From Desulfotomaculum nigrificans DSM 574 (GTDB taxonomy: Bacteria; Bacillota; Desulfotomaculia; Desulfotomaculales; Desulfotomaculaceae): a DNA stretch of 64,000 nucleotides. Location of the stretch: contig NZ_KI912183.1 of NCBI RefSeq assembly GCF_000189755.2, forward strand, positions 1,614,257 through 1,678,256, given 5' to 3'. Below the pieces are notes generated by a model. That model saw only the letters and a program-made list of their open reading frames with translations. It was not told the origin of the DNA and searched no databases. Position numbers and translations under genes: made by a program. Positions 1 through 64,000 of the stretch are shown piece after piece (the stretch's first letter is position 1; the number at the start of each line of letters is the position of its first letter).

Positions 1-1209
1 CAAACAGGGATAACTATAGAAAAGCCCTTTGAAACCTTCACATATATTGAAATCACAAACCTGTCTAAGCCATTTCTAAATTATTTACTGAATAAGGAAC
101 ACGATTTAAAGTTTGACTTAAGGAGAATCTTACCTCTACCCTATCCTGACAACTGTCCCTTATTTGATCATTTAAAAGAAACAGTCGAAGGTCAAAATTT
201 AATGTCGTATCTTAAAAGTTTAAATACTATTTCCTTTTGGTATAGGGATACCGAACTTCTAAACAGGCTTGCTTATTATGAAGACGGCTGGGGGTGTGTT
301 GGAAAAAAAGGTGGTAATCCGGAAATTTGGAATATATATATATTAGACACAAACATCCCCTCAAGCAATGGACAAGACATTAGTTTAAAGGGATATTTAA
401 TTCTAACAAGTAAAAACCCCATGGACAAATGGAGGGGTTTTGTATCCCGTGTAAAGAACGTAGCTGTTGAAGAGAATGGTCCTCTGAACCTTCCTGTAAC
501 ACAACCAACATACTGGGCCAGGCATACGGGTGAATTATTTATAGACAATATTGATGACAATATGGCTCTAAACATGGATAGAACCTCATTTAACTATGAA
601 TTTGATGACATGATCAAAATTTCAGATAAGCTTGAGAAATGGGTAACACAAATATTCACCAAATCAGAAAAAATTCGGAGAGAGCGGACTTCCAGAAAAT
701 ACAAAAAAAATCTCCCGAATCAGAAACCAGATCCAGATGAGGAAAACAAACAGCATGAAAATCAAAATAATTTTTCCGGAAATGCTTGTCCCCCACCCGC
801 TCAAACAGGAGGAATTGCTTCTGAGAAAGAAGAAACCAACCAAAACCAGACTGACCATGAAGCAATAGCAATAGCTCCTGATAATGAAGGAAGTATTAAA
901 GTGGAAACAGTAAATAAAACCAACATTACTACCACGATTAAATATAAGGGCTTTACTTGGTCAGTGTCCACAAAACTTTTTGAACATGAAAATTCCTTGG
1001 GTGATATAATCAGGGATACAAAAGATATTTATCTTAACTCCGGGAACCCTCTTATTTCCGAAGGTAATTCTGATATTATGAAACTCTGCGCATACTTTGT
1101 GCTGCTACAGAATCCTGCTGTGGATGAAATAGACCAAGGAGAAAAAGAAAAAATTGATAATGCGATATTGGTATTGACTAAGGCTCTCATTAAAGGAGTT
1201 GGGGCATAA
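1..1209 (+). CDS. Hsp90/GHKL-like ATPase, C-terminal part (5' end outside window)
   Basis: The frame is open from the first base, so the ATG at 202 is internal and the ATP-binding N-terminal part lies to the left of the window. The segment at about residues 130-195 of the visible part (KWRGFVSRVKN, LFIDNIDDNMALNMDRTSFN) resembles the middle region of Hsp90-like/GHKL ATPases, where a receptor-like strand is followed by an ALNxDRxxF motif. A linker rich in Asn, Gln and Glu follows, then a C-terminal region of about 100 residues that I do not recognise. The stop codon overlaps the next start (TAATG), so translation with the SIR2-like gene is probably coupled. The ATPase assignment is by motif only; the nucleotide-binding motifs themselves are not visible. 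Confidence 0.6.
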   Translation, partial: QTGITIEKPFETFTYIEITNLSKPFLNYLLNKEHDLKFDLRRILPLPYPDNCPLFDHLKETVEGQNLMSYLKSLNTISFWYRDTELLNRLAYYEDGWGCVGKKGGNPEIWNIYILDTNIPSSNGQDISLKGYLILTSKNPMDKWRGFVSRVKNVAVEENGPLNLPVTQPTYWARHTGELFIDNIDDNMALNMDRTSFNYEFDDMIKISDKLEKWVTQIFTKSEKIRRERTSRKYKKNLPNQKPDPDEENKQHENQNNFSGNACPPPAQTGGIASEKEETNQNQTDHEAIAIAPDNEGSIKVETVNKTNITTTIKYKGFTWSVSTKLFEHENSLGDIIRDTKDIYLNSGNPLISEGNSDIMKLCAYFVLLQNPAVDEIDQGEKEKIDNAILVLTKALIKGVGA

Positions 1210-2195
1210 TGAGATTCGCCTTTGTATTCGGAGCAGGAGCATCTGCCGCGGAAGGTGCCCCCACGATTGCAAATTTTCTGTCTGAATCTTACCGGTTATA
1301 TGGAAATAATGCTGAATTTACACTTATTTGGAATTTTATTAAAGAATCCTTTAGTAAACCAATAACCGGCTACCAAGATATGCAGGATAACTTCCCAAGT
1401 ATTGATGAAATATTCTCTTTAATTGACTACTGTCTAATTTCAAACACTTCACTAACCAGGCAACACAGCATTGATTCTATCCATAAAATAAAAAGACAAT
1501 TAATTTCACTTATGACCCGGACACTCCGGGAAATGGCCAAAAGTTATGATACTCACCTTGTTTTCTTAGAAAGACACCTAAATGCTTTTAAAGGCTGTGA
1601 TATTATTTCTTTAAACTACGATACCCTGCTAGATAAAGCGCTGACCAGTATTGTTAAAGACAAGGTAAATTATGGATTTAGTTCAGAAAACTCTTTTGCA
1701 CAAGTAAAAGGAAAATACAGATTATATAAGCTTCATGGCTCATTGAACTGGGGTAACTGTACTTTTTGTAAAAACATTACCATTTTTGACAGGGATGTTG
1801 CTCATGAGCTTGGGAGCAATTATCCGTGCAAAGAGTGCTCCCACCACAATCTTGAGCCAGTCATAATTACTCCAACTCTACTTAAAGATTACAATTACGC
1901 AAAATTACAAAATGTTTGGGACTCGGCTTTTAAAGTTATTTCCAAGTGTGATGTTTTGGTATTTATAGGTTATTCTCTTAATTTCGCAGACGTGTCCATT
2001 ATTCATTTAATCAAAAGAGCAATTTCAGCAGGCGGCAATAAGCTAAAAAAAATTGTTGTCATTGATAAGGACACTTCTGATAACCCCTGCCCACCTACCT
2101 TATCAAGATATATTAAAATCTTTAACAAGGAAATAAAATACATCCGAGATGGTTTCCAAAAAGACCTGGATTTAATGAAAATCATTGAGCAATAG
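1209..2195 (+). CDS. SIR2-like NAD-binding/NADase protein
   Basis: This 328-residue protein begins with the Rossmann motif FVFGAGAS, followed by an Asn/Asp motif SLNYDTLLD, the catalytic-His motif KLHGSLNW, two cysteine pairs (CTFC and CKEC) that would hold a zinc ion, and a late VFIGYSLNFADV motif typical of SIR2 folds. Bacterial stand-alone SIR2 proteins paired with an ATPase or sensor usually act as NAD-depleting effectors of abortive phage defence; that role is inferred here from the overlap with the Hsp90-like gene. The ATG at 1209 shares one base with the upstream stop. The 3' end overlaps the convergent radical SAM gene by 24 bp. A true deacetylase is less likely given the divergent sequence and the operon partner. 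Confidence 0.8.
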   Translation: MRFAFVFGAGASAAEGAPTIANFLSESYRLYGNNAEFTLIWNFIKESFSKPITGYQDMQDNFPSIDEIFSLIDYCLISNTSLTRQHSIDSIHKIKRQLISLMTRTLREMAKSYDTHLVFLERHLNAFKGCDIISLNYDTLLDKALTSIVKDKVNYGFSSENSFAQVKGKYRLYKLHGSLNWGNCTFCKNITIFDRDVAHELGSNYPCKECSHHNLEPVIITPTLLKDYNYAKLQNVWDSAFKVISKCDVLVFIGYSLNFADVSIIHLIKRAISAGGNKLKKIVVIDKDTSDNPCPPTLSRYIKIFNKEIKYIRDGFQKDLDLMKIIEQ

Positions 2196-3617
2196 AAAAC
2201 GAAATTCCTTAGAGACGTCTGTATCATCAAAGATATTAAAAGATGCCCCTCTCACCCGAGTATTTAAGGCCATCATAAACCTCTCTAGTTGATTATACTC
2301 ATCCATCGAAATGTTGTTCAAATGGAGAAAGGGGTATAACTTGCCATTTAGGTCATGTAACTTAAAACCGCAATTTTCCAGAAGATATTTCTCATATTGA
2401 TTGTAAATGTTAGAGCCGGGAACCGGTGTAAAAAGCATTGGTATTATTGATCCTACAGTTTTTGATGCATATAGAGTTGTTGAAATAACGTCTTCCAATG
2501 ATTCTCCGGGAACCCCGAACAAAACAAACGCATTTACTTCCTGATTTCTTAAACTAAAACCAGCCTTTGAACAGAGTTGAACTGCATTATCAAAATCATC
2601 CAATCCCGTATGGCGACGATTCCACTTTTTATAGGATTCGATATTCACTGTCTCAAGGGGAAGGTAAACTTTTTTAAACCCTGCCCTTCTCATTAATTGT
2701 AAAGTGTTAAGGTCTAATGCCCGAGGTTCTATACCTTCGGGAGCAAATAATTCCAATTTAATTCCGTAATCTACGATTTGTTCAAGTATCTTACAAAAGT
2801 TATCTTTATAATAAAGAAGATTATCTTCGTAAAATGCAAACTGGTTTATACCAAAACGTTTGTGTTTTTCCATAATTTCTTCCATTACAACTTCAGCTGG
2901 ACGAAAGCGCGGCCTTCCAGGGCCGTTTATTTTTTTCTGTGCACAATAGGAACAATTATACGGGCAGCCCCTACTTGCATGAAGTATCGCATATTGGACA
3001 GTTAAATTTGAGTTAGGGTTAAGGTTGGTTTCTGAAGAGGTATACAAAGATAGGTCCGTCCTTAGATCAGAAGCCTCAGGTACTTCCCCCACCACAACCG
3101 TATTTTCTCCTTGCCCTATTCCTTCTTTAATCAATTGTTGAACTAATTCTTTTCCTTCAATTTTCCTCGTAATAACCGGTATATTTTCTAATACATGTTC
3201 CGGACACAAGGTAGGGTAAATCCCTCCAATACGAATAACTGCTTGAGGGAAAATCTGACTAACAATTTCAGCTATATCTCTAGTACTTTCCCACCAGTAA
3301 GTCATAATGGAAGTAATCCAAACTTCATCCAAATTGTTGTTCTTGCTATAATCTGTTAATATTTTCCCAACCTCGGTAGGGGTAATTCCAAAGCACCATT
3401 TCTTCCTGAAATTATTTTTGTAGTTATTGGTGATTAATTTTTTCTTAACTTTTCTTCTACTATCTGTTTCCAAACAATCTAATAATAGGACATTGCATTC
3501 TAGTTGTTCTTTTAACATAGTAGCCAGTTTTAATAGACCATGGGGTTGACTCCAATAGGCCCAATATTGAACATCATAAATAGGTGGGTTAATTAATAGA
3601 ACATTCTTTTTACTCAT
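2172..3617 (-). CDS. Radical SAM protein
   Basis: A 481-residue radical SAM enzyme. The N-terminal part (about residues 1-190) begins with VLLINPPIYD and has the Rossmann-like layout of cobalamin-binding radical SAM proteins, but I see no DxHxxG cobalamin ligand. The cluster motif RGCPYNCSYCAQ (CxxxCxxC, around residue 215-225) is intact, followed by the TIM-barrel core with FGVPGES. I chose the ATG at 3617 because GGGAG lies nine bases upstream; a GTG at 3638 overlaps the upstream stop but has no suitable ribosome site. Substrate unknown. It follows a paralogue lacking the cysteines, with which it probably forms an operon and perhaps a heterodimer. Confidence 0.85.
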   Translation of the reverse strand: MSKKNVLLINPPIYDVQYWAYWSQPHGLLKLATMLKEQLECNVLLLDCLETDSRRKVKKKLITNNYKNNFRKKWCFGITPTEVGKILTDYSKNNNLDEVWITSIMTYWWESTRDIAEIVSQIFPQAVIRIGGIYPTLCPEHVLENIPVITRKIEGKELVQQLIKEGIGQGENTVVVGEVPEASDLRTDLSLYTSSETNLNPNSNLTVQYAILHASRGCPYNCSYCAQKKINGPGRPRFRPAEVVMEEIMEKHKRFGINQFAFYEDNLLYYKDNFCKILEQIVDYGIKLELFAPEGIEPRALDLNTLQLMRRAGFKKVYLPLETVNIESYKKWNRRHTGLDDFDNAVQLCSKAGFSLRNQEVNAFVLFGVPGESLEDVISTTLYASKTVGSIIPMLFTPVPGSNIYNQYEKYLLENCGFKLHDLNGKLYPFLHLNNISMDEYNQLERFMMALNTRVRGASFNIFDDTDVSKEFRFLLLNDFH

Positions 3618-3634
3618 TGGCATTAACTCCCACT

Positions 3635-5005
3635 TCACTTAAAAATCTTTAAAAGATCTCTTATTGCATTTTTTATAGTTGATGGTATTTTCCCATCCCC
3701 GAAGAAATCAAATGTCTGGCTCTTAAAAGGATAGTTTAACATAGCAAAAAGTCTTGTAATCTCATCATAATGTTTGTATTTTAGTGGAGATAACTCACTC
3801 ATTGGAAAGACATGGGGACTTAGCCTATCAACATTCAAACTGTTAGATAGTTCTTTAAAGTCTTGTGTCCACGGGGATGGAGTATAAAACACAGGAATTG
3901 CAAATCCTAATGTATGGGAAATTAATAAACCTTTCTTTAAAACTTCTCTTAAATTCTCACCGGGTGTACCAATGTAAAAATACCCACCAATTTGTAAGTC
4001 CCTTAACTTGAATCCGGCCTGTTTCAGGGACGCTGCTGCATAGTGATAATGCCTGCTTCTTTCATCCTCAATAACTGCTTTAGAAGGCATAAAATAAATT
4101 TTTTCAGCCCCTGCTTTTTTTAATAATTGAGCCAATTCTTCATCCATATCTTCAGGATATAAGCCATTAAGAATGTGTATTTTTATTTTTAAATTATTTT
4201 CAACGATCTCATTAAGCAATAACTTAAATGTATAACCGCCATCATCTGCGGCAATTTTATCGTCATAACATGTAAAGTTTGTTATTCCATTTTTATTCCA
4301 CAAGACAATATCATTTAAAATTTCAGAAACTGATCTAAATTGATTTCGGCCTCCAGGTAAAAAAAACTCTCCTCCATACTCATCAGTTGATGGACCACAG
4401 CGTATCTGAAATACAGCAAAATCGGGACGTTGTAGTAATGTATAATCCGGCCTAGTCAAACAAACCTGTGGAATGTTTCCAGTAATAAGTATAGTGGTAT
4501 CACTAAGACTTCCTCTATAAAAAGAATTGTGGAAATCTATTCCTGTTACTATAGAATTTGCCTTAAATTTCTCCATAGCATGATCAGGAAAAAGGGTCGG
4601 ATACAATCCACCTATCTTAATTTTTGCTTCCGGAAAGACTTTGAGAGCAATATCCCTGGCCTCGACCATACCTGGCCACCAGTATGTAGTGAGTGTTGAA
4701 AACCATATTTCTTTTGGTACCCAACCGGAATGCTTATATTCCAGCAATGTTTTATAAAAATCCGTTTTTGTTAATCCAAATCTATACTTTCGAAGTACAA
4801 AACCATCAACCGTTATTTTATTAACTAATTCTTTTCGAACCTTCCCGCCAGGTGGTACTGACATAAAGTCAATTAGTCTTGTCTCCACCCCAATGTTTCG
4901 CAAGTATGTACCTAATTTTAGCAATGACAACGGTTGATGCCATTTCTCCCATGTGTATCTATAGTCATAGACGGGAGGATTTACTAATAAAATTTTTACC
5001 CCCAT
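3635..5005 (-). CDS. Radical-SAM-like paralogue lacking the cluster cysteines
   Basis: This 456-residue protein aligns by eye with its downstream neighbour throughout: the NPPVYD start, GLYPTLFPDHAMEKF, KLRDLQIGGYFYIGTPGENL and the final barrel strands. At the place where the neighbour has RGCPYNCSYC, it reads QIRCGPSTDEYGGEFF, with only one cysteine, so it cannot hold a 4Fe-4S cluster in the standard way. It is therefore probably a degenerate partner or scaffold for the active enzyme. The ATG at 5005 follows AGGTGA at good spacing. Both genes are AT-rich and lie in the accessory region. Function unknown; a non-radical role is possible. Confidence 0.75.
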   Translation of the reverse strand: MGVKILLVNPPVYDYRYTWEKWHQPLSLLKLGTYLRNIGVETRLIDFMSVPPGGKVRKELVNKITVDGFVLRKYRFGLTKTDFYKTLLEYKHSGWVPKEIWFSTLTTYWWPGMVEARDIALKVFPEAKIKIGGLYPTLFPDHAMEKFKANSIVTGIDFHNSFYRGSLSDTTILITGNIPQVCLTRPDYTLLQRPDFAVFQIRCGPSTDEYGGEFFLPGGRNQFRSVSEILNDIVLWNKNGITNFTCYDDKIAADDGGYTFKLLLNEIVENNLKIKIHILNGLYPEDMDEELAQLLKKAGAEKIYFMPSKAVIEDERSRHYHYAAASLKQAGFKLRDLQIGGYFYIGTPGENLREVLKKGLLISHTLGFAIPVFYTPSPWTQDFKELSNSLNVDRLSPHVFPMSELSPLKYKHYDEITRLFAMLNYPFKSQTFDFFGDGKIPSTIKNAIRDLLKIFK

Positions 5006-5113
5006 CAATCATCACCTTTTTTAATCTTACATTATACTATCATAAAAAATCCCTCAGATCTATAGGGGGACATTAATTTCTCTTTTTAACACTTACTATC
5101 CGTGATTCTAAGA

Positions 5114-5260
5114 TTACAAACTGTCATAAAAATAGCTTACAAGGCTAATTTGTAAAATTATTTCAATTTCGGCCAGTGTTTCAGGATATTGATAGCCAAA
5201 TTCCCGATGGCATTCAACGCACTTCTGGTAATCCTTTGTTTGAGATTCTAATGTTAACAT
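5114..5260 (-). CDS. Small Cys-pair protein (48 aa)
   Basis: A short open frame beginning ATG TTA ACA at 5260. The start overlaps the end of the upstream gene by seven bases (ATGTTAA), with GAAGAGGAAAG as ribosome site inside that gene. The product carries one CxxC (QKCVECHREFGY) and a hydrophobic C-terminus. The tight overlap, the ribosome site and the zinc-knuckle-like motif favour a real gene, the last of a three-gene operon. I do not recognise the family. It was found by reading between the larger frames. Confidence 0.5.
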   Translation of the reverse strand: MLTLESQTKDYQKCVECHREFGYQYPETLAEIEIILQISLVSYFYDSL

Positions 5261-5688
5261 TTGACTTTCCTCTTCTCTTTCTTTACTTTCCAGCTTCTTA
5301 TACAGGTATTAAATGCCTTACACCCGGTACTGCTATAACCCTTTTGGGGATCGCCTGGCACATAAGGACTGCAAACCGGAATTTTCCCGTCACAAAGACT
5401 ACTATTATTGCTTTTCTTGCAAGGCGTATAATCCGAGGCCCATCTGAGTCTGTTTCCAAACTTGTCCTGCGTAAAAACGACAACTTGCCCATCGTGAGTA
5501 TTTTTTAGCTTAAAACGTGAGGTAGCAGGAAACAACTCCCTTTCTTCTGCGTCCAGTTTGCTCATACTGTTAATTACGGTCTTTTCTACATCAACCGAAC
5601 TGTCTACTACTTCTTCAAAGATTCCCCCATTGTCTGTACTTTCATCGTCACTGGGCCACATGCCATACGCCGGGTTTTTAATAGCCAT
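5254..5688 (-). CDS. Hypothetical protein with Cys-rich C-terminus
   Basis: The likely start is the ATG at 5688 (MAIKNPAYGMW), eight bases after GGAGG; longer in-frame starts lie within the upstream gene. The 144-residue product has an acidic N-terminal third, a beta-rich middle (KLKNTHDGQVVVFTQDKFGN) and about six cysteines in the last 50 residues. No signal peptide or membrane segment is visible. It is the middle gene of a minus-strand operon (6145 to 5114). I do not recognise it. The middle region could be a small beta-barrel domain, but that is a guess. Confidence 0.6.
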   Translation of the reverse strand: MAIKNPAYGMWPSDDESTDNGGIFEEVVDSSVDVEKTVINSMSKLDAEERELFPATSRFKLKNTHDGQVVVFTQDKFGNRLRWASDYTPCKKSNNSSLCDGKIPVCSPYVPGDPQKGYSSTGCKAFNTCIRSWKVKKEKRKVKC

Positions 5689-5701
5689 ATTTTCGCCTCC
5701 G

Positions 5702-6145
5702 TTATATAATAAGAAGTTTGTTGCCCGGGGAAAGTAACCCGGCAGCAAGTAATTCAACAGTCTTTTGATTAGCCATAGTCTGTGGTTCATCATATGCTTC
5801 ATATGCTTCTTCAGTTGGTTTAACTTCTTTTTGTCCTTTGGGGGCCGTTTTCCCAGTTCCGGATGTGTCCATGTGCTTATGAGTTGCTATTAGTGAGATT
5901 GAGCCATTCCAGCCACATGTGCTCCAGGCTATCCTGTGTGCTTCGATAACTATTGAGTGATTATACTTATCCACCTCTAGAAATTCTCTAATTTCTGCCC
6001 CGGTCACTTTGATTCTAAAAACATCAAAGATATATTTTCTTACACCCCTTGTTCCCTCTTTCATAAAAACCTTCGCTATTTTGGGTTTATATGGGTGCAA
6101 GAAGTCAAAAATGTTAAGCTTTTCAATATCCTTTAAACACAGCAT
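5702..6145 (-). CDS. Hypothetical protein, first gene of three-gene operon
   Basis: The start is the ATG at 6145, preceded at eight bases by a strong GGGAGGGGG; an in-frame GTG at 6154 lies inside that ribosome site. The 147-residue product has a basic/hydrophobic N-terminal two thirds (FLHPYKPKIAKVFMKEG, IVIEAHRIAWSTCGWNG) and a Lys/Glu-rich tail. The next gene starts 13 bases downstream, so the two are surely cotranscribed. No family recognised. The operon sits inside the inferred sigK-intervening element, between the radical SAM pair and a decayed duplicated segment. Confidence 0.6.
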   Translation of the reverse strand: MLCLKDIEKLNIFDFLHPYKPKIAKVFMKEGTRGVRKYIFDVFRIKVTGAEIREFLEVDKYNHSIVIEAHRIAWSTCGWNGSISLIATHKHMDTSGTGKTAPKGQKEVKPTEEAYEAYDEPQTMANQKTVELLAAGLLSPGNKLLII

Positions 6146-6244
6146 ACAATCCACCCCCTCCCAAATTCTCTTGTTTTGTTTAAAAGAATTTAGGACGGTG
6201 CGGACTACGGGGTGCCGCTTACCGGCTCGGGCCTTCTTCCCGGC

Positions 6245-6735
6245 CCCGTACGCATGCCGTTAGATTGTCAAAGAGCAATCGTGCTGTAAATGCTGTAAAT
6301 CAAGTCTTTCTATAACAGCACGCCTCCGGGCAGCTTGTCCTCCTGCCCCAAAGCCTACCGTCATAGCAACTAGCTAACAAATAAACTTGTTTACCAACTT
6401 CCCAAGCTCATCAAACGATTTCTCCAGCCTGTCCTGCTGAGCTGCAGGCAGGCCTGCTTCTATTGTTTTGTTCTTTTATGCCGTATGACTGAACGGCTAC
6501 TTTACAGAGCCTTATTACATCCCGGTTGCAAAGGTAGTTCCGTCCTCAACCTTTTAATATTTTAATATTTGACCATCCAGCTGCTTTATTGAGGCCCGGC
6601 AGTCAAGGCAAACTTCGCTATCTCGATACGCCTTCTCATAAACCCCAGGGTCTAACCACAGCCCCTTGCCGCATTTGGAACACCGCCAGGCTATACGTCC
6701 CTTCTTCCACTCGTTCACAAAAGGGCTTCCTTCCG
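6245..6735. repeat. Copy A of a long inverted duplication (partner near 21.5-22.0 kb)
   Basis: The minus strand here matches the plus strand at 21545-21966. The best stretches are 6255-6425 (for example CTAGCTAACAAATAAACTTG against its reverse complement at 21845-21880) and 6590-6700, which encodes the same zinc-ribbon segment in both copies. The part between them has diverged. On the minus strand, about 6390-6460 still reads as a small coding remnant (PAAQQDRLEKSFDELGKLV) that is frame-disrupted. The gene-free stretch 6146-6553 consists of this remnant plus a GC-rich block (6180-6245) that I cannot assign. Confidence 0.8.
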
Positions 6736-6895
6736 GCAGATTGTCCCGCCGGTAGCTTTCCGGCTGCCGCAGGTGGCAGATTTTGTGAACCGTACGGCCG
6801 CCTTCAATAAAAATATATAATTGGTCTGCCCACACCGGTTCAAAGCACAAGTGACAGATTCCCAGGGTATCAGGAATAGGGGTTGCTTTCCTCAA
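6554..6895 (-). CDS. Zinc-ribbon hypothetical protein
   Basis: A 113-residue protein with two separated metal-site halves: CHLCFEPV near the N-terminus and CSKCGKGLWLD followed by CLDC near the C-terminus, all CxxC knuckles. The start is a TTG at 6895 behind GGAGGTG (nine-base spacing); no ATG is available. A truncated plus-strand copy of the last 40 residues exists at 21545-21686 within the inverted duplication, and the two C-termini differ after the shared LDCRA segment. The role is unknown; such small zinc ribbons are common in phage-like and integrative elements. Confidence 0.65.
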   Translation of the reverse strand: MRKATPIPDTLGICHLCFEPVWADQLYIFIEGGRTVHKICHLRQPESYRRDNLPEGSPFVNEWKKGRIAWRCSKCGKGLWLDPGVYEKAYRDSEVCLDCRASIKQLDGQILKY

Positions 6896-6901
6896 CGTGA
6901 A

Positions 6902-7198
6902 TTACACCTCCAGAAATTCTTCTTTATTAACTAACTGATCTTCATTCTCTGCCAACTCGTCAATTATTGCCCATCCAGCAGCGTGATAATCCTTTAATAC
7001 CTGTTCAATTTCTTCTGGTGTCATTTGAGGTGGATTAACTATGTGGATAATGGTTTTTCCCAATTTAAGGGTCTTATCATACTTCACAGATTCATCCCCC
7101 CAGTTTAATCTATGCGGGGGTTTTACTGGGACTACCCTTGTTTTTTGTTTCAATCCACTTGCCGGAAGGGATGTAACGCTTATTAATGTGTTTTGCAT
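6902..7198 (-). CDS. Hypothetical small protein
   Basis: A 98-residue soluble protein starting at the ATG at 7198 (MQNTLISV), with AGGTGATTTT just upstream; an earlier in-frame start at 7216 lacks a ribosome site. The second half reads NPPQMTPEEIEQVLKDYHAA, probably helical. It is followed after six bases by the zinc-ribbon gene, so the two probably form one transcript. I do not recognise the family. The location next to XRE regulators suggests an accessory-element gene. Confidence 0.6.
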   Translation of the reverse strand: MQNTLISVTSLPASGLKQKTRVVPVKPPHRLNWGDESVKYDKTLKLGKTIIHIVNPPQMTPEEIEQVLKDYHAAGWAIIDELAENEDQLVNKEEFLEV

Positions 7199-7235
7199 AA
7201 AATCACCTGTCCTCAAAAGACCTCAAAATAAACAC

Positions 7236-7289
7236 GACAGATATTTACAGGGTTTTTGGCACGGCTATGGTAAGATATGGTTAACATTG
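7236..7289. repeat. 54-bp dispersed repeat, copy 1
   Basis: This stretch, starting GACAGATATTTACAGGG, matches 8415-8468 (GACAGATATTTACATGG) over its whole length with roughly 80 percent identity by eye, in the same orientation. Each copy lies just downstream of a minus-strand XRE gene; this one abuts the stop codon at 7290. It also lies upstream of the minus-strand gene starting at 7198, so it may hold a promoter or the end of a duplicated regulator cassette. Confidence 0.7.
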
Positions 7290-7502
7290 TTATTCGTTAG
7301 ATGCTTTGGGTATATCATCGTCCTCCCCTAATAGTTTAGAAACCGAAATCCCGAGTGCTTTAGCTAATTTTTTAACGATAAAGACAGAGGGTTGTTTTTT
7401 CCCCTGTTCAAGTTCACAAATATAAGCTTGACTAACACCGCTTTTTTCTGCGAGTTTTGCTTGAGTTAGTCCCTGATCCTCTCTATACTTTTGCAATTTC
7501 AT
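7290..7502 (-). CDS. XRE-family (Cro/CI type) repressor
   Basis: A 70-residue single-domain helix-turn-helix protein: KYREDQGLTQAKLAEKSGV-SQAYICELEQGKKQPS, then a short acidic tail. The ATG at 7502 follows a perfect GGAGGTGAT. It is divergent from the XRE gene at 7631, with three copies of a TATCGC-type inverted repeat between them, so it most likely represses its own promoter and that of its neighbour, like a phage immunity or integrative-element switch. Confidence 0.9.
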   Translation of the reverse strand: MKLQKYREDQGLTQAKLAEKSGVSQAYICELEQGKKQPSVFIVKKLAKALGISVSKLLGEDDDIPKASNE

Positions 7503-7527
7503 GCTATCACCTCCGCTACAATTAGTT

Positions 7528-7607
7528 TATCGCATAAGCGATAGTATTGTCAATCGCATAAGCGATAATTAAGTTAAAAAATTAAGTGTTATAATTGCTA
7601 TAGCGAT
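7528..7607. promoter_or_regulatory. Three-copy operator between divergent XRE genes
   Basis: Two perfect inverted repeats, TATCGC-ATAA-GCGATA at 7528-7543 and ATCGC-ATAA-GCGAT at 7553-7566, are followed by a third with one mismatch, ATTGC-TATA-GCGAT at 7594-7607. The centres are 24 bp and 41 bp apart. The arms and 4-bp spacer are those expected for an XRE dimer. Which of the two flanking regulators binds is not decided by the sequence. Confidence 0.8.
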
Positions 7608-7630
7608 AATTACTTTTTTGGAGTGTTATT

Positions 7631-7942
7631 ATGGATATTGCATCAAGAATTATAGAACTTAGAAAAAATATTGGGTTTAACACAAATCAACTTGCTAAAT
7701 TAGCAAATATAAGTTATTCAACGTTATATGAAGTAGAAACAGGTAAGAAACAACCGTCTGTATATACCCTCGAAAAAATCTGCACTGCCCTGGGCATAAC
7801 TCTCTCCGAATTTTTCTCTGATACCCAAGAGCAGGAACCACTGCCCCCGGAAGTGCGGCAGATCTGTGAGAAAGTCAAGCAACTACCTCCAGACAAGTTA
7901 AAAGTATTAAATGCTGTCCTTGATACTTGGAAAGGAGAGTAA
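7631..7942 (+). CDS. XRE-family transcriptional regulator
   Basis: A 103-residue protein with an N-terminal Cro/CI-type helix-turn-helix (NQLAKLANISYSTLYEVETGKKQPS, interrupted here by nothing unusual) and a C-terminal helical tail ending VLNAVLDTWKGE, as in SinR-like regulators. The ATG at 7631 follows TTGGAGTG. It is divergent from the XRE gene at 7502 and is followed two bases downstream by a coiled-coil gene, so those two are cotranscribed. It probably counteracts the divergent repressor at the shared operators. Confidence 0.88.
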   Translation: MDIASRIIELRKNIGFNTNQLAKLANISYSTLYEVETGKKQPSVYTLEKICTALGITLSEFFSDTQEQEPLPPEVRQICEKVKQLPPDKLKVLNAVLDTWKGE

Positions 7943-7944
7943 GC

Positions 7945-8358
7945 ATGGAAGAATTATTAAAACAAATTCTTCAAACACAAAATCAAATGATTAAAACACA
8001 AAACCAAATGATTGAAACACAAAACCAAATCCTTAAAACTCTCCAACAACACGGTGAAAGACTTGATTCCCTCGAAAAAGGTCAACTCCGCTTAGAAACC
8101 CGCATCGAAACCGAAATTACCGATAGAATCCGTGGTCTTTATGACTTCCGAGAGGTTGTTAATGATAACTTTGCCAAAGCTAACGCCACACTGGAAGCCA
8201 TAACCGGCCGTATTGATGAATTAAAAGAAGAACTAATACTCAACCGCAGGGAGACTACCGAAAAACTTGACTCCCTTGACAGCAGCGTTATGTACTTAGC
8301 AACCAAGCTCACCCAGCACGACATGCAACTGTTTGACTTAAAACGGCGGGCTAAATAG
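7945..8358 (+). CDS. Coiled-coil protein with 21-bp tandem repeat
   Basis: The start is the ATG at 7945, seven bases after AGGAGAG that overlaps the upstream stop. The 137-residue protein opens with three tandem heptads (TQNQMIK, TQNQMIE, TQNQILK) encoded by a 21-bp DNA repeat at about 7973-8035, then continues as a long helical coiled coil (ERLDSLEKGQLRLETRIETE) to the end. No catalytic motif. The heptad number may vary by repeat slippage. Similar small coiled-coil proteins follow XRE regulators in clostridial mobile elements; function unknown. Confidence 0.75.
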   Translation: MEELLKQILQTQNQMIKTQNQMIETQNQILKTLQQHGERLDSLEKGQLRLETRIETEITDRIRGLYDFREVVNDNFAKANATLEAITGRIDELKEELILNRRETTEKLDSLDSSVMYLATKLTQHDMQLFDLKRRAK

Positions 8359-8377
8359 TTGGTATTGGAAAATGACA

Positions 8378-8404
8378 CCTCGGGCTAAAGCCCGATCTTT
8401 TTGA
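8378..8404 (+). terminator. Rho-independent terminator
   Basis: TCGGGCTAAAGCCCGA forms a 6-7 bp GC-rich hairpin followed by TCTTTTTGATT, 20 bases after the coiled-coil gene. Confidence 0.75.
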
Positions 8405-8414
8405 TTATAATATT

Positions 8415-8468
8415 GACAGATATTTACATGGTTTTTGTTACTGCCATGATAAGATATAGTTAAGATTG
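8415..8468. repeat. 54-bp dispersed repeat, copy 2
   Basis: Second copy of the element at 7236-7289 in the same orientation, here 45 bp downstream of the minus-strand XRE gene ending at 8514. Conserved blocks are the first 14 bases (GACAGATATTTACA) and GATAAGATAT or GTAAGATAT in the second half. Confidence 0.7.
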
Positions 8469-8513
8469 CTAATTGATTTTAGTTGTTCTGTTCGAGCCTA
8501 CAATCTTCAATTT

Positions 8514-8744
8514 TTATCTGGTGCATGCTTGTTCAGGACACTCATCGTGTCTTTTGGGTTTAAAAAAAATTTCTTCTACAGTGGTTTCTAGTATTTCTGC
8601 AATTTTTTGAGCGAGTTCAAGGCTAGGATTTCTTTTACCTTGTTCGATCTTTACATAGAAACTTAAAGAAATATTTAATTTATCTGCCATAACTTTTTGA
8701 GTAAACCTTTTCGCTTTTCTTTTATTAATTAAAGACTTTCTCAT
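8514..8744 (-). CDS. XRE-family repressor
   Basis: A 76-residue single-domain regulator: INKRKAKRFTQKVMADKLN, then ISLSFYVKIEQGKRNPSLE as recognition and following helices, with a short Cys-containing tail. The ATG at 8744 follows AGGAGGT. Its own upstream region holds GACAC-N5-GTGTC operators shared with the divergent gene at 8902, and one more such site lies inside its 3' end. This is the second of two divergent XRE switches within 2 kb. Confidence 0.88.
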   Translation of the reverse strand: MRKSLINKRKAKRFTQKVMADKLNISLSFYVKIEQGKRNPSLELAQKIAEILETTVEEIFFKPKRHDECPEQACTR

Positions 8745-8877
8745 CCTGTACCTCCTGCGACACTTGTCGTGTCCTTGTTGTGATTATTATATGACACCTG
8801 CTGTGTCACGTCAAGTATATTGAAGAAAAAATTTTACTAAGTGTGACTTTATGTTTTTATGTGACACATTATGTGTT
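8537..8877. promoter_or_regulatory. Four GACAC-N5-GTGTC operator sites
   Basis: Sites are at 8537-8551 (GACAC-TCATC-GTGTC), 8759-8773 (GACAC-TTGTC-GTGTC), 8793-8807 (GACAC-CTGCT-GTGTC) and 8863-8877 (GACAC-ATTAT-GTGTT, one mismatch). Three lie between divergent XRE genes and one lies inside the 3' end of the left gene. The first three are perfect 5-bp inverted repeats with the same 5-bp spacer, so they are very unlikely to be chance. The internal site could serve DNA looping. Confidence 0.82.
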
Positions 8878-8901
8878 ATATTGACTTAAGAGGTGCTAAA
8901 T

Positions 8902-9303
8902 ATGACTTTTGCTGACCGTCTAAAGCATTTAAGAGAAAAACATAAACCTAAGATATACCAGAAAGAGTTAGCTGATGCCATTGGTGTTTCTCGACAAGCT
9001 ATCACCATGTGGGAAACAGGACAGCGGATACCCGACACAGTAACTCTTAAAAAACTTGCCGATTTCTTCGGAGTTTCAACAGACTACCTTCTTGGCCGCA
9101 CCGATATTCCCAACAATGTTAACGACGAACCCACTCCACAGGAGCTTGAAAAAGTTCTCCGAGAGGCCAATATAGCTTTCGATGGAGCCCCACTGGATGA
9201 AGAAGATAAGGAAGATGTAATAGAGTTTGTTAAAGTTGCCCTCCGGGCACTCAAGAAAAGAAAACGGGAAAAAGCACAAGAAAAAGCTACTGATCATCAG
9301 TAG
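8902..9303 (+). CDS. XRE-family transcriptional regulator with C-terminal extension
   Basis: A 133-residue protein with an N-terminal helix-turn-helix (YQKELADAIGVSRQAITMWE, then TGQRIPD) ending in GVSTDYLLGRTD, typical of clostridial element repressors, and a charged helical tail ending in a Lys-rich segment. I chose the ATG at 8902, eight bases after GAGGTG; an in-frame GTG at 8893 lies within the ribosome site. It is divergent from the XRE gene at 8744 and upstream of an ImmA/IrrE peptidase, the classic ImmR-ImmA arrangement in which the peptidase cleaves the repressor. Confidence 0.88.
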   Translation: MTFADRLKHLREKHKPKIYQKELADAIGVSRQAITMWETGQRIPDTVTLKKLADFFGVSTDYLLGRTDIPNNVNDEPTPQELEKVLREANIAFDGAPLDEEDKEDVIEFVKVALRALKKRKREKAQEKATDHQ

Positions 9304-9310
9304 CTTTTTG
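9281..9310. terminator. Bidirectional-looking terminator overlapping the XRE stop
   Basis: AAAAAGCTACTGA-TCA-TCAGTAGCTTTTT is a perfect 13-bp hairpin with a T tract. It includes the stop codon of the XRE gene and would reduce read-through into the peptidase gene. Confidence 0.7.
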
Positions 9311-9348
9311 ACATTTTAAGGTATTTCGACATAATTCGGGGTGATTCG

Positions 9349-9801
9349 ATGCACTGGATTAAGAGGGAGGTCAGAAACCTGCAAGAGCAGTATCATACCT
9401 CCGATCCTTTTGAGCTTGCTGATTATCTTGAATACATCCTCGTCCCATTCCCATTTAGAAAAATTAGAGGTATGTTGCTGGTGTTTGAAGGAACAACCTT
9501 TATCGGGTACAATAACACACTGCCATACCGGGAACAAAAACTTGTGATCTACCATGAAATAGCCCACCGACGTCTGCATCCGTCCCTTAACTATTTTATG
9601 GTTTTAGAGAATTTACGGTCTATTTGTATAAGTAAGTATGAACGTCAAGTAGACAGGTTTATGGCAGAGCTTTTGTTATGTGAACAAAAGCCCGAGCCCG
9701 GTGAATCAATATATGAATTTGCCAGGCGCTATGACGTTCCTGTAAAACTTGTTGAGACTCTAGTGCCATACTGGCTCACAAAAAACAGACATTATAGGTG
9801 A
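9349..9801 (+). CDS. ImmA/IrrE family metallo-endopeptidase
   Basis: A 150-residue protein with the zinc-protease motif VIYHEIAHRRLHP (HExxH) near residue 68 and a downstream ERQVDRFMAELLL helix that would supply the third ligand. The size and order after a Cro/CI regulator match ImmA, which degrades the ImmR repressor of integrative elements on DNA damage or quorum signals. The ATG at 9349 follows GGGGTGATTCG. The TGA stop overlaps the ATG of a small frame interrupted by IS21. Confidence 0.88.
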   Translation: MHWIKREVRNLQEQYHTSDPFELADYLEYILVPFPFRKIRGMLLVFEGTTFIGYNNTLPYREQKLVIYHEIAHRRLHPSLNYFMVLENLRSICISKYERQVDRFMAELLLCEQKPEPGESIYEFARRYDVPVKLVETLVPYWLTKNRHYR

Positions 9802-9842
9802 TGAAATTGGGCAAATATTATCCTTTAGTCGCCGTATGTATT
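9801..9842 (+). pseudogene. Start of a gene interrupted by IS21
   Basis: An ATG at 9801 overlaps the peptidase stop (TGATG) and encodes MKLGKYYPLVAVCI before the insertion sequence begins at about 9843. The continuation beyond the element (12483 onward) does not give an obvious in-frame partner, so the remainder may have been lost. Confidence 0.35.
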
Positions 9843-10015
9843 TGTCAACTCAAAATTCCCCCATGTGGCTATTAAAAATTCCCCCACTTAACAACAAGAG
9901 TTATGCTTTCATTGAATTATCCACAGTTTTTTACGTTATCTCATTAATCGTGACAATGCAAAGCATGATCGTGTCAATTTGAATACAGTATACACGAGGG
10001 GTTCTGCCTAATAAA

Positions 10016-10795
10016 TTAGGCCAATTGCTGCTTCTGCAACCACTCCTTTGTTTCTTTCATTCGATAGGAATTCCCATTCATATTAATTATGTATGATTGA
10101 TGTGTTAAACGGTCAATCATAGCTGCAGTCATAACCGGATCCTGGAATATTTCCCCCCATCGCTCAAAAGAAAGGTTTGTAGTGATAATAGTGGATTTTC
10201 TCCCGGCCCGAAGTGACAGGTGGGTAAACAACAGCTCAGAACCTTCTTTGTCGAAGGAGATGTAGCCCATCTCGTCCGCGATAACCAGGTCATATTTCTC
10301 GAATCTGTTTTGGAAGGTGCGTAATGTCTGTTCTGCTCTGCATTCCTTGATCCGGCTAATTAGTAGGGGAACTGTTGTAAACCATACTTTGTAGCCCTCC
10401 AGGCAGGCTTTGATGCCAAGTCCTATGGCAACATGGGTTTTACCGGTGCCGGGACTACCTGCTAATATTACGTTCCGCCCTTCCCTAAGGAAATCCAACG
10501 TCTTAAGTATCTTCAGTTTCTTCTGTGCGTCCTCCGGTAGATCCTTAATTGATAAGTCCTCCAAATATTTCTTATGGGTAAATTGGGCCAGGCGAATACG
10601 GTTGTACCGTGAGGCCTCCCGCCTTGCATCACACTCCTTTTGCAGCAGTTGTGCCAGAAATTCTTCATAACAGGCATCACGCTGACAGGCTTCTTGAACA
10701 TATTCCTCAAGGTATTTGCGAATAGCAGGTAGTTTTAATTCTTTGCTGTATTCTATTATGGCTTCTTTCCACTCTTTACGGGTCGCAGCACTCAC
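10016..10795 (-). CDS. istB: IS21 helper ATPase IstB
   Basis: A 259-residue DnaA/AAA-type ATPase with Walker A GSPGTGKTH and Walker B VIADEMGY, followed by a sensor region (STIITTNLSFERWGEIF). IstB assembles with the IstA transposase on target DNA in IS21 transposition. The GTG start overlaps the istA stop by four bases (GTGA), giving translational coupling. Full length, with no frame disruption, so the element may be active. Confidence 0.93.
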   Translation of the reverse strand: MSAATRKEWKEAIIEYSKELKLPAIRKYLEEYVQEACQRDACYEEFLAQLLQKECDARREASRYNRIRLAQFTHKKYLEDLSIKDLPEDAQKKLKILKTLDFLREGRNVILAGSPGTGKTHVAIGLGIKACLEGYKVWFTTVPLLISRIKECRAEQTLRTFQNRFEKYDLVIADEMGYISFDKEGSELLFTHLSLRAGRKSTIITTNLSFERWGEIFQDPVMTAAMIDRLTHQSYIINMNGNSYRMKETKEWLQKQQLA

Positions 10796-12381
10796 GCAAT
10801 GGCCTCCTTGGGTGCTAAGTTTTGGGTATTAAACAATTTATCGTACATTTTTAAATGTTGTATAGCTTGGTCAGTTATATCCTGTGCGACCTGTGAAATG
10901 ATTGCAATCTCCGGGGTATTTTCCCGGCGTTTAGCGCACAATGCTTTAATTTTATCCGTAGTTACATGGCTTGGGTGGATCTTACACAGTTCAGTTATAC
11001 TTTTCTCTACATCCGAAAGTGATGTCCCGTCCTTTATATATTGCATTAGCTCTATAAATTCTTTCTCTTTCTTGGTATAATAGGTTTCAAAGATTTGTTT
11101 AATTTTTTGGTCTGCCTGCTGCAAAGCCATACTACCGGCTAATGCACCAGGTTTTTTCTTTAATGTCTCCAGGTAGTGACTAAGTTCCAATCGCCACTCA
11201 TGGCAGCCGGTAAGCCTGGCATGTTCAGCAATTTTTGCATCTTTGTAGAAGCAGCAGATTCGGCTGGAGTAGATTTTAACCATGACAAGTTCACCAACTA
11301 AATGATCAGGAACTGAGTAATGGTTTTGGTCTACCACAATGGTGGCATACTTGTCCACACGGGCATTTACTACACGGGCTGAATCAAACATTGGGGGTAA
11401 GGTTAACAGGTTGGCACGTTCCTGCTCTAAACAAGCCAGTGCTGACTGTCCATCACGGGTATCTTGGGGCTTAGCATTTAGTTTATTACATATCTTTAAC
11501 AGGTAATTATTGGCCTCGTCCAAGCTCTCGAATGTATCCTTGAATGCAAAGGCTTTACGGCGGATCACATCTACGCTACGCTCAACATGACCTTTTTCAT
11601 TACCCCTACGGACATTGCAAAACCGGTAACGAAAGCCATAGTAGATGGATAATTGTAACAATCCTTCAGTGGGCTCTTTTTCTGTGCCAACAAATCGTTT
11701 AACAGCCACCTTCATGTTGTCATACACTAGGGTCTGGTATACCCCACCTACTTCTTGAAAGAACCGGGCATGTGCCTCCTGAAAACATTCAGTTTTCTGT
11801 TTAGTAAACAAATATGCATATCGGTAATTACCATAGGCAGATGTAAATGCAGCCATTTGAAGTATCTGGAGCTTTCCGCCAATTGTCAGTTTTACTTCTC
11901 CCCAGTCGAACTCGCAGACATCACCCGGTATGTAAGACTCTTTAATAAAGGCTTCTTTGGCTTTCTGTTCCAGCGATCGTACAATTCGTTTAACGCTGCT
12001 ATAGCTGATGTCTATATTGTCTTCCACTAGGGCTTCATAAATATCAATTATTTTTTTAACTTGTTTATGTTGGCCATTCCTCCGTTTCTGTTCATTTTCA
12101 TCCAAATGTTTTTTTATTAGGCTTTGAATATCTTCAGTAACTTTCCGCTTGGGCCTGTTTCCTACGGTATACTTGGGGGGTTCTACAATTTCCTGAATTA
12201 GTTCCCCGGGATCTACTAGGCCAGAGGATTGTTCCAACTCCTTTCGCTTTTCTTCGTATTTATTGATGTATCTGCGGACCGTTTTTCGATCCACACCCAA
12301 CAATCTGGCAATTTCCCGCTGGGACTTTCCCTCCCGGTAATACATGATGAGTATATTTTGTTTTTGAATCAACTTGATCAT
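10792..12381 (-). CDS. istA: IS21 transposase IstA
   Basis: A 529-residue transposase with an N-terminal helix-turn-helix (KSQREIARLLGVDRKTVRRY), an integrase/RNase H core (residues about 150-290: DVCEFDWGEVKL with the first Asp, LVYDNMKVAV with the second, and EKGHVERSV with the Glu), and a C-terminal IS-end-binding part. Complete and followed directly by istB. Catalyses strand transfer of the IS21 element that interrupts the frame after the ImmA gene. Confidence 0.93.
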   Translation of the reverse strand: MIKLIQKQNILIMYYREGKSQREIARLLGVDRKTVRRYINKYEEKRKELEQSSGLVDPGELIQEIVEPPKYTVGNRPKRKVTEDIQSLIKKHLDENEQKRRNGQHKQVKKIIDIYEALVEDNIDISYSSVKRIVRSLEQKAKEAFIKESYIPGDVCEFDWGEVKLTIGGKLQILQMAAFTSAYGNYRYAYLFTKQKTECFQEAHARFFQEVGGVYQTLVYDNMKVAVKRFVGTEKEPTEGLLQLSIYYGFRYRFCNVRRGNEKGHVERSVDVIRRKAFAFKDTFESLDEANNYLLKICNKLNAKPQDTRDGQSALACLEQERANLLTLPPMFDSARVVNARVDKYATIVVDQNHYSVPDHLVGELVMVKIYSSRICCFYKDAKIAEHARLTGCHEWRLELSHYLETLKKKPGALAGSMALQQADQKIKQIFETYYTKKEKEFIELMQYIKDGTSLSDVEKSITELCKIHPSHVTTDKIKALCAKRRENTPEIAIISQVAQDITDQAIQHLKMYDKLFNTQNLAPKEAIA

Positions 12382-12482
12382 CTCTCCCGGCTCCTCACAT
12401 AGCTGTAATTTTGCTCTATGAGGATTATCGGCTAAGGTGGGGGTTTTTTCAATAACCTTTGTGGTGTACTTTTAAATTACCA

Positions 12483-12558
12483 TAAACAGCCGTAAAAACT
12501 CTAGGCGGTAGCTGCCTGGATGAACCGAGAAGCCTCACGTTTCAACGTGGTGTTGTTA
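12483..12558. other. Structured remnant, possibly an IS200/IS605-type right end
   Basis: AGGCGGTAGCTGCCT and GCCTCACGTTTCAACGTGGTG fold into two adjacent hairpins directly outside the IS21 end. Such paired hairpins occur at right ends of tnpB-bearing elements, but no tnpB is present here. Low confidence. Confidence 0.25.
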
Positions 12559-12921
12559 CTTAATTGGATGTCCTACACCCCGGGCTAATTGATAGATGAT
12601 AAGTTGATTTAAACTTACATTTTCAGCTTTAGCCCTTTCGGATAATGCTTTGTGTAAGGATTTTGGCATTCTTAATCTTAATTGACCAGAGAAATCATCG
12701 GTTGTTGGTTCTGGTATATCCCTGCCCAGCTTTAAACAAGTTTCAATCCAACATTTTTTTGCATCATTAATATTAGTTATGGCTTCTTCTACAGTTTCAC
12801 CGTCAGACATACACCCAGGAAGAAGAGGAATTTCTGCGAACCAACCACCGCCTTCTTCTTCAGTAAGCTGTCTTATTTTTATCTCATAATTTAAATTCAT
12901 ATAATATTTCAAGTCCTTCAA
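12556..12921 (-). CDS. hicB: HicB-type antitoxin
   Basis: A 121-residue HicB: an N-terminal partial RNase H-like fold (MKDLKYYMNLNYEIKI, WFAEIPLLPGCMSDGETVEE), then a linker and a C-terminal ribbon-helix-helix DNA-binding segment (LRLRMPKSLHKALSERAKAE). It neutralises HicA and represses the operon. The start is probably the TTG at 12921, since HicB proteins usually begin MKDLKYY and the SD-like GAGGGGAAG lies in the end of hicA; the ATG at 12900 is the alternative. It follows hicA by six bases. Toxin-antitoxin pairs often stabilise integrative elements. Confidence 0.9.
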   Translation of the reverse strand: MKDLKYYMNLNYEIKIRQLTEEEGGGWFAEIPLLPGCMSDGETVEEAITNINDAKKCWIETCLKLGRDIPEPTTDDFSGQLRLRMPKSLHKALSERAKAENVSLNQLIIYQLARGVGHPIK

Positions 12922-12927
12922 TTTAAC

Positions 12928-13176
12928 TCACTTCCCCTCTTTAATTTTTTCTATCGCCGCAATCGCTTTCTTAACGTAAATTGCTTTTATGGGCCTGGCG
13001 TATGGTATAGTAAGAATATCAGGTAATTCAGGGTGGTAGTAGTTATAATGACTGGAGCCTCCACTTGGTTGTCTACAAACGAAGCCATACTGTTTAAGAA
13101 ATCTATCTAAAGTCTCAAATTTAACGTTTTTGGGGTTATTCACAATTTGAGCATATAACTTGCTGATTTTAGACAA
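12928..13176 (-). CDS. hicA: HicA-type mRNA interferase toxin
   Basis: The C-terminal 82 residues of a longer open frame match HicA: SKLYAQIVNNPKNVKFETLD, then RQPSGGSSHYNYYHP with the catalytic His, and IKAIYVKKAIAAIEK at the end. I place the start at a TTG at 13176, seven bases after AGGTGGTGA, which gives the usual family length; the upstream part of the frame overlaps the integrase and is not expected to be translated. HicA is a double-stranded-RNA-binding-fold ribonuclease that cleaves mRNA. It forms a unit with hicB. Confidence 0.85.
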   Translation of the reverse strand: MSKISKLYAQIVNNPKNVKFETLDRFLKQYGFVCRQPSGGSSHYNYYHPELPDILTIPYARPIKAIYVKKAIAAIEKIKEGK

Positions 13177-13340
13177 GAAGAAATCACCACCTAAGTAAAT
13201 GGTATCATATATGGAACCATAATACAAATTATTTTTCAATATACAGTACATCTCCCGCATTAATTTTATCAACGTGCCGTGATCTACCTCTACCACCAAT
13301 ACCGCATCTTTAACAAGCCTGCTTAAACCGAGGTGAAAAC

Positions 13341-14900
13341 ATGGAACGCGTCCTAATGCATTTAAGAAAATCCAGAGCTGATTTAGAGGCTGAGGCCCGG
13401 GGAGAAGGAGAAACTCTTGCAAAACACCGTAACATTTTATTAAAACTTGCTAAAGAAAGAAACCTTAATATCGTAAAAATAAGAGAAGAAGTAGGAATTT
13501 CTGGGGAAAGCCTTATTCATAGACCGGAAATGCTTGAAACACTCAAAGAGGTTGAAGAAGGTTTATATGATGCTGTTCTTTGTATGGATATAGACCGGTT
13601 AGGCCGTGGCAACACAAAAGAACAAGGTATTATTTTAGAAGCCTTTAAAAACTCTAATACAAAAATAATAACTCCACTAAAAACTTACGATTTAAATAAT
13701 GAGTTTGATGAGGAATACGCGGAATTCGGAGCCTTCATGGCAAGGCGAGAATTCAAATTCATTACTCGTAGACTTCAAAGAGGTCGTGTAGCAACTGTTG
13801 AAGAAGGCAATTACATTGCCCCCCGCCCACCTTATGGCTACATTATTGAAAAAAATAACAAAGAACGGTACCTAATCCCTCACCCTGAGCAAGCCCCCAT
13901 TGTTAAAATGATTTTTGACTGGTACACCCACGATGATCCTAATGTTAGAATGGGTGCCAGCAAGATCGCGAATGAATTAAACAAGTTTTGCAAGTCTCCT
14001 ACCGGTATTGCTTGGAAGGGATCTACCGTTTTATCTATTCTTAAGAATGCAGTCTACGCCGGTCGCATCCAATGGAGGAAGAAAGAAGAGAAAAAATCTA
14101 TCACCCCCGGAAAAAAGAAAGATGTAAGAATGAGGCCAAAGGAACAGTGGATCGATGTCGAAGGAAAACATGAACCATTAGTATCCATGGAAACATACTT
14201 AAAAGCCCAGGAAATCTTAGAAAGGAAGTATCACGTTCCGTATCAAATCCAAAACGGCATTACTAACCCACTGGCCGGCCTGGTGAAGTGCGGCATATGT
14301 GGTTCGTCAATGGTATATCGTCCATACACACACCAAAGACACCCTCATCTTATATGCTATAACCGTTATTGTACTAACAAAAGCTCACGGTTCGAATACG
14401 TTGAATCAAAAATAATTCAAGGACTCCATCAGTTATTAGCCCAATATAAAGCGGACTGGTTTAAACACCAACGGCCAAAGGTGAATGATGATTCCGTTGA
14501 TTTAAGGCAAAAGGCTCTGCATCGTTTAGAAAAAGAGTTAAATGATTTATACAAACAAAAAGATAACCTTCATAATCTACTTGAAAAAGGTGTTTACAGC
14601 ATTGATACTTTTCTCGAAAGATCCAATATTTTAGCTGAACGGATAGACGATACAAAAAAAGCAATACATGACGCCGAGAAAGCTTTGGCCGAAGAAGTAC
14701 AAAGAAATAAAGTAAAAAAAGACATTATACCAACCGTTGAGAATGTGCTGGAACTTTATTATAAAACTCAAGATCCGGCAAAGAAAAATAACCTGCTTAA
14801 GTCTGTTTTAGATTATGCGGTCTACCGCAAAGAAAAGCACCAGCGAGATGATGATTTTACGCTGGTGCTATATCCTAAACTCCCACAGATAAACAGTTAA
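13341..14900 (+). CDS. Large serine recombinase (sigK-element recombinase, SpoIVCA-like)
   Basis: A 519-residue serine recombinase. The N-terminal resolvase domain has RVLMHLRKSRADLE with the nucleophilic Ser at residue 11 and the AVLCMDIDRLGRG motif; then comes a recombinase domain (APRPPYGYIIEK, WKGSTVLSILKNAVYAGRI), a zinc ribbon (KCGICGSSM and CYNRYC) and a Leu/Lys-rich coiled coil that in such enzymes controls directionality. The ATG at 13341 follows GAGGTG. The stop is two bases before the sigK fragment, the position expected for a recombinase that excises a skin-like element during sporulation. Confidence 0.9.
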   Translation: MERVLMHLRKSRADLEAEARGEGETLAKHRNILLKLAKERNLNIVKIREEVGISGESLIHRPEMLETLKEVEEGLYDAVLCMDIDRLGRGNTKEQGIILEAFKNSNTKIITPLKTYDLNNEFDEEYAEFGAFMARREFKFITRRLQRGRVATVEEGNYIAPRPPYGYIIEKNNKERYLIPHPEQAPIVKMIFDWYTHDDPNVRMGASKIANELNKFCKSPTGIAWKGSTVLSILKNAVYAGRIQWRKKEEKKSITPGKKKDVRMRPKEQWIDVEGKHEPLVSMETYLKAQEILERKYHVPYQIQNGITNPLAGLVKCGICGSSMVYRPYTHQRHPHLICYNRYCTNKSSRFEYVESKIIQGLHQLLAQYKADWFKHQRPKVNDDSVDLRQKALHRLEKELNDLYKQKDNLHNLLEKGVYSIDTFLERSNILAERIDDTKKAIHDAEKALAEEVQRNKVKKDIIPTVENVLELYYKTQDPAKKNNLLKSVLDYAVYRKEKHQRDDDFTLVLYPKLPQINS

Positions 14901-14901
14901 T

Positions 14902-15186
14902 GGTAATGAAATAAGTTTGATAGATATTTTGGGTACCGACCCGGAAGTGGTGGCGGACATGGTGGAAAATGCCTTTGAGAAGAACCGCTTGCTGGAAAAG
15001 GTACACAAGTTAAGCCGCCGGGAGAAAAAGGTACTGGAGATGCGCTTTGGTCTGGGAACCAGTGCCCGTAAAACACAGCGTGAAATTGCCCGGGCCTTGG
15101 GTATCTCTCGCTCTTACGTTTCTCGCATTGAAAAAAGGGCACTGAACAAACTAACCAAGGATTTTAATGTTGAAGGCTGCCAGTGA
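14902..15186 (+). CDS. sigK: 3' half of sigma-K gene (split sigK, SpoIIIC-like)
   Basis: Reading in frame from 14902 gives GNEISLIDILGTDPE and then a complete sigma region 4 (LSRREKKVLEMRFGLG, TQREIARALGISRSYVSRIE, KRALNKLTKDF). This matches the second part of sporulation sigma factor K, beginning exactly at the GNEISLID segment where the Bacillus subtilis gene is split. There is no sigma region 2 anywhere in the window, and the only starts in this frame are internal, such as the TTG at 14917. The fragment therefore becomes functional only after excision of the left-hand element in the mother cell. SigE is the closest alternative but has a different region 4 sequence. Confidence 0.85.
   Translation, partial: GNEISLIDILGTDPEVVADMVENAFEKNRLLEKVHKLSRREKKVLEMRFGLGTSARKTQREIARALGISRSYVSRIEKRALNKLTKDFNVEGCQ
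14905..14909 (+). other. Candidate attachment core AATGA of the sigK element
   Basis: AATGA lies within the Gly-Asn-Glu codons of the sigK fragment, five bases after the recombinase stop. From memory of the B. subtilis skin element, recombination occurs at an AATGA pentamer in the same codons. The partner site would be at the end of the 5' sigK half, outside the window. Confidence 0.6.
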
Positions 15187-15201
15187 TAGCAGCCTTTTTT
15201 A
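15170..15201 (+). terminator. Terminator of sigK
   Basis: GGCTGC-CAGTGATA-GCAGCC followed by TTTTTT, overlapping the sigK stop codon. Confidence 0.85.
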
Positions 15202-15249
15202 GACTTTAAATCTACCGCTATGAATAGTTATCGAGTATGAGGGGGGTAA

Positions 15250-15617
15250 TTAACCCCCGTCTCTGGGTAGAAGGGCTTCGAATTGCGCCGCCCATACCCC
15301 CACAGAACCAGCCGTGCGGATTTCCCGCAGCTAGTCTTCAGGAATTGATTCACAGCATTGCGTAAGATTTCATACTCCCAAATGGGATTCTTATCTTGGG
15401 CCGCAATAACGGGAACGTTTTCTTAATTTCATTGTACTTATCCCAAGTTATGTAACCATTCCAGCTTCGGCTGCACAACATTTTCCGCCAGTATTCTTCA
15501 ACTCTGTAGTATACCCTGAGCAGTGATCCGTTTGAAGAAAAGGTTAAGAGACCATTTTGTGAAAGAGAACACTGATGGCAGTATTTTCCGTAAAAAACAT
15601 CGGTCGTGCTTTTTTAG
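15250..15617 (-). pseudogene. 3' end of a group II intron with C-terminus of its reverse transcriptase
   Basis: On the minus strand 15617-15350 an open frame without a start reads VEEYWRKMLCSRSWNGYITW followed by KTFPLLRPKIRIPFGSMK and a stop, the typical end of class C group II intron maturases. About 15 bases further, AGCTGCGGGAAATCCGCACG and GGCTGGTTCTGTGGGGG fold like domain V with a GAAA loop, and CTTCTACCC near 15257-15265 resembles domain VI. The 5' part of the frame is cut at about 15617, where IS3 sequence begins. Domain V position is about 15300-15333. Confidence 0.65.
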
Positions 15618-15638
15618 GAGACAGGCAACGTAGCCTTA

Positions 15639-16837
15639 GTGGCCCGGAGGCATGAGATAGCAACAACTACTACCCATACCTGGCTGAAAAAACAACGCCA
15701 AAGAGGTTCCGTAAAACCTCTCCCCAAAGCAAAAGAAGAACGCTGCAAAGCCATGGAAAAACAGCTTAAAGAAGTAAGTACAGAAAATGATAGATTAAAA
15801 CGTCTTCTTGCCGAGAAAGAACTGCAATTGGCAATTCTAAAGGATTTGATGGACTGTAAAAACCCTCGGCAGCCGGCAGAGTTGCCATTGCTAAGAGGTG
15901 GATAGAAAAAGGATATAATGCAACAATTGTTCTCAACTCTGTCGGTCTAGCTGTATCCACCTATTACTACAACATCACTAAAGAAAGCAAAGGGAAACAA
16001 ACATCAACAAAAAAGCAGACGGGACGTAAAATACCAGGCTATTCGCTGAACAAAAAGGGAGAAATGGTACCGGATGAACTTATCAAAGAATACCTTTGTG
16101 AGCTTATAGCCAGTGATGGTTTTCCCTATGGATATAAAAAACTCAGGTATTGCTTAAAAGAAGATTATAAGTTGATAATCAACCACAAAAAAGTCTACCG
16201 GCTTTGCAAAGAACTTGATATTTTACGTCACCAGCGAAAAATATACCTCAAGCGTCCTAAGAAGCTTGCTAAGCGAGAAAAAATAACAGGTCCTAACCAG
16301 CTCTGGCAAATGGATTTAAAGTATGGCTACATTGCCGGAACCGGTCAATTTTTCTTCCAACTATCAGCCATAGATTTATTTGATAGATTGATTTGATAGA
16401 TCGATAGTGGGGTACCATGTAGGATTAAGCGCCACGGCAAAGGATGCCTGCAGGGTACTTATAAATGCCCTTAAAAAACGCAATATAACTCCTGGTATGA
16501 AAATGCCGGTGATAAGAACAGAAATGGACCCCAATTTATTGCTCAACTGTTTAAAGAAACTTGTGATAGATGGAATATCGAGCATGAAAGAATTCCTGTA
16601 AAAACACCTAATATGAATGCCTATATAGAGTCATTTCACTCTATTCTAGAGGATGAATGCTACAGCCGCCATGAATTTGACAGCTTTATGGAAATATATC
16701 GGACTATTAGTGAATATATCGATTACTACAACAATAGGCGTAGACATAGCGGTATACAGTATATGGCTCCTAATGAGTTTTACAAGGCCTCTACAAGGGG
16801 GCAATTGACAGGGTCAGTACAGCATCTTATCGCCTAA
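15639..16837 (+). pseudogene. Decayed IS3-family transposase (orfA and orfB)
   Basis: 15639-15905 encodes an OrfA remnant with a leucine-zipper segment (ENDRLKRLLAEKELQLAILK). OrfB starts in the -1 frame near 15895 and reads through GYKKLRYCLKEDYKLIINHK and GPNQLWQMDLKYGYI. A 13-bp duplication at about 16382-16394 (GATAGATTGATTT) breaks the frame, and a one-base deletion near 16523 (expected AGACAATGGACC, observed AGAAATGGACC) breaks it again. The DDE core ends in NAYIESFHSILEDECYS and YNNRRRHSGIQYMAP. It cannot make a full transposase. From 16838 to 17105 I see only a 9-bp inverted repeat, CCAACCTCA (16856) and TGAGGTTGG (16927), and no gene. Confidence 0.85.
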
Positions 16838-17105
16838 TACTGTTATCCTTCTAGCCAACCTCAACAACGAGTAAGCAGGCTTTAGCCCTTGCCCTTGACG
16901 ACATAAGGAAGACAGCTAAAATTGAGTGAGGTTGGATAGACAGTTGTTTTAAAACTATTTAATGGTATTGTTTACCATTTGATAGAAGATTATAGCCTTA
17001 CTGCTAGTGAGAAAGAATCAAGTAGATATTCTCCAATTTTAGGGGGGCAGCCCGATTTTAATATACTATAATTTAAATTTTGCTAAAGTTAATTTGTTGC
17101 TATAT

Positions 17106-17963
17106 TTAAGTGCATGTTTGTGATACTTTAGCCTGTAAAAATAATGTTACATTATTAAAGATTGTTCTTGTATCTAACATACATGCAAATATATCCTCTA
17201 TATAAGCATCTACACAAAACTCTTCACATAAATCAACTGTGATAGGTTGATCCGGATTATATGCAAATCCGTTTATTGTAGTTGTAGTACATATTGCGGG
17301 ATCTAATATTACCTCCACATTTTCTTCGTATTTAAGTCCTTCAAATTTTGCATATGGTATTACATATCCAGAGAATGGTACTTCATAACAAGCAGAGTGA
17401 ACTGATTGGGTAGTTACTAAGCCAGTATATACAACTTTTTGACTTAATACTCCTTCTACCACCAATTTTCTTCCGCTTAAACAAGTTCCCTCTTCGTTAG
17501 GAATGATTTCAAAATAATTTGTATTGTTGCCAATTAAAGCAATTGCTGCCAAAATTGCTTGTAGAGCAGTATCAAGTGATGTAAGAACAGTATTTATTTC
17601 AGTAGTGAGTGTTGCTACTGCAGCTGCTACTGCCGGGCCAACAACTGGAATAGCTGCTGTTGCAGCTGCTAATGCGTTAGCTGCTGCTAAAAGATCATTA
17701 AGGGCTGTTTGTAAAATTGCAATAGATGCTGAAACACTTTCAAGGGCTGCAACAACATCGGATGCAGAAACGCAAGCGCCACCTAGTACAGTTAAAGCAT
17801 TATTAATAGACGTAGTAAGATTAGCAGCAGCTGTAGTGACTGAACTAAGTGCAGCTTGAAGAGATGCAACTTCTGGAATAACAGGAAGTCCAGGAACAGC
17901 CAGAATTGTATTAACTGCGGTTTCAATAGGAGTAATATCTACTACTGCTGAGGACGTAATTAG
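17106..17963 (-). pseudogene. DUF3794 spore-coat protein, C-terminal part, cut by IS256
   Basis: The minus frame is open from the IS256 edge at 17963 to a stop at 17106, 285 codons. The first 150 residues form an unusual Ala/Val/Thr-rich helical segment (for example AAANALAAATAAIPVVGPAV) of low complexity; then a DUF3794 module follows: GRKLVVEGVLSQKVVYTGL, QSVHSACYEVPFSGYVIP, and IEDIFACMLDTRTIFNNV near the end. Removing bases 17964-19430 joins this frame exactly in phase with the N-terminal part at 19431-19865, giving a 430-residue protein. DUF3794 proteins are structural components of the spore coat or SipL-like morphogenesis factors. Confidence 0.75.
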
Positions 17964-19430
17964 TTTTGTGTAATTGGTTATAACTACTAATAAGGAGTTG
18001 AATCAATTATGCAAAACGTAAAGAACAGATTGGCAGCAGAATTAGCTAAGGAATGCAAAAGCATGGATGATGTCCATAACATGCTAAAGGATCTTTTTAA
18101 GGACACCATTCAAAAAATTCTCGAGGCGGAAATGGATACTCACCTGGGCTATGAAAAACATGACCCTGCCGGGGATCTTTCTGGCAACAGTAGGAACGGA
18201 TACAGTAAAAAGACTGTTCAAACCCAAATGGGCAGAACAGAAATTAAGATTCCCCGTGATCGTAATGGCGAGTTTGAGCCACAGATCATCAAGAAATACG
18301 AAACTACAGCCAATGAACTTGAAGAACAAATTATTGCCATGTACGCTAAGGGCATGTCCACCAGGGACATAGAAGACCATATGCGGGATATTTACGGCAT
18401 TGAAGTCTCTGCAGCTATGGTCAGCAAGGTAACTGATAAAATCCTACCTATGATTGCAGAATGGCAAGCCAGACCGTTGGATCGGGTTTACCCCGTAGTC
18501 TTCCTTGATGCTATTCACTTCAAGGTGCGTAAGGATAACCGCATTGTCAATAAAGCAGCCTATAGTGTACTGGCCATTAACATGAACGGCCAAAAAGAGA
18601 TACTAGGCATCTGGATTGGCGAGCATGAAAGCGCCAGTTTTTGGCTCGGTGTCTGCAATGACCTTAAAAACAGGGGTGTTGAAGACATCTTAATTGCCTG
18701 CAAAGACGGTCTCTCCGGTTTCAGTGAAGCCATTAACGCTGTTTTCCCCAGGACAAGGATACAATTATGTGTTATTCACCAAATTCGTAACTCTATGAAA
18801 TATGTATCCTACAAAGAGCAGAAGGCAGTAATGACTGACCTTAAGAAGGTTTACCAGGCTTTGACCCTTGAAGAGGCTGAATTTGCCTTTGAGGAATTTA
18901 AAGAGAAGTGGGGCAAGAAACACCCTATCATAATCAAGTCTTGGGAAAACAACTGGCTGGAACTAACGGCTTATTTTGAATATCCTTATGAGATCAGGAA
19001 GATGATCTACACGACCAACATTATCGAAGGTTACCATCGGCAGTTAAGGAAAGTGACCAAAACAAAAACTGCTTACCCAACTGACGATGCTTTAAGAAAG
19101 ATTATTTACTTGGCAACAGAATCAATCTCAAAGAAGTGGACTATGCCAATCCGGGAATGGAGGAATTGTATCTCCCAACTTGCAATATACTTTGGGGATA
19201 GAGTTCAGCCAGGGATTGCCTAAAAACAATGGGTTAGGTAACGGGTTTATCGCTTTAGTTCTCCCGGAGATAGTCATAAAAGGAAGAAAGCTGGGAATAA
19301 TATCCTCAGCTATCTCCGGCAGAACCCTGCGGGCGCTCGGGTTGCTCCCCAGCATTGCCCTATCCTCCCGACAGGTAAGAGCCACTATAAGCCTACCCAA
19401 TATCTGACGGAATAATCCAATTACACAAAA
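17964..19430 (+). mobile_element. IS256-family insertion sequence
   Basis: The terminal inverted repeat TTTTGTGTAATTGG at 17964-17977 matches CCAATTACACAAAA at 19417-19430, flanking one transposase gene. No target duplication is visible (GTAATTAG on the left, TTTTGTAC on the right), which suggests a deletion accompanying or following insertion. It sits within a spore-coat gene. The 200 bp downstream of the transposase (19224-19416) hold an inverted repeat, CCGGAGATAG and CTATCTCCGG. Confidence 0.85.
18009..19223 (+). CDS. IS256-family transposase
   Basis: A full-length, 404-residue transposase of the mutator type: DMKDLFKDTIQ-like N-terminus (NMLKDLFKDTIQKILEAEMD), LSGNSRNGYSKKTVQT, the first catalytic Asp in YPVVFLDAIHFKVR, the second in LIACKDGLSGFSEAI, the CxxH segment LCVIHQIRNSMKYV, and the Glu in TTNIIEGYHRQLRK. 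The ATG at 18009 follows AAGGAG. No frameshift, so it is probably active. Its insertion disrupts a DUF3794 gene on the opposite strand. Confidence 0.95.
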   Translation: MQNVKNRLAAELAKECKSMDDVHNMLKDLFKDTIQKILEAEMDTHLGYEKHDPAGDLSGNSRNGYSKKTVQTQMGRTEIKIPRDRNGEFEPQIIKKYETTANELEEQIIAMYAKGMSTRDIEDHMRDIYGIEVSAAMVSKVTDKILPMIAEWQARPLDRVYPVVFLDAIHFKVRKDNRIVNKAAYSVLAINMNGQKEILGIWIGEHESASFWLGVCNDLKNRGVEDILIACKDGLSGFSEAINAVFPRTRIQLCVIHQIRNSMKYVSYKEQKAVMTDLKKVYQALTLEEAEFAFEEFKEKWGKKHPIIIKSWENNWLELTAYFEYPYEIRKMIYTTNIIEGYHRQLRKVTKTKTAYPTDDALRKIIYLATESISKKWTMPIREWRNCISQLAIYFGDRVQPGIA

Positions 19431-19865
19431 TTTTGTACACTCCCCTACTGCTAGAACAACTATATATGAAGAAAATGGAACATAAAAGTGTACAGAGTGG
19501 ACTGGTTGCTCTACAACGTTAGCAGTGTAAACTATCTTTTGACATAGCTGACCTTCGATTATAAGCTTTCTACCGCTTAATAACATGCCCTCTAAGTTTG
19601 GCATTGCTACCGGAGGTGTAGCATCACTATATGATATGGGTGTTTTAATAACTTGTTTTCTTATAATATTGACTGATATATTAACTGAATTGATAGCTTC
19701 AATATCTGGTTTAGTGGAAGGAATTTCAAGAGTTTCTGGTATATACATTTGCTTCCAATAAAAATAGCCTTTGATAACTTCTGTAACATTACCTGGGTTA
19801 CAAAGTCCTATTACATCGATTAACGCACTGTCACAAGAACAAGCCGTGGAGGAATTTGTTCTCAT
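19431..19865 (-). pseudogene. DUF3794 spore-coat protein, N-terminal part, cut by IS256
   Basis: The frame from the ATG at 19865 encodes CSCDSALIDVIGLCNPGN, the segment YIPETLEIPSTKPDIEAIN that opens DUF3794 modules, and GRKLIIEGQLCQKIVYTANV with PVHSVHFYVPFSSYIVV, then runs into the IS256 end at 19430. The open frame continues inside the element to 19128 but that part is not native. The C-terminal half of this first DUF3794 module is absent from both fragments, so some coding sequence may have been lost. The 5' region 19866-20093 holds an AT-rich stretch and no gene that I can support. Confidence 0.8.
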
Positions 19866-20093
19866 TTTTATCCATCTCCTTTTTATTTTTATGCTATATC
19901 CTATTCAACACAATCTTTATTGTTACAATATTTGTTAAATTTTCAAATTTTTGGATACGCTTCGTGATTTTTTTATTATAACTTACGTTTGAAATGTTAA
20001 ACGGCGTGAACCCTTAAAAACAAAGAAAACAGCAAAACGTACCACTACACCTCTCCTGGGTAATGGTACTCTTGCTGTTTACAACTATGCATT

Positions 20094-20580
20094 TTAAGCG
20101 GTGGTCTTATTCCAGTGGCCCGGAATGCTTCGTAAGCTGAACCAACCAATTCCGGTCATAAAGTCTTTATGTAGGATGGTTACCTGGACAGCATTAAGTT
20201 GTGCTAAGTACCGCTTCCTAAAGGCCAGTTCCACTCGCGAAAGCGTCAAATAATCCCCACCTTCTAAATGAACTGCGCTGGCCCGGGCACCACGCGGGGT
20301 GTTAGCGAACAGCCAATTCTTACGGCCAATTACAAATGGCTTGATGGATCTTTCACTGCGGTTATTATCTAATTCCAACCGACCATCTTGCAGCAATACC
20401 TCCAGTTTATCCCGGTGGTTACGGCGGTACTTTATTGCCTGACCGAGTGTGCTTTTTGGCAGTACTCGAGAAGTCTGGGTTTTAAGCCATAGCCGAAAAG
20501 GCATCCAGCACAGGGCGGCTGCGTGCCAAACGAATTTTATAACGTTCATTCACCTCAAACATCCGTTCTTGGACAGGTGC
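20094..20580 (-). pseudogene. IS66-family transposase remnant
   Basis: On the minus strand, ERYKIRLARSRPVLDAF is followed after a frameshift near 20495 by WLKTQTSRVLPKSTLGQAIK, then LEDGRLELDNNRSERSIKPF-like sequence (here VLLQDGRLELDNNRSERSIK) and VIGRKNWLFANTPRGARASA, the unmistakable C-terminal core of IS66 TnpC. After that the sequence diverges from the family, so both ends are lost. No other IS66 gene is present. Confidence 0.8.
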
Positions 20581-20636
20581 CAGCATTCATCCCCGCCCTG
20601 TAGAGGTCGGGGCTTCTGCTGGAAGTTGATAAAAAA

Positions 20637-21350
20637 CTAACGAGCAGCATTCCATATACTAGATATATGGTTAAAGTGTTTTTTAAAACTATGAACAAGT
20701 TTATCATAATGGCATGGTTTGCAGTCATTGTAGTTATGGTGTGATTTACAGTCCGGTTTGCAGTCATGACAGTCGTAGTATAATTTACAATTATGGTGCG
20801 GTTTGCAGTCACAGCAGCCGCAGTGTGATTTACAATCACAGGTCTGTTCGCAAGTGTCATATGGTTTATAATTCAAATTGTATCCTACATCTGCTTCATG
20901 GTAATACTGTTTATTGTTAACCGCACAGGCAAAAATTATGATTGATATATTAAAGCATCTGCAATTTAACTGACAAATAGAAATATGCTCTATGGCGGTA
21001 TATACATCTACAACTTTATCATGGGGCTCTTTTAGCAAAATATAAAAACAAAAGGGAATATCAAATTGAGCAGAATGTACTGGTTGACATGGTTCATCAG
21101 CCACATACATAATTCTTATACGTTTAACACCATCGACGATTATTTTTTCCCCCACAGGAGTACATATTGTCTTCTTTGATGTTAGTAATAAATGAACTTT
21201 TACCTGCAATATGCTTTCTATGTCAGGTTTTATGCAAGGTATACACAGCTTATCGGTCTCACAAATTTCTACTGAGGAGCATAGCGCCAAGCATTCAGGA
21301 AAGTCACAGGCAGGCGTAATCCCCAAAATTTCTACAGGGTCATTTTTCAT
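20637..21350 (-). CDS. DUF3794 spore-coat protein with Cys/His-rich tail
   Basis: A 237-residue protein. Residues about 35-150 form a DUF3794 module: CIPCIKPDIESILQVKVHLL, EKIIVDGVKRIRIMYVA, CQPVHSAQFDIPFCFYILL. From about residue 160 comes a tail of some 65 residues packed with Cys, His, Lys and Tyr in CDCK/CDCKPHH-type repeats (CDCKSHCGCCDCKPHHNC, then CHDCKPDCKSHHNYNDCKPC). The tail resembles metal-binding or cross-linked coat proteins and is encoded by a degenerate DNA repeat. The ATG at 21350 follows GGAGAGGG. It is likely exported to the spore coat by mother-cell assembly, not by a signal peptide. It is the third DUF3794 segment in 4 kb. Confidence 0.8.
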   Translation of the reverse strand: MKNDPVEILGITPACDFPECLALCSSVEICETDKLCIPCIKPDIESILQVKVHLLLTSKKTICTPVGEKIIVDGVKRIRIMYVADEPCQPVHSAQFDIPFCFYILLKEPHDKVVDVYTAIEHISICQLNCRCFNISIIIFACAVNNKQYYHEADVGYNLNYKPYDTCEQTCDCKSHCGCCDCKPHHNCKLYYDCHDCKPDCKSHHNYNDCKPCHYDKLVHSFKKHFNHISSIWNAAR

Positions 21351-21544
21351 ACAGGCCCTCTCCTCTAAATATTATTCTTATGTAATATTTTGATTATATT
21401 TCCAAACTTTATTGCTATCTTATGCCCGGAAAATGTTTTGGTGCAGGGATAAGGATTTTTCTGTAAAAAATCAAAAAAGCTCAGCTCTTTTATAAACAGA
21501 TAAACAGTAAAACTTATTTCACGCTGCCGGAAGATGGCCCCATC

Positions 21545-21966
21545 GCCTGGCGGTGTTCCAAATGCGGCAAGGGGCTGTGGTTAGACCCTGGGGTTTATGA
21601 GAAGGCGTATCGAGATACCGAATTTTGCCTTGATTGCCGGGCTTTAATGAAGCGGAAGGAGTGGCAGAGGGCATGTACAGGGTGAGAAAGGCGAGAAACC
21701 GATGAAGTAGCCGTTCAAAAACAGGTTCTGGCTGCCTCGATACTGCAAAATGCTTTTCTGTTAAAGAATAAGTCATTGGAAGTTGGTTTACCTGCTGCGC
21801 AGCAGGACAGGTTGGAGAAGTCCTTTGATGAGCTTGGGAAGTTGGTAAACAAGTTATTTGTTAGCTAGTTGCTATGACGGTAGGCTTCGGGGCAGGAGGA
21901 CAAGCTGTCCGGAGGCTGCTGTTATAGAAAGACATGGTTTACAGCACGATTGCTCTTTGACAATCT
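21545..21966. repeat. Copy B of the long inverted duplication
   Basis: On the plus strand, 21545-21686 encodes IAWRCSKCGKGLWLDPGVYE and CLDCRA, the C-terminal part of the zinc-ribbon gene at 6554-6895, without its N-terminal half. Then 21702-21866 reads VAVQKQVLAASILQNAF and PAAQQDRLEKSFDELGKLV to a TAG, also found decayed in copy A. The last 100 bases (through GCACGATTGCTCTTTGACAA) match copy A most closely. Both coding pieces are broken. The stretch 21351-21544 shows no gene. Confidence 0.8.
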
Positions 21967-22014
21967 CTCGCGTCTTGAACCTTCTGCCATACAACCATTC
22001 TAAAGCCAACAATT

Positions 22015-22300
22015 GCTCTGCCATACAAGTCCATATTTGGGTCTATTTAAATAGGCATAAAAACCGCTCTTGGAAACATTAAGAATCTTAGCCATCTTCA
22101 CAACCCGAAATTCAGAGCGGTTTTCCTCCATAAACCGGAAGCGTTCTATTTCAGGTTTTTCGCGAAGTAGGCTGCCGACTTTTTTAAGATAGCGTTTTCC
22201 TCTTTCAAATCCATATTTTCTTTATGTAATCTACGAAGCTCTTCGTCAGCTTCGTGCAAGTGACCGCTACCGGGAAAAGCCTTATCTCCATGCTTACCGA
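22015..22300 (-). pseudogene. IS3-family orfA/orfB fragment
   Basis: On the minus strand 22300-22146 encodes the end of an IS3 OrfA: FPGSGHLHEADEELRRLHKE, then EENAILKKSAAYFAK. The next frame, 22130-22015, encodes the start of OrfB (EENRSEFRVVKMAKILNVSK, SGFYAYLNRPKYG) and then breaks at copy B of the inverted duplication. It is a different IS3 type from that at 15639-16837. Neither end is present. Confidence 0.75.
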
Positions 22301-22304
22301 ACTT

Positions 22305-22445
22305 GCTGATCCACCCATGCAGCGTGTAGCTTCTTTCGGATTCCACCTCACGATGGACACCCTTGCTCTTGGCTAACAGTTGGTGTTGCCAACCCCTGTT
22401 CGGGACTTTCACCCTAGAGCTATCGCCCATGCCGGGCATACCACA
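22305..22445 (-). pseudogene. 5' end of a group II intron (class C type)
   Basis: Read on the minus strand from about 22445: GTGGTATGCCCGGCATGGGC, AGGGTGAAAGTCCCG, and AAGGGTGTCCATCGTGAGGT with GGAATCCGAAAGAAGC. These are the conserved blocks of domain I at the 5' end of group II introns. It starts a few bases after a strong terminator hairpin, which is the preferred insertion site of class C introns. The intron is cut at about 22300 by IS3 sequence. Could be the other end of the remnant at 15250-15617, which has the same orientation. Confidence 0.6.
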
Positions 22446-22449
22446 TAGA

Positions 22450-22480
22450 ATAGAGGCCGCCCCTATGGGCGGCCTCTCTA
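22450..22480 (-). terminator. Terminator of the GGDEF/HD-GYP gene
   Basis: AGAGGCCGCCC-ATA-GGGGCGGCCTCT is an 11-12 bp GC-rich hairpin 15 bases after the stop codon of the minus-strand gene. The usual T tract is replaced by TATTCTATGTGG, where the group II intron 5' end begins. Confidence 0.8.
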
Positions 22481-22494
22481 TCTCTGGTCTGTCT

Positions 22495-24162
22495 CTATGT
22501 ATTAAAGGTTTCCGATTGGGATAGGACAAGACTGACAAAAAGACTGCATAATGAGGGATCATAATGGGTGCCTGCCATTGATAATATTTCTTGGCAAGCA
22601 GTTTCTGCGGTCATGCCTTTTTTGTAGGGTCTGTCCGTAGTCATGGCATCAAAGCTGTCTACAATACGTATAATCCGTGCGCCAAGTGGGATATTAGACC
22701 CGCTAAGGCCCAGCGGGTACCCCGTACCGTCATAGTTTTCATGGTGATGGAGGATATAGGGTCTAACCTTAGCCAAGGACTTAATGGGCCGAATAATCTC
22801 GCTACCCCAGTAGGGATGCTGCTTGAGAACCTCCCACTCCTCTGTGGATACTCGACCCGGTTTATTCAGGATATTAATATCCACTTCAATCTTACCTATA
22901 TCATGTAGGTATGCTCCGTACTGAATAAAACGAACTTCTTCTTCGTTTAGCCCACACTTTTGGGCCAGTAAAGTGGCGTATTTCAGCACCCTTTCAGAAT
23001 GCCCATAGGTATAGCGATCCTTGGCGTTGATAATACTGAGAAGCGTTTTAGTGGAGCTCAGAAGCTCCATTTCAGATTGGTCACAGGTACCTTTTAATGT
23101 ATCAAGGACGTTAAAGTATAATTCTATTTTGTCTTTGCTGGTCCTTTTTGCTTTATAAAGGGCCTGGTCGGCCAACTCCAGTAAATCTTCGCCAGATTTT
23201 GTATGTTCCGGGAAACTTGCTACTCCCACGGTAATACTCAATTTGCCGGTGGGGAGTTGATTGACCTTCTCATCGTTTAGTATTAGTTCATTTATCTTAT
23301 CTTTAAGCTTCTTCGCTGTTAGAAAAGCGGCCTTTGAGTCATGGTGCGGCAGCAATATACAAAATTCATCACCACCATACCGGGCAGCAATACCGGGGTG
23401 CTTTATCTCCTGCAACAGAACTTGCCCTACATCTCTTAAGACTTGATCTCCGGCAGTATGCCCAAAGGTGTCGTTATAATACTTAAAAAAATCTATATCA
23501 AAGATAATGAGGCTAATGGGTTGGTTGGTTTCCTTTGCCTCTTCTACTGATTTCTTAAAGTAATCCTGGAAGTATCTATGGTTGTAAACACCGGACAAAC
23601 CATCTTTGTTGGCTAATTCAAGTAAGTAATTTCTTGTGTCTCGTTCAATACTGGCAATCCCCCCGATAAGCCAGGCACAGATAAACATGACACCTGTGAA
23701 GATAATATCAGATTCGAAGTATCTATTGGGGAACTTAAAACCGTATTTATATAAATCTCCTAGACATAATAGTAAGCCACTGCCGAAAGCAATGATACAA
23801 CCAAATTTTTTGCTTTTCGAAAATGATGCAAAAGCAACTGGTATGATTAAAAGGGTCTTTAGGTAATAATCGTGAAAATGGGCAATTAGGATAAAAATGA
23901 AAGTTGAAAGCAACAGTGTCCCAACAGAAAGTGCATTTAAACGGGGCATTATGCCAGAGCCTAATAATGCAACTAGTAAGCAAAGCACTAATAAAAAGTT
24001 ATTACGAAGATAGTTTGGTATGCTTTCATATGTCTGACTAGCTGTTATATTCCAATTAAATTTAAATAAGATAGCCATGCCAAAAACAATTGCACAAAGC
24101 AGAAATATGATAACTCTTAGCTCTTTGAAGTTATTCTCTCTTTTATGTTGCCATTCATTCAT
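22495..24162 (-). CDS. Membrane GGDEF and HD-GYP protein (cyclic-di-GMP turnover)
   Basis: About 555 residues. Some six hydrophobic segments fill residues 20-175; a GGDEF domain follows with RYGGDEFCILLPHHDSK intact, so diguanylate cyclase activity is possible; then a linker and an HD-GYP phosphodiesterase domain with YLHDIGKIEVD, HHHENYDGTGYPLGLSG and the HD ligands present. Having both activities in one protein suggests signal-dependent switching by the membrane part. I prefer the ATG at 24162; a GTG at 24174 is in frame but has no ribosome site. It lies 80 bases after the agr autoinducer gene, separated from it by a terminator, so any link to quorum sensing is by position only. Confidence 0.88.
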   Translation of the reverse strand: MNEWQHKRENNFKELRVIIFLLCAIVFGMAILFKFNWNITASQTYESIPNYLRNNFLLVLCLLVALLGSGIMPRLNALSVGTLLLSTFIFILIAHFHDYYLKTLLIIPVAFASFSKSKKFGCIIAFGSGLLLCLGDLYKYGFKFPNRYFESDIIFTGVMFICAWLIGGIASIERDTRNYLLELANKDGLSGVYNHRYFQDYFKKSVEEAKETNQPISLIIFDIDFFKYYNDTFGHTAGDQVLRDVGQVLLQEIKHPGIAARYGGDEFCILLPHHDSKAAFLTAKKLKDKINELILNDEKVNQLPTGKLSITVGVASFPEHTKSGEDLLELADQALYKAKRTSKDKIELYFNVLDTLKGTCDQSEMELLSSTKTLLSIINAKDRYTYGHSERVLKYATLLAQKCGLNEEEVRFIQYGAYLHDIGKIEVDINILNKPGRVSTEEWEVLKQHPYWGSEIIRPIKSLAKVRPYILHHHENYDGTGYPLGLSGSNIPLGARIIRIVDSFDAMTTDRPYKKGMTAETACQEILSMAGTHYDPSLCSLFVSLVLSQSETFNT

Positions 24163-24202
24163 AAAACCACTCACTATATATAGGTAATACTTTTTATAAA
24201 AA

Positions 24203-24231
24203 ACAAAAGAGTGAAGTAATCACCCTTTTGT
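24203..24231 (-). terminator. Terminator of the agr operon
   Basis: On the minus strand, ACAAAAGGGTGA-TTAC-TTCACTCTTTTGT followed by TTTTTTATAA. It lies 12 bases after the agrD stop. Confidence 0.75.
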
Positions 24232-24242
24232 CTTTCCACGTG

Positions 24243-24374
24243 TTACTTTCTAAGTGCCTGAGGTAACTTAGGTTGATAGTGTATTACACCACAAGCAGAA
24301 GCAGAGTTAATAAGAGCTGATAAAGTCAATACAATGGTTGCTATAGTTACTAATATTGACTTAATCCTTTTCAA
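24243..24374 (-). CDS. agrD: AgrD-type cyclic autoinducer precursor peptide
   Basis: A 43-residue peptide starting at a TTG at 24374 behind a perfect GGAGGTGAAACAA and overlapping the end of agrB by 14 bases. The layout is that of AgrD: a basic amphipathic N-terminal leader (KRIKSILVTIATIVLTL), a small Ala-Ser stretch, then the core with one Cys (ACGVIHYQPKLPQALRK). The PKLPQALRK tail corresponds to the conserved PxxPxxLR recognition tail of clostridial AgrD, and the Cys would form the thiolactone with the C-terminal residue of a short core. Processed and exported by AgrB. No ATG start, which is why it is easily missed. Confidence 0.88.
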   Translation of the reverse strand: MKRIKSILVTIATIVLTLSALINSASACGVIHYQPKLPQALRK

Positions 24375-25005
24375 TTGTTTCACCTCCTTTTCTACTAATA
24401 ATACTTATAAGCTTATCCAAGAAAAATATCACCCGATGACCAGTAGATGTTAACATGAGGTACTGCCAAAGTAATCCTATACTTACTGCGTAGTTTACCA
24501 GAGATTTATTAAAGTAGAAAAAAGTTATAAACTGACTGCCTGAGATCAAAAGCACCGACAATAAGGCTAATTTCCTTAATACCTTTCTTTGCTCTAAATT
24601 TAAAGGTTTTTGTGGAGATTCTACCGGTGCTTTCATATAAACTATTATAATCCCAATAATAAAAGTACCAATAAGAAAATAACTCAGAAAGTGTTGTACA
24701 TAAATAACCGTATCCCTGGCTATATAAGCCAACAAATTATAAGAAGCAACAGTGATTAGCAAACAATTGAAGGGGTGTGCACTATGGGCACCTCCGGCTG
24801 TCTTTCGTATCATAAATGAAGCTAACAACATATAAAAAATGAGAACATGTAAATCCAACAAATATCCTAGGCATAAGGTAATAAAGATACCTGAAAACAG
24901 TCCTAATAGCACCTCTGCCCCAAATGCAAGAATCTCTTGTTGGTCTCTATCTTCTATACCTTTATGTTTAATTAAGTAATTGGCTAACTTTTGGCTTAAA
25001 GGCAT
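24361..25005 (-). CDS. agrB: AgrB-type peptide-processing membrane protease
   Basis: A 214-residue integral membrane protein with about six hydrophobic segments. The catalytic pair is visible in RKTAGGAHSAHPFNCLLI: the His in GGAHS and the Cys seven residues later, as in AgrB cysteine endopeptidases. AgrB cleaves the C-terminal tail of AgrD and cyclises it. The ATG at 25005 follows GGGAG. It starts three bases after the upstream membrane-protein gene and overlaps agrD, so all three form one operon. Confidence 0.93.
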   Translation of the reverse strand: MPLSQKLANYLIKHKGIEDRDQQEILAFGAEVLLGLFSGIFITLCLGYLLDLHVLIFYMLLASFMIRKTAGGAHSAHPFNCLLITVASYNLLAYIARDTVIYVQHFLSYFLIGTFIIGIIIVYMKAPVESPQKPLNLEQRKVLRKLALLSVLLISGSQFITFFYFNKSLVNYAVSIGLLWQYLMLTSTGHRVIFFLDKLISIISRKGGETIEKD

Positions 25006-25008
25006 AAA

Positions 25009-25452
25009 TTATCTCCCTACGTTTTTTATTATAATACCTAAGAAAAAAACAAGAATAACGTGGGGTAAACCAGATAGAAACCACCATAAAGGATTACTAA
25101 GAACAACATCAAATTGTAATGATAAGACACGGGTAAATAAGAAAGCAATAAAGAATTCTGTTATAATTATCACAGTATAAACTAATATCATCCCAAAAAG
25201 TGTTGAAGAAAGTTTTATATTATAGTAATAACTTAGGAACCCAGCAATCAAACAGATTAATAGTAAGGTATGAATACCGAAACTTATTGGTAATTTTCTT
25301 ATGACAAAAGTTAGAACAGAATAAACTACTGAAAAAAGCAATAACTCTTTTTTTGTCCAGATAATTTTAGTAAAAGCAAAAAGAAAGAAAAAAATGCTTA
25401 TACCTTCTAAAAACGCCAAAACAAAATATAGAACAGGTGGTATATTTCCCAT
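25009..25452 (-). CDS. AgrC-like membrane sensor without kinase domain
   Basis: A 147-residue protein of five to six hydrophobic segments (for example YFVLAFLEGISIFFFLFAFT at the N-terminus) with almost no soluble part. The size and position before agrB match the N-terminal peptide-sensing half of AgrC-type receptors, but the frame stops at 25009 with no histidine-kinase segment in any frame up to agrB. The ATG at 25452 follows GGAGGACCT. It may be a stand-alone receptor, an immunity factor, or a membrane protein of other function; I see no sign of a frameshift. Confidence 0.6.
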   Translation of the reverse strand: MGNIPPVLYFVLAFLEGISIFFFLFAFTKIIWTKKELLLFSVVYSVLTFVIRKLPISFGIHTLLLICLIAGFLSYYYNIKLSSTLFGMILVYTVIIITEFFIAFLFTRVLSLQFDVVLSNPLWWFLSGLPHVILVFFLGIIIKNVGR

Positions 25453-25863
25453 AGGTCCTCCGAATTTTGTGCAATAATTTCCATCAATACCAAACCACTA
25501 TATGTTTCGACATTATTTCCCTAACCCCTTCCTATTGTGATAATTTCATTTAAAATCTATAAATGAACAAATTTAATAACATTTTATTTCAGTTAAAAAA
25601 TCAGACTGATGTAACTTACCAATTTCACAAAAGGGGCCGATGTCTCTTTTGACAAAAATCTTTTATTTAATGTACTTGGAATAAACTGTAAGCGTTTTTG
25701 CTCATTTATAGGTAATAATAAACAGTTGTTTTCTTGCGAGGAGCATTGTATTATATGTATTGTGGCTATTTGACTGCTAATGCCTAGTACAGGTTACCTA
25801 GAGATATTTTAAGGCTGCTGGCCAAGGTTGTAGCCTGCATTTCATCTGAGAGGAGAGTGAGTT
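25453..25863. other. Intergenic region between agr operon and symporter gene
   Basis: 411 bp of AT-rich DNA separating divergent transcripts. A TTGACA at 25649-25654 lacks a matching -10 at the right distance. It presumably holds the promoters of both operons; I see no clear operator, RNA gene or open frame. Confidence 0.5.
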
Positions 25864-27129
25864 ATGAAAAAATACGGTCTGGTATTTCAAATTTTAATTG
25901 GTTTAATCTTAGGTATCATTGTGGGAGCAGTATTTTACGGTAACCCGGCTATTAATGATTACCTAAAACCCATTGGCGACATTTTTATTCGTTTAATTAA
26001 AATGATTGTGGTACCAATTGTGTTGTCCACTCTAATTGTGGGTGTGGCCGGTGTTGGTGATGTGAAAAAGCTTGGCCGACTGGGTGGTAAAACAATTATC
26101 TATTTTGAGGTAGTTACCACCATCGCCATTTTGGTAGGTCTTTTGGCCGCCAACATCGTACACCCGGGTGTTGGTGTGGATATGAGTCAATTGTCTAAAG
26201 GTGATATCAGTAAGTATATTGCCACCACCGAGACTACCAAGAGTCATGGTTTTATTGAAACCATTGTTAACATTGTCCCCACCAATATTTTTGATTCCAT
26301 GGCCAAAGGCGATATGCTGGCTGTTATCTTCTTTGCCGTTATGTTTGGCTTGGGTTTATCTGCCCTGGGTGAAAAGGGCAAACCGGCCGTTAACTTTTTC
26401 CAGATTGTGGCCGAGACCATGTTTAACGTGACTAATATGGTGATGAGGTTTGCTCCCTTTGGTGTATTTGCACTGATTGGGGCGACCGTTTCCAAATTTG
26501 GGGTAGCCTCACTGGTGCCATTGGGCAAACTGGTGATTACCGTTTATGTGACCATGGCTCTTTTTATTATTGTAGTTTTGGGCATTATGGCCAAACTGGC
26601 CGGAATTAACATCTTTAACCTATTAAGTTACCTCAAAGAGGAGTTATTACTGTCTTACTCCACGGCCAGCAGTGAGAGCGTATTGCCGAGAATTATGGAA
26701 AAAATGGAGAAACTTGGCTGTCCCAAGTCCATTACTTCCTTTGTGATTCCTACCGGGTATTCATTCAACCTTGACGGCAGTACCTTGTACCAGGCTCTGG
26801 CGGCCATGTTTATTGCTCAGATGTATGGTATCCACATGCCTATAACAGCCCAGATTACTTTAGTTCTGGTGCTGATGGTTACTTCCAAGGGCATTGCCGG
26901 GGTGCCAGGGGTTTCCTTCGTAGTGCTGTTAGCCACCCTGGGGTCAGTTGGTATCCCGCTGGAAGGACTGGCCTTCATTGCCGGTATAGACCGTTTGTTA
27001 GACATGGCCAGAACGGTGGTTAACGTGGTAGGTAACAGTGTTGCTACCCTGGTTATATCCAAGTGGGAAGGAAAACTTGATGCTCACCAGGTGGTTCGCA
27101 ACATGTCATTAGTTAAAAAAGCTGCTTAG
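25864..27129 (+). CDS. Dicarboxylate/amino acid:cation symporter (GltP/DctA family)
   Basis: A 421-residue membrane transporter of the DAACS family. The conserved loop region TASSESVLPRIMEKMEKLG corresponds to the serine-rich re-entrant hairpin, followed by the TGYSFNLDGSTLYQALAAMF motif and the second hairpin region SKGIAGVPGVSFVVLLATLG, all hallmarks of glutamate/aspartate or C4-dicarboxylate symporters. The length is normal. ATG at 25864 behind GAGAGGAGAG. It is a single-gene transcript with its own terminator. Substrate (glutamate, aspartate, succinate, fumarate) cannot be decided from sequence. Confidence 0.92.
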   Translation: MKKYGLVFQILIGLILGIIVGAVFYGNPAINDYLKPIGDIFIRLIKMIVVPIVLSTLIVGVAGVGDVKKLGRLGGKTIIYFEVVTTIAILVGLLAANIVHPGVGVDMSQLSKGDISKYIATTETTKSHGFIETIVNIVPTNIFDSMAKGDMLAVIFFAVMFGLGLSALGEKGKPAVNFFQIVAETMFNVTNMVMRFAPFGVFALIGATVSKFGVASLVPLGKLVITVYVTMALFIIVVLGIMAKLAGINIFNLLSYLKEELLLSYSTASSESVLPRIMEKMEKLGCPKSITSFVIPTGYSFNLDGSTLYQALAAMFIAQMYGIHMPITAQITLVLVLMVTSKGIAGVPGVSFVVLLATLGSVGIPLEGLAFIAGIDRLLDMARTVVNVVGNSVATLVISKWEGKLDAHQVVRNMSLVKKAA

Positions 27130-27197
27130 TTAGGACAATTCTTCACTAACGATAACGGAACTCCCCTTACTTTATAACATAATATCCTAAAGAACTG

Positions 27198-27224
27198 AGG
27201 CCGCTAAATTTAGCGGTCTTTTGT
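27198..27224 (+). terminator. Terminator of the symporter gene
   Basis: GGCCGCTAAATTTAGCGGTC hairpin followed by TTTTG, 68 bases after the stop. Confidence 0.8.
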
Positions 27225-27298
27225 TGCATATGCGGACATATAGCGGTTTCCCAAAACAAATAATATCATTAATACACGAAAGAGGAGTGATAATTAAT

Positions 27299-27508
27299 AT
27301 GGACATTCAAGGGGTTAAAGTAAATGCCGGTGGGGAAGTTACTGACATAATGATAGACGGCAATACCTATGGTATGGACAAAGCCGTTAAACTGGCCAAA
27401 TCCGGTTTGATTCAAGGGGTTAAGATAGACCGGCGTGAAAACGGCGAGGAGTATATTTCATCTTTTGATAACGGTATGAAGTTGGCGGATCTGCCTGGAT
27501 TTGAGTAA
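27299..27508 (+). CDS. DUF3892-type small protein
   Basis: A 69-residue protein starting at the ATG at 27299 (MDIQGVKVNAGGEVTDI), ten bases after AGAGGAG; longer frames upstream overlap the previous terminator. It shows two beta-beta-alpha-like halves with AVKLAKSGLIQGVKIDRREN and GEEYISSFDNGMKLADLPGF near the end, as in the DUF3892 family of small Firmicute proteins. No known function. Monocistronic, with a terminator directly after the stop. Confidence 0.75.
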   Translation: MDIQGVKVNAGGEVTDIMIDGNTYGMDKAVKLAKSGLIQGVKIDRRENGEEYISSFDNGMKLADLPGFE

Positions 27509-27510
27509 GT

Positions 27511-27535
27511 GGGTGGGAAATCCCACCCCTTGTTA
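27511..27535 (+). terminator. Terminator of the DUF3892 gene
   Basis: GGGTGGGA-AA-TCCCACCC hairpin followed by CTTGTTATATT. Confidence 0.7.
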
Positions 27536-27581
27536 TATTAAAAAATCATCCTGTTGGTGAATATTATGTAAACAAATAATA

Positions 27582-27601
27582 GAGGAGCCTCCGCTCCTCC
27601 C
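27582..27601 (-). terminator. Terminator of the DUF3243 gene
   Basis: On the minus strand, GGAGGAGCGGAGGCTCCTC forms a hairpin with a weak T-rich tail (TATTATTTG), 22 bases after the stop. Confidence 0.6.
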
Positions 27602-27622
27602 TGATATTATAATAATATTTGA

Positions 27623-27880
27623 TTAATGGTTACTGGCTTTGTGGGCCAACCTGGTCATTACCGCAGCCATACTTTTTCTTTCATCTTCATTGGCTTCATC
27701 CCAAAGCTCTTTCATCAGCCGTTGTTCCTTGTTAGCCGGGTCAAAATTATTGGCAAAGAAATTGCCTAAATGATAAGCTGCATTGTTGATGGTCTCTTCA
27801 TCCAGACCCATTTTTTCCCCAAGACCAACGGCATTACCCAAAATCTCTTTCCATTTATGCCAGTTTTCACCTATTTCCAT
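27623..27880 (-). CDS. DUF3243 family protein
   Basis: An 85-residue helical protein starting at the ATG at 27880 (MEIGENWHKWKEIL), behind a perfect AGGAGGTGATCCC. It contains GEKMGLDEETINNAAYHLGN, FFANNFDPANKEQRLMKELW and EDERKSMAAVMTRLA, matching the DUF3243 family of sporulating Firmicutes (YmfJ-like). Function unknown. It is monocistronic between terminators. Confidence 0.8.
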   Translation of the reverse strand: MEIGENWHKWKEILGNAVGLGEKMGLDEETINNAAYHLGNFFANNFDPANKEQRLMKELWDEANEDERKSMAAVMTRLAHKASNH

Positions 27881-27955
27881 GGGATCACCTCCTCTTATGC
27901 TTAGAGTCCCCCAAAAAGCAGATGCCATTCATAACGCTGCAAAGTCAGAAAATAA

Positions 27956-27984
27956 AAAACCAGCCCTTTTTCAGGACTAGTTTT
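27956..27984 (-). terminator. Terminator of lgt
   Basis: Minus strand: AACTAGTCCT-GAAAA-AGGGCTGGTT followed by TTTTTATTTTC; the hairpin overlaps the end of lgt. Confidence 0.7.
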
Positions 27985-28771
27985 TCATGCTTAGTTTATC
28001 GCTTGATTCTGATTGCCGATCACGGTTGTAGAGGTAGAACATTATGGCCAGCGCCACTATGATGGTGGCCACGGAAGAAACCTGCGCCGCTTTTAGGTTC
28101 ATAAAGGTGCGTAAGCTGTCTCCCCGCCAGAATTCCAGAGTAAACCGGCCAATGGCATACAACACAAAGTAACTTAAGGCGATAAAACCATCGAAGGGTT
28201 TCCGCTTATAAACCATTAAAAGTATGGCCAACACCACCAGATCCCAACCGGCCTCAAAAAGCACCGCCGGAAAGAGTGGTTGCGCACCGAAAGCATAGTA
28301 AGCATCGGTACCCGGAGGATAAATCACGCCCAGGTGTTCATGGGGAATGCCATAGCAGCAACCGTTTAGGAAACAACCCACCCGCCCAACGGCCTGTCCC
28401 ACTAAAACACCGGGGGCCAGGGTGTCCAACATTGGCCAGACGGTGATCTTGTGCTTTTTACAATACCAAATTACCGCTACCAGTCCACCAAAGATAGAAC
28501 CTTGCACAGAAATACCGCCGTTCCAAATGGCCGGAATTTGCCACAGGTTTTGGGAGTAATAGTCCCAACTAAAGGCAACTTCCCACAGTCTGGCGCCAAT
28601 GAGACCACCTACCACGGCGTAAAAAGCCAAATCCATAATTTCTTCCACAAAGCGGCCCTGTTTTTTGGCCACATAGCAAGACACCGCCAGGCCCGCCAAA
28701 ATGCCCAAGGAAAGCATCACCCCGTAGGAGCGTATGGGCCAGTTACCGATATAAAACAAGATCTGATGCAA
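27977..28771 (-). CDS. lgt: Prolipoprotein diacylglyceryl transferase
   Basis: A 264-residue membrane enzyme that transfers diacylglycerol from phosphatidylglycerol to the cysteine of prelipoproteins. It shows about seven membrane segments, the Lgt signature GRVGCFLNGCCYG (around residue 140), an N-terminal RSYGVMLSLGILAGL and the GRFTLEFWRGD motif late in the protein. The start is a TTG at 28771 behind GAGGAAGTG; no ATG fits. The gene is followed by a terminator. It is not obviously operon-linked to thioredoxin, which has its own terminator. Confidence 0.95.
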   Translation of the reverse strand: MHQILFYIGNWPIRSYGVMLSLGILAGLAVSCYVAKKQGRFVEEIMDLAFYAVVGGLIGARLWEVAFSWDYYSQNLWQIPAIWNGGISVQGSIFGGLVAVIWYCKKHKITVWPMLDTLAPGVLVGQAVGRVGCFLNGCCYGIPHEHLGVIYPPGTDAYYAFGAQPLFPAVLFEAGWDLVVLAILLMVYKRKPFDGFIALSYFVLYAIGRFTLEFWRGDSLRTFMNLKAAQVSSVATIIVALAIMFYLYNRDRQSESSDKLSMKN

Positions 28772-28815
28772 AATATCACTTCCTCAACAACCAGTTTAAA
28801 AATCCCCTTAATTTA

Positions 28816-28850
28816 TAAATCCTCCGTCAGGTAACGGAGGATTTATAATT
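28816..28850 (-). terminator. Terminator of trxA
   Basis: TAAATCCTCCGTTACCTGACGGAGGATTTA on the minus strand forms a perfect 12-bp hairpin directly after the trxA stop. Confidence 0.75.
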
Positions 28851-28851
28851 A

Positions 28852-29169
28852 CTATAAAAGAGCGTTTAGTTTCTTCTCTAAATCAGCTTTACTGGTAAAT
28901 CCAATAACTTGATCTACCTTTTCACCATTTTTAAAGAAGATTAAAGTAGGAATACTCATAACCCCGAACTGCTGGGCTAGATCTCTGTTCTCATCTACGT
29001 TTACCTTGCCAATTTTAACCTTACCGGCAAACTCGGTAGATAACTGCTCAACAATTGGTGCAATTGCCCGGCAAGGGCCACACCAGGCTGCCCAAAAATC
29101 CACCAATACCGGGATATCTGCCTTAAGTACCTCAGTTTCAAAATTTGCTGCATTTAATTCCATAGCCAT
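28852..29169 (-). CDS. trxA: Thioredoxin
   Basis: A 105-residue classic thioredoxin: DIPVLVDFWAAWCGPCRAIA with the redox-active CGPC, the cis-Pro in MSIPTLIFFKNGEKV, and GFTSKADLEKKLNAL at the end. Cytosolic disulfide reductase. The ATG at 29169 follows GGAGGCGGG. A second thioredoxin is encoded at 54000-54326. Confidence 0.95.
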   Translation of the reverse strand: MAMELNAANFETEVLKADIPVLVDFWAAWCGPCRAIAPIVEQLSTEFAGKVKIGKVNVDENRDLAQQFGVMSIPTLIFFKNGEKVDQVIGFTSKADLEKKLNALL

Positions 29170-29298
29170 ATAAAACCCGCCTCCTTAAAACATAACTCTT
29201 TTTTGGCTAGTCATACTAAAAGAACTCTTTGTATTTATTATAATACTATACTTCCTATTCGCTAGCAATATATTATTTATGAATCCTTATTAATATTA

Positions 29299-30066
29299 TT
29301 AACAAAGTTCTGAACGCTTAAACAATTGAATAAAATTTAGGATAAACTGAAGCTCTTTCTCGTTCAGGTTACATACTAAACTTAAAACCGCCTGGACATT
29401 GGGGTGAATTAAAAGTTCCCTTAATTCAGGATTCATTAAACTGACCATTTGGTCTACCGCCCCGGGCTCCATGATAAAGTAGCAAGGAGAAACACCCATT
29501 ACTTCCGACAGTTTTTCCAGGGTCTTTAAAGACGGCTGTACTTTCCCTTGTTCAATCTGTCCAATCAAACCCGCGGTAACTCCGGCTAAATTGGCCAGCT
29601 GAGCCTGGGTTAGGCCATATTCCTCCCGCAGGTGTTTAAGCTTATATCCCAGGGATCCCTCATGTCCCATTAAGGCGGTGGCCGGAACTCCCAACCCCTC
29701 TGCTACCCGTTTCAGAGTATTTAAAGCCGGATATACGGTACCCCGTTCAATTTCACTAAGGTAAGACAGGGATATTCCGATTTTATCCGCTAATTCCTGC
29801 AGGGACATGTTGTTTTCAGTGCGAATAATTCTGATTTTTTCTCCTAAGCTAAGCCCGGAATCAGTAATTTCACCTTCCACCAGTTGGGTCTTGGCTACGT
29901 TAAGGGCGGCGGCCAGCTTGTCTATTGTCTTAAGTGACGGTCTTTTTGACCCCCGCTCTATTTCACTGAGGTAAGACAAGGATAACTTTGCCCGGCGTGC
30001 TAGGTCTTGTAAGGTATAGCCTCTCTCTTCTCTTAAGGCTCTAATTTGATCCCCCCGCACTATCAT
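29299..30066 (-). CDS. XRE-family regulator with three tandem helix-turn-helix domains
   Basis: A 255-residue protein made of three successive Cro/CI domains: GDQIRALREERGYTLQDLAR with YLSEIERGSKRPSLKTI; GEKIRIIRTENNMSLQELAD with YLSEIERGTVYPALNTL; and GYKLKHLREEYGLTQAQLAN with LIGQIEQGKVQPSLKTL. A C-terminal helical part follows (residues about 205-255). The triple arrangement suggests cooperative binding to a multipartite operator or self-contained multi-site recognition. I use the ATG at 30066, eight bases after GGGGAG; a GTG at 30075 is in the ribosome site. Target unknown. Confidence 0.88.
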   Translation of the reverse strand: MIVRGDQIRALREERGYTLQDLARRAKLSLSYLSEIERGSKRPSLKTIDKLAAALNVAKTQLVEGEITDSGLSLGEKIRIIRTENNMSLQELADKIGISLSYLSEIERGTVYPALNTLKRVAEGLGVPATALMGHEGSLGYKLKHLREEYGLTQAQLANLAGVTAGLIGQIEQGKVQPSLKTLEKLSEVMGVSPCYFIMEPGAVDQMVSLMNPELRELLIHPNVQAVLSLVCNLNEKELQFILNFIQLFKRSELC

Positions 30067-30121
30067 TGCCAACACTCCCCATACAAATATACTATTATTC
30101 TACGATAACTTTACTATCCAG

Positions 30122-31855
30122 TCAACGTGATGTGGGCAAGATACCTTCCATAATTTCCCGAAATACCGGAGCTGCCGACTCTCCTCCACTTACTCCTTCT
30201 TCCACTAAAACAGTGACTACATACCGGGGATGCTCTAAGGGTGCATAACCACAAAACCAGGCATTGACGGTACTGACCCCGTTGGCCACCTGAGCCGAGC
30301 CTGTTTTGCCGGCACTGCCGTAACCAGGTACCATGGCTTCCCGCCCCACTCCCTGGGATGTCACCAGCCCCATCAACCGTTTGAGTTCCCTGGCGGTGCC
30401 GCCGGAAATCACCTTATGACTGCTTCCTAAGGGAAAAGACCTGGTTACCTCACCCTTTTCAGTCTTAAGTTCCTTGACCAATCTGGGTTGTATGTATACA
30501 CCATCGTTAATAATGGTATTTAGCATGGCTGTAAGTTGTACCGGCGTAGCTAAAACCGGTCCCTGCCCAATACTGCTGTTGACCAGGTTATATGGTTTCC
30601 CGATTAAACTCATATTTTGTCTTTTATCCCTAGGAATGGGATAGCCAATGATACTTTGGGACTCCAGACCAAAGGCCCGGGCATAGGAAATAATCTTAGC
30701 CGCCCCCAGTCTTAAGCCAAGTTCCGCAAATACCGGGTTACAGGACTGGGCGAAGGCCTCCTCGAAGGTAATGGGGCCATGCCCCGGTTTGTGCCAGCAA
30801 CTAACCAGGTGATCTTTTTCACCCAAGCACACAAAAATGTCGCCTGGTTTGACCAGTCCCTCCTCCAAGGCAGCAGCGGCCACAACAATCTTAAATATGG
30901 AACCGGGTTGGTAAAGAGCAGTACAATGATCCAAGAAGGTATCATTGTCACCGGGTAAAGATTTGGCAATATTGGCCGGATTAAAATTGGGTCGGCTGGC
31001 CATGGCCAGCAGGTCCCCGGTTTGGGCGTCCATTACTACCACCGCTCCCCGGTGCACCCGCTGGTCCATGACTTGCTCTACCACTTGTTGTATATGGGCA
31101 TCAAGGGTGGTTATTACATCCTGCCGACCGGTGTTGGCACTGTTTTCTACTTTAATACCTAATCCGGCAATTAAATGATGGTAGACATCCACATAGGCCC
31201 GGGCAAAATTGGCTGGACTAGCTGCCTTTAGCTGCTGCTCATAAAAGTACTCCAAGCCACTTTGCCCCACCAAGTCTGACAAAGTGTATTTTTTATGGCT
31301 TAAGCTGTTTAGTCGGTCCAGCCTGCCTATGTCAGAAATATACCCCAGGTGGCCAATCACATGGGCAGCCAGGGGTGATGGCCCGTAGCGAAAATTAACC
31401 TGTTCCACCCTTAGGCCCAGTATATTTAATTCATTGACAGCGAGGGTCTGATTGTAGGTTAGTGGAAAGGGTAAATAACGGGGCTGGCCTTTAAAATACG
31501 GTGCCAAATCCTGGGGCTTTTGGCCCAGAATTAAGGCTAATTTATCTATGACAGCTTGTTTATCGGTAATAATGGGTGGGAAAACCAATATTCTCGGTTC
31601 CCTTTGACCACCGGACAGGGTTTCACCGTTGCGGTCAAGAATATTACCCCTGGGTATATCCTCCAAAGCCACCTTCAGGGTCCGTTGATCCAAAGCTCGC
31701 TCACTATACTCCTGGCCATGCACCAACTGAATAACCCCCAGGTGCCAGATCAGAGGGATAAACAAAATTAAAATTAAATAAAAGGTTTTAATCAGACGTT
31801 TTTGCCTAAATAGGTCCATATGGCACTCTTCCACTTCTGATATGCTTAACTTCAT
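30122..31855 (-). CDS. Class B penicillin-binding protein (PBP2/SpoVD-like transpeptidase)
   Basis: About 565-577 residues: an N-terminal membrane anchor (TFYLILILFIPLIWHLGVIQ), a PBP dimerisation domain starting RGNILDRNGETLSGG, and a transpeptidase domain with the three active-site motifs PGSIFK (SxxK), SCN (SxN) and KTGSAQ (KTG). It cross-links peptidoglycan outside the membrane. Two starts are plausible: the ATG at 31855 after GGTGA, or the ATG at 31819 (MDLFRQKRL) after GGAAGAG. No PASTA domain, so it is shorter than SpoVD. It lies between the XRE gene and a U32 peptidase gene in what may be one envelope operon with mltG. Confidence 0.92.
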   Translation of the reverse strand: MKLSISEVEECHMDLFRQKRLIKTFYLILILFIPLIWHLGVIQLVHGQEYSERALDQRTLKVALEDIPRGNILDRNGETLSGGQREPRILVFPPIITDKQAVIDKLALILGQKPQDLAPYFKGQPRYLPFPLTYNQTLAVNELNILGLRVEQVNFRYGPSPLAAHVIGHLGYISDIGRLDRLNSLSHKKYTLSDLVGQSGLEYFYEQQLKAASPANFARAYVDVYHHLIAGLGIKVENSANTGRQDVITTLDAHIQQVVEQVMDQRVHRGAVVVMDAQTGDLLAMASRPNFNPANIAKSLPGDNDTFLDHCTALYQPGSIFKIVVAAAALEEGLVKPGDIFVCLGEKDHLVSCWHKPGHGPITFEEAFAQSCNPVFAELGLRLGAAKIISYARAFGLESQSIIGYPIPRDKRQNMSLIGKPYNLVNSSIGQGPVLATPVQLTAMLNTIINDGVYIQPRLVKELKTEKGEVTRSFPLGSSHKVISGGTARELKRLMGLVTSQGVGREAMVPGYGSAGKTGSAQVANGVSTVNAWFCGYAPLEHPRYVVTVLVEEGVSGGESAAPVFREIMEGILPTSR

Positions 31856-31891
31856 TCATTATTTTCACCAATAAATGGAAGAGTTATGCAG

Positions 31892-33115
31892 CTACTGGAT
31901 ACGGCGCAGCATGGCCATGGGTGGCAGTGGATGATCCACTGATAATTGAAGGATTTGTTGCGGGTGGGGGGCCACATCCATGGGTTCTCCGGTTTCCCCG
32001 TCAAATATGGCTTGTACCTTGACTTGCCGGTTATCGCCGGTGGGTGTCAGTGCCTCTAGCTCTTCACCCACTTTAAAGTTATTCCGCTGTTCCACCACCA
32101 GGCGGCCGGTTGCTTCGTCCTGGCCCAACACCAGGCCTACAAAAGAAGCCCGCCGGGTGTAACTGCTTTGTCCCGGTTCCACTGTGGCCGTACGGCCTTG
32201 ATCCCCAAGTAAAAAGCCGGTGGTATATTCCCGGTGACTGACCTTTGTTATTTCATCCATCCATTCAGGTTTTACGGTATATGCCGCCGGGTTTTTAAGG
32301 TAACAGTCCAGGGCCTGGCGGTAGGTCTTAACCACGGTGGCAAGATAATGAATACTTTTCATCCGCCCTTCAATCTTAAAGCTGGTTACGCCGGCCGCCG
32401 CCAATTGAGGAATGTAATCCAGCAGGCACAGGTCCTTGCTGCTCATGAAATAAGTACCCCGGGAGTCCTCTTCCACAGGAAAATATTGACCGGGACGTTT
32501 TTCTTCCACCAAATAGTAACGCCAGCGACAGGATTGGGCACAATCGCCCCGGTTGGCATCCCGACCGGTTAAAAAGTTGCTTAACAAACAACGACCGGAA
32601 TAGGACATGCACATGGCCCCGTGAACGAAGGCTTCCAATTCTACATCAACCCTGGCTCCTATCTCTTTTATTTCCGCTAAGGATAACTCCCTGGCCAAAA
32701 CCACCCGCTGCAATCCCAATCGCTGCCAAAAGGCGGCACTGGCCCAATTGGTGGTATTAGCCTGGGTACTGAGGTGAATGGGTAATCCCGGCTGTAACCG
32801 CAGGGTCATATCAATTACCCCCGGGTCACTGGCAATCACTGCATCTACTCCGGCCCGAGCCAGAAACTCCAGGTAAGACGGTAACTTTTCCAGATCCGGG
32901 TTGTGGGCGTAAATATTAATGGCCACATAAACCTTGACGTTACGGCTATGGGCAAACTTAATTCCTTCCAGCATCTCGTTATCATCGAAGTTCCCCGCTC
33001 CGGCCCGCAGACTAAACTGCCGTCCACCCAGGTAGACGGCATCCGCACCATACAGGACAGCTATTTTAAGCTTCTCTAAATCCCCGGCGGGGGCTAATAG
33101 TTCTAACTTTTTCAT
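31892..33115 (-). CDS. Peptidase U32 family protein
   Basis: A 407-residue protein with the U32 N-terminal barrel (LELLAPAGDLEKLKIAVLYG, ADAVYLGG) and the signature region EAFVHGAMCMSYSGRCLLSN followed by CAQSCRWRY, whose four cysteines likely bind a 4Fe-4S cluster as in the tRNA/rRNA hydroxylation proteins TrhP/RlhA. A C-terminal beta domain begins near residue 325. The ATG at 33115 follows GAGGTG. Members are probably RNA-hydroxylation factors rather than proteases; which RNA is not decided here. Next to mltG, as in many Firmicutes. Confidence 0.88.
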   Translation of the reverse strand: MKKLELLAPAGDLEKLKIAVLYGADAVYLGGRQFSLRAGAGNFDDNEMLEGIKFAHSRNVKVYVAINIYAHNPDLEKLPSYLEFLARAGVDAVIASDPGVIDMTLRLQPGLPIHLSTQANTTNWASAAFWQRLGLQRVVLARELSLAEIKEIGARVDVELEAFVHGAMCMSYSGRCLLSNFLTGRDANRGDCAQSCRWRYYLVEEKRPGQYFPVEEDSRGTYFMSSKDLCLLDYIPQLAAAGVTSFKIEGRMKSIHYLATVVKTYRQALDCYLKNPAAYTVKPEWMDEITKVSHREYTTGFLLGDQGRTATVEPGQSSYTRRASFVGLVLGQDEATGRLVVEQRNNFKVGEELEALTPTGDNRQVKVQAIFDGETGEPMDVAPHPQQILQLSVDHPLPPMAMLRRIQ

Positions 33116-33148
33116 TGGAAACACCTCACTTGAGATGTGAGAAATACT

Positions 33149-34174
33149 TTACTTCAAATATTTTTGTTTATTCTCCTCGTGTTCTTTTAACGTCGTAGCA
33201 AAGGCATGGGAACCGTCCGGTTTGGCCACGTAATAAAGATATTTGGTGGATGAGGGATTCACCGCTGCTAACAAGGATTCCCTGCCGGGGCAGGCGATGG
33301 GCCCGGGGGGCAGGCCATTATATTTATAGGTATTATAAGGCGAATCAACTTCCAAGTCTTTATAATATATTTTCTCCCGGTGGCCACCCAGGGCATACTC
33401 AACGGTAGCATCAATCTGCAATTTCATGCCTTGCCGCAGGCGGTTATGGATCACACTGGAGATAAGCGGGCGGTCATAGTCTTTTTTAGCCTCTCTTTCG
33501 ATCATGGAAGCAATGGTCAGGGCCTGATGAACAGTTAAATTTAAGGCCTTAGCCTTTTCAGCAAATTGTATTTCCTTTAGCTGTTGGTCCATTCCCGCCA
33601 GCATGGCATTAATAATATCCTTTTCGGTGCTATCCAGACTAATGTTGTAGGTAGCCGGGAATAGGTAGCCCTCTAACCTCCTGGGGCCAGGGGGTAAATT
33701 CTTTAAAAAGGGATAGTTAAAATCCCCTTTGGCCAGTAAATCCTTAAACAATTGTTCTCTAATTAAACCCTTGTTGGCCAACACCCCGGTAATTTGCGCC
33801 AGGGTATAACCCTCCGGAATAGTAAAGCTTTTGGAAGCAGTTTTGCCATGTACCAGAATATGAATAATTTCCGGCGTTGACATTGACTCATTTAACAGGT
33901 AGTAGCCCGCCTTAAGTTGGTTATCCAAATTATAAAAGCGGGAGTAAAGGCGAAAAGCACGGGAACTACGGATAAGTCCCTGCTGTTTAAGTAAATCAGC
34001 CACCTGGCCGGTACTGCTGTGAGGGGGAACCCGCACCAGATTGTCCCGGGAATCGGCGGAGGGATTTACCGGGGATAACATTGACATGGCCACTTGTCTA
34101 ACTCCCAAAACAACTAATAAAAGTAGAAAAATAAGGATAAAGAATTTACTGTTTACTCGCCAGCCTTTAGCCAA
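33149..34174 (-). CDS. mltG: Endolytic murein transglycosylase MltG
   Basis: A 341-residue YceG-like protein: N-terminal membrane anchor (FFILIFLLLLVVLGV), a LysM-like segment, and the catalytic domain with IASMIEREAKKDYDRPLISS (catalytic Glu), QIDATVEYALGG and SPYNTYKYNGLPPGPI. It cleaves nascent glycan strands near the membrane. The start is probably the TTG at 34174, about ten bases after AGAGG; the GTG at 34183 sits only two bases from it. It is upstream of the U32 gene and about 90 bases downstream of the GTPase gene. Confidence 0.93.
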   Translation of the reverse strand: MAKGWRVNSKFFILIFLLLLVVLGVRQVAMSMLSPVNPSADSRDNLVRVPPHSSTGQVADLLKQQGLIRSSRAFRLYSRFYNLDNQLKAGYYLLNESMSTPEIIHILVHGKTASKSFTIPEGYTLAQITGVLANKGLIREQLFKDLLAKGDFNYPFLKNLPPGPRRLEGYLFPATYNISLDSTEKDIINAMLAGMDQQLKEIQFAEKAKALNLTVHQALTIASMIEREAKKDYDRPLISSVIHNRLRQGMKLQIDATVEYALGGHREKIYYKDLEVDSPYNTYKYNGLPPGPIACPGRESLLAAVNPSSTKYLYYVAKPDGSHAFATTLKEHEENKQKYLK

Positions 34175-34275
34175 ATTCGACACAACCTCTAAATAATTTC
34201 ACCCAATTATACCATTTATTTGTCCTAATGGACAACAAAAAGCACCCCTCGGCTGGAGAGATGCTATCGGTTGGC

Positions 34276-35016
34276 TTAATTTATTTTAATTGTGTTACTG
34301 TCCTCTACGGCCGTATCAAAAAGCAACAGCGGGTTGGCTAAACGGTTGACAACTTCATCTAATACCAAATTCATGTGCACACCTTTGGTTGCCACCACCG
34401 GGATGATCGGTTTGGTACGGTAAATGCGCTGTAAAAGTTTAATGGTGGTTGAGGTAACATCCCTGGGTGTTTCATCTATCTTGGTAACCACCAGAATGTC
34501 AGCTTCGTCAAGCAGAAAATTGCCGGGTTCCATGATTATTTCTCCCTTTAAGCCGGCGGGAATGACGGCAATTAAAACATCCGCCAACTTGCGGCATTCC
34601 TGAGCTTTATAACCATCGTTGATGCCCACAGCTTCCATTAATACCACGTCCGGCATGGTTGCAGTGGCGGGAATATCTTTTTGAGACAAATTACCCAGTT
34701 CAAGCACTGAACGCACTTTGTTTAACTCATCAAGAGCTTTGCGCGCATTTTCAATTAGTTTGTTTTTTTCTTTCAGTTGGTTAATAGCATTACGGATGAC
34801 CCGATCAATATCGGAAACAATGTCTTTGCCTGGTTCCGGTACGGCAATAGTTAAATAGTTTGGTTCTATGCCTTTATGCAGATAAGGTTTTTCATCCTGT
34901 ACGCCTGAGCCAATCGCCAGGGGTTGATAATTTCTATTCTTTAATCCCTTATACAATTCGCCCAAAATTGTTGATTTACCCCCATCATTTCTACCGCAGA
35001 TAACAATCTTTTTCAA
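34276..35016 (-). CDS. P-loop GTPase of unknown role
   Basis: About 246 residues from a TTG at 35016 behind AAGGAGGGGG; the frame continues upstream to 35085 but without a ribosome site. Walker A is GRNDGGKST at the very start, and a late ILVVTKIDETPRD fits a TKxD guanine-recognition motif. The fold order resembles HypB/UreG or CobW-type metal-chaperone GTPases, but the metal-binding His/Cys clusters of those families are absent. No membrane segment. Monocistronic. I cannot assign a pathway. Confidence 0.65.
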   Translation of the reverse strand: MKKIVICGRNDGGKSTILGELYKGLKNRNYQPLAIGSGVQDEKPYLHKGIEPNYLTIAVPEPGKDIVSDIDRVIRNAINQLKEKNKLIENARKALDELNKVRSVLELGNLSQKDIPATATMPDVVLMEAVGINDGYKAQECRKLADVLIAVIPAGLKGEIIMEPGNFLLDEADILVVTKIDETPRDVTSTTIKLLQRIYRTKPIIPVVATKGVHMNLVLDEVVNRLANPLLLFDTAVEDSNTIKIN

Positions 35017-35181
35017 TGGTCCCCCTCCTTGACCACTAGTATCCTTAGGTAAATTAATATGCCGGGGGAGATGAAAATTTTCCATTTATTTATAGATCAC
35101 CGGGATTTTACATCCCTGCTGTTTTAAATACATTTTCAAGTGTATAACTGTCTATACTAGATAAAAAGTGAGTATAATAAC

Positions 35182-35233
35182 TTGACATAGACTTTAAATT
35201 TAACTATATTTTAATGTATACTACCTTAGTATA
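35182..35233 (+). promoter_or_regulatory. Promoter and operator of the Rrf2 gene
   Basis: TTGACA (35182-35187) and TATATT (35205-35210) are 17 bp apart. TATACTA-CCT-TAGTATA (35217-35233) is a perfect 7-bp inverted repeat covering the expected transcription start, in the right place for autorepression by the Rrf2 protein downstream. Confidence 0.8.
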
Positions 35234-35259
35234 GTTTATCGGTCAAGAGGTAGAGAACA

Positions 35260-35667
35260 TTGCGATTAAACCAGGCTACAGACTATGCTTTTCGGGCAGT
35301 TTTATATTTGTCCCGGCTTCCCGCCGGGGAAGTGGTAGAAGCCAAGACCATAGCCGAGGATGAACAAATCCCCATTCGTTTTTTGTTAAAAATTCTGCGG
35401 TTACTGAGCCAGTCAGGCATAGTAGAATCTCTGCGCGGTGTAAGCGGCGGGTACAAGCTGGCTAAAAAACCAAAGGAAATTACCATAAAAGATGTGGTAG
35501 AAGCAGTGGAGGGGCCCATTGAGGTCAACCGGTGTTTAATACATCCCGCGGAATGTAATAAAAACGGAACAGGGTTTTGCCCACTGCACAAGGCTCTTTT
35601 TTCTATCCGCCAAGTTCTTAACCGGGAATTGGCCAGTTATGATTTTGAAACTTTAAGTAAGTCCTAA
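35260..35667 (+). CDS. Rrf2-family transcriptional regulator
   Basis: A 135-residue winged-helix regulator: LNQATDYAFRAVLYLSRLPA, then IPIRFLLKILRLLSQSGIVE and SLRGVSGGYKLAKKPKEIT. Three cysteines in NRCLIHPAECNKNGTGFCPL match the Fe-S ligand spacing of IscR/NsrR/RsrR proteins, so it probably senses redox, NO or iron-sulfur status. The TTG at 35260 follows AGAGGTAGAG. An operator palindrome overlaps its promoter. The regulon beyond itself is not visible. Confidence 0.88.
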   Translation: MRLNQATDYAFRAVLYLSRLPAGEVVEAKTIAEDEQIPIRFLLKILRLLSQSGIVESLRGVSGGYKLAKKPKEITIKDVVEAVEGPIEVNRCLIHPAECNKNGTGFCPLHKALFSIRQVLNRELASYDFETLSKS

Positions 35668-35676
35668 GCAAAACAG

Positions 35677-35727
35677 GCGGTTATGACCTTTACCTACTAA
35701 GTAAGGTCACAACCGCCCTTCTTTTAT
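35677..35727. terminator. Terminator after Rrf2 gene (usable by both strands)
   Basis: GGCGGTTATGACC and GGTCACAACCGCC form a 13-bp stem with one bulge, followed by CTTCTTTTAT. Confidence 0.75.
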
Positions 35728-35779
35728 CGTCAGCCTAACTGTTTAAACAGTTCAGAGTACTGCCATATATTGCCTCCGG

Positions 35780-37354
35780 TTAGGCCTTAAATACATTCAC
35801 TGTACTCTGCATTTCCTGGGCCAGCTGGGCTAAACTCTGACTGGAGGTAGCCAACTGTTGAATGGAGGCATTAATTTGATCAGTATTAGCCGCCAATTGT
35901 TGGGTGTTTTGGGTGGTGGTATAAATTCCCTTGGCGATTTCCTTAATCATATGGGACATTTCTACTACCTGATCGGTAATGGTACTGAGGGATAACCCGG
36001 CCTGGTTGACCATTTCCACCCCTTCATTAACTTCCCGCGCGCTTTCACCCATTTCTTGTACAGCATTAGTGGCCCGCCGTTGCACCCTTTGAATAAGGTT
36101 GGTGATATCCTCAGCGGCCCGGGCAGATTGCTCGGCTAATTTCCGAACCTCCTCTGCCACCACGGCAAATCCCCGACCGCTGTCCCCGGCCCGGGCTGCT
36201 TCGATGGCGGCGTTTAGAGCTAATAGATTGGTCTGCTCAGCGATATTTTTAATCACCTCAATAATTTGCCCAATACTCTGACACCTTTCGTTAAGAACAG
36301 TAATAGATTCTGCAGTACCCTGGACTGAGCTTTGAATGGATTGCATCTTAGCCACGGTTTGCTTGACCGCCTGGTTACCTTGTTGGGCATTATGCGCAAC
36401 CTTGTTCGCCTGTTCAACTGCATAACCGGCCGCCGTAGAACCCTGCTGGGCAGTGGCGGCCACCTGGGTTGTACTACCTGTTATTTCTTCCGCCATAGCA
36501 CCGATTTCCTCCGCTGCCGCGGCCATTTGTTGACTTTGCGAGGCCAGAGTAGAACTGCATTCTGTTATCTGGGTCACCATCTTATGCAGGGAATTGGCCA
36601 TCTGATTAAAACCGTCCGCCAATTGGGCCAGTTCATCGGTGCCTTTAACTGTAACCTGGCAATTAAGATTGCCTCCGGCCATGGACTGTACCCCCCGGAG
36701 CAGTTCCTGTACCGGACTTAATATGATTCTTCCTACCAGCAGCCGTACCAACAAGCCCACTACTATGGTCACCAGCAGGGATATTAAAATGAGATTTAAG
36801 AAATCCCGGTTAAGGTCCTGCACAAATTTATCCTGGGGGACACCTACATAGAAAATACCAATGGTTTTGTCGGCGGCGTCTTTAATCGGTTTATACGCCG
36901 TTTGATATGGCTTATCCACCACCACTGCTTCTCCGATATAAGTCTGTCCCTGTTCCAAAACCACCTTTTTTACTTTATCCGATACCTTAGTGCCCACGGC
37001 CCGGTCGCCGTTATCATTTTTCACGTTGGTGGATACCCTGGTGTCACCCAGAAAAATTGTACAAGTATCCTTGGTTAGACTGGCAATATAGTCAACTGCT
37101 TCGTAATTCCCATTGATTAAATGATCTCCCTTATACAGCTTGCCCTCCTTAACCTGCCAGGGACCAGGGTACATGGCATTAATAATGGCCTCACCGGTTA
37201 GTAAATCGCTGTTCACTTTGTTTTCAGCGGCATGGGTTAAGGCAGATTTCGTATTAAAATATGCGATGACAATTAAGACACTTGCTAAAAGCAGGAGAGA
37301 ACCCATCACAACAACAGCCAGTTGTCTTTTAACAGAATTTTTAAACAAATACAT
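35780..37354 (-). CDS. Methyl-accepting chemotaxis protein
   Basis: A 524-residue chemoreceptor. A first membrane helix (residues about 12-32), a single Cache-type extracellular sensor (about 35-190; [31 protein letters not shown]), a second membrane helix ([20 protein letters not shown]), HAMP, and the cytoplasmic signalling hairpin with the conserved tip [20 protein letters not shown] and [20 protein letters not shown]. The Cache domain resembles those sensing small carboxylates; ligand not determinable. Next to the lactate-oxidation operon, which might suggest an organic-acid attractant (inference). Confidence 0.95.
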
Positions 37355-37471
37355 CCCCCACTTTTTAAAAAAATTTAAAGATGTTGGTCGTAATAATTTC
37401 CCTACTTTTCCTCAAATTCCTGCATACTTTATATTTATTTGGTATGACAGGCTAAAAATGTCTGGGCATAA

Positions 37472-37498
37472 AAAAAGGGTGGAAATAATAATCCACCC
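37472..37498 (-). terminator. Terminator of the etfB-etfA-glcD operon
   Basis: Minus strand: GGGTGGA-TTATTAT-TTCCACCC followed by TTTTTTATG. Confidence 0.8.
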
Positions 37499-37514
37499 GA
37501 TAAGACTTGTTAAC

Positions 37515-38927
37515 TTATTCTAACACCAGCACTTTGCCAGGGTTCATGATACCATTGGGGTCCAGGGCCTTTTTAATGGCTCTCAGCACACTCAACTGAG
37601 CATCAGTCATATGTTTATTCATGGCCTCAGCCCGCTTGGCGCCGATGCCGTGCTCACCGGACAGGTTACCGCCCAGGGCATAAACTTCTTCATAAAGCTC
37701 GCCCAGCACGTTGTCTTTTAATTCGTGCCATTCCTCCTCACTGCGTCCTTCCCGCATAACGGTGGCGTGGATGTTACCGTCACCGGCATGCCCGCAGCTG
37801 GGAATCTTGCAATTGTATTTCTTGGCGATACGTTCAATGGCCTCCAGGCACTTGGGAATATTGGAAACCGGCACCACAATATCCTCCATGCAGTACACCG
37901 GGCTGATCATGCGGATTGCTTCCGCGTAGCACTTACGGGCTTTCCAGATGCGTTCCTGGGTAGACATATTGTCGGCCACAAACACTTCCAGAGCGCCGTT
38001 TTCTAAACACAGTTTACCAATTGTTTCATAGTCGTCCTGTACCTGGGTTTCCGAAGTACCGTCAATTTCACAAATGATATAAGCACCGGCATCACTGTAA
38101 GGCAGTTTCTTGTTTAAATACATTTCTGCCGATTTAATGGACAGGCTGTCCATGAACTCAAGACAGGTGGGAATAATACCGGCGGTCATTATTTTAGGTA
38201 CAACTTTAATGGCGGTTTGCATATCAGCGAAGGGAATCAACAGGTCGGCCACATATTTGGGTAGGGGCATCAGTTTCAACCAAATTTTAGTGACAATACC
38301 CAGTGTTCCCTCCGAGCCAACCATCAAATGAATAATGTCATAACCCGTAACGTCCTTCACGTTCTTGCCACCAAAGGTAACAATATCACCGTTGGGCATA
38401 ACGATTTCCAACCCGTAGATGTGACGGCTGGTAACACCGTATTTAACCGCCTTGTTACCACCGGCGTTAGTGGCTACGTTACCGCCGATAAAGGAGCTGT
38501 CAGCCGAGCAGGGGTCACCGGCATAGAGCAGGCCATTGGCCTTGGCGGTTTTTTGTACTTCGCCGGTGGTAACACCGGGCTGTACCACCATAAACAGGTT
38601 CTCGGTATCCAGTTCCAGAATCTTGTTCATCTTTTCCATACTTACCACAATACCGCCGTTTAAGGGCACAGCACCGGCGGCTAGACCGGTACCGGCACCC
38701 CTGGGCACAATGGGGATCAATTCACGGTTGGCCAGTTTAACTATCTGGGAAACCTGCTCAGCGGTCTCTGGCTTAACCACCACCTCAGGCATTTTCTCCC
38801 ATAACTTGTCAGACACTTCGTCCCGGGAGTACATCTCCATTTTTTCTTCATCGTATAGCACGTTGGCTTGGCCAACGATGGCTTTCAATTCTTCCACAAT
38901 TTGATCGGTAACTTTGTTGAATTGCAT
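37515..38927 (-). CDS. FAD-binding D-lactate/glycolate dehydrogenase subunit (GlcD/LctD type)
   Basis: A 470-residue FAD-linked oxidase: N-terminal FAD-binding PCMH domain with PIVPRGAGTGLAAGAVPLNG and GNVATNAGGNKAVKYGVTSR, and a C-terminal domain with PSCGHAGDGNIHATVMREG and GNLSGEHGIGAKRAEAMNKH. In anaerobes such as Acetobacterium woodii an LctD-like enzyme works with EtfAB (LctBC) for electron-bifurcating lactate oxidation with NAD and ferredoxin. The etfB-etfA-glcD order here is the same. The ATG at 38927 is eight bases after AAGGGGGG. Glycolate or another 2-hydroxyacid is the main alternative substrate. Confidence 0.92.
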   Translation of the reverse strand: MQFNKVTDQIVEELKAIVGQANVLYDEEKMEMYSRDEVSDKLWEKMPEVVVKPETAEQVSQIVKLANRELIPIVPRGAGTGLAAGAVPLNGGIVVSMEKMNKILELDTENLFMVVQPGVTTGEVQKTAKANGLLYAGDPCSADSSFIGGNVATNAGGNKAVKYGVTSRHIYGLEIVMPNGDIVTFGGKNVKDVTGYDIIHLMVGSEGTLGIVTKIWLKLMPLPKYVADLLIPFADMQTAIKVVPKIMTAGIIPTCLEFMDSLSIKSAEMYLNKKLPYSDAGAYIICEIDGTSETQVQDDYETIGKLCLENGALEVFVADNMSTQERIWKARKCYAEAIRMISPVYCMEDIVVPVSNIPKCLEAIERIAKKYNCKIPSCGHAGDGNIHATVMREGRSEEEWHELKDNVLGELYEEVYALGGNLSGEHGIGAKRAEAMNKHMTDAQLSVLRAIKKALDPNGIMNPGKVLVLE

Positions 38928-38941
38928 CACTTATTCCCCCC

Positions 38942-39958
38942 TTAAGCAGTGGCTTTTATTTTCTTGATGGCTTCGATGAGCATGGGCACAACTTCAAAGA
39001 CATCTCCCACAATACCGAAGTCCGCCACCTTAAAGATTTGGGCTTCGGGGTCTTTATTTACAGCCACGATAATATCGGAAGTTTGCATACCGGCCATATG
39101 CTGAATTTTGCCGGACAGACCCAGGGCAATATACAACTTGGGAGACACAGTTTTACCGGAGAGGCCAATTTGGTGGGGATAAGTGGTCCAGCCCAGTTCT
39201 ACCACGTCACGGGTGGCACCCACACCGGCACCCAGCAGGCGAGCCAGTTCCTCTACCAGTTTAAAGCCCTCGGCACTCTTCATACCTTTACCGCCAGATA
39301 CGATAATGTCGGCATCCTCAATACTAACTTCCTGGGTGGTATCTTTGATGTACTCAAGGAATTTCTCCGGGGTGATAAACAGCGCCCCGTCATATTCTTT
39401 AATAATGATTTCACCGGTACGACTGGGGTCAGCCGGTGCAGGTTTAGCCGACTTGGGACGTACGGTGGCCATTTGCGGGCGGTGGTTGGGAGTTTTAATG
39501 GTGGCCATAATATTACCACCAATGGCCGGACGGGTTTGCAACAAAAGCCTGGTCTCAGGATCTATGGTTAATTCAGTGCAATCCGCTGTCAAACCGGTGT
39601 TGATTTGGGCAGCCACCAGGGGCATTACGGTACGACCGGTGGTGGTAGCAGCGGCAACCACAATTTCAGGTTTTTCTTCGTTAATTACTTGGCAAATGGC
39701 ATTGCGATAGGGTCGGGGTAAAAAGTTTTTCAGGGCTGAGTTTTGCACAAAGAATACCTTATCGGCGCCGCGATGAATAACTTCCTCCAGATTTGCTATC
39801 TGATCACCCAGTAAAACGCAACTCAACTGGCAACCCAGGGCATCGGCCAAAGCACGACCCCGAGTGAGTAATTCAAAGGTTACGGAGTGGACCTTGCCTT
39901 CTCTTTGTTCACCAAGCACTAAAACGCCTTTGTAGCTGGAAATATCAATGGCAGACAT
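38942..39958 (-). CDS. etfA: Electron transfer flavoprotein alpha subunit
   Basis: A 338-residue EtfA with the FAD-binding C-terminal domain: VSGGKGMKSAEGFKLVEELA, LGAGVGATRDVVELGWTTYP, HQIGLSGKTVSPKLYIALGL, SGKIQHMAGMQTSDIIVAVN. The N-terminal part lacks the ferredoxin-like cysteine extension seen in some bifurcating lactate dehydrogenase EtfA subunits. With EtfB it shuttles electrons from the FAD-linked dehydrogenase. The ATG at 39958 follows GGGGGAA. It is 14 bases upstream of glcD and 16 after etfB. Confidence 0.95.
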   Translation of the reverse strand: MSAIDISSYKGVLVLGEQREGKVHSVTFELLTRGRALADALGCQLSCVLLGDQIANLEEVIHRGADKVFFVQNSALKNFLPRPYRNAICQVINEEKPEIVVAAATTTGRTVMPLVAAQINTGLTADCTELTIDPETRLLLQTRPAIGGNIMATIKTPNHRPQMATVRPKSAKPAPADPSRTGEIIIKEYDGALFITPEKFLEYIKDTTQEVSIEDADIIVSGGKGMKSAEGFKLVEELARLLGAGVGATRDVVELGWTTYPHQIGLSGKTVSPKLYIALGLSGKIQHMAGMQTSDIIVAVNKDPEAQIFKVADFGIVGDVFEVVPMLIEAIKKIKATA

Positions 39959-39974
39959 TAACAGTTCCCCCTTC

Positions 39975-40763
39975 CTATAAAGCTTCTTTTTCGGTGAGGA
40001 ACTTAATTAGTTCATCCACCGGTTTGGTTGAGCCGTCAGCTTTTTTCATAATAGTATCGCGGGAAAGTTTGGGACTGAATACCTTAACCACCCTGGTGGG
40101 GGAACCGCCCAGACCTAATTCACTCTTATCTACACCCAGTTCCTCGGGACCCCAGACAGGAATGGTCACCTGCTTGGCTCTTAACTTACCGTTCAAGGTG
40201 GGGAAACCTGGTTCATTGATGTCTTTATTCACAGTAACCAAAACCGGGAAAGGCACCTCTACACGTTCAAAGCCACCCTCCACGGTACGTTTTACTACAA
40301 CCCCGTCCTCCTTAACCTCCAGGGCGGAGACATAAGTTTGCACCGGAATGTCCAAATTATTGGCAATCATAGCACCGGTCTGGCCGGTTTCACCATCAGT
40401 GGCACGCTCGCCGCAAATTACCAGATCAACGGGACCCAGTTTTTTAATGGCAGCTGCCAAGGCTTTGGCCGTAGCGATGGTATCTGACCCGGCAAAGGCC
40501 CTACCGGAAAGCAGTACTCCGGCATCGGCACCCATGGCCACCGCTTCTTTTAAGGCTTTCATAGCTGACTCGGGGCCCATGCTAATGGCGGTGAGTTTTA
40601 CATCATCCCGGGAATTTTTGATCCGGACTGCTTCAGCCAAAGCGTTTTCGTCCAGCGGGTTAATAATGGTATCTTTCCCACTGCGAATCATTACACCAGT
40701 CTCGGGATCCATTTTGACGTTGTCTGTGCCGGGAACTTGTTTGATAAGCACAACAATGTTCAA
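39975..40763 (-). CDS. etfB: Electron transfer flavoprotein beta subunit
   Basis: A 262-residue EtfB: MNIVVLIKQVPGTDNVKMDP, INPLDENALAEAVRIK, LVICGERATDGETGQTGAMI and a final NEPGFPTLNGKLRAKQ. It binds the second flavin or AMP. The start is a TTG at 40763 behind AGGAGGTGC; no ATG is in a suitable place. First gene of the operon, with two possible GntR-type operators in its leader. Confidence 0.95.
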   Translation of the reverse strand: MNIVVLIKQVPGTDNVKMDPETGVMIRSGKDTIINPLDENALAEAVRIKNSRDDVKLTAISMGPESAMKALKEAVAMGADAGVLLSGRAFAGSDTIATAKALAAAIKKLGPVDLVICGERATDGETGQTGAMIANNLDIPVQTYVSALEVKEDGVVVKRTVEGGFERVEVPFPVLVTVNKDINEPGFPTLNGKLRAKQVTIPVWGPEELGVDKSELGLGGSPTRVVKVFSPKLSRDTIMKKADGSTKPVDELIKFLTEKEAL

Positions 40764-40800
40764 AACTCTTGCACCTCCTGATTTGCATTACCTTATTTAG

Positions 40801-40858
40801 TTGTATGACCAGCTGAAAATCAGCAGTTCCAATGTCAAGAGGCCTAATGGTATGACCA
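40801..40858. promoter_or_regulatory. Candidate GntR/FadR-type operators upstream of etfB
   Basis: TGGT-ATG-ACCA at 40848-40858 is a perfect inverted repeat of the TGGTNNNACCA kind bound by FadR/LldR-subfamily GntR regulators. TTGT-ATG-ACCA at 40801-40811 is the same with one change. They lie 47 bp apart, within 100 bp of the etfB start. A lactate-responsive LldR-like repressor would fit the operon content but no such gene is in the window. Confidence 0.5.
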
Positions 40859-41026
40859 CGACCTCGGCACGGAACCCTATGAGGCAATTCCTAAAACGCT
40901 CTGCAAAACCATTTTTTATAAAAGTATAGCAAAAGTTTACACTAAGAGCAATAATTTTTAAAACATTCTGCCAAAAATATTATTTATAAAGGTTATGTGC
41001 AATGAATTGTTATAAAAGCGAATACA

Positions 41027-42409
41027 TTACTCATTTAAATCTTGATTGCTTAAAATAGCTCCCGGCTCCGCCATACCCTCGGAAATTATTTCATTCCTGG
41101 CTTTATATATACTTGAAGGCAGTTTTTCGGTTTTAATTACCCGGCCATCCTGCATGACCACTCTTTCCGCGGCTACCCGATAACCGGGCATCCCCTTTTG
41201 CTTAACCACCCGATCCCCCGCTTTGATGCTGTAATCCTTTTCAATAACCGTTTCCGGATTATAAGTTTCTTCTATCCAACTGCGCACCACCACTTCCCTT
41301 TTATACCGGGAATTACCAAAAATTTTAATATAGAGAGTGTTGTCTGCTACGTAGGACTGAATGTACAGCCAGTAATCGGTGTTGTTTCTAAATTTAAAAT
41401 CTACGGCATCAAATACCACCGTAGCATCCCGACCAATGGGTACATATTGGATGGGAATTGAATGATTGGTCCGCTCAACTATCTCCAGGTTGGATAACAA
41501 CACAGCATTATAGAGGGTGGTAGAAACTTGGCAGACACCACCCCCAAAATCATCCACCAGTTCATTATTAATGATGACCGGGGCTGATTTATAGCCCGCC
41601 TCTGTGCTCCTGGGTCCCACCACATCATTAAAGGAAACCACCTCATGGGGACTTATGGTGAGCCCATCCAGCGCCGCAGCAGCCACACTGATGTTATATG
41701 TCCGGTTGACCATATTGGGATCAAAATGGGTGGAGTAGGACCCCAGTAAAGTGTCCACCCCCATGGCTTTAACTTCCTCGGTTGAATGACCGGGAGCCAC
41801 CTCAATTAACTTTAGTTCAATGGGTTCCCGGTTACCTTGGAGCAAGTTATGGATTAGGTCCTGGCGCAATTTATCCACGTCCACCAGGCGACCGGCATGA
41901 CCGGGTGAAACTTCCACTGAATCATCCGCATTAATAACTAAACCGGCATCCCGGGGGGGAAGGATAATTGCTTCGGTGGCCTCCGCCACCACCTGTTCCA
42001 ACAGGTTGGTGTCTATATATATTTGTGGTTTAAGATGGATACCCCGATGAGCCTGTCTGCGTTCTACAAATTTCTGCCAGGGGGAACCGTACCGGCCGAT
42101 ATCCATGGCCCGCTGCACCTCTGCCCGGGCATCCAGCTTTAGGCCAATCCGTTTTAGCGGCAGCGTCCATTGCATATCTTGATATTTAAGGGTTACCGGT
42201 TGACTAAGCCGATTTTGCAGTTGTTGAACGGCTCTTAGGGCCTGGTGTCGGTCCATATTGGACAAATTTAGATCCATCAAGTACACGCCGGGTAAGATTT
42301 TATTGGCGGGGCCGAAACTCATATTTAAGATTAGGTAAGATACCAGGATAACCAGGGTAACCAGGGGTAAAATGAAAAATGTGTGTTTTTTAAATCTGTG
42401 TTTGGTCAT
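41027..42409 (-). CDS. VanW-family protein with G5 domain
   Basis: A 460-residue protein with an N-terminal membrane anchor (FFILPLVTLVILVSYLILNM), two YoaR-like peptidoglycan-binding repeats, and the VanW core: NISVAAAALDGLTISPHEVV, GGGVCQVSTTLYNAVLLSN, RTNHSIPIQYVPIGRDATVV. A G5-like C-terminal domain follows (EETYNPETVIEKDYSIKAGD). It lies outside the membrane and probably binds cell wall. VanW-family proteins are widespread in Firmicutes and are not in themselves evidence of vancomycin resistance. The ATG at 42409 follows GGAGGGG. Monocistronic. Confidence 0.9.
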   Translation of the reverse strand: MTKHRFKKHTFFILPLVTLVILVSYLILNMSFGPANKILPGVYLMDLNLSNMDRHQALRAVQQLQNRLSQPVTLKYQDMQWTLPLKRIGLKLDARAEVQRAMDIGRYGSPWQKFVERRQAHRGIHLKPQIYIDTNLLEQVVAEATEAIILPPRDAGLVINADDSVEVSPGHAGRLVDVDKLRQDLIHNLLQGNREPIELKLIEVAPGHSTEEVKAMGVDTLLGSYSTHFDPNMVNRTYNISVAAAALDGLTISPHEVVSFNDVVGPRSTEAGYKSAPVIINNELVDDFGGGVCQVSTTLYNAVLLSNLEIVERTNHSIPIQYVPIGRDATVVFDAVDFKFRNNTDYWLYIQSYVADNTLYIKIFGNSRYKREVVVRSWIEETYNPETVIEKDYSIKAGDRVVKQKGMPGYRVAAERVVMQDGRVIKTEKLPSSIYKARNEIISEGMAEPGAILSNQDLNE

Positions 42410-42482
42410 GTCTACCCCTCCCTGGTAAAGATTATCTAGGTATATCTTACTAGGGACGAGCCATCTCTATTCCAATTAAAAA

Positions 42483-42508
42483 AAAACCGGACCTATTGTC
42501 CGGTTTCT
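42483..42508 (-). terminator. Terminator of the DUF1292 gene
   Basis: Minus strand: AAACCGGAC-AATAG-GTCCGGTTT followed by TTTTTTAAT, 12 bases after the stop. Confidence 0.85.
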
Positions 42509-42519
42509 GACCTCTTTAC

Positions 42520-42789
42520 TTAAGCGTCTTCGCCTTCCTCGGCTAACACCATTTCTTCCCAAGCATCGGCAACCTTTTCCCATTCTTCGTCATCTTCAAT
42601 GTCTACTAAGATTTCGTTGCCGTCTTCGTCTTTAGCAAACTTCAGGATCACTGCTTCATCAGATTCTTCTTCCACTGGCAGTAAAATTGCGTATTCAGAG
42701 CCTTCTACCTCTATAACGTCTATTACGTTAAAATCGTGTTCTGCTCCATCTTCATCAATTAGAGTGACTACTTCATCTTGTTCTGCCAC
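42520..42789 (-). CDS. DUF1292 (YrzB-like) protein
   Basis: An 89-residue, very acidic protein: EVVTLIDEDGAEHDFNVIDV, EYAILLPVEEESDEAVILKF, WEKVADAWEEMV near the end. It matches the DUF1292 family that accompanies ruvX/yrrK and ireB in Firmicutes. The start is the GTG at 42789, eight bases after GAGGTG; the frame extends to 42843 but without a ribosome site. Function unknown. Confidence 0.88.
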   Translation of the reverse strand: MAEQDEVVTLIDEDGAEHDFNVIDVIEVEGSEYAILLPVEEESDEAVILKFAKDEDGNEILVDIEDDEEWEKVADAWEEMVLAEEGEDA

Positions 42790-42874
42790 TATTTGACACC
42801 TCTTTCCAAAAGATTGTCTGTATTGTATACCAAAAAAAACCATCTGTCAAGAAAATAGCTTTTAGAAGCTTCCT

Positions 42875-43297
42875 TTATCCCTTAATAGCTCCGGAATCCA
42901 AATATCCCTGTAGTATGACGGCGGCGGCCATTTTATCTATCACCTTTTTCCGTTTACTGCGGCTGACATCCGCCTCCAGCAGTGCCCTTTCCGCGGCCAC
43001 GGTACTGAGGCGTTCATCCCATGTTTTTACCGGCAAGTTAATCCTTTCTTTAAGTCTTTCAATAAAGGCCAGTACCTTTTCCCCCTGGGGTCCCAGGGTG
43101 CCGTTCATGTTTTTGGGTAAGCCCACCAGGATTTGTTCCACCTGGTATTCCTGGACAATCTCGGCTAACCTGTTTAAATCCTTGTCCAAATTATCTCCCC
43201 GGCGGATTACTTCCAATGCCTGGGCTGTCCAGCCCAGGGGGTCACTGAGGGCTACCCCGATTGTCTTATCCCCTACATCCAGCCCCATTACTCTCAT
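42875..43297 (-). CDS. ruvX: Putative pre-16S rRNA nuclease / Holliday junction resolvase RuvX (YqgF)
   Basis: A 140-residue RNase H-fold protein: [20 protein letters not shown] with the first catalytic Asp, [20 protein letters not shown] with the conserved GLP segment, and [20 protein letters not shown], then [17 protein letters not shown] with the final Asp. YqgF proteins are needed for 16S rRNA maturation. The ATG at 43297 is about eight bases after AGGAGC. It is 17 bases after the aldo/keto reductase stop. Confidence 0.93.
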
Positions 43298-43314
43298 TGG
43301 CTTAGCTCCTATCA

Positions 43315-44262
43315 CTAAATAACTTTAATGGCAAACAGGGGGCAGGCAGCCCCGCAGTAACCACATAAACGACATAATTCCGGTTTCACTTTGGCCTGGC
43401 CACCCTCTAAATAAAGGGCGCCGGCCCCGCATTTGGCCACACAGGCGCCGCAACCCTGGCACCAATCATCAATGTGGAGCCGTCTGGCCTGGCGGGCCAC
43501 CTTTTGTTTTAACTCCTCCGGTATTTCACTTTGCCCAAAAAATCTTATATTATAATCTACTTCGGCAAAATTTTGCATGCCCACGGCCACCGCGGCTAAC
43601 TCCGGTATACCCAGCACAAACTCCAGGGCCTCCTGGGCCCGGGGTAATAAATTACCTCCCCCCAGCGCCTTCATCCCATAGATCCCCTTACCGGCCTGGT
43701 GGGCCTTTTTAATTGCTGATAGCATATCCTCAGTGCTGCCGTCAGCTATGCCCACCCCGGCTATATTGATAATGGGGTGAATAACCTCCAGTTCAGGAAT
43801 TTCCGCCGCTGCCAACACGGCGGCCACATGGTGAGTGGAAATACCCACCGCTCGAACCAATCCTCTGGTTTTAGCCTCTAAAAGATACTCAATGGCCTCC
43901 CAGTGGCCTTTAATGGTGAGATCTGATTCCTGCTCATGCAGCATAAAAATATCTATGTAATCACGGTCTATGCCCCGGCGGGCGGCCTCCAGGCTTTCTT
44001 GCATACCTTCTCTGGTATAGGCGTAGCACTTGCTGCAGATCACCACTTCATTTTCCCGCCCCCGAATTGCTTCACGAATATAAGGATAGGTTTGGTATAG
44101 TTCAGCGGTGTCTATAAAATTAACTCCCTGTTCCAACGCCCGTCTAATCACAGTCGCGCCCTGATGCAAGGGCAGATTAGCTTGTAAGGGCCCGATGGTC
44201 AGTGCCCCAAAACATAAACGGGACACTTTGATGCCCGTCTCCCCCAAAACCCGGTAATCCAA
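43315..44262 (-). CDS. Aldo/keto reductase with C-terminal 4Fe-4S domain
   Basis: A 315-residue protein with the aldo/keto reductase barrel ([55 protein letters not shown]) and a C-terminal ferredoxin-like segment: [20 protein letters not shown] and [20 protein letters not shown], giving two cluster sites. The catalytic Tyr (AELY) is present. Such fused enzymes occur in anaerobes and probably use ferredoxin or another electron donor in place of, or in addition to, NADPH. The TTG at 44262 follows GAGGTGGTG. Lies between ireB and ruvX. Confidence 0.92.
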
Positions 44263-44284
44263 TTTTTCACCACCTCAAACAAAA

Positions 44285-44309
44285 ACAAACCCCCTTGGTA
44301 GGGGTTATT
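44285..44309 (-). terminator. Terminator of ireB
   Basis: Minus strand: AACCCCTACCAAGGGGGTT followed by TGTTTTTGTTTG; overlaps the ireB stop. Confidence 0.7.
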
Positions 44310-44565
44310 TTTGTTCCACATAATTTTTAACAAGTTCTTCTAATAATTCATCCCGCTCCAGCCTGCGGATTAAACTGCGGGCATTACCGTGACTGGTGAT
44401 GTATGCCGGGTCGCCGGACAAAAGATAGCCCACCAGTTGGTTTATGGGGTTATAGCCCTTTTCCTTGAGAGCCGCATAAACCGCCAGCAGTATTTCACGG
44501 GCCTGGTTAACTTCTTCTGCCTGGACCTTAAACATTACGGTCTCTTGAGAAATATCATGAGCCAT
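44305..44565 (-). CDS. ireB: IreB family regulatory phosphoprotein
   Basis: An 86-residue protein: [59 protein letters not shown]. It is the UPF0297/IreB family, which in enterococci is phosphorylated on N-terminal Thr by a PASTA Ser/Thr kinase and lowers cephalosporin resistance; here Thr9 in SQETV is a possible site. The ATG at 44565 follows GGGAGG. Usual neighbour of ruvX and DUF1292 in Firmicutes. Confidence 0.93.
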
Positions 44566-44672
44566 GGAAAAGACCTCCCAGTCCTAATATTACCTGTACT
44601 TTAAGTATTAATTCAACACAAGCTGTAATTTTCCTCTAATTGTCAAAAAAATTGACTGATTTTTAAATGGCG

Positions 44673-44700
44673 CAAAAAAAAGGCACCGGTGAGGTGCCTG
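44673..44700 (-). terminator. Terminator
   Basis: Minus strand: AGGCACCTCACCGGTGCCT followed by TTTTTTTGC, after the hypothetical gene ending at 44718. Confidence 0.8.
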
Positions 44701-44717
44701 TGATGCCAAAATTACTG

Positions 44718-45083
44718 TTACATGAATTTAAACAAATGCTGTAAGAAGGGATTTAAATATGGATTTGCCTCGCTCCGGTTTGCGGCGGTCTCCTGTCTTT
44801 GTGACACCTTTGCTTTAGCTTTATCAAACTGTTGCTGTACAGCCTCCATTTGTACCGTTATGGCTTCCGCAGCGGCCTGAACCTGGCGTAGAAATTCCAC
44901 AAACTGTTCAATTTCCTCTTTAAAACCCGGGCGCCGGCTTAACCCGATGATGGCTAATGTCCCCAGTAATTGTATATGATCTACACTCAGGTTTAGATTT
45001 AATCCCGGTAATCCCGTCATAATGGGAACACCCGATCCTGGCCCATGCTTTCCCGATCCAGGTCTTCTAGGTGGAAAAAACAT
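44718..45083 (-). CDS. Hypothetical protein with Pro/Gly-rich N-terminus
   Basis: The ATG at 45083 (MFFPPRRPGSGKHGPGSGVP) follows GGGAGGTAAGGTG; the frame upstream lacks a ribosome site. The 121-residue protein has a Pro/Gly-rich basic start, a hydrophobic middle (SVDHIQLLGTLAIIGLS) and a long amphipathic helix (VEFLRQVQAAAEAITVQMEA). It ends NPFLQHLFKFM. Family not recognised. The composition resembles small clostridial sporulation or coat-associated proteins, but this is only a resemblance. Confidence 0.6.
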   Translation of the reverse strand: MFFPPRRPGSGKHGPGSGVPIMTGLPGLNLNLSVDHIQLLGTLAIIGLSRRPGFKEEIEQFVEFLRQVQAAAEAITVQMEAVQQQFDKAKAKVSQRQETAANRSEANPYLNPFLQHLFKFM

Positions 45084-45287
45084 CACCTTACCTCCCTTCA
45101 GAATAAGAGCAAACAATTCTTGATTTTTCATCATATGGTTTATGCCTTGATAAGGTTACATTTCTGTTACAACCACTGGTTGATTGACATGGATAACGGG
45201 AAAATATTCAAAAAATATTCATTATAGGGCAGGAAAAAATTTGAATGATGTATAATCATAACCTGATACTCTTATAGGGGGGATAGA

Positions 45288-45875
45288 ATGTCCGATAAGA
45301 AAATTCTTATGCTGGTTGGGGATTACGTAGAAGATTATGAAGCAATGGTACCCTTCCAATGCTTAACCATGCTGGGCTACACGGTACACTCGGTATGCCC
45401 GGGCAAAAAGAGCGGCGATACTGTAAAGACAGCTATTCATGACTTTGAAGGGGATCAAACCTACAGTGAAAAACCGGGCCACAACTTTGCTATTACCTAT
45501 GACTTTGACCGGGTAGTGGTGGATAATTATGCAGGACTGGTAATTCCCGGCGGCAGGGCTCCTGAATATATTCGTTTAAATGAGAAAGTATTAAACATTG
45601 TGCGAGGTTTTGCGGCTAACAATAAGCCCATTGCTTCAGTTTGTCATGGCCAGCAGGTGTTGGCTGCCGCCGGCGTTCTGGAGGGCAAATTATGTACGGC
45701 TTATCCTGCTGTTAAGCCGGATGTCGTCCGGGCCGGGGCAACCTGGGGAGAAATCAATGATACTTTCACCAACGCCTATGTGGACGGCAACCTGGTAACC
45801 GCTGCAGCCTGGCCGGGCCATCCCGAGTGGTTAAGAAAATTTGTGGAACTGCTGGGAGCTAAGATAGAAATATAA
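45288..45875 (+). CDS. DJ-1/PfpI family protein
   Basis: A 195-residue protein of the DJ-1/PfpI superfamily: [20 protein letters not shown] with the conserved Glu, [18 protein letters not shown], and the nucleophile elbow [20 protein letters not shown] with the reactive Cys followed by His. These act as deglycase or hydrolase-like enzymes in glyoxal or oxidative stress; true protease activity is uncertain. The ATG at 45288 follows GGGGGGATAGA. Monocistronic, with a hairpin (AACGCGCACTTCCTGTGCGCGTT) after the stop. Confidence 0.92.
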
Positions 45876-45891
45876 AATCGATCGGGCTAAC

Positions 45892-45920
45892 GCGCACTTC
45901 CTGTGCGCGTTCCCAGTTTT
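45892..45920 (+). terminator. Terminator of the DJ-1/PfpI gene
   Basis: AACGCGCAC-TTCCT-GTGCGCGTT hairpin followed by CCCAGTTTTTC. Confidence 0.65.
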
Positions 45921-46041
45921 TCAACCCCCGTTCGTCAAGTGCCCCCTAAAGGGGACAAGACGTTACCGGTACTCGATAGGGGTTCACTCTTGGATAACAT
46001 AAAAATAATAAACGTGCATGACAGTTGGATTTATGTAAACT

Positions 46042-46078
46042 AATAGGACCGTATAGCTTTTTACTACACGGTCCCTAA
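46042..46078 (-). terminator. Terminator of alaS
   Basis: GGACCGTGTAG and CTATACGGTCC pair on the minus strand around a TAAAAAG loop; weak T tract (TATTAG). Confidence 0.6.
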
Positions 46079-46094
46079 ACTTACCACGACAGAT

Positions 46095-48728
46095 CTATTT
46101 AATTTGTCCCTCTACCACGGCAATAACTTGGTCAATGGCCTCTTTTAATTTAGACGGGTCTTTACCGCCGGCCTGGGCCATATCGGGGCGACCGCCGCCA
46201 CCGCCACCAACCATCTTGGCAATTTGCTTAACCAGGTTACCGGCATGCAATCCACGTCCCACCAAGTCCTTGGTTACGGCAGCCACCAGGTTTACTTTTT
46301 CACCGGCTTTACTGCCCAGCAATATTACCCCGCTGCCCAGTTTATCCCGCAGCATATCCACCATACTGCGCAGGTTATCCATATCCGGTGCAGCCACCAC
46401 TGCAGCCAGCACCGGCACACCTTTTACTTCCTGCACTTGTCCCAGAATATCCTGCACTTCAGCCCTGGCCAGTTTACCCCGCAGAGCTTCTATCTCTTGC
46501 TCCAGGGATTTGTTTTGCTGTACTAAGGCCTCCACCCGGCGTACCAGCTCATGCTCGGGGCTCTTAATGACCGCCGCAATTTCCTGCAGCTGTTCCTCCT
46601 TGGCAGCCAAATACCTTAATACGCCAGGTCCGGTCACGGCTTCGATACGGCGCAGGCCAGCCCCAACGCTGGTTTCGTTGATAATCTTGAATAATCCTAC
46701 TTCAGCGGTGCAAGTCAGGTGAGTACCGCCGCAAAGCTCCAGACTAAAATCACCCATCTTAACTACCCGCACCTGTTTGCCATACTTCTCTCCAAACAGG
46801 GCGGCAGCCCCCATGGCTTTAGCTTTAGACAGGGAAGTTTCAAATACATCCACGGACAGGTTGGCCAACACCGCCTGGTTCACCAGTTCTTCCACTTGCT
46901 TCAGCTCTTCCGGTGTCAGGGCAGCATAATGGGTAAAGTCAAAGCGCAGGCGGTCAGGCTCCACCAAAGAACCGGCCTGGTTAACATGATCTCCCAGCAC
47001 CTGTTTAAGGGCTTTGTGTAACAGGTGGGTGGCCGAGTGGTTACGGGCCGTGTCCTGTCTACGCCGGGCATCTACTTCAACTTTTACCGAGTCATGCCGC
47101 TTGAGCACACCCGAAACAACTTTACCCCGGTGTACAAAAAGTCCCTCCACCGGTTTATTTACTGAGTAAATTTCCACCTCTAAATCCGGGCCGGTCAGGG
47201 TGGCATAGTCGGCCACCTGGCCACCGGATTCGGCATAGCAAGGGGTCACATCCAGAATAATTTCCACTTCTTCACCGGCCACCGCACTAATTTCCTGTAA
47301 ACCGTCTTTTAATAGAGCCAGTACGTTGGCATCGGCGGTGAGGGTACCGTAACCCACAAATCTGGTCTCACCCAGTTCTTCCCGCAGGGCTTTATACATT
47401 ACACCCCGCTCGGAAAGATACTCGGTTTCCTGTCTGGCGCTGCGGGCCCGCCGGCGCTGCTCCTCCATGGCGGCGGTAAAACCGTCCTCATCCACAGAGA
47501 GACCTTGTTCGGAGGCAATCTCCCGGGTTAACTCCAGGGGGAAGCCAAAGGTATCATATAACCTGAAGGCATCCTGTCCGGAAATTTCCGTCTTACCGGC
47601 GGCCCTGGCCTCACTGATTAAAGAGGCTAGAATATCACTGCCGGCAGCCAGGGTTTCCAGGAACCTTTCTTCTTCGGTACGAATGACCCTTAAAATATGG
47701 TCAGTCCTTTGCTTAAGATCGGGGTAGGCAATGGCCATTTGGTTGATGACCGCCCCGGCCACTTTATATAAGAATGGTTCATGTACGCCCAGCACCCGGC
47801 CAAAGCGCACAGCCCGACGTAACAGGCGACGAATGACGTAACCCCGGCCCTCATTACCCGGTAAGGCCCCGTCATTGACAGCAAAAGTAACTGCCCGGCA
47901 GTGGTCGGCAATAACTTTAAGGGCCAGGTCTACCCGGGCATCCTGACCATATTTTTGACCCACCATGTTGGCGGTGAAGTCCATGATTTCCCGGAATAAG
48001 TCGGTGTCAAAGTTAGAGTTAACTTGCTGGAGAACCGAAGCCACCCTTTCCAGACCCATCCCGGTATCAATACCCTTATTTTTTAAGGGGGAGTAATTGC
48101 CCTCTTCATCCCGGAAAAACTGAATGAATACCAGGTTCCAGATCTCCAGGAAGCGGTCACAATCACAACCAACTCCACAATTCGGCGATCCACAACCCCT
48201 GGTTTCCCCTAAATCAACATAGATTTCGGAACAGGGGCCACAGGGACCAACCCCAATTTCCCAGAAATTGGTATCTTTGCCCATCCTCACAATACGCTCG
48301 GCGGGTACGCCTACTACGTTATGCCAAATGTCAAAGGCTTCATCATCGTCCAGATATATGGTAATCCACAGTTTATCGGCGGGTAATTTAAGATGTTCAG
48401 TAACAAACTCCCAGGCCCAGGGAATGGCTTTTTCCTTAAAGTAGTCCCCAAAGGAGAAGTTCCCGAGCATCTCAAAAAAGGTATGGTGCCGGGCAGTCCG
48501 CCCAACTGATTCGATATCCGGGGTGCGGATACATTTCTGGCAGGTGGTCACCCTTTTATATTCCGGTACTGCTTGTCCGGTAAAAAAGGGCTTAAATGGT
48601 ACCATCCCGGCAGCGGTCCACAAAATGCTGGGGTCATTATGGGGTATAAGGGAAGCGCTGGGCAAAATCTGGTGCCCCCGCTCTTCAAAAAACCGTAAGA
48701 ATGCTTCTCTAATTTCTTTACCGGTCAT
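46095..48728 (-). CDS. alaS: Alanyl-tRNA synthetase
   Basis: An 877-residue class II synthetase that charges tRNA-Ala. The catalytic domain starts with ASLIPHNDPSILWTAAGMVP and RTPDIESVGRTARHHTFFEM; the editing domain carries NHSATHLLHKALKQVLGDHV and the zinc ligand region LCGGTHLTCTAEVG; the C-terminal DHH-linked part ends GGGGGGRPDMAQAGGKDP. All expected motifs are present at normal length. The start is the ATG at 48728; a TTG directly before it is closer to the AGGAGGT ribosome site. No T-box leader is visible upstream. Confidence 0.97.
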   Translation of the reverse strand: MTGKEIREAFLRFFEERGHQILPSASLIPHNDPSILWTAAGMVPFKPFFTGQAVPEYKRVTTCQKCIRTPDIESVGRTARHHTFFEMLGNFSFGDYFKEKAIPWAWEFVTEHLKLPADKLWITIYLDDDEAFDIWHNVVGVPAERIVRMGKDTNFWEIGVGPCGPCSEIYVDLGETRGCGSPNCGVGCDCDRFLEIWNLVFIQFFRDEEGNYSPLKNKGIDTGMGLERVASVLQQVNSNFDTDLFREIMDFTANMVGQKYGQDARVDLALKVIADHCRAVTFAVNDGALPGNEGRGYVIRRLLRRAVRFGRVLGVHEPFLYKVAGAVINQMAIAYPDLKQRTDHILRVIRTEEERFLETLAAGSDILASLISEARAAGKTEISGQDAFRLYDTFGFPLELTREIASEQGLSVDEDGFTAAMEEQRRRARSARQETEYLSERGVMYKALREELGETRFVGYGTLTADANVLALLKDGLQEISAVAGEEVEIILDVTPCYAESGGQVADYATLTGPDLEVEIYSVNKPVEGLFVHRGKVVSGVLKRHDSVKVEVDARRRQDTARNHSATHLLHKALKQVLGDHVNQAGSLVEPDRLRFDFTHYAALTPEELKQVEELVNQAVLANLSVDVFETSLSKAKAMGAAALFGEKYGKQVRVVKMGDFSLELCGGTHLTCTAEVGLFKIINETSVGAGLRRIEAVTGPGVLRYLAAKEEQLQEIAAVIKSPEHELVRRVEALVQQNKSLEQEIEALRGKLARAEVQDILGQVQEVKGVPVLAAVVAAPDMDNLRSMVDMLRDKLGSGVILLGSKAGEKVNLVAAVTKDLVGRGLHAGNLVKQIAKMVGGGGGGRPDMAQAGGKDPSKLKEAIDQVIAVVEGQIK

Positions 48729-48908
48729 CAATTTAAATTACCTCCTGACGGGGCATTAACTCCCCTGATATCGGCATAATTCAACAATAAACTTCTAAAT
48801 ATTAATACTATAGTAAATTTATGGAGTGGTCAAGGCTGGCTTGTGGGTGGTTCTTTGGGGTCGGCTGTATACCCTTGAGGCAAAAAACGAATAGCGAAAG
48901 GCGAAAAG

Positions 48909-48988
48909 CCAACAGCTGACCCCAGAGGGATACCCCCTGGGCCAACAGCTGACCCCAGAGGGATACCCCCTGGGCCAACAGCTGACCC
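48909..48988. repeat. 33-bp tandem repeat, 2.4 copies
   Basis: CCAACAGCTGACCCCAGAGG plus GATACCCCCTGGG occurs at 48909-48941, again at 48942-48974 with no change that I can see, and as a partial copy CCAACAGCTGACCC at 48975-48988. Each unit contains CCCAGAGGGATACCCCCTGGG, which can form a hairpin. It lies between alaS and the AI-2E gene stop and overlaps no gene I accept. Confidence 0.85.
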
Positions 48989-49001
48989 AAAAGCAGTGCC
49001 C

Positions 49002-50033
49002 CTAAGTAAGCTTTTCCCACGTAAAACTCACCAGTATCCTGGCGATGGCAGTTAAGGGTACGGCCAGCAGCATGCCGGCCAGGCCAAACAGCTGACCGCC
49101 GGCCAGCAGGGCGATGATGATGGTCAGGGGGTGCAACCCTACACTGTCGCCCAGAATCTTGGGTGAAATGATGTTTCCTTCTAATTGTTGCACAATAAAT
49201 AGAGCTACGATAACTTTCAGGGCCAACCATTTAGATTGCAGTAAAGCCAGGGCCACCGGCGGCACGGCGCCAATAAAGGGGCCAAAGTAGGGTATCAGTT
49301 CAGCCAGGCCGGCTATAATACCGAACATGGCGGCAAACTCCAGGCCCACTAAGGCCAGGGCTAAACTGGTTAAAACAGTGACAATGGCCACCACAATCAG
49401 GTGACCCCGGACAAAATTGGCAATCACATGGTCAATCTCCCTGGCTAGACGGCAGGTGTCTGAAAAGCAGCGGGGCGGGATTAGGGTGGCGCCTCTTCCT
49501 TTAATGTATTGTAAATCCTTCATAATATAAAAGGCCAACACCGGAGCCAACGCAATATTGAACAGGTTACTCACTAAAGCCAGCAGCAGGTCAGCGGCTG
49601 TGCGGACAATTTCCAGTAATCTGGCCTCGGCCCAGTTGATGCGCTCGTCAACAATTTGCTGTATGCCCGGAGGCACTGTACTGTCAGCAAAACGCTGCTG
49701 AATTCGGTTAACCATATCCTCCACTTGACTGCTATAAATAGGGATGGTGGTTAACAGCTTTTCTAATTGGTTAATTATTCGCGGCACCCCGTACATTAAC
49801 AAGCTGGTGACGATAATAATGACACCCAGGTAGAGTATTAAAATGGCTGCCACCCGGGAACTGCCCCGGCATTCCATCCTGTCCACCAGGGGGTTAAGCA
49901 GGTAAACCAGGACAATGGCTAAGATGAAGGGTAAAAACAAGCCCCGAATTAAATATAAAAAATAGATGACTACCCCAATTATGAGAGCTATAAACAGAAT
50001 TCGATAGGTTCGTTTTTCCTTCCACCAGGGCAT
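49002..50033 (-). CDS. AI-2E family transporter (PerM/YtvI type)
   Basis: A 343-residue membrane protein with eight or so hydrophobic segments and the family motifs FLPFILAIVLVYLLNPLVDR, LALVGLEFAAMFGIIAGLAE, LIPYFGPFIGAVPPVALALL and EGNIISPKILGDSVGLHPLT. Despite the name, most members are general permeases or ion exporters; no substrate can be assigned. The ATG at 50033 follows GGAGG. Transcribed toward alaS. The last gene before it is a small YtxH-like gene with its own terminator. Confidence 0.92.
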   Translation of the reverse strand: MPWWKEKRTYRILFIALIIGVVIYFLYLIRGLFLPFILAIVLVYLLNPLVDRMECRGSSRVAAILILYLGVIIIVTSLLMYGVPRIINQLEKLLTTIPIYSSQVEDMVNRIQQRFADSTVPPGIQQIVDERINWAEARLLEIVRTAADLLLALVSNLFNIALAPVLAFYIMKDLQYIKGRGATLIPPRCFSDTCRLAREIDHVIANFVRGHLIVVAIVTVLTSLALALVGLEFAAMFGIIAGLAELIPYFGPFIGAVPPVALALLQSKWLALKVIVALFIVQQLEGNIISPKILGDSVGLHPLTIIIALLAGGQLFGLAGMLLAVPLTAIARILVSFTWEKLT

Positions 50034-50062
50034 AAATACCTCCGTTTAAACAATACTGAAAA

Positions 50063-50090
50063 AAGTGAGGACCAGTGTCCCCACTCCTTT
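50063..50090 (-). terminator. Terminator of the small YtxH-like gene
   Basis: Minus strand: AGTGGGGACACTGGTCCTCACT followed by TTTTTC, right after the stop at 50091. Confidence 0.75.
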
Positions 50091-50267
50091 TTACCGTATC
50101 ATTTCGTTAATCTTATTGGTCATGCCTTTCATCATTTTCCGGGCTTTTTGTCTGGCCCTGCGAGTACCGGCCATGAGCATACGTTCCGGCTTTTTTTGAG
50201 GTTTTAACATCATTCCCAAAGCTGCTCCTAATAAACTACCGGTGAATAGGCCCCTCCAGAATCCCAT
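50091..50267 (-). CDS. Small YtxH-like protein (58 aa)
   Basis: Starts at the ATG at 50267 behind GGGGTGAATT. The product has a short glycine-rich hydrophobic N-terminus (GFWRGLFTGSLLGAALGMML) and a strongly basic, Met-rich remainder (RRARQKARKMMKGMTNKINE). This is the layout of YtxH-type small membrane proteins in spore formers. Function unknown. It is followed by a clear terminator and preceded by another small gene. Confidence 0.7.
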   Translation of the reverse strand: MGFWRGLFTGSLLGAALGMMLKPQKKPERMLMAGTRRARQKARKMMKGMTNKINEMIR

Positions 50268-50287
50268 ACTAATTCACCCCCTGATGT

Positions 50288-50461
50288 CTAGTACAGTCCT
50301 GTATTGTGCGGGTCAAAGGATACCAGGCTGCCATCTTCGGCAACTTCAAATATGTCCACACCTTCTTTGCTTAGCCGGTACTCCAAACAGCAATCCCAGC
50401 AGTAATACTGATCAATGCCCACTTTACCAGTGGCTTTACCTCCGCAAACCGGGCAATTCAC
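50288..50461 (-). CDS. Small zinc-ribbon protein (57 aa)
   Basis: A GTG at 50461 follows GGAGGCC at good spacing and encodes MNCPVCGGKATGKVGIDQYY then CWDCCLEYRLSKEG. Two CxxC pairs about 20 residues apart make a rubredoxin-like zinc ribbon; a short acidic tail follows. The stop at 50288 is 20 bases before the YtxH-like start, so the two are cotranscribed. Family unknown to me, but the ribosome site and zinc motif make it a confident gene. Confidence 0.75.
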   Translation of the reverse strand: MNCPVCGGKATGKVGIDQYYCWDCCLEYRLSKEGVDIFEVAEDGSLVSFDPHNTGLY

Positions 50462-50522
50462 TTAAAAGGCCTCCCTGCAAATAAATTCTAACTGTAAGGT
50501 ATTATTACCATATAAGAAAACA

Positions 50523-50548
50523 AAAATGCACCACTTGTGTGATGCATT
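50523..50548 (-). terminator. Terminator of the iscU-mnmA operon
   Basis: Minus strand: ATGCATCAC-ACAAG-TGGTGCAT followed by TTTTGTTTTC, directly after the mnmA stop. Confidence 0.8.
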
Positions 50549-51647
50549 AATATTTGTTATTACTTTTTTCGATGGTGCCGCCCCCCACCAGGTAGTCACC
50601 CTGGTAGTAAACTACAGCCTGTCCGGGGGTGATGGAGCGCTGGGGATATTTAAAGGTAACTTTGACCAAACCGTTTTCCAATGGCTCCAGCAAGGCCGGG
50701 GAAGGTTTGCTGTTGTACCTGACCTGGGCCTCCACTTCCGTGGGCCCGGTTATCTTATCATAAAGAATAAAATTATTGTCCGAGGCAATTAGTTCGGTGC
50801 CCCAGATGGCCTCCTCCGGTCCCACAATGACAGCGTTTCTTTCGGGATCAATATCTACCACATAAACCCGCTCACCGGTGGCAATGCCAAGTCCCCGCCG
50901 CTGTCCGATGGTATAAAAGGGTATCCCCCGGTGTTGACCAATGACATTACCCTTTAAATCCAGGAAAGGACCGGGTTTAATCCCTTCCACGGAGCGTTCT
51001 TCCAAAAAGTTACGGTAGTTGTTATCATGGACAAAGCAAATTTCCTGGCTCTCCGGTTTGGTAGCGGTGGGCAAGCCCCACCGGCGGGCCATTTCCCGCA
51101 CCTGCTCCTTGGTATAATCGGCCAGGGGCATTAGTGTGTGGGCAATTTGGTCCTGGGTAAAACCATAAAGCACGTAAGTCTGATCCTTTCTCTCATCCCG
51201 GGCCTTGCGCACGGTATAGCGTTTATATTCCTCACTATACCCTAATCTGGCATAGTGCCCGGTGGCAATGTAGTCAAACCCCATCTGGCGGGCCTTTTGT
51301 AACAGGGCCTCAAATTTAATAAACCGGTTGCAGGCAATACAAGGATTAGGGGTGCGCCCCCGCAAATACTCATCCACGAAATACTGGATCACCTTTTCCG
51401 TGAAGAGTTCCCGGAAATTAAATACATAGTAGGGAATCCCTAAAATATTGGCCACCCGCCGGGCATCATCCACGGCAGAAAGGGAACAGCACCCCACATA
51501 ATCACCGTCCACCACTGTCACGTCGGGATCCCAAATTTGCATGGTTACTCCGACAACCTCATACCCCTGTTGCTGCAAAAGGGCGGCGGTGACAGAACTG
51601 TCCACCCCGCCGCTCATGGCTGCTATTACTTTTCCTTTGGTTGTCAA
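50547..51647 (-). CDS. mnmA: tRNA 2-thiouridylase MnmA
   Basis: A 366-residue enzyme that thiolates U34 of Glu, Gln and Lys tRNAs. PP-loop [20 protein letters not shown], catalytic cysteines in [14 protein letters not shown] and [16 protein letters not shown], and a C-terminal beta-barrel ([20 protein letters not shown]). It uses sulfur delivered by the cysteine desulfurase encoded two genes upstream. The start is a TTG at 51647 behind AGGTGAAAG. It follows iscU by ten bases. Confidence 0.96.
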
Positions 51648-51657
51648 AGGCTTTCAC

Positions 51658-52029
51658 CTACGCCTGTTGTTTTTTTAAGTAGTCCTCAATGGCTGCCTTT
51701 AAAGCATCGGCAGCCAGGTTAGAACAGTGCATTTTAACCGGTGGCAGTCCATCCAGGGCTTCGGCCACTGCTTTATTGCTTATTTTAAGGGCCTCATCAA
51801 TAGTTTTACCCATGGCCATCTCAGTCACCATACTGCTGGTGGCCACCGCAGCACCACAGCCAAAGGTCTTAAATTTAATATCTTTAATTACGTTATCCTC
51901 AATCTTGAGGGTAATCTTCATAATATCGCCGCAGCTGGGGTTTCCCACTTGACCTACCCCGTCGGGATTCTCAATTTCGCCCACATTACGCGGGTTGGTA
52001 AAATGATCCATTACCTTTTCACTGTACAT
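51658..52029 (-). CDS. iscU: Iron-sulfur cluster scaffold IscU/NifU-N
   Basis: A 123-residue scaffold: [20 protein letters not shown], the ligand Cys in [18 protein letters not shown], the second in [20 protein letters not shown], and the third in [20 protein letters not shown]. The Asp after the first Cys (CGD) is kept. It assembles 2Fe-2S or 4Fe-4S clusters from sulfur of the upstream NifS. ATG at 52029. Operon rrf2-nifS-iscU-mnmA. Confidence 0.96.
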
Positions 52030-52067
52030 AAAATAACCTCCCCATTCCCTTTCTCATTATTTAAAAT

Positions 52068-53306
52068 TTAAAATTCATCTTCAAATTCATCATGTCCATG
52101 GTCGTGGGCGTGAGCGTCACAGGTGCCAAAGGCACAGGCGTTGTAGCCTTCACTTAAAGGTGACATTTCCCGTAACCGTTCAATAATGGGAGGCAGTACC
52201 TCCAGGAAATATTCCACATCCTCTTCGGTATTATCTTTACCCATGGTTAACCGTAATGAACCGTGGGCCACCTCCTGGGGTAAGCCAATGGCTGTCAAAA
52301 CGTGTGAAGGTTCCAGAGAACCGGAAGTGCAGGCAGAGCCGCTGGAAATGGCAATACCCTTCATATCCAGCATCAGCAGCATTGATTCACCCTCGATAAA
52401 GCGGAAGCAGAAGCTGACATGGTTAGGCAGCCGATTGGTGGGGTGCCCGGTAAGAATGGTATGGGGAATCTTGGCCATAACCTCAGAAATCAGGCGATCC
52501 CGGTAACGGGTTAATCGTTCGGCTTCACTTTGCATTCTCTCGGTGGCCAGCTCAATTGCTTTACCCAGGCCAACGATACCGGCTACGTTCTCGGTGCCCG
52601 GACGGCGCCGCCGTTCCTGACCGCCACCGTAGGTGATGGGCTGCCAGAAGGTACCTTTACGGATATACATGGCTCCAATACCTTTGGGGCCGTAGATCTT
52701 ATGACCGGAAATAGTTAATAAATCAACTCCCAGCTCGTCCACATTGACGGGGATTTTACCAACACTTTGCACCGCATCGCAATGGAAAATAATTTTTCTT
52801 TCCTTAGCCACCTGGCCGATCTCTTTAATGGGCATGATGGTACCAATTTCATTATTGGCATGCATAACAGAAATTAAAATGGTTTTATCAGTAATGGCAT
52901 CAGCCACCTGCTGAGCGGTAACTTGTCCGTACTGATCCAGAGGTAAAACGGTTACCGCAAAGCCTTCTTTCTCTAATTGTTTGCAGGTTGATAACACGGC
53001 GTGGTGCTCTGCGGCAGTGGTAATAATATGGTTACCCTTATGCCGATTAGCATAGGCCACACCACGAATGGCCATATTATCTGCTTCAGTGCCGCCACTG
53101 GTAAAGGCAATCTCACCCACATGGGAAGCCCCAATGGCAGTGGCCACCTGTTGTCTGGCGTGTTCTACCGCTTTCCGGGCTTCCCGCCCAAAGGCGTGAA
53201 TACTGGAAGGGTTACCAAAGTGCTCCGTCAGGTATTTCATCATTTCCTCCGCAACAGCGGGATCCACCGGGGTTGTTGCAGAGTGGTCGAAATAAACTTT
53301 TCTCAT
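52068..53306 (-). CDS. nifS: Cysteine desulfurase NifS/IscS with His-rich tail
   Basis: A 412-residue PLP enzyme: VYFDHSATTPVDPAVAEEMM, TTAAEHHAVLSTCKQLEKEG, the PLP Lys in LTISGHKIYGPKGIGAMYIR and the active Cys in IAISSGSACTSGSLEPSHVL. It provides sulfur for Fe-S assembly and for MnmA. The C-terminus carries an extra CAFGTCDAHAHDHGHDEFED tail rich in His and Asp, unlike standard IscS, that may bind metal. The ATG at 53306 follows AAGGAGGAG. First enzyme gene after the Rrf2 regulator. Confidence 0.96.
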   Translation of the reverse strand: MRKVYFDHSATTPVDPAVAEEMMKYLTEHFGNPSSIHAFGREARKAVEHARQQVATAIGASHVGEIAFTSGGTEADNMAIRGVAYANRHKGNHIITTAAEHHAVLSTCKQLEKEGFAVTVLPLDQYGQVTAQQVADAITDKTILISVMHANNEIGTIMPIKEIGQVAKERKIIFHCDAVQSVGKIPVNVDELGVDLLTISGHKIYGPKGIGAMYIRKGTFWQPITYGGGQERRRRPGTENVAGIVGLGKAIELATERMQSEAERLTRYRDRLISEVMAKIPHTILTGHPTNRLPNHVSFCFRFIEGESMLLMLDMKGIAISSGSACTSGSLEPSHVLTAIGLPQEVAHGSLRLTMGKDNTEEDVEYFLEVLPPIIERLREMSPLSEGYNACAFGTCDAHAHDHGHDEFEDEF

Positions 53307-53347
53307 GGCTAGCTCCTCCTTAAACGTTAAACATCTATCCTAAACCT

Positions 53348-53791
53348 TTAATCTGTACTTTTATGGCATTGGCCGGCTTTTTCAGCTTCCCGGCACATAT
53401 CCTCCAGGGTAATGGAATCCAGTACCTCGGCAATGCTGTCTCTTACTTTGGCCCATATATCCCGGGAAATACAGTAATCCACCTTTTCACACAGGGTTGG
53501 CTCCTGCTCGCTGACACAATCCAACGGGGCGATGGGTCCCTCCAGGGCCCGGATAACATCACCCACCTTTATTTCCGCCGGGGGCCTGGCCAGTATGTAC
53601 CCCCCCTGGGCACCCCGAATACTCTTTACCAGTCCGGCTTTACGTAATACAGCTATAAGTTGTTCTAAATAATGTTCCGACAGGCTTTGCCGCTCGGCCA
53701 CCAACTTTAGGGGAATTGGCTCAGCACCGTAATGCATGGCCAAGTCAAACATTGCCTTAAGCCCGTAATGTCCCTTCGTGGAAAGCCGCAA
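53348..53791 (-). CDS. Rrf2-family regulator (IscR/CymR type)
   Basis: A 147-residue winged-helix protein: LSTKGHYGLKAMFDLAMHYG, LSEHYLEQLIAVLRKAGLVK, SIRGAQGGYILARPPAEIKV. Cysteines in LDCVSEQEPTLCEKVDYC match the IscR cluster-ligand region. It most likely regulates the nifS-iscU operon downstream in response to Fe-S status or cysteine. Start is a TTG at 53791 behind GGGGGTGATTGC. It is 42 bases upstream of nifS. A second Rrf2 gene is at 35260. Confidence 0.93.
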   Translation of the reverse strand: MRLSTKGHYGLKAMFDLAMHYGAEPIPLKLVAERQSLSEHYLEQLIAVLRKAGLVKSIRGAQGGYILARPPAEIKVGDVIRALEGPIAPLDCVSEQEPTLCEKVDYCISRDIWAKVRDSIAEVLDSITLEDMCREAEKAGQCHKSTD

Positions 53792-53926
53792 GCAATCACC
53801 CCCTGACTAATACCAAGTAAACCACTCGGTTTTCTAGGATTATAATAGCATGACTATCTTTGGGTGTCAATCTAATTCCGACTTATTTGCTCAAGTTTGG
53901 TGCAAAAGTAACCTAATATAAAACAA

Positions 53927-53953
53927 AAATACCACCTCTGGGGTGGTATTATA
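53927..53953 (-). terminator. Terminator of the second thioredoxin gene
   Basis: Minus strand: ATACCACC-CCAGA-GGTGGTAT followed by TTTTGTTTTAT. Confidence 0.8.
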
Positions 53954-53999
53954 CAAATATAAGTAAAAACTTTTATAAGTCCTATATAATCACCTAATT

Positions 54000-54326
54000 T
54001 TACAGATGTTTTTGCAGTATTTCTTTCAGTTCGTCTTTTTTACGATAACCAATGGTCCTCTCTACTTCCTGTCCTTCTTTAAAAATCACCATGGTGGGTA
54101 TACTCATGATACCCAGGCTGTTCGGAGTTTCTCTGTTTTCATCAACATTTAATTTACATACCAGAACTTGACCCTGGAGTTCATCCGCTAACTTTTGCAC
54201 CTCAGGAGCAATCATTTTACAAGGTCCGCACCAATCCGCCCAGAAGTCCACCAACACCGGTATTTTAGCCTCCTGCAGGGTGGATTTAAAATTTTGATCA
54301 GTTAGAACCGTCACGTTACCAGCCAT
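54000..54326 (-). CDS. Thioredoxin
   Basis: A 108-residue thioredoxin: EAKIPVLVDFWADWCGPCKM with CGPC, LNVDENRETPNSLGIMSIPT with the cis-Pro, and a final KKDELKEILQKHL. It differs from the one at 28852 in having Lys after the motif and a shorter tail. General disulfide reduction; a dedicated partner is not visible. The ATG at 54326 follows AAAGGAGAT. Monocistronic. Confidence 0.95.
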   Translation of the reverse strand: MAGNVTVLTDQNFKSTLQEAKIPVLVDFWADWCGPCKMIAPEVQKLADELQGQVLVCKLNVDENRETPNSLGIMSIPTMVIFKEGQEVERTIGYRKKDELKEILQKHL

Positions 54327-54505
54327 GAAAACATCTCCTTTTCCAAATTTTCAGCCAAATTCTGGATTTTCCTGAATTAACTCCTACATTATAATTCCCA
54401 ATCACATTCTTGTCAATTAGATCCAGTTAGTGAAAATTTGCCATACAAACTAATTAGCTGGCCGCAGTTTACCACCCTTTTGTTTAGCTTAACTTGGCAT
54501 TAAGT

Positions 54506-55258
54506 CTAGGGAGTTTGTAGCAAATCTTGTACCACGGCACCGGCCAGTACTAATCCGGCGGCTGCCGGCACAAAGGAAATACTGCCGGGGGCCAGTGAAT
54601 AATTGCCCCCCCTGGGCGCAGGAAGTTTATCAGGGTTGACCTTAGCCACCTGTGCCCGGGGGGTGATTGGTGGTTCCAGTGAAAAGACAACTTTCACCCC
54701 TTTATCAATACCGGCCTTACGCAGTTCCCGGCGCACCACCCGGGCCAACGGGTCCACAGAGGTTTCCGCTATATCGGCCACCCGAAAGGCAGCGGGATTA
54801 AGCTTGTTGCCGGCACCCATACTGGAAATTACCGGAATGTGTTGGTTATAACACCTTTTAATGATATCCAGTTTACCGGTGACGTTGTCGATGGCGTCCA
54901 CTACGTAAGAATAGTCCGGTTTAATTAATTCATCACCGTTATCCGGTGTATAGAACTTTTTGACCGGTGTGACCCTGGCTGCCGGATTAATCAATTTAAC
55001 CCGCCGGGCCATTAGATCCACCTTGTACTGGCCAACAGTATTGTCTAAGGCATGCAACTGCCTGTTAATGTTAGTAATATCCACCGTATCAAAGTCCACC
55101 AGCACCAATTCGCCTATACCCGCCCGGGCCAGGGCCTCCACAACGTAAGAACCAACCCCGCCTACGCCAAAAACAGCCACCCTGGCCGCTGCCAGTTTAG
55201 CCAAACCTTCCGGGCCAATTAACATTTCTGTTCTGGAAAACCTGTGTGCCGTTGTCAC
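54506..55258 (-). CDS. tcdA: tRNA threonylcarbamoyladenosine dehydratase TcdA
   Basis: A 250-residue E1-like enzyme: VAVFGVGGVGSYVVEALARA for nucleotide binding, VLVDFDTVDITNINRQLHAL with the adenylation Arg, and SYVVDAIDNVTGKLDIIKRC. It cyclises t6A37 of tRNA. The last part, GAGNKLNPAAFRVADIAETS, is typical of TcdA and not of ThiF. The start is the GTG at 55258, eight bases after GGGAGG; frames further up overlap the leader. It lies near aspS, as in Bacillus subtilis. Confidence 0.93.
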   Translation of the reverse strand: MTTAHRFSRTEMLIGPEGLAKLAAARVAVFGVGGVGSYVVEALARAGIGELVLVDFDTVDITNINRQLHALDNTVGQYKVDLMARRVKLINPAARVTPVKKFYTPDNGDELIKPDYSYVVDAIDNVTGKLDIIKRCYNQHIPVISSMGAGNKLNPAAFRVADIAETSVDPLARVVRRELRKAGIDKGVKVVFSLEPPITPRAQVAKVNPDKLPAPRGGNYSLAPGSISFVPAAAGLVLAGAVVQDLLQTP

Positions 55259-55316
55259 TGAAATCCTCCCGTACAAAAACTATTTGTATGTTAAATAAGG
55301 GTGTTTAAGAACCGAT

Positions 55317-56756
55317 TTAATCATGATCCAAATGCAAGGTGTTTTCATTAATAACCGGTAACGTTACTTTAAATACACTACCCTGGCCAACTGTACTTTC
55401 TACAGTAATTTGGGATTTATGCTGGGCCGCAATCCACCGGGCAATGGATAAACCCAGGCCCGTCCCGCCCACCGGTCGGGACTTATCGGAACGGTAAAAC
55501 CTTTCAAAAATATGTTCCAATTCTGCCGGGCTAATACCCATGCCGGTATCCTTTACCGCCACTTCCACTTGATCACCACCACACTTAACGGCCAGTTCCA
55601 CCGTACCGTTGGCAGCGGTAAACTTAAAGGCATTATCCAATAAGATCAAGATAAGTTGCCTTAAATAGTCCGGATCGGCCATAATTAAAGTTTTCTCACA
55701 GGCAGTTTCCATATGCACCTGGAAATTAATATCTTTGGCTAAAAGTTTAGCCTGGCGCTTTATCTGCTCAATCAGCGGCTGCACAGCGGTGGGCTGCAGC
55801 TGCAGGGTCAGGCCGGCGTCAGCCCGGGCTAACACCAGCATATCCGATACCAACCTGCTCATACGTTCAGCCTCGGAAGCAATATCGGCCAAGGCTTCTT
55901 CTCTGATTTGGGGCTCGGCGTCACCCATTTTACGAATTAAAGCTATATTGCCCCGGATGGTGGTGAGGGGTGTCCTTAATTCATGGGATACATCAGCCAC
56001 AAACCTCTTTTGGGCTGCATGGGATTCCGCCAGTTCCCGGTAAGCAGATTCCAGACTGTCTAACATATCATTTAAGGTGGCCACCAACCGCCCCAGTTCA
56101 TCATTGGGCCCCTGGTGGGGAATCCGTTGGTGTAAATTCAATTCTTGGCGAATTTGCGCCGCTGTTTTGGATATTTCCTCAATGGGCTTTAAGACTGCCC
56201 GGGCCAACCACCAGCCGATGGTGGCGGCGCCCAGGATCATTACCCCGCTGCCAAGCCACAACAGCCACTTTAGCCGATTTAAGGCTGTTTCTATGCCGGA
56301 AAAGGGCTGTCCCACCTGTAATAGTCCCACCACTTGATTTTGGGCCACCAGCGGGTAGTTATAGATGCGCACCCGCCGGTCGCCGGCATAGACCCACTCG
56401 TAAAAGTCATGGCCCTGGCGGCCAAAGCGAATGGTATCCTCCCCCAGGGGTAAACTTTGATTGCCCAGGTTGCTGGACTTGGCCACCAACCGGCCGTTAA
56501 TATCCACCACTTGCAGGTAAGTGTTGGGATAACCAAAGACATTAACGTCCGGTAACACAATGCGCTGTTGACTAAGCAGGGTAGGACCGATGACCCTGAT
56601 GGAACGCACCACGCCAATGGCCCGCCCCGCCAGTTCCCGGTCAATTTCCTGCACCAGGCTGTAGGAGAGAAAGGTGTAGATAATTAAAGAAAAGGCGATA
56701 AAAATAAAGCTGACAATGGTGCTATACCACAAGGTAAGTTTAAGTCTGATGGACAT
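55317..56756 (-). CDS. Two-component sensor histidine kinase
   Basis: A 479-residue kinase: membrane helix (residues about 10-32), an extracellular loop of about 110 residues (NVFGYPNTYLQVVDINGRLV), second membrane helix (LLWLGSGVMILGAATIGWWL), HAMP, HisKA with FVADVSHELRTPLTTIRGNI (phospho-His) and an HATPase with DNAFKFTAANGTVELAV and PVGGTGLGLSIARWIAAQ. The ATG at 56756 overlaps the response-regulator stop by one base (TAATG). Similar to envelope-stress kinases paired with HtrA, whose gene lies just upstream of the pair. Confidence 0.94.
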   Translation of the reverse strand: MSIRLKLTLWYSTIVSFIFIAFSLIIYTFLSYSLVQEIDRELAGRAIGVVRSIRVIGPTLLSQQRIVLPDVNVFGYPNTYLQVVDINGRLVAKSSNLGNQSLPLGEDTIRFGRQGHDFYEWVYAGDRRVRIYNYPLVAQNQVVGLLQVGQPFSGIETALNRLKWLLWLGSGVMILGAATIGWWLARAVLKPIEEISKTAAQIRQELNLHQRIPHQGPNDELGRLVATLNDMLDSLESAYRELAESHAAQKRFVADVSHELRTPLTTIRGNIALIRKMGDAEPQIREEALADIASEAERMSRLVSDMLVLARADAGLTLQLQPTAVQPLIEQIKRQAKLLAKDINFQVHMETACEKTLIMADPDYLRQLILILLDNAFKFTAANGTVELAVKCGGDQVEVAVKDTGMGISPAELEHIFERFYRSDKSRPVGGTGLGLSIARWIAAQHKSQITVESTVGQGSVFKVTLPVINENTLHLDHD

Positions 56757-57430
56757 TATCCCTGCTCCCTTAAGACATAACCCACTCCCCGTACCGTATG
56801 GATCAGCCTGGACCGGTTGCCCTCCTCCAACTTCTGGCGCAGCATATTCACATAAACCTCCAGTACATTGGAACCTCCTGTGTAGTCTATACCCCAAATG
56901 TGATCTATAATCGTATCTTTGGTCAATACTTGATTAGGGTGTTGTAAAAACAGCTGCAGTAAATCAAATTCCTTGGAAGTAAGGGACAACAGCACCCCGG
57001 CCCGGTGTACTTCCCTGGTCGATAAGTCCATTTTCAAGTCAGCAAACTGAATTACTTTGGCGGAATTAGTTTTACGACGTAAAAGGGCCTGCACCCGGGC
57101 CAACAATTCCTCCAAAGCAAAGGGCTTGACTAAGTAGTCATCGGCCCCCAAATTAAGACCCTTAACCCGGCTCTCCACCTCATCCCGGGCACTCAGTATT
57201 AAAATGGGAATAAAATTTTCCCGGCGGAAGCGCCGGCAGATTTCCCAGCCGTCCAATCCGGGCATCATAATATCCAGAATAAGCAATTCAGGCGGGTTTT
57301 TTTGGGCCATCTTTAGACCGGTATAACCATCGTTGGCTACCTCCACCCGGTAGCCCTCATAGGTTAATACCCGCTGCAGCATGGCGGTAATTTTAGGATC
57401 ATCATCAATAACCAAAATTCTGGCGCCCAT
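56756..57430 (-). CDS. OmpR-family response regulator
   Basis: A 224-residue regulator with receiver domain (ILVIDDDPKITAMLQRVLTY, phospho-Asp in LLILDIMMPGLDGWEICRRF, LSARDEVE, DDYLVKPFALEELLARVQAL) and a C-terminal winged helix (LTSKEFDLLQLFLQHPNQVL, NVLEVYVNMLRQKLEE). It acts with the kinase encoded directly downstream. The ATG at 57430 follows GGGTGAAAAA. HtrA upstream is a likely target (inference). Confidence 0.95.
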   Translation of the reverse strand: MGARILVIDDDPKITAMLQRVLTYEGYRVEVANDGYTGLKMAQKNPPELLILDIMMPGLDGWEICRRFRRENFIPILILSARDEVESRVKGLNLGADDYLVKPFALEELLARVQALLRRKTNSAKVIQFADLKMDLSTREVHRAGVLLSLTSKEFDLLQLFLQHPNQVLTKDTIIDHIWGIDYTGGSNVLEVYVNMLRQKLEEGNRSRLIHTVRGVGYVLREQG

Positions 57431-57471
57431 TTTTTCACCCCATTATGGCTGAACCGGGCTATTAAGCCCGG

Positions 57472-58581
57472 TTAGCTATTTTGTGAACTCTTATCCCCTA
57501 TTATGATATTAACTGACATAGTTTGTCCAGCCCGCACCACCACCATGGGCACCTTTTGACCCGGCTTGGTTTCAGCCACCGCATCCAATAAATCCTGAGG
57601 GTCGGTCATGTTTTTACCGTTAAATTGCATGATTATATCTCCGGGCTTAAGGCCTGTATTTTGGGCCGGACTACCGGGAACCACGCCGGCCACCATGATA
57701 CCCCTGGCATCCTGGGTGGGCTGCACGCTGACCCCGATGTATGGATGAGAAACAGTTCCTTTAGTAATTAACTGGTTATATACAGAGACCACTGTGGAAG
57801 AAGGTATAGCAAAACCAATACCCTGAGCCTCGGCATTAACCGCCGTGTTCACCCCCACTACTTCACCGTTGAGGTTAATCAGAGGACCGCCGGAGTTACC
57901 GGGGTTAATGGAGGCGTCTGTTTGCAGCAGGTTGCGAAACTTCTTGTCGTCAATGGTAACCGGTCTACCCTTAGCGCTAATAACACCTACTGTTACAGTG
58001 TGGTCTAAACCATAGGGGTTACCGATGGCAATGACCCAGTCACCCACTTCAATGTTATCCGAGTTACCTAACTTTAGTGTAGGTAAACCCTGGGCGTCAA
58101 TTTTTAGTACGGCCAAATCCAAATCATGGTCCGCCCCAATCACCCGGGCCATGTAAGTCTTATTGGTGGATAGAGTCACTTTAATCTGGCTGGCCCCTTC
58201 AATAACGTGGTTGTTGGTTAAAATATAACCATCCGGGGACACAATAAAACCGGAGCCCAGACCTTGCTGCACCCGGGTCAGGGGAATACCCTGGCTACGG
58301 AAAAACTGTCTAAAAAAGGGATCGGATAAATAGGGATTGGTGGATTCCACAACGGTTTCAATTTTTACCACCGCCGGGGCCGTCTGTTTGACTACATCAG
58401 CTATATTAGCCGGTCTGATGATACCTTGTTCCGCCATGGCTGGTTTATCGCCAATGGAAAGGAGATGCTGTTGAGTGGTGGACCAGTGAATCCCCACCGC
58501 CAGCAACAATACCATCACCACTGTTTTAGCCAGAAAAACTGCCGCTGGTTTACCCCACCTGCTATTAAATTTAAAACTCAT
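57472..58581 (-). CDS. htrA: HtrA/DegP-type serine protease with PDZ domain
   Basis: A 369-residue membrane-anchored protease: N-terminal hydrophobic helix (FLAKTVVMVLLLAVGIHWST), trypsin-like domain with His in YILTNNHVIEGASQI, Asp in DHDLDLAVLKIDAQ and Ser in SINPGNSGGPLINLNGEVVG, then one PDZ domain (GSPAQNTGLKPGDIIMQFNG). It degrades or refolds damaged envelope proteins outside the membrane. The ATG at 58581 is seven bases after AGGAGGAGAT. It is the first gene of a run with the two-component system. Confidence 0.94.
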   Translation of the reverse strand: MSFKFNSRWGKPAAVFLAKTVVMVLLLAVGIHWSTTQQHLLSIGDKPAMAEQGIIRPANIADVVKQTAPAVVKIETVVESTNPYLSDPFFRQFFRSQGIPLTRVQQGLGSGFIVSPDGYILTNNHVIEGASQIKVTLSTNKTYMARVIGADHDLDLAVLKIDAQGLPTLKLGNSDNIEVGDWVIAIGNPYGLDHTVTVGVISAKGRPVTIDDKKFRNLLQTDASINPGNSGGPLINLNGEVVGVNTAVNAEAQGIGFAIPSSTVVSVYNQLITKGTVSHPYIGVSVQPTQDARGIMVAGVVPGSPAQNTGLKPGDIIMQFNGKNMTDPQDLLDAVAETKPGQKVPMVVVRAGQTMSVNIIIGDKSSQNS

Positions 58582-58667
58582 TTTTAATATCTCCTCCTCC
58601 TTCAATGAATTTTACAAGTTAATCATAAAGGGTCACCCTTAAAACAAACTTAAAAGAGATATTAAAA

Positions 58668-58703
58668 TACAAAAAAACACCTCCAAAAAATGGAGATGTT
58701 TTT
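58668..58703 (-). terminator. Terminator of the 6S-like RNA
   Basis: Minus strand: AACATCTCCA-TTTTT-TGGAGGTGTT followed by TTTTTTG. Confidence 0.75.
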
Positions 58704-58704
58704 A

Positions 58705-58938
58705 AAGTCATATCTTTAATTAAAGACAAACCCCACCGTGCCGTTGGTAAACTCAAAGTTTTTTGAACCTGTTCCCCAACAGGTGGGTACCCTACTGCAA
58801 CTTCCTGTTTCCTTATACTATGTAAGGTCTACATTCCCTTGCAGAAAGCGGGTTCCCTTTTAATAGATGTTGGCTCAAAACTTCAAGTGTCCAACGCACA
58901 AAGCAGGGCATTAATTGCTACAGATTTGTTATTTTTTA
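58705..58938 (-). ncRNA. ssrS: 6S-like RNA
   Basis: A gene-free region whose minus strand folds as a long rod. The closing stem pairs GTGCGTTGG (58891-58899) with CCAACGGCAC (58738-58747). A second stem pairs ACTTGAAGTTTTGAGCC with GGTTCAAAAAACTTTGAGT, an internal loop follows, and a distal stem pairs GGGAACCC with GGGTACCC and CTGCAA with TTGCAG, closed by CCTTA and TAAGG at the tip. This is the 6S layout: long duplex with a central bubble mimicking an open promoter. A promoter (TTGCCA at 58969, TAACAT at 58946, 17 bp apart) lies upstream and a terminator downstream. In B. subtilis one 6S RNA (bsrA) also lies beside aspS. It would bind housekeeping RNA polymerase. Ends are approximate. Confidence 0.75.
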
Positions 58939-58945
58939 CACTTTT

Positions 58946-58974
58946 ATGTTAACACATGCTTAAACCATTGGCAA
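58946..58974 (-). promoter_or_regulatory. Promoter of the 6S-like RNA
   Basis: TTGCCA (58974-58969) and TAACAT (58951-58946) on the minus strand with a 17-bp spacer, the only good sigma-A-type promoter in this stretch. Confidence 0.65.
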
Positions 58975-59087
58975 GGTCCGGTTAATAAGTCCTGACACCC
59001 ATATTCTGTAATTCTTTATAAAAGTTTATACTTTTGGGCAGACCGGCATTTCCTTCAGAAAAGGCCGGTCTACCTTGCAAAAAAAGT

Positions 59088-60893
59088 CTATTTATCGCTA
59101 TTATTTTTGACCACAGCGGTACTACGAATATGCAGTTCCACTAACTGGGCCGGGTCCACCACATCTGGCGCCTGGGTCATCAAGCAGGTGGCACTGGCAG
59201 TTTTGGGAAAGGCAATGACATCCCGGATACTGTCCTTACCGGTCAGCAGCATAACCAGACGATCAAAGCCAAAGGCAATGCCGCCATGGGGAGGTGCCCC
59301 GTACTCAAAGGCTTCCAGCATAAAGCCAAATTTCTCCTTAGCTTCTTCCGGACCTAAGCCCAGGGCCTTGAACATTAATTCTTGCACATCCCGGCGATGA
59401 ATCCGAATACTTCCGCCACCTACCTCCACACCGTTTAAGACCATATCGTAGGCTCTGGCCCGCACTTTACCAGGATCAGTTTGCAGCAGGGGAATATCCT
59501 CTTCCACCGGCGATGTAAAAGGGTGGTGCATGGCAAAGTATCGTCCTTCTTCCGCGTCATACTCCAATAGCGGGAAATCAATAACCCACAGGAAATTCCA
59601 CCTGTCCTCCGGAATTAAGTTTAGCCGCTGGGCCAGATGCAAACGCAGGGCCCCCAGGGCCGCTGCCACAACAGCCGGTTTATCCGCCACAAAGAGCAGC
59701 AGGTCACCGGGTTGGGCTTCCAGTTTATCCTTAATGGCAGCTATTTCATCTTCATTAAAGAATTTGGCAATGGGTGATTTTACCGAACCATCCTCATTGA
59801 TCATCATATAAGCCAAGCCCTTGGCTTTATAGACGGCCACAAAGGCAGTGAGGTCGTCAATTTCCTTGCGAGAAAAGGCGGCGCAGCCCTTAGCGTTAAT
59901 GCCTTTAACCTGACCGCCGGCGGCGGCGGCGCTGTTAAACACCTTAAAGCCGCATTTAGCAGCAATGGGAGTTATGTCCTTTAGCTCCATATCAAAACGG
60001 GTATCCGGTTTGTCCGAGCCATAGAGATCCATGGCTTCCTGATAGGAAAGACGCGGGAAAGGAACTTTAATTTCCAGGCCAATGGTATCTTTACATACTT
60101 TGGCAATCATTTGCTCCATTAAACTCATGACGTCATCCGCATCCACAAAGGACATTTCCAGGTCAATCTGGGTAAATTCCGGCTGCCGGTCGGCCCGCAA
60201 ATCTTCATCCCGGAAGCAGCGCACAATTTGGAAGTATTTCTCCATCCCCGCCAGCATTAACAGTTGCTTAAATATCTGGGGAGACTGGGGCAAGGCGTAA
60301 AACTTACCCGGGTTAACCCGGCTGGGTACTAAGTAATCCCTGGCCCCTTCCGGGGTGCTTTTGGTTAACATGGGAGTTTCTATTTCCAGAAAACCGTGGT
60401 TATCTAAGAAATCCCGGACACTTTTGGCGGCCCGGTGGCGCATGATTAAGGACTGCTGCATTTCCGGCCGACGCAGGTCCAGATAACGGTAGCGCAGGCG
60501 TAAATTTTCATCAACATCAATATGGTCTTCAATATAGAAGGGCGGCGTTTTGGCCCGGTTTAGTACCCTTAAAGTATGGGCGTAAACCTCTATTTCTCCG
60601 GTAACCATGTTGGGATTTGCGGTACCCTCCGGTCTTTCTTGAACTTTACCCACTATGGCCAGGACATACTCGTTTCTTACTGCTTCAGCCTTTTTAAAAG
60701 CTGCTTCGTCCACATCCGGGCTAAAAACAATCTGTACCAACCCGGAGCGATCCCTTAAATCCACAAATATTAAGCCTCCGTGGTCCCGGCGGCGCTGCAC
60801 CCAGCCCATTAATACAACTTCCTGGCCCATATGTTGCTTGCTTAATTCGCCGCAGTGATGGGTGCGGCGTAATCCATGCATAGATTCGGACAT
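59088..60893 (-). CDS. aspS: Aspartyl-tRNA synthetase
   Basis: A 601-residue class IIb synthetase. OB-fold anticodon domain first ([34 protein letters not shown]), then catalytic domain with motif 2 [20 protein letters not shown], the bacterial insertion domain (residues about 290-420), and motif 3 [20 protein letters not shown]. Whether it charges only tRNA-Asp or also tRNA-Asn cannot be read from sequence alone. The ATG at 60893 follows GGAGGTACG. It is 43 bases downstream of hisS and shares its T-box-controlled transcript. Confidence 0.97.
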
Positions 60894-60936
60894 TTTCGTA
60901 CCTCCAATATTTATCCTACCTTAATGATTTGCTAAA

Positions 60937-62196
60937 TTATTGAACTTCCTTAACATAACTGATAATATCAGCCAGCGGCACTTCTTCCTGGCTGCCTGCC
61001 TGCATATTGCGCACCACTGCTACGCCCCGGCTTAGTTCCTCTTCGCCCAGGATAATCACCAGCCGGGCATCCAACTTACCGGCATATTTCATTTGGGCCT
61101 TTAGGCTGCGGCCCAGGTAGTCTTTGTCTGCGGCAATGCCGTGCCGACGCAACTTTTGTACCAGGGCAAAGGACTCAGTTTCCGCCCCGGCACCCACGGT
61201 GGCCACAAATACAGCCGGACCCCGGCTAATGGGGAAGGTAATACCCTGACGCTCCGCCGTCAACAAAATACGCTCCAGGCCCAGGGCAAAGCCAATTCCC
61301 GGTGCAGCGGAACCACCGCAGGCCTCAATCAAGCCGTTATAACGCCCGCCACCGCCAATGGAACTCTGGGCCCCGATATCCCTGGTCATGATTTCAAAGG
61401 CGGTATTAGTGTAGTAATCCAAACCTCTAACCAGCCGGTTATCAACAATGTACTTAACACCCACTGCATCCAGATAACCTTTAACCAATTCAAAGTGGGC
61501 CTGGCATTCGGGGCAAAGGACATCCAGTGTGGTTGGAGCATGCCGACCGATCTCCTGGCATTTTTCGCTCTTACAATCCAAGATGCGCAAGGGGTTGCGG
61601 TCAAAACGCCCCTGGCAGTTGGGACACAACTCTGCCAGTTGGGGGCGGAAATATTCCTGCAGCTTTTGCCTTAATACCGGCCGGCACTGCGGGCAACCCA
61701 CGCTGTTGATGTGTAGTTCCAGATTGGTTAGGCCAATGCGGTGGTAAATATCCATGGCCATGGCAATGACCTCAGCATCAACGGCCGGGCTATTGGATCC
61801 AAAGACCTCCACCCCAAATTGGTGAAACTGCCGAAAACGTCCCGCCTGGGGCCGATCATACCGAAACATGGGGCCGATGTAAAACAGCTTGATGGGCTGG
61901 GGCAGGGCATAAAGTTTATTCTCCAGGTAAGCCCTGACCACGGCGGCGGTGCCTTCCGGCCGCAGAGTAATACTGCGGTCACCCCGGTCCGTAAAGGTAT
62001 ACATTTCCTTTTCTACAATGTCCGTGGTCTCTCCCACTCCCCGGGCAAACAGTTCGGTGTGTTCAAAAATCGGGGTTCTAATTTCACTGTAGCCATATTC
62101 CCGACATACCTGTCGGGCCAGCTCTTCTAAATACTGCCACTTTTCCACTTCACCTGGTAAAATATCATTGGTACCCCTGGGCCTGGTCGTTAACAC
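60937..62196 (-). CDS. hisS: Histidyl-tRNA synthetase
   Basis: A 419-residue class II synthetase: TTRPRGTNDILPGEVEKWQY, ITLRPEGTAAVVRAYLENKL, GPMFRYDRPQAGRFRQFHQF, and the His-specific LVRGLDYYTNTAFEIMTRD with SIGGGGRYNGLIEACGG. A zinc-type Cys cluster occurs in the insertion (CPNCQGRF, CPECQAHF). The start is the GTG at 62196, behind AAGGAGGG; frames upstream of it are part of the leader. Transcription is controlled by the T-box just upstream, which couples it with aspS to uncharged tRNA. Confidence 0.97.
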   Translation of the reverse strand: MLTTRPRGTNDILPGEVEKWQYLEELARQVCREYGYSEIRTPIFEHTELFARGVGETTDIVEKEMYTFTDRGDRSITLRPEGTAAVVRAYLENKLYALPQPIKLFYIGPMFRYDRPQAGRFRQFHQFGVEVFGSNSPAVDAEVIAMAMDIYHRIGLTNLELHINSVGCPQCRPVLRQKLQEYFRPQLAELCPNCQGRFDRNPLRILDCKSEKCQEIGRHAPTTLDVLCPECQAHFELVKGYLDAVGVKYIVDNRLVRGLDYYTNTAFEIMTRDIGAQSSIGGGGRYNGLIEACGGSAAPGIGFALGLERILLTAERQGITFPISRGPAVFVATVGAGAETESFALVQKLRRHGIAADKDYLGRSLKAQMKYAGKLDARLVIILGEEELSRGVAVVRNMQAGSQEEVPLADIISYVKEVQ

Positions 62197-62228
62197 AAAA
62201 GTAACCCTCCTTATTCGCCTGACAAATC

Positions 62229-62514
62229 TATAAAAACAACAAACTCCCGTCACTGGCATGCCAAAGGCATTGACCAGGGACGGGAGTTTTTCCCGTGGTG
62301 CCACCCTGCTTGGACAAATACTTGTCCCTCTTTAACGGCGATAACGGCGCCGTTCCCGGACCGGCCTACTAAGACTGTCTGTCCTTTCGGGGGTCACTCC
62401 CGGGTGTTCTTCAGCTAATGTTCCTGCAGCGGGGCTTTCAGTCCAGGGCCCCACCTCCCTGGGCAAGCAGCAAAAGCCTACTCTCCCGATCATAGCTTTA
62501 ACCAACATAAATCT
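62229..62514 (-). promoter_or_regulatory. T-box leader of hisS-aspS
   Basis: The T-box consensus AGGGTGGCACCACGGG is at 62307-62292 on the minus strand, followed by an ACTCCCGTC...GACGGGAGT terminator (62287-62243) with a T tract. Upstream lies about 200 nt of stem I-type structure. A CAC triplet in GAAGAACACCCG (minus, at 62406-62404) is a candidate His specifier. Uncharged tRNA would stabilise the antiterminator and allow hisS and aspS transcription. Confidence 0.92.
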
Positions 62515-62520
62515 TTGATT

Positions 62521-62549
62521 ATTTTATGCAATATCTTGTTTTTTGTCAA
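62521..62549 (-). promoter_or_regulatory. Promoter of the hisS T-box transcript
   Basis: TTGACA (62549-62544) and TAAAAT (62526-62521) on the minus strand with a 17-bp spacer, putting the start near 62514. Confidence 0.8.
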
Positions 62550-62681
62550 TGTGGGGGGAAACAGTGCCGGGCGAACTGCTAAAATATGGATAAAGGTGTT
62601 ATGCTGGATAAGACTGATTTTACACTGTACACTTGTTCCTTGCTAAAGCAGCATGTTATACTTACTTTTGAGGTGATTGCC

Positions 62682-62933
62682 ATTATTACTAAGGAATTGG
62701 TTGATCGGATTAATGCCCTGGCCCGTAAGCAGCGGGCAGAGGGGCTTACTGCCGAGGAAAAAGAGGAACAACATAAACTACGTCAGGAATACCTGAAGGG
62801 TATCCGCAGCCAGGTTTTAGACTCCCTATCCCGAATTAAATTTGTGGAGGATGAAAAACCAAATAACACATCCGGCAGCTGCAGTTGCGGCCACCATCAC
62901 CATAAAGAAAGCCATAAAGGACATACACACTAA
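62682..62933 (+). CDS. DUF896 family protein with His-rich tail
   Basis: An 83-residue protein matching the DUF896/YnzC family: ITKELVDRINALARKQRAEG, LTAEEKEEQHKLRQEYLKGI, RSQVLDSLSRIKFVED. The family normally begins M-I-T/S-K-E, and the only matching point here is an ATT codon at 62682, behind GAGGTGATTGCC. An AUU start is rare; the alternative is a GTG at 62673 without a ribosome site. The C-terminus CSCGHHHHKESHKGHTH is a histidine- and Cys-rich tail that may bind nickel, zinc or copper. Role unknown. Confidence 0.7.
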   Translation: MITKELVDRINALARKQRAEGLTAEEKEEQHKLRQEYLKGIRSQVLDSLSRIKFVEDEKPNNTSGSCSCGHHHHKESHKGHTH

Positions 62934-62934
62934 C

Positions 62935-63268
62935 TCTCTAAAAATGTTTGTGGCCACTAACTCCATTTTCCCGTACGCTGCCACAGCCCAACGCATGCGC
63001 TGGGCCGGTATCCGCGGCATTCCCTGGTCCCTGGTGACCACCTATGAAAACTGTATTTCTGCAAACCCAATCCCAATATTATAAAGAAGTGTTAGACCGG
63101 ATCGGAGCTGGGCCAGCAGAAACCTTAATGGTGGGTAACGATACTAAGGAAAATTTAGTTGCCGGCAAGCTAGGCATAAAAACTTATCTGGTAACAGATA
63201 AGTTAATTGATCATCACAAAGATACTAACTTTAAGGCGGATATAGAGGGTAGTTTGCCGTCAAAGTTT
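62935..63268 (+). pseudogene. Decayed HAD-family hydrolase
   Basis: In one frame from about 62935 the sequence reads MFVATNSIFPYAATAQRMRW and IPWSLVTTYENC; in another from about 63060 it reads YYKEVLDRIGAGPAETLMVG and NDTKENLVAGKLGIKTYLVT. Together these are the C-terminal two thirds of a HAD-like phosphatase. Two one-base losses at about 63054 (in ATTTCTGC) and 63078 (in AATATTATAAAG) shift the frames, and the N-terminal DxD motif is missing. It overlaps no other gene but converges on the HD-GYP gene at 63271. Confidence 0.65.
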
Positions 63269-63270
63269 GT

Positions 63271-64000
63271 TTATGCCAATTTACCTTGCTCTATAAGCTT
63301 TTTAACTGCTTCTACAACTGCCGGATCAAACTGCTTACCAGAACAACGACTCAATTCCTCTATCACCCATTTTTGAGAAAGCGCCTTACGATAAGGCCTG
63401 TCCGACTTCATGGCGTCATAAGAGTCCACCACCCTGATGATCCGGGCCAGAAGAGGGATCTGTTCACCAGCGATGCCTTCAGGATAACCGCCGCCATTAT
63501 AGTTTTCGTGGTGGTAGAGAACCGTTTCAACTACTTCCTGGGGAAGATTGGCCGGTTCCAGGATCTTTGCTCCCACTCTCGGATGAGTCTGTATTTCTTT
63601 TTCTTCCTCTGGTGTAAGCTTGCTTGTCTTGAGCAGTATGTATTCCCTTACCCCCACCTTTCCTATATCATGCAAAAGCCCTCCTATATAAACCATTTCC
63701 TGTTCTTTATCAGAAAGCCCCATTTCTTCAGCTACTGCCTTAGCCCACAATGCTACACGCAATGAATGACCCTGCGTATATTTGTCTTTTGCTTCTAACG
63801 CTGCAGCCAGCGCATTCACAACGTTCATATAATATTCCCGCAACGATTCGTAAAGCTGTGCATTCTCTATTGCCAGACCTACCTGACTGGCTATGATAGA
63901 GAGGTAACCCACCTCATTTCTTTCCCGGTCTAGAGTGAAAGGTGTACATACTATCAGCGCCCCAATTATCTTTCCTCCTGTCTTAACGGGAAACACGACA
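63271..64000 (-). CDS. HD-GYP domain protein, partial (5' end beyond window)
   Basis: The frame is open to the right edge, so the N-terminus is missing. The visible 243 residues hold the end of a GAF-like sensor domain (GGKIIGALIVCTPFTLDRER, IASQVGLAIENAQLYESLRE) and a complete HD-GYP domain: KYTQGHSLRVALWAKAVAEE, GGLLHDIGKVGVREYILLKT and LYHHENYNGGGYPEGIAGEQ. It is likely a cyclic-di-GMP phosphodiesterase. The GYP loop reads GGGYP, with Gly before GYP where the protein at 22495 has GTGYP. Neighbour is a decayed HAD gene. Confidence 0.9.
   Translation of the reverse strand, partial: VVFPVKTGGKIIGALIVCTPFTLDRERNEVGYLSIIASQVGLAIENAQLYESLREYYMNVVNALAAALEAKDKYTQGHSLRVALWAKAVAEEMGLSDKEQEMVYIGGLLHDIGKVGVREYILLKTSKLTPEEEKEIQTHPRVGAKILEPANLPQEVVETVLYHHENYNGGGYPEGIAGEQIPLLARIIRVVDSYDAMKSDRPYRKALSQKWVIEELSRCSGKQFDPAVVEAVKKLIEQGKLA

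Follow-up and report, generated by a model that had tools for sequence, protein, structure and literature searches.

A proposed agr-like signalling module in Desulfotomaculum nigrificans that joins a detached AgrC sensor domain to a GGDEF-HD-GYP protein

How can an agr-type peptide signal be read if there is no AgrC kinase to read it? The question is raised by a locus of Desulfotomaculum nigrificans DSM 574, where neither a kinase nor a response regulator adjoins the signal genes. The locus lies in the stretch of 64,000 nucleotides that we analysed (the window). We think it likely that it encodes a four-gene agr-like module for cell-cell signalling, in which a detached receptor, Orf147, would bind the cyclic peptide and gate an adjacent c-di-GMP enzyme.

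All four genes are on the minus strand. In the order of transcription they are the gene for Orf147 (25452–25009), agrB (25005–24361), agrD (24374–24243) and, behind a hairpin (24236–24198), the gene for a GGDEF-HD-GYP protein (24162–22495). AgrB, the peptidase/exporter, matches its family over the full length (PF04647, E 8.8e-40). A preliminary description of the locus had called 24243–25452 a complete module; its agr genes are confirmed, but the interval omits the fourth gene on the same strand. That description was right in seeing no AgrC kinase: only the sensor domain is present and the kinase domain is absent. An AgrA LytTR regulator is also missing from the locus, and every LytTR match of the genome lies elsewhere. 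Because AgrC kinase and AgrA are absent, the module is not a canonical agr two-component system. It would act like the signal part of an agr system, but with another output. No Rfam match was found between 22000 and 26000, and the promoter scan returned 8 sites, with 9.0 expected by chance.

The signal peptide itself is of a recognised type, since its score against NCBIfam TIGR04223 ('AgrD family cyclic lactone autoinducer peptide') exceeds the cut-off (37.7 bits versus 19). The AgrD that was initially described as unlisted is therefore real, but it belongs to a known type. As described, it has 43 residues, starts with TTG and overlaps the end of agrB. The TTG at 24374 is preceded by GGAGG, while an alternative GTG at 24383 falls inside the sequence GGAGGTG, which makes the 43-residue reading the better one. 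In this form the ring cysteine is residue 28 and not residue 29, as was first proposed. AgrDs of relatives with the same gene arrangement keep a common pattern, a Cys followed by four residues (the last often H, F, I, W or L) and then Y-Q-P. For an AgrD pentapeptide of Clostridium thermocellum, LC-MS/MS has confirmed a five-residue ring (S25–F29) and a tail that starts at the conserved Y30 (PMC5322536). Because that ring ends just before the conserved Tyr, we predict a ring of C28-G-V-I-H32 (codons at 24279–24293), with the tail YQPKLPQALRK next. By analogy, the mature signal would be the five-residue thiolactone Cys-Gly-Val-Ile-His.

The proposed receptor subunit is Orf147, a stand-alone membrane protein of 147 aa. 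The observation that this sensor-like gene has only membrane segments holds: no kinase or other family of Pfam or NCBIfam reaches its cut-off, and the AlphaFold (AF2) model consists of five long helices (mean pLDDT 94.9). A fold search of the PDB with this model gave no match (best E 3.1). With an alignment of 13 proteins of about 150 aa from the genus we searched the order for the family, which we call R150 and for which both Pfam and NCBIfam lack a model. Of the 113 genomes of the order, 92 have R150, which is mostly a stand-alone protein of 150–180 aa. Across the phylum it is present in 121 of 299 sampled genomes (76-row alignment A5). We rejected the idea that Orf147 is a frameshifted or decayed AgrC; the stand-alone protein is the usual form in the order.

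What connects R150 to AgrC is a fused form. In 14 agrB loci the R150 domain is the N-terminus of an AgrC that continues with two more helices and a GHKL kinase. These fused proteins are mostly 439–516 aa long; the one at L145 is broken at 341 aa. Comparing the R150 family with the fused N-termini by hhalign gives a probability of 97.7 (E 1.5e-12), and a profile made from stand-alone R150 only finds them with E-values of 2e-29 to 2e-36 (hmmsearch). The same profile matches an AgrC on a gut scaffold from a phage collection, where AgrB and LytTR are its neighbours (E 5e-6). Sequence comparison makes Orf147 a homologue of the sensor domain in genuine AgrC kinases: the N-terminal multi-helix sensor domain is there and the C-terminal GHKL kinase is not. 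In known systems, this part of AgrC binds the peptide. Among 76 diverse R150 members E16 and H61 are invariant, and R52, G59, E99 and P130 are nearly so; the positive-inside rule would place R52–H61 in an outer loop. Some agrBD loci carry two or three R150 genes in tandem (L037, L040, L090, L091, L095, L097, L098, L106, L111, L114 and L181). The extra copies are possibly additional receptors for other peptides.

The partners of R150 become apparent when its neighbourhoods are compared. We annotated close to 100 agrB loci with local HMMs and distinguished four architectures. In type A, which is that of the window, R150, AgrB and AgrD precede a membrane domain fused to GGDEF-HD-GYP. In type B R150 occurs with a membrane domain fused to a HisKA kinase, and in type C it lies beside a separate two-helix GHKL kinase, often with LytTR. 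Type D is the fused AgrC with LytTR. Type A is found in 25 genomes from 15 genera and 10 families of the order, and its flanks have any homologue in common in only 25 of 283 between-genus locus pairs. What had been described as an unusual wiring is common rather than odd within the phylum. A search with a 5-row alignment also found related loci in Desulforamulus putei, Desulfoscipio geothermicus and Pelotomaculum. It had been suggested that close relatives might carry an AgrC kinase and AgrA beside the module, in which case the window would merely have lost them. The relatives do not show this. LytTR adjoins agrB in none of the 25 type A loci, in none of the 37 of type B, in 14 of 22 of type C (split GHKL) and in 13 of 14 of type D (fused). 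Two loci deserve separate mention. In one of type A (L174, 3957–7465) a HisKA kinase is inserted between agrD and the enzyme, so that two proteins with membrane domains of one kind, the kinase and the GGDEF-HD-GYP protein, follow each other in tandem. At L177 (4719–7087) a single R150 and a single GGDEF-HD-GYP gene accompany two complete agrB-agrD pairs, whose rings differ.

The proposed output of the receptor is a protein of 555 aa with a membrane domain, a GGDEF domain (PF00990, E 8.6e-41) and an HD-GYP domain (PF13487, E 1.8e-39). Its start, the ATG at 24162, was picked from the alignment of relatives. The motifs RYGGDEF, HDIGK and HHENYDGTGYP are intact, which points to a bifunctional GGDEF/HD-GYP c-di-GMP enzyme whose activity is predicted; the I-site motif RxxD ahead of GGDEF appears to be absent. 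The aligned type A enzymes keep both signature regions with few departures, and the one at L033 ends early after the HD motif. A transposase-like remnant (22146–22562) overlaps the 3' end of the window gene, and the window protein is without the last few residues of its relatives. A Mutator-type transposase (18009–19223) lies 3 kb beyond this remnant. With 19 GGDEF matches, 3 c-di-GMP-I riboswitches and 2 PilZ matches in its genome, this bacterium probably uses c-di-GMP. Two genes lie near a c-di-GMP-I riboswitch at another place in the same genome (L221, 1635–2348 and 32–1432): one encodes a stand-alone EAL protein, the other a membrane sensor that ends in an ATPase region.

The N-terminal membrane domain of the enzyme (23617–24162) is MASE/DUF4118-like and is common to the histidine kinases of sister agr loci. 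A profile built from four GGDEF proteins of the genus also matches these HisKA kinases; hence, two kinds of output are attached to one and the same membrane domain. This genome has it in a single copy, the one in the window module. Of its 110 matches in the order, 66 have a listed R150 no more than 2.5 kb away, and of 20 sampled matches without a listed R150 another 16 adjoin agr genes. Since the other four (L165, L167, L169 and L172) have no agr genes, the domain is probably able to work without the receptor. At L172 (3900–4300, relative G003) the enzyme gene persists, agrBD was not found and what looks, by eye, like the decayed start of an R150 gene lies upstream. The locus reads like a module that is losing its signal genes. 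The AF2 model of the window domain has a pLDDT of 76 and a weak fold match to Pseudomonas ImcA (PDB 8wcn; TM 0.59, E 0.07). DUF4118 is weakly matched by 22 of 34 membrane domains of relatives.

Receptor type is inherited together with the membrane domain of the partner. On the receptor tree (92 rows) the distinction between a membrane-domain partner and a GHKL partner takes one change, and the four classes together take 8 changes compared to a mean of 48.4 after shuffling. The output behind the membrane domain switches several times on the same tree. Such a pattern would suit a receptor that has adapted to its contact, the membrane domain, and not to whatever catalytic output follows. Joint inheritance of the whole operon produces such congruence as well and also contributes. 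With somewhat less assurance than for the module itself, we lean towards a wider reading: the AgrC sensor would be a separate, phylum-wide subunit that docks onto a dedicated membrane domain with exchangeable outputs (HisKA kinases and c-di-GMP enzymes), and the peptide would control c-di-GMP in one step, without two-component phosphorylation.

One could also argue that the membrane domain of the enzyme binds the peptide itself, and that Orf147 is an accessory only, for example a helper of AgrB or a buffer of the signal. The domain has several helices and is found mostly with agr genes, and the position of Orf147 directly against agrB would suit a helper. Against this stands that the receptor phylogeny follows partner type. 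Orf147 is also homologous to just that part of AgrC for which peptide binding is general knowledge, and loci that pair one agrBD with two or three copies of R150 (L037, L040 and L098) fit receptors better than processing helpers. We regard this alternative as unlikely.

Could the peptide be read by an AgrC encoded elsewhere in the genome? There are three agr loci in this genome, each with a membrane protein of about 150 aa (Orf147 in the window, Orf158 at L029 and Orf150 at L030). At L029 (7867–10786, about C1:2312866–2315785) Orf158 lies beside a PAS histidine kinase that is split by an IS30-type transposase (L029 8707–9753), and this agr system may be dead in this strain. L030 (G000:C1, about 2.3–5.1 kb) encodes a split AgrC, which consists of Orf150 and a 283-aa GHKL kinase, together with a LytTR regulator. 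Hence, the search for an AgrC/AgrA pair elsewhere that was proposed with the preliminary description does find a split AgrC with LytTR, but one with its own AgrD and another ring, CLGII instead of CGVIH. If it nevertheless read the window peptide, Orf147 and the GGDEF protein would be bystanders, which is at odds with the conservation of the four-gene block in 25 genomes. A relative with a complete, single-contig genome (G006) also speaks against a reader of the L030 type. Its single agrB and its single R150 are both in a module of the window type, no AgrC/AgrA is detectable in the genome and the sole LytTR adjoins a LytS-like kinase. Because G006 has only this agr system, the module must work there without AgrC/AgrA, unless some new kind of receptor is involved. 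We consider a reader at L030 quite improbable. The preliminary description had left two options, a receptor elsewhere or a kinase-less membrane protein that acts through another partner. Homology to the AgrC sensor, the conserved GGDEF-HD-GYP partner and G006 favour the second of these over the first.

The gap between agrD and the enzyme gene holds a 17-bp hairpin that runs into a U-run (24198–24236, fold z −3.9). The terminator scan of the window returned nothing, although the folding shows this hairpin. Because the terminator-like hairpin separates agrD from the enzyme gene, their co-transcription may be partial. As a partial terminator, the hairpin may make receptor and peptide more abundant than the enzyme; it is also possible that it is an attenuator that sets the ratio of receptor to enzyme. 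In relatives, the mean z of the gap between agrD and the output gene is −2.9 in type A (20 loci), −2.15 in type B (23), −2.7 in type C (6) and +0.8 with fused AgrC (4), for short sequences and modest samples. A strong hairpin (z < −2) is seen in 12 of 20 type A loci and in none of the four fused-AgrC loci, and examples of split-receptor loci with a strong hairpin in this gap are, besides the window, L036, L039, L074, L146, L148, L170 and L178. That the GGDEF-HD-GYP gene is an unrelated neighbour, cut off by the hairpin from a module without a working local receptor, is very hard to believe, given that the block recurs in 25 genomes whose flanks are mostly unrelated and that the enzyme shares its membrane domain with the kinases found at the corresponding position of sister loci.

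In the mechanism that we propose, AgrB would process AgrD into the predicted cyclic thiolactone CGVIH. Orf147, the equivalent of AgrC helices one to five without the kinase, would sense the peptide at the outer face. Across the membrane, it would relay the signal to the GGDEF-HD-GYP protein by way of that protein's N-terminal membrane domain. Contact between the two proteins would then switch the balance between c-di-GMP synthesis and hydrolysis, with c-di-GMP rising or falling as a result. The last helices of AgrC and the GHKL kinase would thus have given way to a different membrane domain, and with it to another output.

The conservation of the arrangement in at least 25 genomes suggests that quorum signals can be wired straight into c-di-GMP. 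If this is true, one membrane complex links cyclic-peptide quorum sensing with c-di-GMP, and the AgrC sensor turns out to be a module both portable and autonomous. AgrC-peptide recognition would become testable on a protein of 147 residues. The R150 profile could serve as a search tool for the missing receptors of orphan agrBD pairs, and gram-positive sulfate reducers would gain a candidate signalling system. For Desulfotomaculum, the passages found in a 2016 review mention only LuxR-type proteins (PMC5187520). The literature that we searched, from which most subscription journals were absent, describes neither an AgrC sensor detached from its kinase nor agrBD genes joined to a c-di-GMP enzyme; a prior description is possible.

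How does the module compare with known systems? It shares the AgrB and AgrD families with the agr system of Staphylococcus aureus (AgrB-AgrD-AgrC-AgrA), and its receptor is a homologue of the sensor domain that AgrCs of this phylum carry. Unlike in S. aureus, the sensor domain is a separate protein, GHKL kinase and LytTR are missing, and a GGDEF-HD-GYP enzyme takes the place of the output. Orphan agrBD pairs, without adjacent agrC and agrA, are already known from Clostridium perfringens (PMC7492741) and, as Agr1, from Clostridioides difficile (PMC8534292). The receptor proposed for C. perfringens is a separate kinase, VirS; the abstract on Agr1 names no receptor. In the window, by contrast, a detached AgrC sensor domain lies beside agrB. 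The C. thermocellum pentapeptide has the same five-residue ring and a tail that starts with Tyr and has a Pro five residues further on, but it closes as a lactone through Ser, whereas the predicted thiolactone of the window closes through Cys; no AgrC or AgrA was identified for that system and no agr operon was reported (PMC5322536). Finally, a membrane domain followed by GGDEF is also found in membrane-anchored GGDEF and GGDEF-HD-GYP proteins with MASE or DUF4118 domains, such as ImcA (8wcn). What sets the window enzyme apart from these is that it is coupled to a peptide-signalling operon and to a separate receptor-like subunit.

Follow-up and report, generated by a model that had tools for sequence, protein, structure and literature searches.

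The element at positions 58912-58726 on the minus strand of the window is a complete 6S (SsrS) RNA. The window is the whole stretch of DNA analysed, 64,000 nucleotides from Desulfotomaculum nigrificans DSM 574, and positions are counted from its first letter. The element is almost certainly the 6S-1-type 6S RNA gene of this Desulforamulus-type bacterium. Judged from its sequence, it has promoter-like and terminator sites of its own, a conserved rod interrupted by a central bubble, and a putative pRNA template that is also conserved. It is an ordinary 6S RNA gene in the expected place beside aspS, and the finding itself is not new. What may be new are two by-products of the analysis, namely an extended -10 element in all 40 6S-1-type copies and a second paralogue located behind tRNA-Ala after rnpB.

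58726-58912, minus strand: 6S (SsrS) RNA, 6S-1 type, body covered by the model (RF00013, covariation, 6S-1-type clade)

The Rfam covariance-model search places RF00013 at 58912-58726 with 108.1 bits (E 7.7e-21, model positions 1-187). The score is more than twice the curated cut-off of 46.4 bits. A sequence-only reading of the same DNA had proposed a 6S-like RNA beside aspS, without giving a strand, and had named this search as the check; the proposal is borne out, on the minus strand. Only two matches in the whole window reach the Rfam gathering thresholds, the 6S RNA and a T-box. The genome that holds the 6S RNA is 3.05 Mb in a single contig. No ORF of at least 60 amino acids overlaps 58705-58974 on either strand, in line with the non-coding gene that had been proposed. 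The fold of the RNA has an energy of -66.8 kcal/mol versus a mean of -49.6 for shuffled sequences (z -3.9), and none of 200 shuffles is equally stable.

A 6S match is present in 40 of 41 genomes, comprising the window genome and 40 relatives, and in all 36 of those with completeness of 90% or more and contamination of 5% or less. Class-wide, 6S RNA is found in 108 of 113 genomes and in 79 of the 80 that pass the same filter; the class set and the set of relatives overlap. The 59 copies were sorted by their neighbours. In thirty-five, a same-strand aspS lies upstream or a same-strand tcdA downstream at no more than 400 nt (34 assigned by rule, G009 by hand); the other 24 have neither. In a maximum-likelihood tree the copies split into groups of 40 and 19 with support of 100/100, and the window copy falls in the 6S-1-type group; this tree is unrooted, contains these 59 copies only, without any Bacillus sequence, and has L173 flagged for a long branch. 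The names 6S-1-type and 6S-2-type are given by the pRNA site and aspS linkage. The clade of 40 is made up of the 35 linked copies and five displaced ones (G021, G022, G025, G033, and G035), which gives every genome that has a 6S match, 40 in all, one 6S-1-type copy. Within roughly 5 kb of the five displaced copies, the same strand shows no match to aspS, hisS, or tcdA. The aspS linkage and the pRNA site suggest one old 6S-1 gene held in common with Bacillus.

The structure was assessed on an alignment of the 35 aspS/tcdA-linked orthologues, using the Rfam structure. Two-sided changes are seen in 24 of 50 pairs; the shuffled mean is 15.4, and none of 500 shuffles reaches 24, which supports the rod fold of the earlier proposal. 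Paired cells amount to 82.9%, compared with 39-49% when partners are slid, and the covariation score is 0.215 versus 0.126 in shuffles, of which none in 500 is as high. A weaker measure, the number of further pair types, gives 58 versus 53.5, and 21 of 500 shuffles reach 58. In the closing stem, seven outer pairs (columns 2-4 and 8-11 of alignment A1) fail to form in about one-third to three-quarters of the sequences; in the apical arm, a few (66-132 and 74-128) fail in most of the 35. RNAalifold on the same alignment recovers both arms and the 3'-bubble stem. These compensatory changes support two helical arms around the central bubble in the window 6S RNA. The open central bubble that had been claimed is present with the rod in the consensus, but the minimum-energy fold of the window sequence closes part of it by an extra 4-bp helix.

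The RNA lies in the following neighbourhood.

60937-62304, minus strand: hisS, start uncertain as the listed ORF overlaps the T-box (TIGR00442, 518.8 bits, cut-off 286.75)
59088-60893, minus strand: aspS, directly upstream of 6S on the same strand (NCBIfam aspartate--tRNA ligase, 915 bits, cut-off 443)
57472-58605, minus strand: htrA/degP-like serine protease gene, the first between 6S and tcdA (TIGR02037, 369 bits, below the cut-off of 416)
54506-55276, minus strand: tcdA-like (ThiF family) gene, 3.45 kb downstream (best NCBIfam match TcdA, 183.7 bits, below the cut-off of 304)

The gene order is hisS-aspS-6S, with a gap of 178 nt between aspS and 6S. A T-box leader (62502-62273, minus strand, 98.7 bits) precedes hisS-aspS, and T-boxes are found at a like place in five of 18 tested aspS loci. 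As the sequence-only reading stated, aspS is the direct upstream neighbour on the same strand. This arrangement is found in 33 of the 35 orthologous loci, including that of the window; of the other two, G019 has hisS-aspS inverted, and in G009 a partial aspS lies 5.4 kb away. In a separate scan of 18 aspS loci, picked from 80 to spread over organisms and sharing some organisms with the 35-locus set, 6S stands just behind aspS in 14, including Carboxydothermus, Thermosyntropha, and Syntrophomonas. The loci L065, L067, L076, and L100 have no 6S behind aspS. The downstream side is more variable: the gene directly after 6S is tcdA in 18 of the 35 loci, htrA in seven, and neither in ten. In the window, the htrA-like protease gene, a response regulator gene, and a histidine kinase gene (58605-55317, minus strand) separate 6S from tcdA, so that tcdA is not the immediate neighbour it had been taken for. 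The same three genes intervene in seven of the nine Desulforamulus genomes, the window genome among them, and in the other two (G007 and G008) tcdA follows 6S directly. We take yrvM of B. subtilis to be a tcdA homologue. The suggested parallel with the bsrA locus is sound, as aspS and yrvM flank bsrA according to passages of PMC11077062 and the aspS-6S order recurs throughout most of the orthologous loci.

Three further elements bound the RNA.

58946-58974, minus strand: promoter, with the -35 box TTGCCA (58974-58969), a 17-bp spacer, and the extended -10 element TGT TAACAT ending at 58946 (genus alignment, 40 of 40 copies)
58913-58939, minus strand: predicted 5' leader (promoter placement, 5' end of the Rfam match)
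58673-58703, minus strand: intrinsic terminator with a 13-pair stem, 5-nt loop, and T-run (terminator scan)

The 17-bp-spaced promoter of the earlier proposal is found at 58974-58946, as TTGCCA and TAACAT with a preceding TG. Six promoter-like sites occur in 57500-60500 versus 4.1 expected, and the window site alone is not significant. Conservation is more telling. TTG followed by a 17- or 18-nt spacer and TGnTAnnnT lies within 100 nt upstream of all 40 6S-1-type copies and in 0.85% of mononucleotide shuffles, under a rule that was written after the upstream sequences had been inspected. The spacer is 17 nt in 36 of these promoters and 18 nt in four, and TGTTAACAT is read in 21 of the 40. Under the same rule, eight of the 19 6S-2-type copies match, compared with 1.6% of shuffles. 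The retention of TAACAT instead of the consensus TATAAT across the order is notable. The extended -10 stretch TGTTAACA within 58974-58946 is a perfect palindrome. The idea of a regulon that shares this palindrome (TGTTAACA, at the -10 box) was examined and rejected: a search of the genome with one mismatch gave 23 matches versus 13 in the reversed control, using an 18-nt gap that excludes the window site itself. The exact pattern TTG-N17-TGNTAACAT has 10 matches in the genome, window site included, versus one in the control, and its TATAAT version has 24 versus two. Since such matches are found elsewhere in the genome, these promoters are not unique to 6S and do not establish a special regulator.

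With a transcription start about 7 nt past the -10 box, the precursor would be about 270 nt long, with a 27-nt leader that would need trimming. At the other end, seven terminator-like sites occur in 57500-60500 versus 3.8 expected. Inspection by eye finds a similar ACATCTC-type hairpin with a T-run after 6S in nine of 10 family orthologues, G003 being the one that lacks it. The terminator that had been claimed is present, but it lies just outside the 58705-58974 interval that had been assigned to the gene.

Two elements within the RNA bear on its predicted release from RNA polymerase.

58869-58882, minus strand: predicted pRNA template AGUUUUGAGCCAAC, RNA positions 31-44, start opposite C44 (motif and B. 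subtilis pRNA)
58767-58784, minus strand: 3'-central-bubble hairpin ACCUGUU-GGGG-AACAGGU, seven pairs, overlapping the 3' strand of P2 (segment folding)

Read backwards from RNA position 44, the predicted pRNA is 5'-GUUGGCUCAAAACU. The published pRNA of B. subtilis 6S-1 is 5'-GUUCGGUCAAAACU (excerpts of PMC12005410); the two are identical at 12 of 14 positions and both begin with G. The template motif CCAA[CT]A is present in all 40 6S-1-type copies and in none of the 19 6S-2-type copies, and 39 of the 40 retain the initiating C. When a 26-nt segment is folded alone, the 3'-bubble hairpin is in place in 30 of the 35 orthologues by a crude rule; the rule fails in G011, G012, G028, G037, and G039; G012 and G028 still form the hairpin, with extra outer pairs. 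Blocking the 14-nt pRNA site in the folding of the window RNA yields the 7-bp 3'-bubble hairpin, which borrows P2-strand bases. In this blocked fold, computed with one energy model, the collapse helix known from the B. subtilis central bubble does not form. Release routes for the B. subtilis and E. coli RNAs are described in sections of PMC8876501. By analogy with these two species, the window RNA would mimic an open promoter and, when nutrients are scarce, would occupy RNA polymerase carrying the housekeeping sigma factor. On the return of NTPs, the polymerase would copy a short GTP-initiated pRNA from the bubble, and 6S would be released. This copying would open helix P2, and the freed 3' strand could then complete the 7-bp hairpin in the 3' bubble.

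The window genome has a second 6S gene outside the window, at G000:C1:1201869-1202044 (78.3 bits, 6S-2-type).

L176:4870-5130 (G000:C1:1201869-1202129), minus strand: second, 6S-2-type RNA, starting after tRNA-Ala(GGC)

The tRNA-Ala(GGC) gene ends 9 nt before this 6S, the end of rnpB lies 190 nt upstream of it, and all are on one strand. No promoter is seen between tRNA-Ala and 6S. By eye, TTGCAT and TAAAAT with a 17-nt spacer and a TG ahead precede tRNA-Ala; a stricter promoter scan over the tRNA-Ala/6S-2 stretch lists none, against a chance expectation of 1.1. A terminator is found 3' of the second 6S. Both rnpB and tRNA-Ala lie upstream within about 1.1 kb in five of the nine genus genomes. 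Each of the nine has one rnpB, which is 17-59 kb off in G004, G005, and G006 and on another contig in G007.

The association with rnpB extends to family f16, where both loci of a first set have rnpB 62-207 nt upstream, in the same orientation. Another 20 loci were picked by low score as probable second copies, which are known by their score and stand outside the tree. Among these, rnpB is 62-207 nt upstream in 13 of 14 f16 loci with an above-threshold 6S. The f16 locus L227 has a 6S without rnpB upstream. The other six low-score loci, one of f16 with a sub-threshold 6S and five of f3 and f8, are all without rnpB, and none was found in the stretches examined at the seven non-f16 loci of the first set.

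The rnpB-6S loci of f16 (15): L183, L184, L223, L224, L225, L228, L229, L230, L231, L233, L234, L235, L236, L237, and L238

In G020 (two loci), G032, and G037, a 6S-2-type copy has tRNA genes no more than 161 nt away, and no tRNA gene is found near the 6S-1-type gene in the 35 aspS-group loci or the five displaced ones. At L173:46-424 (minus strand), a 6S-2-type gene sits between tRNA-Leu(TAA) and tRNA-Gly(TCC), with a spacing of 16 nt on either side and, further upstream, a partial match to 16S rRNA. At L163:4897-5335 (minus strand), G027 carries a tandem pair of 6S-2-type genes 75 nt apart. Tandem 6S genes are reported for the Bacillus cereus group (PMC7726162). We tentatively propose, as a real possibility, that it is the second paralogue and not the window copy that is tied to the tRNA-making machinery. 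On this reading, a 6S-2-type gene lies downstream of rnpB in two families of the order. In the window genome, where no promoter of its own is recognisable, it may derive from a tRNA-Ala(GGC)-6S-2 transcript and would then be produced in growth from the tRNA promoter, while the 6S-1 of the window would come from the conserved TAACAT promoter.

The presence of this paralogue raises the idea that it is the working 6S and that the window copy is degenerate and decaying. We consider this highly improbable, since the window copy has the higher score of the two (108.1 versus 78.3 bits), retains its promoter, terminator, predicted pRNA template, and paired arms, and is of the type present in all 40 genomes with a 6S match. 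The alignment of the RNA with hisS-aspS invites another explanation, in which the 6S fold, instead of inhibiting the polymerase, works chiefly in cis between aspS and htrA, for example by stabilising transcript ends or by attenuation. No U-tract terminator is found between aspS and the 6S promoter by eye or in the terminator scan, and passages of PMC11077062 describe aspS- and yrvM-extended bsrA transcripts on sigma-A polymerase in B. subtilis. Such a mainly cis role is hardly credible, however, because the downstream gene varies among the 35 loci, the five displaced genomes keep a 6S-1-type copy away from aspS, hisS, and tcdA, and the promoter and pRNA site are kept throughout. We retain the reading as a 6S-1-type 6S RNA gene.

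A well-marked 6S-1 RNA is now in hand for the Desulforamulus/Desulfotomaculum lineage, and a second 6S gene beside rnpB and a tRNA provides a concrete case for why some bacteria keep two 6S RNAs. In the open-licence literature, the only match for 6S RNA with the genus name Desulfotomaculum is on Geobacter. The main survey of 6S RNAs is reportedly that of Wehner and others. Among the matches listed in the open-licence literature, including passages of PMC6582537 and PMC4986893, there is no description of a 6S gene beside rnpB or within a tRNA operon; we make no claim of its absence from print. The second paralogue can be compared with CoRP RNA of Corynebacterium, which sections of PMC11077062 call a completely new RNA type with close homologues in Corynebacterium only.

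The window RNA itself can be set beside three known 6S RNAs. It shares its Rfam family with E. coli 6S (SsrS), as matched in the control genome. The pRNA of E. coli 6S starts with A, whereas the predicted window pRNA begins with G, and the E. coli gene context is ssrS-ygfA. In E. coli, too, the freed 3' strand of P2 joins the release hairpin (parts of PMC8876501). As with 6S-2 (bsrB) of B. subtilis, the window genome has a second 6S paralogue; the window copy belongs to the other clade, and 6S-2-type serves here as a label and not as a claim of identity with bsrB. B. subtilis 6S-1 (bsrA) resembles the window RNA in its rod fold, in aspS on the 5' side and yrvM, of the tcdA type, on the 3' side, in the GTP-initiated pRNA, which is predicted here, and in the small 3'-bubble hairpin (parts of PMC8876501). 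It differs in that tcdA is displaced here by htrA and a two-component system, and in that the blocked fold here gives a hairpin using the 3' strand of P2 instead of the collapse helix.
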